Of a stretch of DNA of 31,253 nucleotides, positions 1 through 31,253 are shown one piece after another. Position 1 is the stretch's first letter. Every line of letters starts with the position of its first letter. Made by a program: the position numbers and the translations under genes. The notes under the pieces are model-generated. The model was not told the origin of the DNA. It did no database searches and saw only the letters and a list, made by a program, of their open reading frames with translations. The stretch covers positions 1-31,253 of IMG/VR virus record IMGVR_UViG_3300025671_005364. One strand, given 5' to 3'. The stretch is from a virus.

Positions 1-165
1 ATGTTAATCCGGGTGGTGCAGCTTTTAATCTCTACCTCGACCATTCCGATATCGTGGTCCTTTCTCCATTTCCACTTGGCTCGGGTTTCCAGAACTAACT
101 TACCGTCGATGTTGGCCCGAATGTAGGTTTCATCCTGCTGGTAGTGGTTTACGATGTGATTGGTT
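1..165. repeat. Left copy of 165-bp terminal direct repeat
   Basis: Bases 1-165 match 31089-31253 except at one position (G at 39, A at 31127). This is the overlap expected when a circular or circularly permuted genome is assembled as a linear contig. The unique length is therefore about 31,088 bp. The mismatch is the third base of a valine codon (GTC versus GTT) in the gene spanning the junction, so it looks like natural variation rather than a sequencing fault. A true short terminal repeat cannot be excluded from sequence alone. Confidence 0.95.
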
Positions 166-215
166 ACGCGCTCCAACTCGGACTCGATAACCTCTTGAAA
201 ATAACTGTAATTCAT
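1..215 (-). CDS. Hypothetical protein, 5' part (split by the contig ends)
   Basis: The start codon is at 215-213 and the frame is open to base 1. It continues in the right-end copy (31013-31253), giving a joined protein of about 96 residues that begins MNYSYFQEVIES and ends MNEEIEL. I do not recognise a family. The middle (about residues 30-70) is a charged, beta-like stretch containing WKWRKDHDIG. It follows the helicase gene after a 50-bp gap that holds a TATATTTG promoter box, so it is probably the first gene of the early transcript that runs on to the NinB-like gene. Function unknown. Confidence 0.75.
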   Translation of the reverse strand, partial: MNYSYFQEVIESELERVTNHIVNHYQQDETYIRANIDGKLVLETRAKWKWRKDHDIGMVEVEIKSCTTRIN

Positions 216-238
216 TGTAGTAAGTGTTGATTCAAAAA

Positions 239-269
239 CAAATATACACTTTATTTTAATATAAACTAA
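239..269 (-). promoter_or_regulatory. Candidate Bacteroidota-type early promoter
   Basis: On the minus strand TATATTTG (246-239) matches the TAnnTTTG -7 consensus of Bacteroidota housekeeping promoters. A TTAG (269-266) lies 19 bases upstream where a TTTG/TTG -33 element would be expected, so that part is imperfect. The box is 23 bases upstream of the ATG at 215 and overlaps the end of the helicase gene. It would start the transcript that crosses the contig junction. Confidence 0.5.
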
Positions 270-1558
270 AAAGGTGCTGAATTTTTTTGTTCTTGAATCA
301 CATCGTCGGCATACCTGATCAACTCGGGAATCCAACTTACCTTCATCTTGCCCGTGCTACCTGCTCGGTTCTTCGCTATTATCCACTCACCCTTCCCTTC
401 GGTGTTTGAGCCATCGTCGAACTCCATTAGTCCGTAATACTCTGGTCGGTGAAGGAAGCAAACCATATCGGCCTCCTGCTCTATTGAGCCTGATTCGCGA
501 AGGTCTGATAACATCGGCTGCTTATTACCGCGCTCCTCTACTTTTCTGTTTAATTGGCTCAATGCGATTACCGTGCATTTGTGTTGCTTTGCAAGGTTCT
601 TCATTGCCGTTGCGATCTCGTTAATTTCCTGCTCTCGCATATCCTTTGTGCCTGATATCCTTTGAATGTAGTCCACTGCTATTAAGTCTATCTTGCGCTT
701 TCCTGCTTCCACTTGGATTCGGTTTTGAATCTGCGGAAGGGTTACCGATTCATCGATTGTTAAGTTCCACTTCTCGATTAGTGCAGCTGCTTTGTTGATC
801 TTAATCCACTCTTCTTGGCTCAATCTTTTTCTTCTCATCTGCTCGGAATCTATCTTGGTGAGTTGAATAATCATTCGGCCTATTAACTCCGATGCAGTCA
901 TTTCTGCACTAACTACGTGAACGGACTTTCCATCGTAGCAGGCCTGCATTACCTCTCCAATCATTGCGGCCGTCTTACCCATTGCTGGCCGTGCTGCGAA
1001 GATAATTAGTTGTCCGGGTTGATAACCTCCAGTGAACTTGGTCATCATCTCAATACTGGACCTGATGCGGCTCGTGTCTGATTCTTGCAGTTGATCAATG
1101 AAGGTTTTTATTTGTGTCGTTGTGTCCTCGATTCGGTTGCCGTCTATCTGGACTGCTTCCTGGTAGTATTCGCCTACTTTTTTGAGCACGGTATCTATTG
1201 GATCGGCAAGGTTTATGGTCTTTATCTTGAGTGCTAACATCTCGATATTGCGCTTCATTTCCATCTCCAATAGTTGAGTAACGTAATACTCGATGCGCTC
1301 ATTAGCTACCTTTTCCTGAAGCGTGAGTAGCATTACGGACCAACCCTCTTCTGGTGGTGTTTCGGTCTTTAGCTCGTGATCGAGTGCGAATACGTCGATT
1401 GTAGCTTTGTTGGATAATCTTTGCATTGCTCTCCATATCTTGCGATGTGGCTCGAAGTAAAAACTGGTTTCTCGAATCATTGAAGCGTATTGGAAGTAAA
1501 GTTGATTCCAGATGATGAACCTTCCCAGTACGCCTTCTTCGATGGTCTTGTCGTTCAT
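266..1558 (-). CDS. dnaB: Replicative DNA helicase, DnaB family
   Basis: A 430-residue DnaB-type helicase. The N-terminal domain (about 1-110) precedes a RecA-like motor domain with Walker A ARPAMGKTA (189-197), Walker B LIAVDYIQ (292-299), the sensor-type ALSQLNR (332-338) and a DLRESGSIEQEAD stretch typical of the family. Length is slightly below the usual 450-470. It should unwind the phage fork as a hexamer after loading at the origin. It overlaps the initiator gene by ATGA (1555-1558), so the two are probably co-translated. The initiator plus phage-encoded DnaB arrangement resembles P22 genes 18 and 12. A separate phage primase was not seen, so host primase is presumably used. Confidence 0.95.
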   Translation of the reverse strand: MNDKTIEEGVLGRFIIWNQLYFQYASMIRETSFYFEPHRKIWRAMQRLSNKATIDVFALDHELKTETPPEEGWSVMLLTLQEKVANERIEYYVTQLLEMEMKRNIEMLALKIKTINLADPIDTVLKKVGEYYQEAVQIDGNRIEDTTTQIKTFIDQLQESDTSRIRSSIEMMTKFTGGYQPGQLIIFAARPAMGKTAAMIGEVMQACYDGKSVHVVSAEMTASELIGRMIIQLTKIDSEQMRRKRLSQEEWIKINKAAALIEKWNLTIDESVTLPQIQNRIQVEAGKRKIDLIAVDYIQRISGTKDMREQEINEIATAMKNLAKQHKCTVIALSQLNRKVEERGNKQPMLSDLRESGSIEQEADMVCFLHRPEYYGLMEFDDGSNTEGKGEWIIAKNRAGSTGKMKVSWIPELIRYADDVIQEQKNSAPF

Positions 1559-2211
1559 AAGTTGATAGATTGGTAGTTGTTAGTTTTGGTGGACAATTTA
1601 CTAAATTGATTCCGATCGTCGTTGCGGAGCCAATTACTCAATGCGCTTTTGTAGTTCTTGTACTTCTTGTTCTTCGCTTGGCAATAGTCCACTAACGTAT
1701 CGAATGCCTTGCCGATGTCCTTATCTTTGAACTTAGGCGCGAGTTCCCGGACCACTCTCTCCCTTTCCTGAATGAAGTTGTTTAAGGTGTTATATATATT
1801 AGTTTCTTTATTACTATCTATATTATTATTATAGTGTAAACTTTGTTTACTATCATCGTGTAAACTTTGTTTACTATCGGTGTAAACTTTCTTTACAGTG
1901 TGTAAACTTTGTTTACTATCCTTATTTAGCTTCTCAACTGTATCATACCACAAGGTCGTGGACCGAAGATAGCTGGTGTTCTCGTCTTTCTCAATAAGGC
2001 CCTTTTCAATCAAACGATTAATAATCTTATGGACCGCGATTCGTGAAATGTTTAATGCATCTGCAAACCATTGCTTCGATGCGTAGCACCATCCTGGAAT
2101 GTTACTACCGTTATAAGCACTCAGCCTATAAACCATTGAAGCTACTATGTATTCATTGGTGCTGATGTCGAGCTTCTTCTGCTCCTCGTGAAAAATTGTG
2201 GTGTATCTCAT
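1555..2211 (-). CDS. Replication initiator (lambda O-like role), winged-helix protein with internal origin
   Basis: A protein of 218 residues from the ATG at 2211. A longer open frame reaches 2436 but crosses an intrinsic terminator, so I prefer 2211. Residues about 15-90 form a winged helix-turn-helix (ASKQWFADALNISRIAVHKIINRLIEKGLI). Residues 92-130 are a low-complexity linker with DSKQSLH three times, which is the translation of the origin iterons. The C-terminal part (165-200, YKNYKSALSNWLRND) resembles the DnaD-like/phage replication C-terminal motif. Position just before DnaB and the internal iterons support an origin-binding, helicase-recruiting role. The exact family assignment is inference. 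Confidence 0.8.
   Translation of the reverse strand: MRYTTIFHEEQKKLDISTNEYIVASMVYRLSAYNGSNIPGWCYASKQWFADALNISRIAVHKIINRLIEKGLIEKDENTSYLRSTTLWYDTVEKLNKDSKQSLHTVKKVYTDSKQSLHDDSKQSLHYNNNIDSNKETNIYNTLNNFIQERERVVRELAPKFKDKDIGKAFDTLVDYCQAKNKKYKNYKSALSNWLRNDDRNQFSKLSTKTNNYQSINL
1789..1833. other. AT-rich probable DNA-unwinding element
   Basis: A stretch almost entirely of A and T, including TATATATATTAG and TATTATTATTATAG, lies directly beside the iteron block, on its downstream side relative to the initiator gene. In lambda the origin has the same order inside gene O: iterons, then AT-rich DNA. This is the likely melting site. The assignment is by analogy. Confidence 0.6.
1834..1920. repeat. Four origin iterons inside the initiator gene
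   Basis: Four direct repeats start at 1834, 1858, 1880 and 1900, i.e. 20-24 bp or about two helical turns apart. The shared word is GTGTAAACTTTGTTTAC; the third copy has C for G in the middle. Each contains an inverted repeat, GTAAAC-TTT-GTTTAC. Copies 1, 2 and 4 are also followed by TATC. Copies 1, 2 and 4 are read as DSKQSLH, but copy 3 is read in a different codon phase (VKKVYT), so the DNA word rather than the peptide is conserved. This is what is expected of initiator-binding sites. Confidence 0.85.
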
Positions 2212-2222
2212 AATGTACAAAT

Positions 2223-2257
2223 AAAAACCCCCGCGTCGATTGGACAAAACGCAGGGG
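2223..2257 (-). terminator. Intrinsic terminator or attenuator ahead of the initiator gene
   Basis: In minus-strand RNA a 9-bp stem (2257-2249 with 2236-2228, one G-U pair) encloses a 12-base loop and is followed by UUUUU. The G-U pair would be a C-A mismatch in plus-strand RNA, so the signal is directional. It sits 12 bases upstream of the initiator ATG and 69 bases after the DnaA-like gene, so it could restrict read-through into initiator and helicase. Confidence 0.8.
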
Positions 2258-2326
2258 TGATCATAGAAACTAAAACTAAATCTGTACGGAAGGTGTCCAA
2301 TCTTCATTGCTAATATAAAAAAAATA

Positions 2327-2725
2327 TTAATACCTCCGATAATAGTCAAATAATTTTTGCCGAAGGATATCCAACGTGTTTTCAATCCGCTCATCGAATG
2401 GCATCTGATTATTGATGGTGCGAACGTAGTGAACAACGCTGGAGTGATCGCGATTGATAAATCCTCCTATCGTGTAATAGGTGATCCCTGCATCCTCTTT
2501 GAGCAGATAACCGTAGTACATCCTCGCCATTACTTTGGGTTGCTTACGATTGGGTGATTGCGCCTCCTGAACCGTTACTCCGAAGTGATCGCAACAAACC
2601 TTGAGTACTTCGAATGGGTTTACCTTCCTGAACTCGTACCATTGCATTGGCCGATTGTACTCGACCTTGCCCTCTGGTGCAACGGGTGCTACCTTCTCTA
2701 CCGAATAAGTGTAAACCGATTTCAT
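2327..2725 (-). CDS. Stand-alone DnaA domain IV-like DNA-binding protein
   Basis: A protein of 132 residues. Residues about 37-105 match the C-terminal DNA-binding domain of DnaA: a first helix region (LKVCCDHFGVTVQEAQ), the central helix (KVMARMYYGYLLKE) and the signature RDHSSVVHYV (92-101). The AAA+ ATPase domain of full DnaA is absent and the first 36 residues are unrelated. It may bind DnaA-box-like sites in the phage origin or interfere with host initiation. It overlaps the exonuclease gene by ATGA (2722-2725) and is the last gene before the terminator at 2257-2223. Confidence 0.8.
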   Translation of the reverse strand: MKSVYTYSVEKVAPVAPEGKVEYNRPMQWYEFRKVNPFEVLKVCCDHFGVTVQEAQSPNRKQPKVMARMYYGYLLKEDAGITYYTIGGFINRDHSSVVHYVRTINNQMPFDERIENTLDILRQKLFDYYRRY

Positions 2726-3333
2726 ATCGTCTGAATTAATTGGTTAATGTATTCCCGAGCGTTATTCACTCGTTGCTGAAGGTCCTCGATAACGGAATGA
2801 TCGTACTCCACCTCATAAACCTTTACGCGATGCTTAGCTTCAACTTGTGAATAGTCGTAGTGAACGTGTGTTAGATCTTCGGGTGTTTCCATCAATACGT
2901 ACACTAACTCGGCCTTCTTTAATCCAGTCAAGTGCATATAAACCTGAAGCTGGTAGTAGTAGTCCTTATTCGGAATCTCATCCTCAAATAAAGGGAAGGT
3001 AAAGCAGTCCCAGCTGCTCTTTATATCCACCACCTTATCGCGTGGGAATATAACATCGGGTGTACCGGTGAAGAAGTCATCCTCGTAGCTATCCTCGTTC
3101 TTAACTGCTAAATCCCAGCCGAGAACCTTCTCTGCAAAGTTGATGGAATCCTGCTCCACCTCAATTCCTTTGGTAAGGTACTTGGAAGTGATCACTTGTC
3201 GCACTCCGTATATCTGCTCCTTAGTCCACTCCTGAAGATAGGATTTCGTGGTTTCTGAAAGAACCTCCCCCTTTTTACGCGGGTTGGTCATTAACTTTCC
3301 TGCGGCTGATGCTCTAATTTTGAACTCTTTCAT
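2722..3333 (-). CDS. YqaJ/lambda-exonuclease-type recombination nuclease
   Basis: A 203-residue PD-(D/E)XK nuclease. The core is GTPDVIF (90-96) followed by VVDIKSSWD (101-109), giving the D...D-x-K pattern, with an N-terminal glutamate region (KGIEVEQDS, 55-63) and a QLQVYMHLTG motif (128-137). This matches the YqaJ viral recombinase family, which resects double-stranded ends 5' to 3'. It overlaps the ERF gene by ATGA (3330-3333). An exonuclease and an annealing protein encoded side by side make a Red/RecET-like recombination pair. Confidence 0.88.
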   Translation of the reverse strand: MKEFKIRASAAGKLMTNPRKKGEVLSETTKSYLQEWTKEQIYGVRQVITSKYLTKGIEVEQDSINFAEKVLGWDLAVKNEDSYEDDFFTGTPDVIFPRDKVVDIKSSWDCFTFPLFEDEIPNKDYYYQLQVYMHLTGLKKAELVYVLMETPEDLTHVHYDYSQVEAKHRVKVYEVEYDHSVIEDLQQRVNNAREYINQLIQTI

Positions 3334-3893
3334 TTTGCTTGATTTGCTTGGATTAGTAATGCCTCACGGTCTGCACCGGTGAGCTTGAATTTACGATCTA
3401 TCTGATTGATGTTTACCGTGTTATCACGGAGTGCGAGTACCGCCTTCTGCCAAGTTGGAGTACCTGGTTTCAGTTCCTCTTTACTCGGTGCGGGTTGGTT
3501 ACGCTTCATTGCGCGCTCTCCATCGTCGTCGTTCTCTGCATTAAGTGATAACGCTGCGCTGATGGAATAACGCCGAGCGTAGGTAATAGCTGAACCCATC
3601 GCTTGTGGATCTTTCTCTTTTGCAGCTACTAACTCTGTACCGAGAATGGAAACGTACTGCCCTGATGAATGTACGAAGGTGGTAACGATGTGGTTCTCGT
3701 GTACGGGTTGGAATACTGCCAAGCCGTGTTCCTGAAGAACGGGTTCTACCTCGTTAAGGATTGCAGAAAGGTCTGCGTACTTGGATTTGAAGAAAGGGTT
3801 TTTACTTCCTTTGGTGATTGAACCGATGTGGCTCTTTGCTGCAACGAGTGCCTTTAGCACCTCGTCTGCATTGGGTGACTGTTGAATAAACAT
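3330..3893 (-). CDS. erf: ERF-family single-strand annealing protein
   Basis: A protein of 187 residues with the ERF superfamily pattern: FKSKYADLSAILNEVEPVLQEHGLAVFQ in the first third and GSAITYARRYSISAALSL followed by an acidic NAENDDDGE near residue 120. The family anneals complementary single strands and partners with a phage exonuclease, here the next gene. The last third is Pro- and charge-rich and less conserved. It starts 4 bases after a small membrane-peptide ORF. Confidence 0.92.
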   Translation of the reverse strand: MFIQQSPNADEVLKALVAAKSHIGSITKGSKNPFFKSKYADLSAILNEVEPVLQEHGLAVFQPVHENHIVTTFVHSSGQYVSILGTELVAAKEKDPQAMGSAITYARRYSISAALSLNAENDDDGERAMKRNQPAPSKEELKPGTPTWQKAVLALRDNTVNINQIDRKFKLTGADREALLIQANQAK

Positions 3894-3896
3894 AAT

Positions 3897-3989
3897 TTAA
3901 TGGTTTGATTGATTAGTAAACTTGTTGTCTGCGTACTGCTGGAGTTTTGCCCAGCCGATGAATAGTGCGATAAAAAGTAGTGCGTTCAT
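3897..3989 (-). CDS. Small hydrophobic peptide, 30 aa
   Basis: An open frame from ATG at 3989 encodes a 30-residue peptide starting MNALLFIALFIGWAKLQQ, which could form one short membrane segment (residues 3-14) with a polar tail. It fits exactly between two real genes, ending 3 bases before the erf start and beginning 4 bases after the preceding gene. That tight packing is the main support. No family is recognised and no ribosome-binding site is evident, as for most genes here. Confidence 0.45.
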   Translation of the reverse strand: MNALLFIALFIGWAKLQQYADNKFTNQSNH

Positions 3990-3993
3990 ATTT

Positions 3994-4185
3994 TTAGAAT
4001 TTACTGTGGTCGTTCATAAACTTTACTAACATCTCTGTATTGAGTGTCTTGAGCCAATCTGCGATATCCTCGTTGGCCAAGCTGCGTGCGTTAGTATCAA
4101 AATAAATTTGAGCTGCAAGACTTGCAAGCTGATTGTGGCTTACTTTCTTAGCGTAGTCGGTCCAGTCTGTTGTTTTAGTTGTCAT
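3994..4185 (-). CDS. Hypothetical protein, 63 aa
   Basis: The start is taken at the ATG at 4185 (MTTKTTDWTDYAKKV), giving 63 residues; a longer frame to 4317 would run through the promoter and terminator upstream. The sequence is mostly helical (SHNQLASLAAQIYFD, EDIADWLKTLNTEMLVKFMND) with no recognised motif. It is the first gene after the strong TATATTTG promoter at 4245-4217 and leads into the recombination and replication genes, so it is probably an early gene. Confidence 0.65.
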   Translation of the reverse strand: MTTKTTDWTDYAKKVSHNQLASLAAQIYFDTNARSLANEDIADWLKTLNTEMLVKFMNDHSKF

Positions 4186-4216
4186 TGTGTAGTTGATTAA
4201 ATGATTAATTCTTTGA

Positions 4217-4245
4217 CAAATATAACACTTTTCAACAAACCACAA
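4217..4245 (-). promoter_or_regulatory. Bacteroidota-type promoter of the recombination/replication operon
   Basis: On the minus strand TTG (4245-4243), an 18-base spacer and TATATTTG (4224-4217) match the flavobacterial pattern TTG-N17-23-TAnnTTTG. It lies just after the lysis-operon terminator (4306-4278) and 31 bases upstream of the ATG at 4185. Placement and both boxes make this the best-supported promoter in the genome. Confidence 0.75.
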
Positions 4246-4277
4246 CACAAAATGCAAGTTTTTTTTACTTAAGGCAT

Positions 4278-4306
4278 AAAAAAAGGCCCGAGAATCAACC
4301 CGAGCC
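4278..4306 (-). terminator. Intrinsic terminator after the lysis genes
   Basis: In minus-strand RNA an 8-bp stem (4306-4299 with 4292-4285, two G-U pairs) with a 6-base loop is followed by seven U. It lies 52 bases after the stop of the spanin-like gene at 4358 and just ahead of the 4245-4217 promoter, separating the late lysis region from the replication genes. Confidence 0.85.
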
Positions 4307-4357
4307 ATACTAATCAACTATCAAACTACTTCGTAAAGATACGGAATCTAACCCGTA

Positions 4358-4792
4358 CTACATCAAGATCGAAACTAAAAGTAGCACCCCCAAACCAACG
4401 CCTCCGTAGATTATCGCGTTCTTGGTTGTATTCAGCCTCCGTTCCAGGATCGCTACCTCCTCCCGACAAAAGTCATACCGCTGGACCATATAACCCTTCT
4501 GCAGCTCTTGAAGCTCTATTTGCTTATTGTAGTTCCCAGCTAAATTGCGGAAGTCGATTGCTTGTGCTTTGTAGTGAAGCAATAGCTTGTCTTGGGTCTG
4601 AATGATGCTATCTGCTATTAATAGGTCTTGATACCAAGTCCACACCGCCCGGAATTGTGTACCCGTTAGCGACGTATCGGTCTGCCCATATACGGACTTG
4701 GTCAATAATGATATCAGTATTAACCATGTAATGTAAAGAATCCACACGTTGCCTTCGCGTTTTAAGGATTTCAAGTTCTGAATTAAGCGCAT
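4358..4792 (-). CDS. Spanin-like membrane protein, overlaps the upstream gene
   Basis: A protein of 144 residues with an N-terminal signal-like segment (about 16-32, WILYITWLILISLL) and possible signal peptidase I site after SVYG (33-36). A polar helical middle follows, then a C-terminal membrane segment (126-144, AIIYGGVGLGVLLLVSILM). Its first 61 codons overlap, in the +1 frame, the end of the 131-aa coiled-coil membrane protein. Overlapping frames at the end of a lysis cassette are typical of Rz/Rz1 spanin pairs. It lacks a lipobox cysteine, so it is not a classical Rz1; the two-end topology is closer to a one-protein spanin. Role is inferred. Confidence 0.6.
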   Translation of the reverse strand: MRLIQNLKSLKREGNVWILYITWLILISLLTKSVYGQTDTSLTGTQFRAVWTWYQDLLIADSIIQTQDKLLLHYKAQAIDFRNLAGNYNKQIELQELQKGYMVQRYDFCREEVAILERRLNTTKNAIIYGGVGLGVLLLVSILM

Positions 4793-5003
4793 TGATCGTA
4801 TCTTGTTTCTCGCGCAAAGATAACAAAAGTATCTCGTTGGAGTGTTTTATTTCTGTCAAAACAACGTTAAGACTATCATATTTGCGTTCTAAGCGATTAT
4901 CTTCTTTCGATGGTACTCTATATCCAAAACGTATCCAAATGCCGTAAGAAGCCGTAAAAACCACTAAAGCAAGGCATATAATATCTTTGGCCGTTACTTT
5001 CAC
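4608..5003 (-). CDS. Inner-membrane spanin (Rz-like) candidate
   Basis: A protein of 131 residues with one N-terminal membrane helix (about 7-25, DIICLALVVFTASYGIWI), then a long heptad-like charged region (about 35-90, LNVVLTEIKHSNEILLLSLREKQDTINALNSELEILK broken by no proline). This is the topology of an inner-membrane spanin subunit: short cytoplasmic tip, membrane anchor, periplasmic coiled coil. It overlaps the phosphoesterase gene by ATGA (5000-5003) and shares 185 bp with the next gene. The spanin call rests on topology and context; sequence identity with known spanins is not claimed. Confidence 0.6.
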   Translation of the reverse strand: MKVTAKDIICLALVVFTASYGIWIRFGYRVPSKEDNRLERKYDSLNVVLTEIKHSNEILLLSLREKQDTINALNSELEILKTRRQRVDSLHYMVNTDIIIDQVRIWADRYVANGYTIPGGVDLVSRPINSR

Positions 5004-6112
5004 TCGAAGTAATGCGTTAATCGTGCAATCTGTCCTCTATCCCGTGAATGAATGAATCCCTCAATCGCCTTGATTGCGCTATAACCTTGTCGATGGTGCC
5101 AGCTGTCCGTACCCGATGGACTGCGTAAACTCTCCACCGTTACTCCGGTGTAGTCTTTGGCCGTCTTGTGGTGTACGTGATGAGTGTACACATATCGGAA
5201 TGTCGTTTTGCTCCAGTCCTCCTTTGCTTCGTGCGCCATCAATAATGGAAGGTCGGCTTGCTTTGCTCCATCTCCGTGTGTTGTGCCGATTAAGTTGTTA
5301 AAATATCGGTAGTACTTTCTGTGGCTGATTGAGCAGTCGAACGTGATCGCATCGTTATTCCTGAACCAGGTCTGAATTACATCGGCCAAAAAGAACCCGT
5401 TCGTGTAATCGTGATTCGATGGATTGAATACAAAATGGACTGGTGCTACCGTGCAAAGGTATTCCAGGACCGCGATGTATATCTCCTTAGCGTGTAGGAA
5501 GTTGTCGTACCACATCCCATCCGTATCTTGTGGTGTGCCTGATGTCGTGGTTCTCTTCGGAGTGTCGATGTGCAGAATATCATTACCGCCCACGAATAGA
5601 ATCTGATCAATGTCAAACCCTTGCGCTTTGTGTAGGATACCTGCAACGCCCTCCAGGACTCGCTGTTTTGCTATCTTCACGTTGTACTCGTCGCCCGTTT
5701 CTACCTCCCGTGCTAACTTGCCAATGTGAACGTCGGCTGGATCAATAACCAATAGGTGAGGATTCTCCGAATGTTGGTAGTTGTATTCCGGGTAAATCGG
5801 CGCGTGGTTCTCCATCTCCGCAATCAACTCATCGCGAATGTCCTCGTACTTAATCGCCTCTGGTTTAACGTGTGCGCTGATGTGCTTACCTTTGAACCAA
5901 TAGTGGTTTACTTGGTCCGCATTGAATCCGTTCTGCTTTGCGAACTCATATAATCCTGAATGCTCTCGCAGTTTCTTTTTAAGGTAGAATTTCTTGCGAA
6001 GGTTGTCTTTGTTTACTCCGTATTGAGCAGATAACTCGCGGCAAAGGCCACGAAGATTCTTAGCACCATCAAGTTGATCGTAATGCTTTTCGATTATTTC
6101 GTTTGTAGTCAT
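5000..6112 (-). CDS. Calcineurin-like metallophosphoesterase
   Basis: A protein of 370 residues. Residues 1-60 look like an HTH-type N-terminal region (LRGLCRELSAQYGVNKDNLRKKF). The catalytic part has the five metal-binding motifs of the family: DPADVHIG (D127, H129), GGND (175-178), SNHD (232-235), THGDG (278-282) and HHVHH (311-315). The enzyme should hydrolyse a phosphoester, perhaps in nucleic acid given the HTH-like front end, but the substrate cannot be read from sequence. Its position between endolysin and spanin genes is unusual. Seven bases or fewer separate it from its neighbours. Confidence 0.88.
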   Translation of the reverse strand: MTTNEIIEKHYDQLDGAKNLRGLCRELSAQYGVNKDNLRKKFYLKKKLREHSGLYEFAKQNGFNADQVNHYWFKGKHISAHVKPEAIKYEDIRDELIAEMENHAPIYPEYNYQHSENPHLLVIDPADVHIGKLAREVETGDEYNVKIAKQRVLEGVAGILHKAQGFDIDQILFVGGNDILHIDTPKRTTTSGTPQDTDGMWYDNFLHAKEIYIAVLEYLCTVAPVHFVFNPSNHDYTNGFFLADVIQTWFRNNDAITFDCSISHRKYYRYFNNLIGTTHGDGAKQADLPLLMAHEAKEDWSKTTFRYVYTHHVHHKTAKDYTGVTVESLRSPSGTDSWHHRQGYSAIKAIEGFIHSRDRGQIARLTHYFE

Positions 6113-6118
6113 GGCTGC

Positions 6119-6529
6119 TTAGTAATACCAAGTCGCGGCTGGCTTGGTCGTGTCGATGTCTAAATGTACAAAGGTCCGCGCGATGCCTATCCGGTTAATA
6201 CCGTGTCGCTTTGCTGATGCTATTATGGTATCTCTTTGTGCTCTGCTTCGTATCTTGATATCTACTGCGCAATAACACGGTTCGGTGTGTGCGCTATTCG
6301 CTACCCCTCCAACGTGCCTATTGTGCTCTAAGGTGCGAACGCCTGAATTGATTACGATCGGGAATCCTAACTCCTCGCGAATGGAATCCAGCTTGCCTAC
6401 CAATACCGGACTGATTAACTCCCCGCTGGTAATGTCGTCGGGTGATGCAAACTCATCGTAGGTGAAGTAAGTCGCTGCAACTACTCCTACTCCTAAGATA
6501 AACTTCTGTGCCTTACGTGATGGCCTCAT
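6119..6529 (-). CDS. Endolysin, peptidase M15 family, membrane-anchored
   Basis: A protein of 136 residues. Residues 9-22 (KFILGVGVVAATYF) are a weakly hydrophobic N-terminal segment. The rest is a peptidase M15 (D-Ala-D-Ala/L-Ala-D-Glu cleaving) domain: SGVRTLEHNRHVGG (62-75), then the zinc ligands H81 and D90 in NSAHTEPCYCAVDI, and H122 in TFVHLD. It should cut the peptide cross-links of the host peptidoglycan. The Gly/Ala-rich N-terminal segment would suit a signal-arrest-release anchor, though this is inference. It overlaps the holin-like gene by ATGA (6526-6529). Confidence 0.85.
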   Translation of the reverse strand: MRPSRKAQKFILGVGVVAATYFTYDEFASPDDITSGELISPVLVGKLDSIREELGFPIVINSGVRTLEHNRHVGGVANSAHTEPCYCAVDIKIRSRAQRDTIIASAKRHGINRIGIARTFVHLDIDTTKPAATWYY

Positions 6530-6822
6530 TTTATTTGGTTTGCAGCCAACGTCTGTTTGATTTCGCTAAGCTGCTCTTGAATGTGGTCTAATATCTTGAA
6601 TATCTTGTCGGTCGTGTCCTCATATCGGCCTAAATCCCTGCGAAGATATTCCACGTCTTTTTTAAGGTCTGATACTTCTGACTCTGCTCTGTTTACTCGC
6701 TCAATGGCCTGCTCGATGTCCTCGTACATCTGCTCGTACTTACTCCATAATAGTTTGCCTATTATCCCGAATACGGTGCTCACTCCAATACCTACCAATG
6801 TAGCAACTAACTCAAAACTCAT
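6526..6822 (-). CDS. Holin-like protein (one membrane helix plus coiled coil)
   Basis: A protein of 98 residues with a single N-terminal membrane segment (about 5-27, LVATLVGIGVSTVFGIIGKLLW) and a long charged coiled coil to the end (IERVNRAESEVSDLKKDVEYLRRDL...). The topology resembles single-helix holin or XhlA/BhlA-type lysis proteins. It directly precedes and overlaps the endolysin gene, which is the main support. An alternative is a structural membrane protein of unknown role. Confidence 0.6.
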   Translation of the reverse strand: MSFELVATLVGIGVSTVFGIIGKLLWSKYEQMYEDIEQAIERVNRAESEVSDLKKDVEYLRRDLGRYEDTTDKIFKILDHIQEQLSEIKQTLAANQIK

Positions 6823-6854
6823 GTTCTTAATTTTTTACAAAAGTGTCTAAATAC

Positions 6855-7562
6855 TCAAAGACTGCGTTCTAAATGTCCCGTAATTTGAATGTTCCGTCGT
6901 ACCTCGTTGAGACTCACGGGTGTTAGCTTGTGCTTATGTCGGTTACGTGTTTTAGCGAAGGCTTCGTAACTCCAGATGTTCTGATCGCTCTTGATATCCA
7001 CTACCAATGGATTCGGCCATTCGATTTCTTTGCAATAGTACCCATGCTTATTGAATCGCATCTCGCTATCGTTGTCGAGTCCTTTGTTTAGATTCTCGGT
7101 CCATACCAAACCCTCTTCTTCTAATATGTGCTCCACCATCATCGTACTGATTAATCTACCTGCTCCGACAAACTTATTTTTAAGGTGTGGTGCGTACTCA
7201 AACTCTACGCACTCATCGTTAAGTGAGTTCCAAAAGTAAAGCGTCTTGAACCCTGCTAAATGAACCCCCTCTGATACCAACTTCCCGATCGCCTTGAAGT
7301 AGTTGTCCGATAATAAATCATCCGAGCCTACCTGGATAATATAGTCCGTGTCTAAGCAAGCCTCTAACCCTGCATTCCATTTCGCCCCGAGTGGATTGTT
7401 TTCTGCTCTTATTACCTCCCATCCGTAATGGCGCATAAAGGACTCATCTTCGTCTGTTGAACAAACCGCTACCTTATTTATCTCCCACTTGTCGTAATGC
7501 TCGCAGAATAGCTTTAAGATGGCCCTGCGCCCCCAAACGGATGTGAACAGTGTGTAGGTCAT
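6855..7562 (-). CDS. GT-A fold glycosyltransferase (GT2-like)
   Basis: The start is the ATG at 7562, overlapping the upstream tail gene by ATGA, giving 235 residues. The N-terminus TLFTSVWGRRAILKLFCEHY, the mid-domain NNPLGAKWNAGLEA and the acidic metal-binding GSDDLLSDNYF (79-89) are the pattern of GT-A family 2 nucleotide-sugar transferases. It probably adds a sugar to a virion protein or to a host surface glycan. Placement between the tail-tip gene and the lysis cassette suggests a late-expressed virion or exclusion function. The substrate is unknown. Confidence 0.75.
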   Translation of the reverse strand: MTYTLFTSVWGRRAILKLFCEHYDKWEINKVAVCSTDEDESFMRHYGWEVIRAENNPLGAKWNAGLEACLDTDYIIQVGSDDLLSDNYFKAIGKLVSEGVHLAGFKTLYFWNSLNDECVEFEYAPHLKNKFVGAGRLISTMMVEHILEEEGLVWTENLNKGLDNDSEMRFNKHGYYCKEIEWPNPLVVDIKSDQNIWSYEAFAKTRNRHKHKLTPVSLNEVRRNIQITGHLERSL

Positions 7563-10258
7563 GTTGTAAGGTATTGGATTTGTATTCTTATTGTACACCC
7601 GTTAGTTAATTCATCTGCCGCATTGCTGGAATCTGTTTTATATATAAATAGACTCGTAGTCGATGCGCCCATTTGAATCATTGCTATATCTGTTCCGCTC
7701 GCACTATTAGTGATTTGAGCATTACCGATATAAACTGTAAACCCTTCCGATGCATATGGTAAACCAGTTATGGCTAATGAACCAGTCGGTGAAGATACCG
7801 TGCTTATTGGAATAGTAGCTGATGCCATTACTACATTCTGAAACTTGTAATACCTCGCTTGACCTCCAGCACCAACTGTTACCGAGCCACCTCCAACGGT
7901 GATGCCTGGAGTCCAATTGTCCACCTCTACTGCATTAACTTGACTCGCTTGTTGTTGAGCCGTTAATACGATTAAATCTCCCGGACCTATATCGAAGTCG
8001 GTAGTGGCTGAACTTACGCTAATGGAAGTATCGCCCTGATCAACTCTGGCCGTCGTGGTGAATACCTGACTCTGGCCCGTACTTGCAGAAATAACCGTGA
8101 TGTCATCTCCTGAACCGATAACGCCTGACTTGAAGAACCCTCCAATCGTGATACCCGTAATGGTGCTTCCCTTTGCAATCGTCTGATTCACCGAGCCCTG
8201 ACTTACCGCACTTGCTAAACCTGCAATTACGCCTCCCGTTCCTGGCAAGGTCGGCTGCGTAGTTCCTGCCGTGATGCCTGATGGATTGGGTTTGCTGATA
8301 TTACTGGAAGTTATTCCCGAACTCGCCCGCTCTACCAATTCCCAAACGCCCTGCCATCTGTCGTTATTGGCAATGAACTTACCTCCGCAAAATACGTAGT
8401 AATTGGAAATGATTCCGTAGCGCAAACATTCATCCGGGTTATACTCTCCGAAGATAGTCGCATATCTGCGCTCTCTTGGTACTTTCATCATCCGCAACGC
8501 CTCAACTACTGCTAAGTCGTTGAAGTCGTAGGCTGCGCTGATTACGTTAAAATTCCAACGCCCATTATCAACTGCGTACGTGGATTTGTCTGATGTTGCC
8601 CGCAATAATCCTGGCTCGAAGTTGCTCTTGAATCGTGAACCAATCAATGCGTTTTGTGGGTAGTCGTAGGTATTAACCGTGTCGCCTGATGTATTCGTTG
8701 CCGTAAATTGAATCTCAACGTCGCTTTCGTTATTTCCCCCCTGCATTCCCATGAACATAAAGTTCGTGCGACCTTGAAGCACCGTATCTCCGTTGTACGT
8801 TCCTGCATTTGGATTAAGGTCGAAGTCGATCTCATTCATACTAACCCCTATTCCAGAAGTCGCTCCAAAATTAGCATATATCTCTGGGCTAACTCCGTAG
8901 TTGATGTAGAATGTGGTGCCGGTCATATCATCCTCTGTGAATGATGGAGTGGTAATACTGAATCGGAATACCTTTCTGAACTGCTCACCGTCTAATAGCT
9001 TGCCCATCGGTACGGTTGCATAATATCTACCTCCCACCGTCGTACTCCAAGTGGCCGCGCCTTCATCATCCCATACGTCTTTCCTAAGGTAGTATGTAGT
9101 GGAGCCGTTACTGATTACCACCGCTAACGCAAGTTCTATTAATGAATTTGCATTTGCGTAGTCGCTACCCGTGTTATTCGTAATAACCAACTCCACTTCG
9201 CCATCAATGATGAACTTCTTGTTTACCCCAGCACTTGCAAACTCCAACGGTACTGCTACATACGGGAATAGTACGTTATTAGCTGAACCAAAATAGTCGG
9301 GTTGTTGGGTGAGGATATTTGCTGAATAACGATGCTCGTAGGTACGATTAACCTCGATAACTGGCTTGGCCCATTCGCGCTTACCTCCTGCCAACTCGAT
9401 TACCGTGCTTTGGTTAACTACCGTGATCGCTTGACTTGTGCTTGATGCCGTATTATCTCCTGATGTATCTATTATCGTTTCCCGTCGGTTTGCCGTCGTG
9501 TAGCTTGTGGCCTGCTCGATTAGATAATAGCCGTTGGTGAGTAAGATTCGCGCATTCCAATCGTGAAGAATGCTCTTTAATACGTCGTAGCAATTCGGTG
9601 CAGCAACGTTTCCCGTATCATCATCTCTGGTCCAATAGTTTTCTACCCGGACTGCCGTGTATTCCATTGGCTCGCGGCCCGTAGTCAAGTGGCTTGAATG
9701 ATACCATTGCGTTGCGAACTTCAAGTAGTCCTTATTCACCACATCCGTTCCGTTACCGCTCAACTCCATTATCTCGGCAATAATCTCTGTGAAGCGTTTT
9801 AAGCCCTTTGGTAGATCACCTGCACCATCTACGTACTCAATCTCTTTAAGTCGCCCTAAAGCATCCGTAGCTACTAAATTTATAAGGGTTGGGTAGGCAT
9901 TTGGTTCTTTCACCATATCGGTTAATATCGGCCCCCACCAATACGGTACGTAACTTCCAGTTGTATCTTCTGAAACGATTAAAAAGTACCTTCCATCGTC
10001 GGCTTGTGCAATGTCGGTGATTAAGGTTTCCAATCCCGTATCGCCTGGATTGATAATCATCTCCGCACTACACTTGCTGGCCTTAATCGGTTCTAATAGG
10101 TCGTCGTTGGGACTTTCGTATTGTATGGTGAATCCGGGTGCAGCTACCTCGAAGTCTAAGATTGTTGGCGTACCGGTTTCGTCTAAGTCGTAAATCTCCA
10201 CCTCCCACTCGCGGCCGAGTTCGGAAGTAAATTGCGCCCGTGCTAATACTGCACCCAT
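7559..10258 (-). CDS. Large tail-tip / receptor-binding protein
   Basis: A protein of 899 residues directly downstream of the tape measure (TAATG overlap at 10258-10260), where distal tail and tail-tip proteins are encoded. The first ~300 residues (FEVAAPGFTIQYESPNDD, SKCSAEMIINPGD, YWWGPIL) look like a baseplate-hub or tail-tip scaffold. The middle (300-650) is beta-rich. The C-terminal 250 residues are Gly/Ser/Thr-rich, collagen-free fibre-like repeats (GITAGTTQPTLPGTGGV, RVDQGDTSISVSS) ending in a small beta domain, as in fibres. It likely joins hub and host-contact functions in one chain. Exact homology was not established. Confidence 0.75.
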   Translation of the reverse strand: MGAVLARAQFTSELGREWEVEIYDLDETGTPTILDFEVAAPGFTIQYESPNDDLLEPIKASKCSAEMIINPGDTGLETLITDIAQADDGRYFLIVSEDTTGSYVPYWWGPILTDMVKEPNAYPTLINLVATDALGRLKEIEYVDGAGDLPKGLKRFTEIIAEIMELSGNGTDVVNKDYLKFATQWYHSSHLTTGREPMEYTAVRVENYWTRDDDTGNVAAPNCYDVLKSILHDWNARILLTNGYYLIEQATSYTTANRRETIIDTSGDNTASSTSQAITVVNQSTVIELAGGKREWAKPVIEVNRTYEHRYSANILTQQPDYFGSANNVLFPYVAVPLEFASAGVNKKFIIDGEVELVITNNTGSDYANANSLIELALAVVISNGSTTYYLRKDVWDDEGAATWSTTVGGRYYATVPMGKLLDGEQFRKVFRFSITTPSFTEDDMTGTTFYINYGVSPEIYANFGATSGIGVSMNEIDFDLNPNAGTYNGDTVLQGRTNFMFMGMQGGNNESDVEIQFTATNTSGDTVNTYDYPQNALIGSRFKSNFEPGLLRATSDKSTYAVDNGRWNFNVISAAYDFNDLAVVEALRMMKVPRERRYATIFGEYNPDECLRYGIISNYYVFCGGKFIANNDRWQGVWELVERASSGITSSNISKPNPSGITAGTTQPTLPGTGGVIAGLASAVSQGSVNQTIAKGSTITGITIGGFFKSGVIGSGDDITVISASTGQSQVFTTTARVDQGDTSISVSSATTDFDIGPGDLIVLTAQQQASQVNAVEVDNWTPGITVGGGSVTVGAGGQARYYKFQNVVMASATIPISTVSSPTGSLAITGLPYASEGFTVYIGNAQITNSASGTDIAMIQMGASTTSLFIYKTDSSNAADELTNGCTIRIQIQYLTT

Positions 10259-12228
10259 TATCTCAAGTTGTTAAGGTCTTTACTGCTTTTGTCCAATACC
10301 AAGCGAAGTGCATCTCCATCGAACTCACCCGTGATATTAACGTTTACGTTTGAGCCTCCCATCATATTCATGAATGCGCCCATCTTCTCGAATGGAATGA
10401 TCGCTTCCTTTCCTGATGCGTTATCTCCTACCATTGCAAGTGTTGGCCCGGTTACCATACCCCCTTGTGCGAAGGCTGGTGCGCTTGATAAAGCAGATTT
10501 CGCTTGAGCGATTCCACCCAATACCGATGTAATACCCGTTGCAATGGCTGCTAAGTTACCTGGAAACGGAATACCTGCTCCAGCTGCAACTGCTGATGCA
10601 ATACCTCGTGCCGTGTTTGCTGCTATCTCAAATAAGGCCAATGCTTTGCTATCTCCAGCTAACCCTCGCATCGCTCCAATGATACTTCCAATAGCACCAA
10701 TAGCAGATTCTGCTCCTATCTTAACGGACTCTTGAATGGTTTCCACAACGGTTGGTAAGGTTTCCATTGCGCGCTCTATCTCATCCATCTGATTAATAAC
10801 CTCATCTGCAATAGATGGAATACTTGTAACGGGCTGTCCTGCTCCACCGCCTCCTCCAGCTGGAGTGGTTGTAGTTCCATCTACTGTTGTATCTGGAGTG
10901 CTTAGTTCTCCCGTTTTTTTCTGAAGCAAACCAAGTGCCTCTGCCGCACTCATTGCTCCGTTCTTTACCGCCTCCGCAAAAGTGCCGAACTCGTGCTCGT
11001 ATTCTTTGGTTTCTACCTTCAATCCTTCTAACCCCTCACTCATTTCGGTGAATGGATTAGTGATCGGGTTTCCACCCATTAAATTGGCCAATTTGTTATA
11101 AGCCTCAATTAATACGCTGAATGGATTAAAGTCAATAATAAACTGCACCATGTCAATCAACGCATTACGCCACCATCCCATGTCGCCTAACCGCTCCTTG
11201 ACTGCTTCCCAATTATCAACTAAATAAACAAAGGCCGCAGTAACTCCAGCAATCGCTACAACTACTAATCCAATAGGCCCAGTCAAGAATGCGAATGCTG
11301 ATGCTAAACCTCCCAGCGCAATGCTCAACTGTCCTACCACAACAAGCATCGGACCAATGGCTGCCGCAATACCTGCTATGAGAATCAGCTTCTTCTGCGC
11401 TTCGGGTGTTAGTTGTTTGAATGATGCAGTAAGTCGCTGAACGTAAGCCGTTAAATCTCCAACTACTTGAGCAAAGTTTAAGTTCTCGGAAATACTATTA
11501 CCGATCTCGGCCAATGCGATATTCATGTTATCTCTCAAAGTGCTGAATAACCCGAAGATGGTCTTGCTCTGCAACTCCATACCTCCTGCGAATTGTCCTC
11601 CCGCACTTGTAGCATCCTCGAAGGCCTTAATCAATACCGGGAAGGTAACTGCACCCTCTGATACCAATCCTTTCACCTCCGAAGTAGCAACGCCCATTGA
11701 GGAAGCTAACATATCAATAATCGGTACTCCGTTGTTGATCAACTGGAGTAGGTCCTGGCCCATTAACCGCCCTGAAGCAGCTACCTGACCAAACGCTACC
11801 GAAATACCTTGTAAATCCCCTCCTGATACCGCAGCGATATCTCCGATGTTCTTTAATGCCTTGTATGCGGAATCCGAACTCATCCCGAATCCGAGCAAGG
11901 TATTGTTGGCCTTTACCAACTCATCCAACTGGAATGGAGTACCTGCGCTGAATTTTACCAAACGCTCGAAGGCCTTTGAGCCTTCCTCTGCGCTTCCCGT
12001 TAATACGTTAAGTGATGTTCTAAGCTTCTCGAATTTACCTGCGCTCATTACCGCCGCAGTACCTAACCCTAATATCGGAGTGGTTAGTTTTAAGCTCATC
12101 TCGCGGCCTATCTTGTCCGCTCTCTTACCGAAGTCCTCTAATGATTTGGAAGCAGTTTTAATGGACTTACGGAAGCCCTCAATGTCTGCACTAATTATTG
12201 CTTGTATCGCGCCTACCTGCTCTGCCAT
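10258..12228 (-). CDS. Tape measure protein
   Basis: A protein of 656 residues. The N-terminal domain (GKFEKLRTSLNVLTGSAEEGSKAFERLVKFSAGTPF, then LMGQDLLQLINNGVPII) is characteristic of phage tape measure proteins. The middle is strongly hydrophobic (LILIAGIAAAIGPMLVVVGQ and following), and a Gly-rich linker and Ala-rich C-terminal region follow. At about 1.5 Angstrom per residue the tail would be near 100 nm, short for a siphovirus. Its start overlaps the frameshifted chaperone frame by 38 bases, a common coupling of chaperone and tape measure. Confidence 0.93.
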   Translation of the reverse strand: MAEQVGAIQAIISADIEGFRKSIKTASKSLEDFGKRADKIGREMSLKLTTPILGLGTAAVMSAGKFEKLRTSLNVLTGSAEEGSKAFERLVKFSAGTPFQLDELVKANNTLLGFGMSSDSAYKALKNIGDIAAVSGGDLQGISVAFGQVAASGRLMGQDLLQLINNGVPIIDMLASSMGVATSEVKGLVSEGAVTFPVLIKAFEDATSAGGQFAGGMELQSKTIFGLFSTLRDNMNIALAEIGNSISENLNFAQVVGDLTAYVQRLTASFKQLTPEAQKKLILIAGIAAAIGPMLVVVGQLSIALGGLASAFAFLTGPIGLVVVAIAGVTAAFVYLVDNWEAVKERLGDMGWWRNALIDMVQFIIDFNPFSVLIEAYNKLANLMGGNPITNPFTEMSEGLEGLKVETKEYEHEFGTFAEAVKNGAMSAAEALGLLQKKTGELSTPDTTVDGTTTTPAGGGGGAGQPVTSIPSIADEVINQMDEIERAMETLPTVVETIQESVKIGAESAIGAIGSIIGAMRGLAGDSKALALFEIAANTARGIASAVAAGAGIPFPGNLAAIATGITSVLGGIAQAKSALSSAPAFAQGGMVTGPTLAMVGDNASGKEAIIPFEKMGAFMNMMGGSNVNVNITGEFDGDALRLVLDKSSKDLNNLR

Positions 12229-12909
12229 TTTTCATCCAATTTTTACGAATTAACTCTTTTTCTTCTTCGGTAATTGTCCTTCTGTTGTCCTGGTCGATGC
12301 TTAACGGTATCAAGTCCTTTGGATTAACCTTCCGCTTACTGTTCGCGTTGATTAAGATCGCTCCAATGAACCGCGTCTGCTCCCACTCTTTATCCCTTGC
12401 TATGCGATATCCATCTAACTTCCATATCGCTTGCCTCATCGTCGCCCTCCAGAAACTTTCCTCCTCCAAGTGCAGATTCACGCACCACATTCTCCGCAGG
12501 TCTGCAAAGGTTATTTTCCTGCCTTCTGCGTCGCTTTTTTTTTGCCCTCATCCACTTCTGGCATATATTGAGCAATAACACCTGCAAAGGCCTCTATGAG
12601 CGTCGTAGCATCTTGTCCTAACATCGTGTTACGAACCCAGCGAAGATTCACCGATAATGGTTCTTCTTTGTGCTCGTGCCCGGTTTGAATAGCTACGTAT
12701 ATCATCTTGGCCATCGCGTCGATGCTGGATATCTTGATTGCACCATCTTCGCCTGGATTGAGTTCTGAAAGAACCTCCACCATTTTGGTCTGCACCTCGT
12801 TTACATCCTCGATGCCGAGTGCCGTAGCGAAGTCCAATGCACTTGCGTTATCCCAAAAAAGGTGAACAGTTGATCCATCCACCTTAATTGTATAAATCTT
12901 TGTGCGCAT
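12191..12909 (-). CDS. Tail assembly chaperone, -1 frameshift fusion (gpG-T type)
   Basis: The frame of 12191-12490 stays open upstream to the A9 run at 12543-12535. A -1 slip there joins the first ~125 residues of the short chaperone to a continuation reading ITFADLRRMWCVNLHLEEES and beyond, for about 239 residues in total. The ATG at 12490 lies inside this continuation, so a separate start is not required. In lambda and many other tailed phages this G-T fusion binds the tape measure while tail tube subunits are added. It ends 38 bases inside the tape measure gene. Confidence 0.85.
12511..12909 (-). CDS. Tail assembly chaperone, short form (gpG type)
   Basis: The start is placed at the ATG at 12909 (MRTKIYTIKVDG), which overlaps the tail tube stop as TAATG and has GGAGG 5 bases upstream; an in-frame start 15 bases further up exists. 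The product is 132 residues, helix-rich after residue 30, ending EGKKKATQKAGK. The KKK is encoded by AAA AAA AAA, the slippery run. Position between tail tube and tape measure is the conserved location of this chaperone. Confidence 0.88.
   Translation of the reverse strand: MRTKIYTIKVDGSTVHLFWDNASALDFATALGIEDVNEVQTKMVEVLSELNPGEDGAIKISSIDAMAKMIYVAIQTGHEHKEEPLSVNLRWVRNTMLGQDATTLIEAFAGVIAQYMPEVDEGKKKATQKAGK
12535..12543 (-). promoter_or_regulatory. A9 slippery site for -1 ribosomal frameshift
   Basis: Nine A in the minus-strand transcript, in phase GGC-AAA-AAA-AAA-GCG, contain the ideal slippery heptamer A-AAA-AAA. The zero frame stops at 12513-12511, 8 codons later; the -1 frame is open for about 114 more codons. 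No other phase gives a sensible continuation. Confidence 0.85.
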
Positions 12910-13313
12910 TAAACCTCCTGCCAACTGAAGCTACCCGTTGAGCGAAGTGTTACCGAGTAGGTAGTCATTTCGTTCTTAGGCGCGTCGATGCTTACCGACT
13001 CCACTAATGCCGAACCCGTGATGTAGCGATCTCCAGTCGTTGCGAATTGCCCCCACTTGTAAGTTACCTCTGTACCTGCAACAAGGTCGTCGAATGCTAC
13101 CTCTCCTGATTGAGTGGTTTCGTCTACGTTGTGCAAACCTTCGATGCTGATAGTGAGTGAACGCTCTCCGCGAGTAAACTCTTTGTACGCGCTTGAATCT
13201 TTAGTAGTCTTGTCGATCATATCGGCTGCCACCTCTAAAGAAGTAGAAGTCGTTCCAACGTAGGTGTTGGAATCTGACTCAACAAGAATTACATCTCCAT
13301 TAACTAATGCCAT
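12909..13313 (-). CDS. Major tail tube protein
   Basis: A protein of 134 residues of the TP901-1/phage_tail_2-like tail tube type: N-terminal LVNGDVILVESDSNTYVGTTSTSLEVAADMIDKTTKDS, central RGERSLTISIEGLHN and C-terminal beta strands (NEMTTYSVTLRSTGSF). It would polymerise into the non-contractile tail tube. It is preceded by a 57-bp gap carrying the TTAG-N23-TAAATTAG element, so it may have its own promoter, which would fit a highly made protein. It is followed directly by the chaperone gene. Confidence 0.85.
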   Translation of the reverse strand: MALVNGDVILVESDSNTYVGTTSTSLEVAADMIDKTTKDSSAYKEFTRGERSLTISIEGLHNVDETTQSGEVAFDDLVAGTEVTYKWGQFATTGDRYITGSALVESVSIDAPKNEMTTYSVTLRSTGSFSWQEV

Positions 13314-13335
13314 TGTCTGTTATTTTAATTTGTTG

Positions 13336-13372
13336 CTAATTTACTGTCTTGCCTTGTGGTCTTGTTCTAATT
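13336..13372 (-). promoter_or_regulatory. TTAGAACA-N19-TAAATTAG element before the tail tube gene
   Basis: On the minus strand AATTAGAACA (13372-13363) is followed, 23 bases after TTAG, by TAAATTAG (13343-13336). The same 10-mer with the same spacing to a TAnnTT box is found at 18077-18041 and 28801-28765. Here it lies between the stop of the 124-aa protein and the tail tube ATG. It may be a phage promoter related to TTTG/TAnnTTTG, or an operator. Confidence 0.5.
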
Positions 13373-13745
13373 ACTCGATAATGTCGGGATCGGGTTCTGG
13401 AAAGTATTCCGGGTGCAACTCCTTGCACTTCTCAACCCATTCTGCTATTGCGCTACTTGAGCCAAAAACGTGAACGCCCATCGGTGGGCACCAAACCAAC
13501 TGATTATCCCAGCTTGCATCGGGTTCTCCATCCCATAATACGTCTATGTGATAAGTCGAAGTCATAACGGGTGGTGTTACCTCGTTTCCTTCCTCATCGT
13601 AAACTGCGGGTGTAACAACAAGGTTGCCTAAGTGTACGATTGCGTGAGAGTGATTAGGGTTGCCTTCCTCATCTACGCCTAATTGATTGATTTTTGTAGT
13701 TGCAGCACCCTTGCTGCCGAAAGAGTATTTTCTAAATGTTTTCAT
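13371..13745 (-). CDS. Hypothetical virion-region protein, 124 aa
   Basis: A protein of 124 residues with no recognised domain. It starts MKTFRKYSFGSKGAATT and carries a tryptophan-rich central stretch (HIDVLWDGEPDASWDNQLVWCPPMGVHVFG) and an acidic end (EPDPDIIE). It sits between the adhesin and tail tube genes, with 1 base separating it from the adhesin stop. Similar small proteins occur in tail regions of phages infecting Bacteroidota, but no function can be given. Confidence 0.7.
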   Translation of the reverse strand: MKTFRKYSFGSKGAATTKINQLGVDEEGNPNHSHAIVHLGNLVVTPAVYDEEGNEVTPPVMTSTYHIDVLWDGEPDASWDNQLVWCPPMGVHVFGSSSAIAEWVEKCKELHPEYFPEPDPDIIE

Positions 13746-13746
13746 A

Positions 13747-15393
13747 TTATAGGGTTGTTAAGGCGATACACTCGGCATCTGTTAATGCAGTTGGGAAATA
13801 AAGCAGTTGTTTTACTTCTCCTTCAAATAATGCCGCACCAACACCATTATCAAAACGCAATACATTTAATCCGCTTGGTGGCGTTACACTTGTATCACTT
13901 GCTATTTCAGTACCATTCAAATACATCTTTGCGTTGTTTGATGCGTAGCGTATCAAAACTTTATTATTGTCGGTTTGAGTTGCTGAAGTTGTAAAACCGC
14001 TAACTTGCGCAGAACCTCCAGATATTACATTCGTGGTGATGTTTGTACCCGATTGGTAAAAAATCTGCACTCGATTGCTGCTTGTACCATCACCAATAGT
14101 GATAACTTTTACGGAAGTCGTATCACTTAAGCCCTCAATTTCTACATAGAATGTACCCTCGCTATCATTGAAAATACTTGAGCCACTTGAAATATTAGGC
14201 ACATCAGCCGACCTCGTTACACTACTCCCATAGGTAGGTATGTAGGATGTTGGGTAAGAGCCTTCTTCGAGTTGTGCGCCGAAAATTAATAAATCTCTTG
14301 CCGTAGCACCGCCAAAAGTATTTAGAACAAATGTAGAATTTATTGATGTTGCATTTGTTTCTATTCTCTGCCAATCACCATTCAAGGTGTGCATAGTATC
14401 AACACCACCAGCCGCCAATCGTATTGTTTCTCCACTTGTTCCTTTTACATATATAGTTGCGCTACAAGAAACACCAGTAGATAGTGATGATGTTATTGTT
14501 AAAACTTGATTAGAACCAGTAAATAAACATCTTGAAGCATTTTGAGAACCATCTGGGGATATTGCATAATTTGATGTAATATAGGTACTCCCAGTCCAAG
14601 TGCCAAAATACTCACTATTCGTAATCAAATTAGTCCTCTGCGGCTCTAACAAGAGTGCTGGACAACTTGCCCCTCCGCTATAATCTATTCTCGGTAAGTC
14701 CTCTAAGATACCTGCTTGTGCAGTAGTCGCTCCCGTTTCTATGTAGTCGGTTGCTACCAAGCCTGCCTCTAATTGAGCGTCTTGGATGTAGATGTATCCA
14801 TTGGAACTACTTGGTAAATTTTCGCTATCACTTGGTTTAATTTGGAAATAACTTTTTGCACCCGATTGAGTTACGGATAATCTATACCATCCATTGCCTA
14901 CACTTTCAATACTTGCATCTATATTGCTACCTCCTTGCGTTCCTATTGTTCCGTTAGTCAAATCAAACCAAGCGGAAAAACCCGAACCCGACATATTTAC
15001 GAATCCAATATGGTCTAATGTTCCCGCTTTTGCATAAATACTTTGAGTGCCAACATACGAACCGCTAATGACTTGATAAAGTCCAGAATAAAGTTGGGTA
15101 TTAACAACATTTAATTTCCAAGCATTACTTGAACCATCGTATCCCTCCTGACCACTTGTAACACTTGAGCCTTGAAATTGTACCCAAGTAGTATCAAACT
15201 GATTTGATTGCAGCAATAGATTCTCTCTACCCTTCTCAATTAACCCGTTCTCATCTACCCTCGTAGCAGCTAAATTGCTGCCTCGTGTAAAGGTGAAATC
15301 CCCAGTTCCATCGGTAGGCTTAACTGAATACAAAGTGCCATCCTTAGCACCGTCTGGAATCAATACTAAACTCGCATCATCGAATAAACTCAT
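13747..15393 (-). CDS. Lectin-like virion adhesin with repeated carbohydrate-binding modules
   Basis: A protein of 548 residues. The N-terminus (LVLIPDGAKDGTLYSVKPTDGTGDFTFTRGSNLAATRVDENGLIE) is a pattern seen in phages of Bacteroidota. Two jelly-roll modules follow: the first from ENLLLQSNQFDTTW to DAQLEAGLVATDYIETG, the second from RTNLITNSEYFGTW to GAQLEEGSYPTSYIPTYG. The C-terminal ~130 residues resemble a LamG/concanavalin fold (GTFYVEIEG, KMYLNGTEIASD, LLYFPTALTDAE). Likely a receptor-binding or glycan-binding surface protein. A sampled line inside it has 19 of 60 G+C against 30 of 60 in the tail tube gene, suggesting separate ancestry. Confidence 0.78.
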   Translation of the reverse strand: MSLFDDASLVLIPDGAKDGTLYSVKPTDGTGDFTFTRGSNLAATRVDENGLIEKGRENLLLQSNQFDTTWVQFQGSSVTSGQEGYDGSSNAWKLNVVNTQLYSGLYQVISGSYVGTQSIYAKAGTLDHIGFVNMSGSGFSAWFDLTNGTIGTQGGSNIDASIESVGNGWYRLSVTQSGAKSYFQIKPSDSENLPSSSNGYIYIQDAQLEAGLVATDYIETGATTAQAGILEDLPRIDYSGGASCPALLLEPQRTNLITNSEYFGTWTGSTYITSNYAISPDGSQNASRCLFTGSNQVLTITSSLSTGVSCSATIYVKGTSGETIRLAAGGVDTMHTLNGDWQRIETNATSINSTFVLNTFGGATARDLLIFGAQLEEGSYPTSYIPTYGSSVTRSADVPNISSGSSIFNDSEGTFYVEIEGLSDTTSVKVITIGDGTSSNRVQIFYQSGTNITTNVISGGSAQVSGFTTSATQTDNNKVLIRYASNNAKMYLNGTEIASDTSVTPPSGLNVLRFDNGVGAALFEGEVKQLLYFPTALTDAECIALTTL

Positions 15394-15548
15394 AATCTTT
15401 GTAGTGCTTTAATTTTACCATGTGTGCAAGTGCGGCTGCTAAACATCGTACCGCCGTCGGTCAATACCCTTTCCCGATAATTTAAGTACTCGCGATACGT
15501 TTCGGAGTTCGCCGTAGTTCCAACCCTATTGCTGATGTCTATCCTCAT
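15390..15548 (-). CDS. Hypothetical protein, 52 aa
   Basis: The start is set at the ATG at 15548 (MRIDISNRVGTTANSETY) because it overlaps the upstream stop as ATGA; an open frame reaches 15599. The product has 52 residues and overlaps the adhesin by ATGA at its other end. It is basic at the end (HGKIKALQRL) and has no known domain. Tight coupling on both sides supports that it is translated. Confidence 0.6.
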   Translation of the reverse strand: MRIDISNRVGTTANSETYREYLNYRERVLTDGGTMFSSRTCTHGKIKALQRL

Positions 15549-15976
15549 ACCGTGCCGAAGTTCTTGTGTTGGTAAAGGTATAAATCGCTTCCAATGCAAA
15601 CCGCCTCGAAGATATCCGTACCGCTATTGGTTACGTTGGGTAAACTGCCACCCTCTAAGTACATAACCCCTCCCGTTACCACGATCGAGTTTACGTCGTG
15701 ATTGCCTCCGTTGGTTACGATGAAAACATAACGCTCTCCGTCTGCCGGGTTGGTCAAGGTTACATCCACGTCTCCACTTAAGGTAAAAGTGAAATGATGG
15801 CCCGTGCTTAAATCAACGCTAACCGCTCCCGTAACGCTTCCCGCTGCAACGGTTGTATTACGCATAAAATTCGAGCGCGTTATCTTCTTCGTAGTAGTAC
15901 CATTCCAGATTGCTAACTCGTGCGTTTCCGATACCGTAGTGATCGCGTCTAATTGTGTTATTGTCTTGTCTGCCAT
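15545..15976 (-). CDS. Small fibre-like virion protein, 143 aa
   Basis: A protein of 143 residues. The start TITQLDAITTVSETHELAIWNGTTTKKITRSNF matches the N-terminal attachment motif of many phage fibre proteins (a short linker with a TTKKIT-type strand). The remainder is a beta-rich domain (FTFTLSGDVDVTLTNPADGERYVFIVTNGGNHDV). It may be a short fibre or the attachment subunit for the adhesin encoded after it. A head fibre is an alternative. Confidence 0.6.
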   Translation of the reverse strand: MADKTITQLDAITTVSETHELAIWNGTTTKKITRSNFMRNTTVAAGSVTGAVSVDLSTGHHFTFTLSGDVDVTLTNPADGERYVFIVTNGGNHDVNSIVVTGGVMYLEGGSLPNVTNSGTDIFEAVCIGSDLYLYQHKNFGTV

Positions 15977-15979
15977 TTC

Positions 15980-16477
15980 TTATATCTTAATTCGTGATGA
16001 AGCTGCCCATAATAGATTGCTTCCAGCCTCCCACAACAAATAATCTCCGTTCTCCTGGTATATTACCCTCAAGCTGATTAATTGGCTGAAGATAACCCCA
16101 TCGTTGCCGTATTCCTCTATCTCGCGTGTATCTTCGATGTAGGTGTGCAGGTTAAGCAACCCCTCGTTTAAGTCAAACGTGGTGCTCTTGCTATCCTTTA
16201 CCAATTGTAATACCTGCTGGCTGATCGCATACATCGGCAACTTACTTACTCCGCCTTTCCTCTGCTTGGTTACTACCCGAATATCCAAACGCGCTGGACC
16301 TCCGAAGTAGTCCTTTGTCAAGTCCTCGATGAACCTGAACCCCTCCAGTACGATGTAATTGGAAGGTGCGTTCTTAGGTACTCCGGTGTAAACTGGTACA
16401 TCGCTCCCGTCGTAAGATAGATTCCCATCCAACAACTGAATCAATGCAGATAATATGCCGAGTGCTGGCTCTCTCAT
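15980..16477 (-). CDS. Tail completion / terminator-like protein (DUF3168-like)
   Basis: A protein of 165 residues with an N-terminal helix followed by PVYTGVPKNAPSNYIVLEGF and a mixed alpha/beta body (ARLDIRVVTKQRKGG, YAISQQVLQLVKD). The pattern and position after the gp10-like protein agree with the tail terminator/DUF3168 group that caps the tail tube. The upstream gene's stop overlaps this start as TAATG. Confidence 0.65.
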   Translation of the reverse strand: MREPALGILSALIQLLDGNLSYDGSDVPVYTGVPKNAPSNYIVLEGFRFIEDLTKDYFGGPARLDIRVVTKQRKGGVSKLPMYAISQQVLQLVKDSKSTTFDLNEGLLNLHTYIEDTREIEEYGNDGVIFSQLISLRVIYQENGDYLLWEAGSNLLWAASSRIKI

Positions 16478-16740
16478 TAATAGATAGCTAATAGGTCGCC
16501 TGAATACGTCGTGCCTGAAGTCAAAACTTTCTTCACTGCAACGGGAATGTACTCGGGATCTCCAACGCCTTTGAAAGTAGCCGTAGTGTCGTCTGCCGTT
16601 ACTACTGCAACGTCGCCCGTACCTCCTGATGCGCGAACGTAAAAGATACCTACTGGATCGGTTTGGAAGTCCGCTGCCGATACGTCGATTTCTTCTGCCG
16701 TTTGTCCTTGATAACGCTCAAAACCTCTTTGTCTTGCCAT
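16477..16740 (-). CDS. Small virion protein, 87 aa, unknown
   Basis: A protein of 87 residues, mostly beta, with the stretch VGIFYVRASGGTGDVAVVTADDTTATFKGVGDPEYIPV. Size and fold type would suit a capsid decoration or spike-like subunit, but the gene is located among tail-joining genes and nothing specific is recognised. It starts 5 bases after the gp10-like stop. Confidence 0.55.
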   Translation of the reverse strand: MARQRGFERYQGQTAEEIDVSAADFQTDPVGIFYVRASGGTGDVAVVTADDTTATFKGVGDPEYIPVAVKKVLTSGTTYSGDLLAIY

Positions 16741-16745
16741 GATGT

Positions 16746-17174
16746 TTATTTTAGTGCTTGTTTTACTCTTTTTATGAACTCTTTGTAATTTTTCTCTAAT
16801 GCTGGCCTCATAAATGGCCGTTGCTCCATGTTAACCGTTCCGAACTCCAAGTAAGTGGAATAATCCGCTCCGCTTATCACCTTGCCCGTAAACTGTCCTG
16901 CTACCGTTTCCCACCTTAGATTCCGCTTCAAGTTACCCGTATCCGTTGCTGGTGGATTATTGGGTGCGCTTGCCGTGTGCGTTCTCTTTGGTAAATATAA
17001 CTCCCGCGTCTTACCACTTCCCTTCTTGCTGATGCTCTCTACGGCCGTTTTGTGGACCTCTATGGTCGTTTCCTTTATCACCTTATCAACCGCAGCTTGT
17101 CGTTGCTTAGAAGCGTTCTCAATGCGTGCCTGAAGCCCTCTTAATTGCGTCTTATCTATCTGTACCTTAATCAC
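16746..17174 (-). CDS. HK97 gp10-like head-tail/tail completion protein
   Basis: A protein of 142 residues starting with GTG (17174-17172), overlapping the adaptor gene by 8 bases; no ATG is available nearby. It shows the family pattern: N-terminal charged helices (AAVDKVIKETTIEVHKTAVES), SAPNNPPATDTGNLKRNLRWE, and DYSTYLEFGTVNMEQRPFMRPALEK near the end. It closes the head-tail junction or tail top. Confidence 0.85.
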   Translation of the reverse strand: MIKVQIDKTQLRGLQARIENASKQRQAAVDKVIKETTIEVHKTAVESISKKGSGKTRELYLPKRTHTASAPNNPPATDTGNLKRNLRWETVAGQFTGKVISGADYSTYLEFGTVNMEQRPFMRPALEKNYKEFIKRVKQALK

Positions 17175-17490
17175 GTTTAATAAACATTATTAAGGTCCAT
17201 ACATTGCGCCTCTCATCCTTTACCAAGCTGTGCAACTCGTACACCTCTCCATCGTACTCTACTCGGTAGTGCATATCCAATCCCGGTACGTCGTCGTAAT
17301 AGACTTCGCACTCATACGGTTGGCCGTTTACAATCTGGCTAACCTCCAATGCTTCGCTTCCCTTCATCGGCTGAACGTAGGCCCATGTGCTCACCTCTCC
17401 AGTCCATGATGCGGAATAACCCCCAAGCGCATCTTTCGTCTGCGTGGAAGTCTGAAACGTTACCCTATCATCCATCTTGCCTACACCCAT
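17167..17490 (-). CDS. Head-tail adaptor (SPP1 gp16 / phage_H_T_join type)
   Basis: A protein of 107 residues of beta-barrel type. DDRVTFQTSTQTKDALGGYSASW, then TWAYVQPMKGSE and a Tyr/Asp-rich middle (DVPGLDMHYRVEYDGEVYELHSL) match the family. It links the connector to the tail. The start at 17490 overlaps the connector gene by 10 bases; an internal ATG at MDDRV, 15 bases later, is an alternative. Confidence 0.82.
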   Translation of the reverse strand: MGVGKMDDRVTFQTSTQTKDALGGYSASWTGEVSTWAYVQPMKGSEALEVSQIVNGQPYECEVYYDDVPGLDMHYRVEYDGEVYELHSLVKDERRNVWTLIMFIKRD

Positions 17491-18035
17491 ATCCTCGTAC
17501 GATAAGCGTTTAGCATCTTCTGTGCGTTGAAGTAACTCAACGTGCGCCCTTGATCGTTACTCGAACTTCTTACCTCCCACATCTCGGCCAATATGCTCAA
17601 GATAGCCTCCTGAACTGGTCCTGGACAACTCGCGCTGGTAGTGTAGATAAACTCGTAGGAATACGAATTGTCGGTGCTGAAGACTTGAGTAACACGAATG
17701 GTCGGCTCGGTGTTTCCTATTTTCCAATAGTTGGTGTTTAGGGTTAATGTCGTAGCCGTGCCTTCCTTATCTATTCTCTTAACGCTGGTGATCGTTGCTA
17801 CCGGTACATGAATCAAGTCGAACTCGGTTGTATCTCCTGGTTCGCTTACGTACTGCGTAACGGTTTTGTCAATGAACGCCCGGTTGCAATAACGCTCGGC
17901 CCACTCCCTCGCAGAAGTTATCATCCGCGTTATCATCGTGTCCTCTTGCGTATTGCTTACCCGTAGATGTGCTTTGGCTTCCGATAACGTTATTGGCTCT
18001 GTACCAATGCTCGAAAAAGTGCTTTCTACTTTCAT
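17481..18035 (-). CDS. Head-tail connector protein (HK97 gp6 type)
   Basis: A protein of 184 residues. TEPITLSEAKAHLRVSNTQEDTMITRMITSAREWAERYCNRAFI is the hallmark N-terminal helical part of gp6-like connectors, followed by a beta domain and a C-terminal helix (EAILSILAEMWEV). It forms the ring beneath the portal. It is the first gene after the capsid terminator and has the TTAG-N23-TACCTTCG element 5 bases upstream of its ATG. Confidence 0.85.
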   Translation of the reverse strand: MKVESTFSSIGTEPITLSEAKAHLRVSNTQEDTMITRMITSAREWAERYCNRAFIDKTVTQYVSEPGDTTEFDLIHVPVATITSVKRIDKEGTATTLTLNTNYWKIGNTEPTIRVTQVFSTDNSYSYEFIYTTSASCPGPVQEAILSILAEMWEVRSSSNDQGRTLSYFNAQKMLNAYRTRIWV

Positions 18036-18040
18036 ACTTA

Positions 18041-18077
18041 CGAAGGTATTAATTGCTCTGTTGGTGGTGTTCTAATT
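18041..18077 (-). promoter_or_regulatory. TTAGAACA-N19-TACCTTCG element between terminator and connector gene
   Basis: On the minus strand AATTAGAACA (18077-18068) precedes TACCTTCG (18048-18041), with 23 bases between TTAG and the second box, exactly as at 13372-13336 and 28801-28765. It directly follows the capsid terminator, where restart of transcription would be needed. The box ends only 5 bases before the ATG at 18035. Confidence 0.5.
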
Positions 18078-18081
18078 GCAT

Positions 18082-18108
18082 AAAAAAAGGGATGACCGCA
18101 GCCATCCC
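18082..18108 (-). terminator. Intrinsic terminator after the major capsid gene
   Basis: In minus-strand RNA GGGAUG (18108-18103) pairs with CAUCCC (18094-18089), extendable by one G-U pair, followed by seven U (18088-18082). It starts 29 bases after the capsid stop codon, so capsid mRNA can be ended and made in excess. Confidence 0.85.
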
Positions 18109-18137
18109 CCTGATTACAACTAATCAACCAATGCTTA

Positions 18138-19370
18138 TTATGCAGACTCGATTGCAAGTTTGATGTTAGCAAACGTATCCACGAACCAAGCAGTTGGGTA
18201 GTAGATAGGGAATGCCAAACGCTCTTCAACAACAACTGTTACCAAGTTGTAAATAGCGTTGTCTTGGTCTTGGTCAAACAAGCGAACCGATACTCCTTCG
18301 CGTTGTGCGATTTGAGCAGCGTTAGTATCTCCAATGTAAAGCGTTCCAGCAGCAACTGAAGTTGACTGATAAACTGGAATACCTTGAAAGAATGCTGATC
18401 CACCTTCGTAGGTGATTTGGTCAAACAAGTACTGCCCGTTGCTACCTTTGTCGCTCAATGCGTCGTAGTAGTCGATTGGGTTAAGTACAATAGCGTTTGC
18501 GTTGTGCTTGTTTGCAGCTAATACACCGCGAGCAGCAATCATCGCATCCCACTTGTTTGAACCGTCTAATGCATACTTGTCATCGAATACTGTACCAGCG
18601 ATGTCGGCATCTGTAAGTGCTCCTGCTGCAAGTCCAGTCAAGTTTGCTCCTGAACCAGTACCAGTCAAAAGTTGAGTATCTTCTACTTTCAACAACTCGA
18701 TTACTCCGTAGGTTTGAAGGAATCCAGCCAATGCAGGAATGTCGTTTAACAACTCCTCGCTGATGCGCTTGTGATGAGCAATCTTGCGAGCAGGTGCTTC
18801 TTTCATTTCAAAGTCGTTGTCGCTTTGTGGCTTAACAACTCCTTCGCCTACTGGTGTTGGTGCTCCATCTACCGCAGTTTCTTGTGGGTAAGCGAAGATG
18901 CTTCCAGTCATTGGTACTACGCTGAACAACGAGCGAATGTTGAACGCCTCACGCTTAAGTGGAGTGATGGTGCTCAAACGAGTTGGCTCGATGAATGATA
19001 CGTTGGTACCGTTAGTCAATGAAGCTGCTCCAGTCATTGTACCGGCAGCTTTCATGCTGATAGGTGCAGTAGTCTTAGCTTCGCGTGCTTGGAATGCTTT
19101 GAATGAAGCATCCTCCATCAAACGCTCTGCAAGGCCTTTTGAGTTTTTGAACTCGCCACCGTTCTCACGAAGTTTTTTCACGTCGGTTACCAAACGATCG
19201 TAGTCGTCTTGGCTGATACCGGCCATTGAGTTTACTTTCTCGGCAAGGTTGCTTAATGCTGACTTTGTTTCTTCTGCGATTCCCGCAGCAGATGTGGCCT
19301 CGTTATTGGCCTTTTCGATTTGCGCGTTGATTTCATTTTTGATCGCGCCCAATTGTTCTTTCAATTCCAT
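18138..19370 (-). CDS. Major capsid protein, HK97 fold
   Basis: A protein of 410 residues from the ATG at 19370 (MELKEQLGAIKNEI); a TTG four codons upstream is possible but unlikely. Residues 1-100 form a charged coiled-coil delta (scaffold) domain, probably removed by the prohead protease near KTTAPISMKAAG. The rest has HK97-fold hallmarks: RSLFSVVPMTGSIFAYPQET, ARKIAHHKRISEELLND, LLTGTGSGANLTGL, PIDYYDAL and EGVSVRLFDQ. Follows the protease with 12 bp between, and is followed by a terminator. Confidence 0.94.
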   Translation of the reverse strand: MELKEQLGAIKNEINAQIEKANNEATSAAGIAEETKSALSNLAEKVNSMAGISQDDYDRLVTDVKKLRENGGEFKNSKGLAERLMEDASFKAFQAREAKTTAPISMKAAGTMTGAASLTNGTNVSFIEPTRLSTITPLKREAFNIRSLFSVVPMTGSIFAYPQETAVDGAPTPVGEGVVKPQSDNDFEMKEAPARKIAHHKRISEELLNDIPALAGFLQTYGVIELLKVEDTQLLTGTGSGANLTGLAAGALTDADIAGTVFDDKYALDGSNKWDAMIAARGVLAANKHNANAIVLNPIDYYDALSDKGSNGQYLFDQITYEGGSAFFQGIPVYQSTSVAAGTLYIGDTNAAQIAQREGVSVRLFDQDQDNAIYNLVTVVVEERLAFPIYYPTAWFVDTFANIKLAIESA

Positions 19371-19382
19371 TTTTTGAATCAA

Positions 19383-20072
19383 TTATAGGTTATTCCATAT
19401 GCTTAATAAATCCACCGGCTCGTTAGTCGCTTGAGTGGATTGCTCCGGCTCTGATACGCTAACAAGTGATTTCAATGCTTTCTCTATATCCGATACCTCG
19501 TGCTCAATTAGCTTGAAGGTTTCGTCGGTGTAATCGCCGTTGCGTAGTACGTTGTTTAGTTTGGATAACCGCCCTAACAACTCGCTGGCAAACTCTGCTT
19601 TCATTTCTGACTTCATCCCCACTACTGGAGTGTTCTCATTCGCTCCCCACGTTACGCTGGAATACTCCCACAACTTGACTTCCTTAATCAGTTGGTATTC
19701 CTTGTTCTCGGCCATCTCTGATTTGATAATCTCAAACCCGATGGAATGCTCCGTAATAACCCCGTCGCGATATAACTTAATGTAGTCGCCATCGCGAATA
19801 TCTGATACCTTGCTATCTATCAGTAGTCCGTTCTCATCCTGGACCATCGTTAGTGGTGTACCAATCGGGTTGTATCTGTCGTGCTGGAATAAGTGCTTAA
19901 TACGTGGTCGTGGTGATTGTGGTCCGCGTTCCTGAATGGTCTTACTGAATGCGCCCTTCTCGATAATATCACCGTCTGAATCCACGTTGCCGAATGCTGA
20001 AGCATACAAGGTAACAATACCTTTGCTCTCATCTACATCGGCCACCGGTAAAGATGTGTTCTTGTATATCAT
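19383..20072 (-). CDS. HK97-type prohead protease (S78 family)
   Basis: A protein of 229 residues with the expected features: AFGNVDSDGDIIEKGAF, histidine of LFQHD (H64), the serine of TEHSIGF (S110) and an acidic residue in LWEYSSVTWGANENTPV. It cleaves the delta domain of the capsid protein during head maturation. The C-terminal 60 residues are Glu/Ser-rich and not part of the catalytic core. Located just before the capsid gene, the usual order. Confidence 0.9.
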   Translation of the reverse strand: MIYKNTSLPVADVDESKGIVTLYASAFGNVDSDGDIIEKGAFSKTIQERGPQSPRPRIKHLFQHDRYNPIGTPLTMVQDENGLLIDSKVSDIRDGDYIKLYRDGVITEHSIGFEIIKSEMAENKEYQLIKEVKLWEYSSVTWGANENTPVVGMKSEMKAEFASELLGRLSKLNNVLRNGDYTDETFKLIEHEVSDIEKALKSLVSVSEPEQSTQATNEPVDLLSIWNNL

Positions 20073-20081
20073 GCTACAAAC

Positions 20082-20432
20082 TTATTTCTTCTTCTCTTTG
20101 TCTTGTTCTAAATCGGTTACTTTGGCGATTGGGTGATGTTTGTCGTAAACTATCTGGCTCACGAACTGGTAACTCACTCCGAACTTGAAAGATAACTCTG
20201 CCATCGTTTCGCGGACCTTTCCATCATTCTTGCGTAGGATTTCAAAGTAGTGCTTTCTGATTAATACTCGCTCGGGACTTTTGCGCTTAACGCATCCAAG
20301 CTGGTCTAATACGTGCATTAAGTTGAGGGTAACTCTGTCCTCGATTCCGTACTCCTTACGAACAAACTCGGCAAACGCTTTGCGTGCCCTTAGTTTACCT
20401 CGCTGAAGTTCTGCTTTATCGAAGTCATTCAT
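20082..20432 (-). CDS. Small HTH-like protein in the head cluster
   Basis: The start is set at ATG 20432 (MNDFDKAELQRGK), 5 bases after the Mu-F-like gene, giving 116 residues. It is basic and helical; residues 74-97 (VRETMAELSFKFGVSYQFVSQIVY) look like a helix-turn-helix. The C-terminus is Lys-rich. It has no recognised relative and its place between minor head protein and protease is unusual for a DNA-binding protein; a regulator or a DNA-associated head protein are both possible. Confidence 0.65.
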   Translation of the reverse strand: MNDFDKAELQRGKLRARKAFAEFVRKEYGIEDRVTLNLMHVLDQLGCVKRKSPERVLIRKHYFEILRKNDGKVRETMAELSFKFGVSYQFVSQIVYDKHHPIAKVTDLEQDKEKKK

Positions 20433-20437
20433 ATTGG

Positions 20438-21283
20438 TTAAGATTGGTTGTACTCTGGATTGTTGGGTGTGATGTAAACCATCGTGCATCGGCAATTAAT
20501 TACCTCCGATGCTGGTGCTCCTACCATCTGCGGCTTATCCATCGGAGTTCCATTCACGTTGAAGTAGTCGTCTAATAATACTACCGTTCCGTTTACTGCT
20601 CCGTGTGATTCTCTCTCCCTTCCATCTAATGAAGTAATCCACTTCTTCTTCATCTGCAAACCCGTTGCTTTGGCTGCTTGCAAGCTGGCCTCATTGGCTG
20701 CGATGCCTACCTCTGTCCTCATTACCCGGACCGCTCTGTATCTGTTCTGCTTACCCATGTATTCGCGGGTGTAGCTTTGGATTCGCTTCCTCGCTTGGAA
20801 TACCGATAACCCCTCATTCACCGCCTCTGCCGTTGCTAACCTGATGGCCCGTAGAAATAACTCTCTGCTGGTTTCGGTCATCATCGTTGCCTTCAATCCC
20901 GATTGCGTTGCAGCAAACCGAATCGCTACCCGTGCCCAGTCATCCAGTAACGCATCTGATACGGGTGGAATAGTCATTGCACCTGCTACCAATGCAACGC
21001 CCGTTTCTACCTCTTTTTTTGCCTTCTGCGCGTCTTTTGCGATTGCTTCGTATGTTCCCCTTGTGAAGGTCTTAAAAGTGTCCTCGTAGGTCTTGTAAAG
21101 GGTTTTCTCTACCTGCTCCTGCTCAATGAATGCAGTCAAGGATTCCATCTCGCTCTGCGTAGTGGCATTCCCTAACTCCCGAATCGCTCTGCTGATACCC
21201 TGCTGAAGTGCGTTGTACGTTGGTCGTGTGTACTTCCTCTCAATCCTGGCCTTCGCCCGATTCTGACTTCTGCTTGTGTTCAT
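20438..21283 (-). CDS. Minor head protein, Mu gpF / SPP1 gp7 type
   Basis: A protein of 281 residues, helical at the N-terminus. The C-terminal motif is diagnostic: VRVMRTEVGIAANEA, then KKWITSLDGRERESH and the closing VINCRCTMVYI. Members bind the portal and assist head assembly or DNA ejection. It overlaps the portal gene by 44 bases. Confidence 0.88.
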   Translation of the reverse strand: MNTSRSQNRAKARIERKYTRPTYNALQQGISRAIRELGNATTQSEMESLTAFIEQEQVEKTLYKTYEDTFKTFTRGTYEAIAKDAQKAKKEVETGVALVAGAMTIPPVSDALLDDWARVAIRFAATQSGLKATMMTETSRELFLRAIRLATAEAVNEGLSVFQARKRIQSYTREYMGKQNRYRAVRVMRTEVGIAANEASLQAAKATGLQMKKKWITSLDGRERESHGAVNGTVVLLDDYFNVNGTPMDKPQMVGAPASEVINCRCTMVYITPNNPEYNQS

Positions 21284-22583
21284 AATCGTCTATGTCGATG
21301 TGTTTAAGTGGATCGCCCTCAATGCTCACATCGTCGATATTTATCCTGCCTCCGTTCATGTAGTTATAGTCCATTGCCTTGTGCCCTTCGTGCATTGCAT
21401 CTCCTAACTTCTCGCGGAATTCGTTTAGTGTGTATGCGCCCAACTCAACGCCTATCTTATAAATCTCTGCTAACTCTTTGCGATCGGCTTGTAGTTCTGG
21501 TACTTGGCTAAAGTCGGGTTCGATATAAACGTTTCCGTAGCTTGGTGCTAACCAACGGTTAAACTCATCGGCAAACGCCTGGACCAATGGAATAATAGCA
21601 TCCGTGTACGCTACCTTCCGTGCCGTGCTCATGTTGTTGTACGTACTTGCGGAATCATCATTGAATAACTGACTCGGTACGTGGTAAACTCGGCAAAGGT
21701 CTTGTAGTGAGAATTTAAGGTCCTCGATAATCGCCATATCAACTGGACTCAATCCTAAGTTGGTGTACTTAATCCGAGCAGAAATGAACGCCATCTTTCC
21801 TTTGTTGTCCGCTCCGTTGTATTTCTTATCCCAACCCCGCGCCAATGCTTGAGCCTGCTCCTCTGTAAAATAAGCCTCGCTCATTGGATCGCCATCTGAA
21901 CTAATGATACCGATTGCTCCGTTGTTTTGGAATGCTTTCTGACTTGCTATCTGCGCATCGTTTGATTTGCTGATAGTTCTTGCGGCCGCTCGTAGTGGAC
22001 TCATCCCGTATAACTCCTCTCCGTAGTCGAAGTCAAAGTTTGGGAATTTGTCGTGTAGTACATCGGAATAAGGAAAGCGAATTACCTGGTCGCCTATGTT
22101 GAGTTTGTACTCGCTTACCGGGTTCATCCATCCATCGCTTACAATCTCGGTGTAGTGCGCTGGCATGATAAACATCTCCAACGCCTGGCCTTGATTCCTT
22201 CCGCTTTCAATTCGTGGTGAGTAAATGTAAGTATTTCCCGTGATAAGTTTGAATCCGTAATACTGCTGAAAGAACTCGCTTCGCGCCTGAAGTTGATTCG
22301 GAATGTCAAGTAGATTGTATAACGGGTGGTCTGCCAATACGTTACCCTCAAAGTCCTTTACAACAAACTTGGTAAGTGCGGCCTTCTGTGATATCCAACT
22401 GACTATGGAATAGACCAAGCTATTAACGTTGTAGGCTTGTGTAATGTAGCTTCTGCTGGCATCGTCGATGCTTAGTGGAGTGTTCATTCCAATATAGGAA
22501 TAAAGCGCTCTTAGAAGTCGGTTATTTGCGTCTGCCTCGTACTGCTTTCCGAATAGCTTACCTATGCGTTCTCTGAATGTCAT
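21240..22583 (-). CDS. Portal protein, HK97 type
   Basis: A protein of 447 residues. NSLVYSIVSWISQKAA, PNQLQARSEFFQQYYGFKLITGNTYIY, EELYGMSPLRAAARTI, and FSLQDLCRVYHVPSQLFNDDSASTYNNM followed by PLVQAFADEFNRWL are typical of phage_portal proteins. It forms the dodecameric DNA gate. The start overlaps the terminase stop by ATGA (22580-22583). The C-terminus is acidic and polar (KSESGEGQD). Confidence 0.94.
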   Translation of the reverse strand: MTFRERIGKLFGKQYEADANNRLLRALYSYIGMNTPLSIDDASRSYITQAYNVNSLVYSIVSWISQKAALTKFVVKDFEGNVLADHPLYNLLDIPNQLQARSEFFQQYYGFKLITGNTYIYSPRIESGRNQGQALEMFIMPAHYTEIVSDGWMNPVSEYKLNIGDQVIRFPYSDVLHDKFPNFDFDYGEELYGMSPLRAAARTISKSNDAQIASQKAFQNNGAIGIISSDGDPMSEAYFTEEQAQALARGWDKKYNGADNKGKMAFISARIKYTNLGLSPVDMAIIEDLKFSLQDLCRVYHVPSQLFNDDSASTYNNMSTARKVAYTDAIIPLVQAFADEFNRWLAPSYGNVYIEPDFSQVPELQADRKELAEIYKIGVELGAYTLNEFREKLGDAMHEGHKAMDYNYMNGGRINIDDVSIEGDPLKHIDIDDYEHKQKSESGEGQD

Positions 22584-23965
22584 ATTATTACGAATCCTTT
22601 CTTTTGTTGTCTGCTCTGTAACGCCATCACCATTACATCCACTTGATCGTCGTGCTTTGCGTAAGGGAATTGTGTTACCTCATCTAAAAACCTCCTATTC
22701 CAGCTTCCAGCGATTAATTTAACCCTTCCAGCCTCCACCATTGCACTCACCGCGTTCGCTCTTGTTACCTTGTCCGTATCCGGTGCTTTGTCCTCTAATA
22801 CGTTTAACCCCGTCGTGCTTTTGATTTGCTGAACGATGCTCTTACCGCTGGCCTTTGGCTCAATGTATATTCTCGAAGCTGACGTGTAGCCGTTGTGCAT
22901 TACGAAGGTCTTGATGTATTCGCAAAGTTGCGGAAACTCGAGCCATACTTGTTCTACTTCCCTAAAATAAAAGAAGCTGCCGTCTGTCGCATACGCTAAT
23001 AATGCTGATGGATCGTTGGCCTTGTTGCTCGTGTAGGCCGTATCAAGTCGGTAGTTCCATACTAACCCTTCCGGTACTTCGTTTACGATGTCAAACCATT
23101 TCGCCTTGAAGATATTACCCTCCGGTGGTGCGGGTTGCTGAAGTATCTGCCCTGCATAACCTGCGCTTCCTAAACTTACTCGGTATTCGTGCAGAATCTT
23201 ATCGTTGAATCGCTCTGGCCAAAATAGGCCATTTTTATAATATTGTGATAATTTCGTCGGCTTAAGACTTTTTGTGGCCTCTCCTGGTATGCAGATGTGC
23301 CGATAACCTCCTTTGTTGAGCAGATATCCTGATAGGTCGTCTTCGTGTAGCCTCTGCATTACGATGATTCGTACTGCCGTGTGTGGGTTCTTGGTCCTCG
23401 AGTAGAAGGTTTCCGAGTACGCTCGGTTTACTCCGGTTCGTTCTACCTCGCTGAATGCCATCTTTGGGTTTAGTGGATCATCCATAATGATTACGTCTGC
23501 ACCCATTCCCGTTACCGTACCCGTTACACTTGTTGCGAATCGCTTACCTCCTTTGTCGTTTTCGTAGTTGCTCTTTACGTTTTGGTCCGTTACGATTTGG
23601 AATAAGTGGCCGAAGTTCTCAATGAACCAATCGCTTTGTATCAACTGCCTGGACTTTCTCGCGTGTTCGGTGCTTAGCTGATTGCTGAAGCTGGCCGTAA
23701 TGAAACTCATGTAAGGATTGATTACCCAACTCCATACCGGGTAGATGATCGTGGTAAGTAGGCTTTTGCTGGACCTGAATGGTACGTTGATAATGATATC
23801 GCTGTGTGCTGGTATTCCCTTCCATATCCTTAGCGTTTCGGTTTCCATTACCTCGCAAAGGTACTTGATGTGCCAATTATCCAAGTAGGGGGTTTGTGGC
23901 TCTAATATCTTAAAAGCCTCACGGTAGAAATTGTAGTAGTTGTAGTATTTAGGATTCTTCAGCAT
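22580..23965 (-). CDS. terL: Terminase large subunit
   Basis: From the ATG at 23965 (MLKNPKYYNYYNFYREAF) the product is 461 residues; an in-frame ATG at 24001 would add 12 residues but deepen the overlap with terS. ATPase motifs are VPFRSSKS (61-68, a Walker A without the usual glycine) and VIIMDDP (158-164). The C-terminal nuclease half has RLDTAYTSNKANDPSA, YIEPKASGKS and HDDQVDVMV with acidic metal ligands. It pumps and cuts DNA during packaging. Confidence 0.94.
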   Translation of the reverse strand: MLKNPKYYNYYNFYREAFKILEPQTPYLDNWHIKYLCEVMETETLRIWKGIPAHSDIIINVPFRSSKSLLTTIIYPVWSWVINPYMSFITASFSNQLSTEHARKSRQLIQSDWFIENFGHLFQIVTDQNVKSNYENDKGGKRFATSVTGTVTGMGADVIIMDDPLNPKMAFSEVERTGVNRAYSETFYSRTKNPHTAVRIIVMQRLHEDDLSGYLLNKGGYRHICIPGEATKSLKPTKLSQYYKNGLFWPERFNDKILHEYRVSLGSAGYAGQILQQPAPPEGNIFKAKWFDIVNEVPEGLVWNYRLDTAYTSNKANDPSALLAYATDGSFFYFREVEQVWLEFPQLCEYIKTFVMHNGYTSASRIYIEPKASGKSIVQQIKSTTGLNVLEDKAPDTDKVTRANAVSAMVEAGRVKLIAGSWNRRFLDEVTQFPYAKHDDQVDVMVMALQSRQQKKGFVII

Positions 23966-24335
23966 ATCGCTTGTCCAGAATCTCCTGCACTTGGTCGTCA
24001 CTCAACGTGTGCAGTTTCATATCGTGGGTGTTCTTGCTTTCGGTGTATTGCATCGCTAACTTCTTGAGTTCCTCGTCCGTAGATATTAGCTTCATCAATG
24101 CAAGTTGTAGCGTCGGGTTCTCGCTCTGATACCACTTCGATCGGAGTGAACTCTTTACCTCGATGCGGTTCTTGGTAAGTGCTTCTTTTATAGCTTCCGA
24201 TTTTTCTAACTCGTGCAGGTAGAAAGTGCTGGTGCTGATTCCAATCATTGGTGGAACGTCGGTTACAAAAAATAGCCGATGCTTTTGAATTGCTTCAACT
24301 GATTTCCGTTCGAGTTCTTCTTTATTGTATGCCAT
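23949..24335 (-). CDS. terS: Terminase small subunit (HTH)
   Basis: A protein of 128 residues. An HTH-like N-terminal region (FFVTDVPPMIGISTSTFYLHELEKSEAIKEAL) is followed by helices (SENPTLQLALMKLISTDEELKKLAMQYTES), the usual organisation of TerS. Position directly before terL and overlap with it agree. It should recognise the packaging start site. The packaging mode (cos, pac) cannot be read from it. Confidence 0.78.
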   Translation of the reverse strand: MAYNKEELERKSVEAIQKHRLFFVTDVPPMIGISTSTFYLHELEKSEAIKEALTKNRIEVKSSLRSKWYQSENPTLQLALMKLISTDEELKKLAMQYTESKNTHDMKLHTLSDDQVQEILDKRYAEES

Positions 24336-24339
24336 TCCT

Positions 24340-25251
24340 TTACTCTTTTAACTTCATTTTTGACTCCAACGTAAACGGGTAATCTTCCGGGTACGTGTCC
24401 CACGCGATATTGCTTCTTTTCTTTGTCTTGATTAACATCGGTGATAAATATTTTCTCGTTATCTCGTGGTGCAATCTACCTCCGTTCTTTACTTGCCTTG
24501 TTGCTCTTATGGCACTTGGAAATTGTATAGGACAAACGAGCGCCTTGTTTAATAGTTTAACCTCGTTATATAAATCGGTTAAGCCTCCTTTTGCAGTTGC
24601 GCTTGTCGTTTGCTTCAATACCAACCCATCGCCCAAACTTCCCGTAAACAACCCCTCATTCATAACGTTGACAAACTGACTCGTATCGTCATCCGGCGCC
24701 CCTCTCTCGCCCATGTAAAGAAATCGCCTATCAATAAACGTTGTGTTCATTACCTTATGCCGTAACAATTTGTCATTGTGACCTCCAATAAAATCGCCCG
24801 TTTGACTTATACCAAACAAACCAATACGTTGACGATTCATAAACTCCTTAACGCCATTAAATGTTGACTCAATGTCATAATAATTAGCGACCCGGTGATA
24901 CTTACCCCTACGCTTTATCTCATACCCGTTTGTATCGTCGTCCTGCATCACAAAAAACTCAATACCCAACCTCTCCGCAACGTCATAAAACAAATTTCTC
25001 ATTTGACCCGCTGATCTTCGCGATTCACTTGGTCGGTGAACGTAGTCAAACCTCCTTCGTGACTCCTCTAAACTCAACACATGCAAATTCGCACCCACCT
25101 TGTCCGTCAATTTTTTGTACTCGTCATAATCTTCCGCTTGGTCATCAATTACCACGTGCAAATTCTGCACCATCCACCCAATTTTGACAAAATATTTTAG
25201 CGTTTTGCAATTGTCCGCTCTCTTGTATGACGGAATAAAAATATCAATCAT
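24340..25251 (-). CDS. TAGT-like GT-A glycosyltransferase (possible DNA-base glycosyltransferase)
   Basis: The start is the ATG at 25251, overlapping the ParB stop by 8 bases, giving 303 residues. MIDIFIPSYKRADNCKTLKYF at the start, RRSAGQMRNLFYDVAERLG and the metal-binding QDDDTNGYEIKRRG (about 103-116) fit the TET-associated glycosyltransferase group described in phages (DNA hypermodification). The DDD motif is intact. These enzymes transfer sugars to hydroxymethylated bases; no TET/JBP or dCMP hydroxymethylase was found, so its acceptor here is uncertain. It precedes terS by 4 bases. Confidence 0.62.
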   Translation of the reverse strand: MIDIFIPSYKRADNCKTLKYFVKIGWMVQNLHVVIDDQAEDYDEYKKLTDKVGANLHVLSLEESRRRFDYVHRPSESRRSAGQMRNLFYDVAERLGIEFFVMQDDDTNGYEIKRRGKYHRVANYYDIESTFNGVKEFMNRQRIGLFGISQTGDFIGGHNDKLLRHKVMNTTFIDRRFLYMGERGAPDDDTSQFVNVMNEGLFTGSLGDGLVLKQTTSATAKGGLTDLYNEVKLLNKALVCPIQFPSAIRATRQVKNGGRLHHEITRKYLSPMLIKTKKRSNIAWDTYPEDYPFTLESKMKLKE

Positions 25252-25975
25252 TGCTCCAATCTTCAATATATTCGTGTGCCCTTAAAATGTCATCATCGAT
25301 AAAACCCTGCAACCCACTATCGCTTAAAACCAACCGCAACCGCTCCATTACTTTTTGCTCCTCATCATCGGCATTAAAAAAGTAATAATTCGCCACCTGC
25401 TCAAAATTGATTCTGATAAACCGGTACGCAAACCACTTTAAAACCTCCTTTTGCTCGTCGCTCAACGGACTTTCTTCTATCGCCTTAACCTTTGCATGAA
25501 ACTTGGTAAAATCAACGCATTCCGATAACGTAACGTTTGGCTCTTCTTTCGGTTGATAATAAACGTCCTGAAATTCGAGTTTACTCAATTTTTCCGTTTC
25601 CGTTTCCGTTTCCACCGGAACGTCCAATCCCCATTCATCGAGTAAATCCGTATCCCATTCACTGGCTAATAACTCCCAATCCCATTCGCCTCCTGATACG
25701 TTATCCTTTATGATGAACTCGCGTTGCTGCTCTTCGGTTAAGTTGTCCGCGTGAATGATCGGTACTTCTTTGAGCCCAGCCTCCTTGCAGGCCTTTAGTC
25801 GCATATTACCTCCCAGTACGATCATATCCTGATTCACCACTATTGGCCGTATCTCCAGCATCTCTGGAAAGTCCTTGATGCTCTGTACCAACTTTCTGAA
25901 CTTGTCATCCTTGATTACTCGCGGGTTGTTCGGGTTGGCCTTTACCGTGCTGATGCTTACCTTTTCAATCTTCAT
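25244..25975 (-). CDS. ParB/Srx-fold protein
   Basis: A protein of 243 residues. Residues 1-100 are the ParB N-terminal fold: VKANPNNPRVIKDDKFRKLVQSIKDF and IVLGGNMRLKACKEAGLKEVP (the GGNMR at 55-59 is the nucleotide-binding motif). Residues 100-240 are acidic and unrecognised. In phages such proteins sit in packaging or DNA-modification clusters, here next to the TAGT-like gene. Neither partition genes (ParA) nor parS are seen, so plasmid-type partition is unlikely. Confidence 0.85.
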   Translation of the reverse strand: MKIEKVSISTVKANPNNPRVIKDDKFRKLVQSIKDFPEMLEIRPIVVNQDMIVLGGNMRLKACKEAGLKEVPIIHADNLTEEQQREFIIKDNVSGGEWDWELLASEWDTDLLDEWGLDVPVETETETEKLSKLEFQDVYYQPKEEPNVTLSECVDFTKFHAKVKAIEESPLSDEQKEVLKWFAYRFIRINFEQVANYYFFNADDEEQKVMERLRLVLSDSGLQGFIDDDILRAHEYIEDWSND

Positions 25976-26156
25976 AACTATCTCTGATATCTTTTAATGC
26001 TTGTAATTCGGCCTCCTTATCGAAGTCGTGCTCTGCATTCCTTATCCTGATGTAAACATCTCCTCCGTTGCCTATGGTTAAGGTGAGGGTGAAGTCCTTC
26101 CATCGGTAAATGCACTTGTCGTCTGCGATGGTTAATTTGCGGCCGGTTACCTTCAT
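25965..26156 (-). CDS. Hypothetical protein, 63 aa
   Basis: A protein of 63 residues, KCIYRWKDFTLTLTIGNGGDVYIRIRNAEHDFDKEAELQAL, a small beta unit followed by a charged helix. No family is recognised. Its ends overlap the ParB gene (11 bases) and the MazG-like gene (ATGA), so it belongs to that operon. Confidence 0.65.
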   Translation of the reverse strand: MKVTGRKLTIADDKCIYRWKDFTLTLTIGNGGDVYIRIRNAEHDFDKEAELQALKDIRDSYED

Positions 26157-26335
26157 AACAACTGCTTTAATTTCTCAAGATACACAACAAAGTCCATCGC
26201 CTCTTCTTGAGCGTGTTGCACCCATTCTTTCACGCTTAGGTCGTTTCGCTCCATTGTGGTTCCGTACTTCCTTTGGCCTCTATCGCTGCGCTCCTGGAAT
26301 TGGTCTTTAATGCTTTGGATTATTTGGTCATTCAT
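26153..26335 (-). CDS. Minimal MazG-like nucleotide pyrophosphohydrolase
   Basis: A protein of 60 residues. RSDRGQRKYGTTMERNDLSVKEWVQHAQEEAMDFVVYLEKL is the pattern of short phage MazG-like proteins, with the metal-binding E-E-x-x-D in QEEAMDF. Full MazG domains are 90-100 residues, so this is a reduced version, perhaps active as an oligomer or not a catalyst. Role may be nucleotide-pool cleaning or lowering ppGpp signals; that is inference. Confidence 0.65.
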   Translation of the reverse strand: MNDQIIQSIKDQFQERSDRGQRKYGTTMERNDLSVKEWVQHAQEEAMDFVVYLEKLKQLL

Positions 26336-26792
26336 CGATGCTCGATAGTTTACGTTCGCACCATCTTAGCATTGGATCGCCTCCCCAAGCTGCATACATT
26401 ACTGAACCGCATACCTCTTTACCATCTTCGTCGGTAAGGCTTCCCGTATCGTAAACCGATGCTCTGCTCAAAAAGGAATAGGTCCTCTTAATGGTTCGGA
26501 CTGATAATGGTTCACGGTTTGCCAACTGCCGTGCTCGTGCCCATCCAACCGCAGTTCCGCAGTTGCTTCCGTTCTTCTCTCGGTGCTTGATGGCCTTCTT
26601 TGCTTCGTCTGATGCGCTTTTAGGATAGTCCGCGTAGGTTTCCTCTTTCTCCGTAATTTCTTTCCATTGAGCGTAGCAAACCGCTAACCGTTTGGTTCCT
26701 ATTGGATATTCCTCCTCCATCAATGGTTCGGTGTAGCATCGAATGATGAAGTCGTATTCGCTTTCTTCTGGTCCGGGTTTAGGAATTGGCAT
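26328..26792 (-). CDS. Conserved phage protein with head-protein-associated domain
   Basis: A protein of 154 residues. The first 50 (MPIPKPGPEESEYDFIIRCY, KRLAVCYAQW) and a second part (SASDEAKKAIKHREKNGSNCGTAVGWARARQLANREPLS, then AAWGGDPMLRWCERKL) resemble a domain I know from phages, often at the end of prohead protease or other head-cluster proteins. Here it stands alone and upstream of ParB. Function unknown; possibly a head-assembly or DNA-binding accessory. Confidence 0.65.
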   Translation of the reverse strand: MPIPKPGPEESEYDFIIRCYTEPLMEEEYPIGTKRLAVCYAQWKEITEKEETYADYPKSASDEAKKAIKHREKNGSNCGTAVGWARARQLANREPLSVRTIKRTYSFLSRASVYDTGSLTDEDGKEVCGSVMYAAWGGDPMLRWCERKLSSIDE

Positions 26793-27015
26793 CTTCGTTG
26801 TTTTTTATGTTGTAGTATAAACCCAACCCTGCGATTACTGCTACCACGATTGAGCAGATTTGCGCTAAGGTGAGTAAAGTGGCCGTTAAAAACCCAACTC
26901 CGTTATCGGTTACTACCCATATCAATAGGAATAAACCTACTCCAAACATACTAAGGAATGCAAGGAATATACGTACTAACTTCTCGGTGTGATCGTCTTG
27001 TTCTTCGTATTTCAT
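26779..27015 (-). CDS. Small membrane protein with two helices
   Basis: A protein of 78 residues with two membrane segments (about 14-35, LVRIFLAFLSMFGVGLFLLIWV, and 43-66, LTATLLTLAQICSIVVAVIAGLGL) and polar ends. Topology alone could suit a holin, but it is far from the lysis genes and within an early-type operon, so I leave the role open. A superinfection or membrane function is possible. It overlaps the next gene by 14 bases. Confidence 0.6.
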   Translation of the reverse strand: MKYEEQDDHTEKLVRIFLAFLSMFGVGLFLLIWVVTDNGVGFLTATLLTLAQICSIVVAVIAGLGLYYNIKNNEDANS

Positions 27016-27049
27016 AATCTAAATTTAGTGAATTGTTTTAATATATTAG

Positions 27050-27592
27050 TCAAATATCGGACTTTTTTTGCATTGCGTTACCCAGCCTTCGGTACTTGGC
27101 TTTCATCTCTTTGAGTTCATCGATGGAATACTTCTTTATTTTCCCTCTCCTGGACTTTAACTGCTCGAACTTCTTATCCCCTATGCGAAGTGGTAAACGC
27201 TCTGTGTACTCGATTAAATTGCCGTGTAGGTGCTGATTGCAAGCCACGCATTGTCCGTGTACGTTATCCGCATCGAATCTTAACTCTGGAGTGCTACCTA
27301 CTGAATAATAATGCCCTGCATCGTATTTGCCCACTAATGGCTTGCCACAACTGATGCAAGGCTTATTCTTATCGCGTAGCCTGATGTAACGATTGAACTG
27401 CGTTTGTACCTCCTTCAGCCAATCGGACTGCGTTTTAAGTGCATCTCTGCGTTCCTTCTTCTCCTTATTCCACCGCTTCTTCTCTTGTTGCTTAGTGTAG
27501 GCCATCGCGCAGATCGGACTGCATACCATTTGCGTTGTGGTGTACTTCGGAGTGAAGGTGTTCTTGCAGATCTTACACTTCTTTGGCTTCAT
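27050..27592 (-). CDS. ninG: NinG-like recombination protein
   Basis: A protein of 180 residues. An N-terminal zinc finger (CKIC at 6-9, C24, C28), a basic coiled region, and a second finger (CISC at 79-82, C115, C118, H121) with DAGHYYSVGSTPELRFDADNVHGQC are characteristic of lambda NinG/Rap, a Holliday-junction endonuclease that boosts recombination. It overlaps the cytosine methyltransferase by 20 bases. It complements the ERF and exonuclease genes located elsewhere. Confidence 0.85.
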   Translation of the reverse strand: MKPKKCKICKNTFTPKYTTTQMVCSPICAMAYTKQQEKKRWNKEKKERRDALKTQSDWLKEVQTQFNRYIRLRDKNKPCISCGKPLVGKYDAGHYYSVGSTPELRFDADNVHGQCVACNQHLHGNLIEYTERLPLRIGDKKFEQLKSRRGKIKKYSIDELKEMKAKYRRLGNAMQKKSDI

Positions 27593-28418
27593 ATTGGTTT
27601 ATTGCTTTGAATATCTGTAACGCTACTTGTGGTACTATTGCGTTTCCTCCTGCTTGAAGTCTTTGTCTTTTGAACTCCACCCTGGAGGAAAGCCCATCAA
27701 CCAATCTATCCAATCTGGGTTCGGTGTCCCACCAAGTTGATCTGGCAAGGTTGGTGTTAAATCCCCTTTCGATCGCTCTCGCCATTTTTTTGAGCTCATC
27801 CCTTTCCAATCCCTGCTCGTTGGTGTGCGATACAATAATTGTTCTGGTCCTTCTGTGAGGCGCTCCAATTCTGGAAGCTGGTACATTGAACCACAATGAA
27901 TCATACCCGATTTTGGTAAGTCCTGCAAGGACTGTTGATAATCCTCGAACATTGAGATTTGTACTGTTTTCCACGACAACCCATCTTGGTCTAAGAAGGC
28001 ATAACACCCTTTCGAACTCGTACCACAATCCTGATTCAGTTCCATCTTGTATTCCTTTTGGTTTTTCTATTGCGTTCTTTGCATTCGTTATATCTACACA
28101 CGGGAATCCGCCCGTAATAATATCTACCTCGCCAATTTCATCATCCCATTGGCTGCAATCTATGCATTCACAATCGGCAAAGTCCTGGTTATGTCGATCG
28201 CACCACAATACCTCTCTATCGCCGTAGATGTCATCGTATTCATCGCTAAAACGATAAATATCTTTTACATCATTTATAGAAATCGCTTTTGGAAATCTTT
28301 TTTTCAAAACTTCCCTTTGGTATTCTTCCTTTTCACAATGGAATATGTTTTCCCACCCCATCCATTCTGCTGCAAGGTCGAACCCTCCGATTCCTGAAAA
28401 TAAGCTCCCGTGCCTCAT
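27573..28418 (-). CDS. DNA C5-cytosine methyltransferase
   Basis: A protein of 281 residues. Motif I FSGIGGFDLAAEWMGW (7-22), motif IV GGFPC with catalytic Cys107, motif VI VVVENS (148-152; the usual ENV is ENS), motif VIII GAPHRRTR and motif X GGNAIVPQVA are present. An inserted CDRHNQDFADCECIDC (73-88) could bind zinc. The target-recognition region is short. It may protect phage DNA from restriction. From 27635 to 28045 a +1-frame ORF is also open and conserved-looking. Starts ATGA-coupled with the 62-aa gene. Confidence 0.9.
   Translation of the reverse strand: MRHGSLFSGIGGFDLAAEWMGWENIFHCEKEEYQREVLKKRFPKAISINDVKDIYRFSDEYDDIYGDREVLWCDRHNQDFADCECIDCSQWDDEIGEVDIITGGFPCVDITNAKNAIEKPKGIQDGTESGLWYEFERVLCLLRPRWVVVENSTNLNVRGLSTVLAGLTKIGYDSLWFNVPASRIGAPHRRTRTIIVSHTNEQGLERDELKKMARAIERGFNTNLARSTWWDTEPRLDRLVDGLSSRVEFKRQRLQAGGNAIVPQVALQIFKAINQYEAKEV
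27635..28045 (-). CDS. Overlapping +1-frame protein nested in the cytosine methyltransferase gene
   Basis: An ATG at 28045 opens a 136-residue frame in the +1 phase, wholly inside the methyltransferase gene. It does not look random: SWKTVQ (24-29), LPKSGMIHCGSMYQLPELE (43-61), RTPTSRDWKG (73-82) and NPDWIDWLMGFPPGW (109-123) match a pattern I know from phage proteins usually encoded beside cytosine methyltransferases. The other frame over the same bases gives canonical methyltransferase motifs. Either both frames are translated, or the family in databases partly consists of shadow frames. Function unknown. Confidence 0.5.
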   Translation of the reverse strand: MELNQDCGTSSKGCYAFLDQDGLSWKTVQISMFEDYQQSLQDLPKSGMIHCGSMYQLPELERLTEGPEQLLYRTPTSRDWKGMSSKKWRERSKGDLTPTLPDQLGGTPNPDWIDWLMGFPPGWSSKDKDFKQEETQ

Positions 28419-28603
28419 AACACTTCTACCATCTTGAGGAATCCGTTATCAACTGGTACTATCTTTGTTTCTCTCAATCGCTTGGCCAATTGTTGGTAGT
28501 TGTATTCGCTCGTTTCCGCCATCGCGCTCTTTACGGTCTTGTAAACCTTGATGTTGTTCACGCTCTCAAAATAAACTACTACCGGCCTCTCTTTATATTT
28601 CAT
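28415..28603 (-). CDS. Hypothetical protein, 62 aa
   Basis: A protein of 62 residues, a beta-type start (RPVVVYFESVNNIKVYKTVKSAMAET) and helical end (YQQLAKRLRETKI). The pattern of a sequence-derived name followed by a small helix-turn unit is seen in short phage regulators, but I cannot place it. It is coupled by ATGA to the cytosine methyltransferase. Confidence 0.65.
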   Translation of the reverse strand: MKYKERPVVVYFESVNNIKVYKTVKSAMAETSEYNYQQLAKRLRETKIVPVDNGFLKMVEVL

Positions 28604-28617
28604 CTGTTGTAAGTTAA

Positions 28618-28764
28618 TTATAATTCCTCTGCTATTTTCTGAAGTGCTTTCCTGATCGTATCGCTCATGGTTTTTGCATTTAGCTTCTCTTGAGCCCTTT
28701 CAATGTTTTTAATATCTGAATCATTGGCTCGGAATCGCAATGTAGTATCTAACCTTCTTTTCAT
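28618..28764 (-). CDS. Ribbon-helix-helix regulator, 48 aa
   Basis: A small gene from ATG 28764: MKRRLDTTLRFRANDSDIKN, then helices RAQEKLNAKTMSDTIRKALQKI, 48 residues in total. A basic first strand (LDTTLRFR) and two helices with the S-D-T-I-R-K-A pattern are the MetJ/Arc (RHH) fold, which binds DNA as dimers. It is the only recognisable candidate transcription regulator in this genome. The TTAG-N23-TACATTCG element ends exactly at its ATG, hinting at self-regulation. Confidence 0.75.
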   Translation of the reverse strand: MKRRLDTTLRFRANDSDIKNIERAQEKLNAKTMSDTIRKALQKIAEEL

Positions 28765-28801
28765 CGAATGTAAGTGTTTCTGTTTTTAGTCTGTTCTAAT
28801 T
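28765..28801 (-). promoter_or_regulatory. TTAGAACA-N19-TACATTCG element before the RHH gene
   Basis: On the minus strand AATTAGAACA (28801-28792) and TACATTCG (28772-28765) have the same 23-base TTAG-to-box spacing as the elements at 13372-13336 and 18077-18041. The second box touches the RHH start codon. If it is a promoter, transcripts would start inside the RHH gene, so an operator role is equally possible. Confidence 0.45.
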
Positions 28802-29162
28802 AAAATGGGAATGAATCGTCGATATCTTCTTGAGCGTGTGCAGCTACCTTCGCTTGGCTCTGAACCACTCGCTTAACATCTCGTGCGATGATGTTGGTGT
28901 ACCTGGTACCGTCTTTCTCGGAGTAACTCAACTCGCCTTCAATATACACCATATCGCCCTTCGCGAATCCTGATGCTTTCTTAGCAGCGTAGCCGAAGGT
29001 GGTGATGTTATGCCATTGGGTGTCCTCTTTCCAGTTCCCTTCTTTGTCTTTGTAGTTTCGGGTGGTGGCAAGTGAGAACGTTGCCATTGTGATTTCACCG
29101 TTGCGTTCGGTGGTTCTTGGTTCTTGGCCGATGCGACCTAAAATAATGCTCTTGTTGATCAT
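28800..29162 (-). CDS. ssb: Single-stranded DNA-binding protein
   Basis: A protein of 120 residues with an OB-fold (NKSIILGRIGQEPRTTERNGEITMATFSLATTRNYKD; WHNITTFGYAAKKA; GDMVYIEGELSYSEKDGTRY) and the acidic, phenylalanine-ended tail DDSFPF that recruits partner proteins. It protects single strands in replication and ERF-mediated recombination. Shorter than cellular SSB because the linker is reduced. The 140 bp upstream carry no other gene. Confidence 0.93.
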   Translation of the reverse strand: MINKSIILGRIGQEPRTTERNGEITMATFSLATTRNYKDKEGNWKEDTQWHNITTFGYAAKKASGFAKGDMVYIEGELSYSEKDGTRYTNIIARDVKRVVQSQAKVAAHAQEDIDDSFPF

Positions 29163-29302
29163 TGTGTTTAATTAAAGGGTTAAATTGTTATTCGTTGTGA
29201 TGTGCAGAAAGTGCACTAACCACTATTTTCGCTTTTAATGGTGTGTAGTTCCATCACTCTTTGGTGTTAAAGGTTTCGTTGTATAAGGAGTTGTGCATAA
29301 TA
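29163..29302. other. Non-coding gap between methyltransferase and ssb
   Basis: This 140-bp stretch is the largest gap without a supported gene except for the terminator/promoter region near 4.2-4.35 kb. Only two tiny frames of 12-14 codons are seen. It contains the 15-bp inverted repeat GTGCA-GAAAG-TGCAC (29202-29216), a possible operator or hairpin 40 bases before the ssb start. No TAnnTTTG box was found. Confidence 0.5.
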
Positions 29303-30070
29303 CTACATCAGTCTTTCATTAGCGATATCGCAGTATTCTTTACTTATCTCACTTCCTATAAAATTTCTATTGTTAGCCTTAGCCATTTTCGCAGTAGTTC
29401 CACTTCCCATAAAGCAATCATAAACTAAATCGCCTTCATTGCTCCAACTTATGATATGGTCATTTGCTAATTGTTCGGGAAATATCGCACTATGTCCATA
29501 AGCTATTTTGTCAGTAGTAGATTTCATATAACCTACTTTGTAAGTCCATATATTAGTCCTTCTTCCGTACTCATTTATTACAACATCTTTTCTTTTGCTT
29601 GTAGTTCCATCTGCGTTCCTTACTGTTTTACTACTTGTTTTTTTACCCGCTTGTTTATTTTTTCTGTCGCAAATTAGGTTATACGCTTTAGGTTTACCAT
29701 TGCTAAATACAAACATATACTCCATACAGCTCCAGTATCTATTTGGAGAGGGTTTTTGAAATGAATCTTTATAGTATATCATAGTATCGTGAAGATTAAA
29801 CCCACACTCTTTAAAATATAGGGCTTGTCTAAAACTTGTGCCAGTCTCGCTGCCTTTTATAGTAGCATCACCCACTACCCATACCACAACTCCACCTTCT
29901 TTAGTTACTCGGTAGAGTTCTTTGGCTATACTTTCAAAATCAAAACTATACCCATTGTACGTTCTCAAATTATCATAAGGTGGTGATGTTACAACTAAAT
30001 CAACAAAGTTATCAGGCATTTTAGCCATTGTGTCAAGGCAACTTTCGTTATATATTTTATTTAGTTCCAT
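29303..30070 (-). CDS. DNA N4-cytosine/N6-adenine methyltransferase
   Basis: The start is the ATG at 30070 (MELNKIYNESCLDTM), giving 255 residues; the TTG three bases upstream is not needed. TSPPY (28-32) is the catalytic motif IV and FMGSGTT (about 220-226) the AdoMet-binding motif I, in the order motif IV then I (beta-type). A Lys-rich insert (RKNKQAGKKTSSKTVRN) lies between. A sampled line (29521-29580) has 17 of 60 G+C, against 30 of 60 in ssb, so the gene is probably acquired. Target sequence unknown. Confidence 0.9.
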   Translation of the reverse strand: MELNKIYNESCLDTMAKMPDNFVDLVVTSPPYDNLRTYNGYSFDFESIAKELYRVTKEGGVVVWVVGDATIKGSETGTSFRQALYFKECGFNLHDTMIYYKDSFQKPSPNRYWSCMEYMFVFSNGKPKAYNLICDRKNKQAGKKTSSKTVRNADGTTSKRKDVVINEYGRRTNIWTYKVGYMKSTTDKIAYGHSAIFPEQLANDHIISWSNEGDLVYDCFMGSGTTAKMAKANNRNFIGSEISKEYCDIANERLM

Positions 30071-30091
30071 CAATCTTTTGTGTTATAAATT

Positions 30092-30109
30092 GTCAAGGCA
30101 TACCCTGAC
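30092..30109 (-). other. Hairpin between NinB-like gene and methyltransferase
   Basis: In minus-strand RNA GUCAGGG-UAUG-CCUUGAC forms a 7-bp stem with one G-U pair and a 4-base loop. It is followed by AAUUUAU rather than a U run, so it is a weak terminator at best, or an mRNA-processing or stability structure ahead of the acquired methyltransferase gene. A second inverted repeat, GTAAGG-TTATAT-CCTTAC, covers 30125-30142 at the end of the upstream gene. Confidence 0.4.
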
Positions 30110-30138
30110 GTTACTGCAATTATTGTAAGGTTATATCC

Positions 30139-30585
30139 TTACTCTATACTTTCCACTTGGTTTGGATCGGGAATCGCGATATTGAATACCTCCGATGCAA
30201 ACATCTGCGCCTCGTTTACCAACTCCATAAATTCCGAAGTGCTCAAGTCCGAAGTTCCCCTCTTCTCCTGGAATACCTCACCCTCCAAAACGCTCTCCTG
30301 CAAGATTACCGAATATCCATATTTTTGGATAATTAGATCGGTGATTAGCTGATGCGTTTGTTCTTTGTTTCGCGCCATTCCAGCCTCTCTGAAGCAGTCT
30401 TGGAAGATTGGTACTATAACTCCCCACCAATAGGCATTCTGCTCGTTAGATCGCTTCTTACGCCATCTCTCGATGGTGATGCTTACCTCTCGGCCTTCGT
30501 GTTGTCTTAATGCTGCCTCGAGTAGCGGCCTATTCTTGCGAACCTGACCGCCCTCGATTGAGCACTTTATCTCTATCTTTCTCAC
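30139..30585 (-). CDS. NinB-like recombination accessory protein
   Basis: A protein of 148 residues starting with GTG (30585), coupled by GTGA to the preceding gene. The strand-helix part ITIERWRKKRSNEQNAYWWGVIVPIFQDCFREAG and C-terminal TSDLSTSEFMELVNEAQMFASEVFNIAIPDPNQ agree with the NinB (lambda Orf)-like group, which assists annealing-type recombination by loading onto SSB-coated DNA. Agreement is by pattern, not alignment. It fits with ERF, SSB and NinG in the same genome. Confidence 0.62.
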   Translation of the reverse strand: MRKIEIKCSIEGGQVRKNRPLLEAALRQHEGREVSITIERWRKKRSNEQNAYWWGVIVPIFQDCFREAGMARNKEQTHQLITDLIIQKYGYSVILQESVLEGEVFQEKRGTSDLSTSEFMELVNEAQMFASEVFNIAIPDPNQVESIE

Positions 30586-31016
30586 AATCCCCCGTGAATG
30601 TATTCAAAGCTATCGTCGTAGGGTGAACCGTTCTTCATGTAACGGTCTGATGCGATATCTAAGATGTCCTGCACCTCGTCGCTGATATTTACCTTGTAAA
30701 CTAACCCGGTGTTGTCGTTCTCGATGTACGCGTAGTGGTTAAGGTTATCCAAGTGAATCTCCTTTGTCTTGTGGTTATTGCGATCGTCTTGGAAAACTTT
30801 GTAAGATACCTCTGCAAAGTACATTATCTCATCACGGTACTTTACATCCACCTCCAAACGTTCGTGGTCTGTATCGCAATCTTGATACGTGTCGAATGCG
30901 TAGCTGAAGTTCTCCTCTAAGTTGTTGAGGAATATCTGAATGTAGTCCTTGTGGCCGAAGATATCAATCGCGGCTCTCCATTGGTCTAAGCTAATTTCTA
31001 TATCTGCAACTCTCAT
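30582..31016 (-). CDS. Hypothetical acidic protein, 144 aa
   Basis: A protein of 144 residues, rich in Asp, Glu, Asn and Tyr, with no recognised domain. It ends DSFEYIHGGL. Overlaps: ATGA with the junction-spanning gene (31013-31016), GTGA with the NinB-like gene. It belongs to the early operon. Some phage anti-host proteins are similarly small and acidic, but there is no direct evidence for that here. Confidence 0.65.
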   Translation of the reverse strand: MRVADIEISLDQWRAAIDIFGHKDYIQIFLNNLEENFSYAFDTYQDCDTDHERLEVDVKYRDEIMYFAEVSYKVFQDDRNNHKTKEIHLDNLNHYAYIENDNTGLVYKVNISDEVQDILDIASDRYMKNGSPYDDSFEYIHGGL

Positions 31017-31253
31017 AACTCGATTTCTTCATTCATTATTGAATAGTACAATTCGCTGGTAGTGTCAATGTCGAAGTATTGGTCTCCGATGTTAATCCGG
31101 GTGGTGCAGCTTTTAATCTCTACCTCAACCATTCCGATATCGTGGTCCTTTCTCCATTTCCACTTGGCTCGGGTTTCCAGAACTAACTTACCGTCGATGT
31201 TGGCCCGAATGTAGGTTTCATCCTGCTGGTAGTGGTTTACGATGTGATTGGTT
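31013..31253 (-). CDS. Hypothetical protein, 3' part of the junction-spanning gene
   Basis: Open from the window's right end to the TGA at 31015-31013; it is the same gene that begins at 215. The unique tail reads GDQYFDIDTTSELYYSIMNEEIEL. Bases 31089-31253 duplicate the left end. Start and full length are obtained only by joining the two ends. Confidence 0.75.
   Translation of the reverse strand, partial: TNHIVNHYQQDETYIRANIDGKLVLETRAKWKWRKDHDIGMVEVEIKSCTTRINIGDQYFDIDTTSELYYSIMNEEIEL
31089..31253. repeat. Right copy of 165-bp terminal direct repeat
   Basis: Identical to 1-165 except A at 31127 for G at 39. See the left copy for interpretation as circular overlap. Confidence 0.95.

Follow-up and report, generated by a model that had tools for sequence, protein, structure and literature searches.

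Lee, Kam and Shaw reportedly found in 1995 that, in the C5-cytosine methyltransferase M.EcoHK31I (YGGCCR), the gene of the large subunit also encodes the small one in a different reading frame. The large subunit of this enzyme contains motifs I-VIII and X and the small subunit motif IX; its predicted target-recognition domain has been placed in the large subunit (PMC3404938). In M.AquI (CYCGRG), it is the smaller subunit that holds motif IX together with the distal part of the recognition region (PMC3404938). Totally overlapping C5-methyltransferase genes have been described in Streptococcus thermophilus phages of the 5093 group and, earlier, in a Streptococcus pneumoniae phage and in Tn5252 (PMC5601072). 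A literature search, conducted with most subscription journals outside its scope, returned only this streptococcal case of overprinted or nested phage methyltransferases and, within the same scope, no published description of the spread of a nested layout.

The window analysed here, a stretch of 31,253 nucleotides of viral DNA (IMG/VR record IMGVR_UViG_3300025671_005364), very probably encodes a phage C5-cytosine methyltransferase of the M.EcoHK31I type, built from a large subunit (alpha) and a small subunit (beta). All coordinates below refer to features on the minus strand. Alpha (27573..28418) is a 281-amino-acid protein with motifs I-VIII and X, and its translation, read from 28418 to 27573, confirmed the main-frame motifs VVVENS, GAPHRRTR and GGNAIVPQVA named in the original prediction. 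It matched PF00145 (6.5e-28), with the best stretch stopping at position 169 of the 324 profile positions, as well as phrog_363 (7.3e-59). Motif I reads LFSGIGG, and motifs IV (GGFPC, 28098..28112), VI (WVVVENS, 27963..27983), VIII (APHRRTR, 27843..27863) and X (AGGNAIVPQ, 27627..27653) were all identified. In family alignments, key residues of these motifs fell in invariant or nearly invariant columns, the invariant ones being F7, G9, G12, E29, G104, P106, C107, E150, N151, R190, R192, G258, N259 and P263. C107 in motif IV is the putative catalytic residue, which we take to be the cysteine used by C5-methyltransferases in general. Alpha carries the complete set of catalytic motifs of the PF00145 family (I, the PC of IV, the ENV of VI, the RxR of VIII and the GN of X). 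Motif IX was absent from alpha: about 65 residues separate R192 (motif VIII) from G258 (motif X), and they contain no motif IX. Judged from this spacing, a target-recognition domain would not fit into alpha; what PF00145-type enzymes carry on the same chain, a recognition region and motif IX, is here assigned to the +1 frame. A structure model of alpha (pLDDT 80, pTM 0.80; low confidence for linker residues 232-243) gave M.HhaI as its top fold match, with 210 columns aligned at 2.8 A. The length of this alignment, together with the missing motif, suggests that alpha corresponds to the large domain of such an enzyme without the small one.

The nested frame, beta (27635..28045), lies wholly within the alpha gene and comprises 136 codons from the ATG at 28045, at +1 relative to alpha. 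As originally predicted, it reads SWKTVQ, LPKSGM, RTPTSRDWKG and NPDWIDWLMGFPPGW, and the bases that code for RWVVVENST in the main frame do give GLSWKTVQ in this one. Beta matched phrog_1008 (1.7e-12) and, according to profile comparisons, contains a putative target-recognition region and motif IX. The consensus SWKT of the beta alignment (27965..27976) is encoded by the same bases as WVVVENS of alpha. The TPTSRDWKG block (27800..27826), in which P73, T74 and P75 are invariant or nearly so, belongs to the putative recognition region, and this PTPxxRDxKG block, with PTPxxxD as its shorter pattern, recurs in longer relatives as repeated LPTP blocks. Motif IX, NPDWIDWLMGFPPGW (27677..27721), has the family form NPxxVEWLMGFPxGW, with M117, G118, P120 and W123 invariant. 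The beta profile aligned to motif IX of 15 canonical C5-methyltransferases with E 1.2e-4 (single comparison) over 51 columns at 55% probability, and natural beta-plus-X proteins aligned to motif IX and then to motif X of these enzymes (4.7e-5). Neither the identity of motif IX nor the M.EcoHK31I precedent had been part of the original prediction. Its proposal that the nested protein might cooperate with the enzyme gained support from the predicted content of beta, which provides what alpha lacks, a recognition region and motif IX.

The beta ATG, with its A-rich leader AAAAGGAATACAAG (28043..28067), is the first ATG past the upstream in-frame stop codon. An in-frame ATG or GTG was present in the expected start region in 126 of 181 loci, with a cluster 23-25 codons ahead of motif VI. 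A Shine-Dalgarno argument based on AAGGA was given up: other genes of this phage also have A-rich leaders with little Shine-Dalgarno character, so that AAGGA alone is no evidence for the beta start. Enrichment in the start region across loci gave the argument no backing either, since it mixes open frame with start codon. Searches of Pfam and NCBIfam with beta gave no match, and comparison of the beta profile with PDB sequences found nothing. Modelled alone, beta gave a poor structure (pLDDT 64, pTM 0.26), and a PDB fold search with this model, which is too poor for such a search, found no fold. The poor model is compatible with, and no proof of, a subunit that folds only alongside its partner.

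The motif content and layout of both frames could be established by sequence comparison. Like M.EcoHK31I, with which it is compared by described layout, the window pair divides into one polypeptide with motifs I-VIII and X and one with motif IX. The nesting of that type, with the second protein in another frame and both frames under selection, was found as well, selection being a family-level result (see below). The two differ in that M.EcoHK31I is part of a restriction-modification system, whereas the window is from a phage and no restriction-enzyme gene was seen adjoining the locus. They also differ in the recognition domain, which was placed in the large subunit of M.EcoHK31I (PMC3404938) and which the available space and the selection pattern would place in beta in the window. 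M.AquI resembles the window pair in having two subunits, the smaller of which contributes motif IX and the distal recognition region, but its small subunit also holds motif X; in the window, motif X belongs to alpha, within which beta lies nested over its whole length. As the layout has been published for M.EcoHK31I and full overlap for the streptococcal phages and Tn5252, the window pair is of a known but under-recognised kind.

To obtain a null expectation for the +1 frame, synonymous codons were shuffled within each methyltransferase gene, which kept protein sequence and codon usage intact. In the window gene, tested as the identical contig L009, the +1 frame was open for 143 codons against a permutation mean of 53 (p = 0.003, the floor for 300 permutations), and the +2 frame was ordinary (p = 0.77). 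Among 71 distinct genes, the +1 frame was open for more than 140 and up to 336 codons in nearly all, mostly at the same floor of p = 0.003; two genes clearly departed from this (p = 0.23 and 0.50), both of them with a short alpha frame. The +2 frame was almost never unusual. Stop codons in the +1 frame of close relatives had been named as grounds for rejecting a nested gene; in relatives the frame stayed open. Scored with a beta profile trained on loci other than the gene under analysis (50 permutations per gene), the window +1 translation reached 131.5 bits, compared with 43.0 ± 9.2 and a maximum of 71.1 for its permutations. The beta score exceeded all 50 permutations in 79 of 79 and 68 of 68 genes. 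This result is independent of locus choice, because the 79-gene set was found via beta and the 68-gene set mostly via alpha.

Substitutions were analysed in 28 independent family pairs (51 pairs in another run); since the only close relatives of the window are identical contigs, this analysis speaks for the family and not for the window gene. The rate of alpha-synonymous, beta-changing substitution in the overlap at motifs VI-VIII was 0.60 (95% 0.50-0.73) of the rate outside the overlap, a 40% reduction of synonymous change where the frames overlap, and the anticipated depletion of synonymous sites was thus observed in relatives. Ahead of the overlap, divergence at the three codon positions was that of a normal gene (0.055/0.030/0.194). 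Between motifs VIII and IX it was 0.332/0.237/0.263, so that variation there peaks at alpha position 1, the third position of beta codons, and the ratio of position 1 to position 3 rose from 0.28 in non-overlapping sequence to 1.27 (1.10-1.45). In the same segment, dNN/dSN of alpha was about 0.87 (0.76-0.96) and dNN/dNS of beta was 0.65 (0.52-0.78). At motif X the profile was normal once more (0.089/0.061/0.214). The coding role is thus handed over from alpha to beta and back to alpha, with the wobble between motifs VIII and IX belonging to the beta frame; the corresponding alpha segment, the VIII-X linker (27684..27821), is near neutral in alpha, judged from substitution patterns in relatives, and its +1 frame codes for the beta recognition region. 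These results demonstrated that, at the family level, both frames are under selection.

An open, conserved-looking +1 frame could arise merely through conservation of the methyltransferase frame, which was the second option of the original prediction. The N-terminal half of beta gives this idea some substance: it overlies the conserved alpha motifs VI-VIII, permuted genes still scored about 35 bits there against 64 bits for the real ones, streptococcal and lactococcal phage methyltransferases matched it weakly (E about 1e-6), and its score, although above all permutations in 141 of 170 genes, lay within the permutation range in the remaining 29. The C-terminal half, under which alpha is barely conserved, scored 68.4 bits against 4.6 for permuted genes and exceeded every permutation in 170 of 170. 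The suspicion therefore holds for part of the similarity only, the N-half being partly shadow-like and the C-half having almost no shadow component, and main-frame conservation alone accounts for about 35 of the 64 bits of the N-half. Beta similarity did not drop to the level of synonymous permutations in any of the 147 whole-gene comparisons, substitutions between motifs VIII and IX track beta, and canonical methyltransferases lack the beta C-half. A pure shadow is accordingly of very low probability, since both kinds of test, permutation and substitution, already refute it at the family level; what lies in the nested frame is a real gene. Nearly all database hits do overlap a methyltransferase, as had been suspected, but shadowing does not explain these overlaps. 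The alternative of genuine overprinting is instead supported by conservation of the +1 frame beyond what the main frame demands, by the depleted synonymous sites and by substitutions that, from motif VIII to motif IX, follow the beta frame.

If the nested frame is expressed, it could still be reached by a programmed frameshift, in which the ribosome would move from alpha into the +1 frame past motif VIII and produce a fusion of alpha (I-VIII) with beta, with no separate beta start. Such a fusion would order the recognition region and motif IX behind motif VIII on one chain; split, overlapping methyltransferase genes are known in actinophages, and the same order occurs naturally on the single chains of Ramsey gp69 and xhp1. 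However, the fusion would stop short of motif X, which remains in frame 0, the N-half of beta, upstream of any shift, is conserved beyond permutation in most loci, and the majority of loci offer an in-frame start codon in the expected region, all of which makes a frameshift unlikely. A further reading, in which beta is real and overprinted but has a function apart from the methyltransferase, such as anti-restriction or DNA binding, seems very unlikely. Consistent with such a role, beta has no Pfam or NCBIfam match, and its N-half persists in the +1 frame of Ramsey and xhp1, whose main frame includes both the recognition region and motif IX; because it is kept there, this half may do something else. 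Against it, the C-half aligns to motif IX, split and single-chain relatives have it joined in frame to motif X, and the segment missing from alpha is exactly what beta has.

In the preferred two-subunit reading, alpha would supply the catalytic domain, with SAM binding (motifs I and X), the catalytic cysteine (motif IV) and motifs VI and VIII. Beta would be translated from the internal ATG on the same mRNA and would supply the small domain, that is, target recognition plus motif IX. Assembly of the two would yield the equivalent of one canonical C5-methyltransferase, and the heterodimer would most likely methylate phage DNA and thereby protect it against host restriction. Within the overlap, both frames are constrained from motif VI to VIII, beta from VIII to IX, where alpha serves as linker, and alpha again past motif IX, with motif X.

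Nearly all beta homologues found, from phages, about 15 bacterial phyla and one archaeon, were at +1 relative to a methyltransferase. A tblastn search with beta against annotated phages returned 48 records; in the first eight examined (phages of Mycobacterium, Sulfitobacter, Bacteroides, Streptomyces, Stenotrophomonas and Lacticaseibacillus, and from faeces), the match was always in the methyltransferase +1 frame. An IMG/VR search with the methyltransferase gave 79 loci, and every beta match among the loci gathered up to that search was at +1. All 80 viral loci found through beta alone had methyltransferase motifs I-VIII and/or X one frame back. Among 80 GTDB loci, 73 had both alpha parts in the +1 relationship and 4 lacked only the upstream part, with X at +1. 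What is present of alpha was therefore at +1 in 77 of 80, and the other three deviated solely in motif X, which was in the beta frame (L249), in the third frame (L216) or not found (L228). The GTDB phyla, about 15 according to record names, include Pseudomonadota, Actinomycetota, Bacillota, Bacteroidota, Cyanobacteria, Synergistota, Myxococcota and Spirochaetota, besides the one archaeon. Five beta matches (L239, L240, L243, L244, L245) were on a single metagenome-assembled Roseovarius chromosome, perhaps as repeated prophages or an assembly artefact. In L131 and L134, alpha has very long inserts between motifs and the +1 frame is still open for 420-505 codons.

The nested layout of the window was also found in Hades and in Paenibacillus phage Rani (gp50/gp51), whose nested ORF bears the annotations 'g50 Internal gene' and 'DNA methyltransferase'. 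The C-half of Rani beta scored 72 bits (permutation maximum, 14); unlike the window protein, it belongs to another beta subfamily and has a longer N-terminus. An AquI-like split with +1 overlap and a beta bearing motifs IX and X was observed in Sebastisaurus (gp34/35), Lilbooboo, Catdawg (gp6/5), Flux (gp80/79) and L249. In Sebastisaurus gp35, Catdawg gp5, Flux gp79 and L249, the beta-like sequence was seen to read through to motif X without a change of frame; these four have the M.AquI-type small subunit with X and IX that the window lacks. Ramsey gp69 (L263) and Actinomyces phage xhp1 (L267) are single chains that have motifs IX and X in frame with a beta-like recognition region, and they retain the beta N-half in +1 (46 and 45 bits, permutation maxima 36 and 34), possibly as a fossil of re-fusion or owing to a separate role of that half. 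The profile phrog_1008 ('DNA methyltransferase', 329 positions), which matches window beta, also matches Sebastisaurus gp35 over most of its length and seems to describe the AquI-like split form, because it continues through the region equivalent to motif X. Two PHROGs of unknown function, phrog_26627 and phrog_27243, are probably nested beta subunits or fragments, since they match the motif IX end of beta.

Many actinophage records, including L255, L257 and similar mycobacteriophage loci, carry two adjoining 'DNA methylase' genes. In Flux and Catdawg such paired genes are the two halves of one split methyltransferase with +1 overlap; the annotated start of the second Flux gene may be too late.

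The nested methyltransferase layout, of which a few examples have been known for decades, is selected for and very widespread. We give even chances to the view that, among overprinted pairs of prokaryotes, it ranks with the oldest and most widely distributed, having been derived from a single-chain C5-methyltransferase broken by two compensating frame changes. One change would have occurred ahead of the recognition region and one between motifs IX and X, placing the region and motif IX in +1. Separate reading would let the recognition subunit evolve where alpha is a near-neutral linker. The nested arrangement would then have spread among phages and across numerous bacterial phyla, AquI-like splits and single chains being related states. 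Among the 'DNA methyltransferases' of phages and prophages, many have probably been annotated as one protein, the overlapping recognition subunit usually being dropped by gene callers; most genome annotations miss the second protein. An overlapping recognition subunit would account for short methyltransferases without motif IX. If the recognition subunit is overlapping, a codon-optimised alpha expressed alone would fail, and specificity prediction and studies of host defence would be affected. With over 200 loci, the family is a natural set for the question of how two frames share DNA and where each wins.

Canonical methyltransferases with an in-frame motif IX, from Bacilli and other cellular genomes, served as controls and scored about 0 bits for the beta C-half; four control loci (L274, L275, L277, L278) proved to be of the nested type. 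The +1 frames of the canonical controls were mostly unremarkable, the exception being a class with RECWRLQGFP and a different nested ORF. In this second C5-methyltransferase class, mostly with complete motif IX (L258, L259, L265, L285, L288, L291), the +1 ORF had 141-181 codons (p = 0.005 each) and matched the beta N-half only, and weakly; in phage examples it ended in a CSLxDILE-type tail, e.g., CSLSDILEENVDEKYFLS. This overlap is probably the one published for streptococcal phages and Tn5252, which resemble the window in encoding two products on the same DNA in different frames. S. thermophilus phage CHPC1282 (L265), taken as an example on the assumption that it is identical in kind with the published pairs, differs from the window in that its main frame is a complete methyltransferase with its own motif IX (RECWRLQGFP), while the similarity of its +1 ORF to beta is confined to the N-half. 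Upstream of the C5-methyltransferase, the window carries a second putative DNA methyltransferase gene (29303-30073), listed with a TTG start, that has a TSPPYDNLRTYNG motif, by eye of the N4/N6 type.
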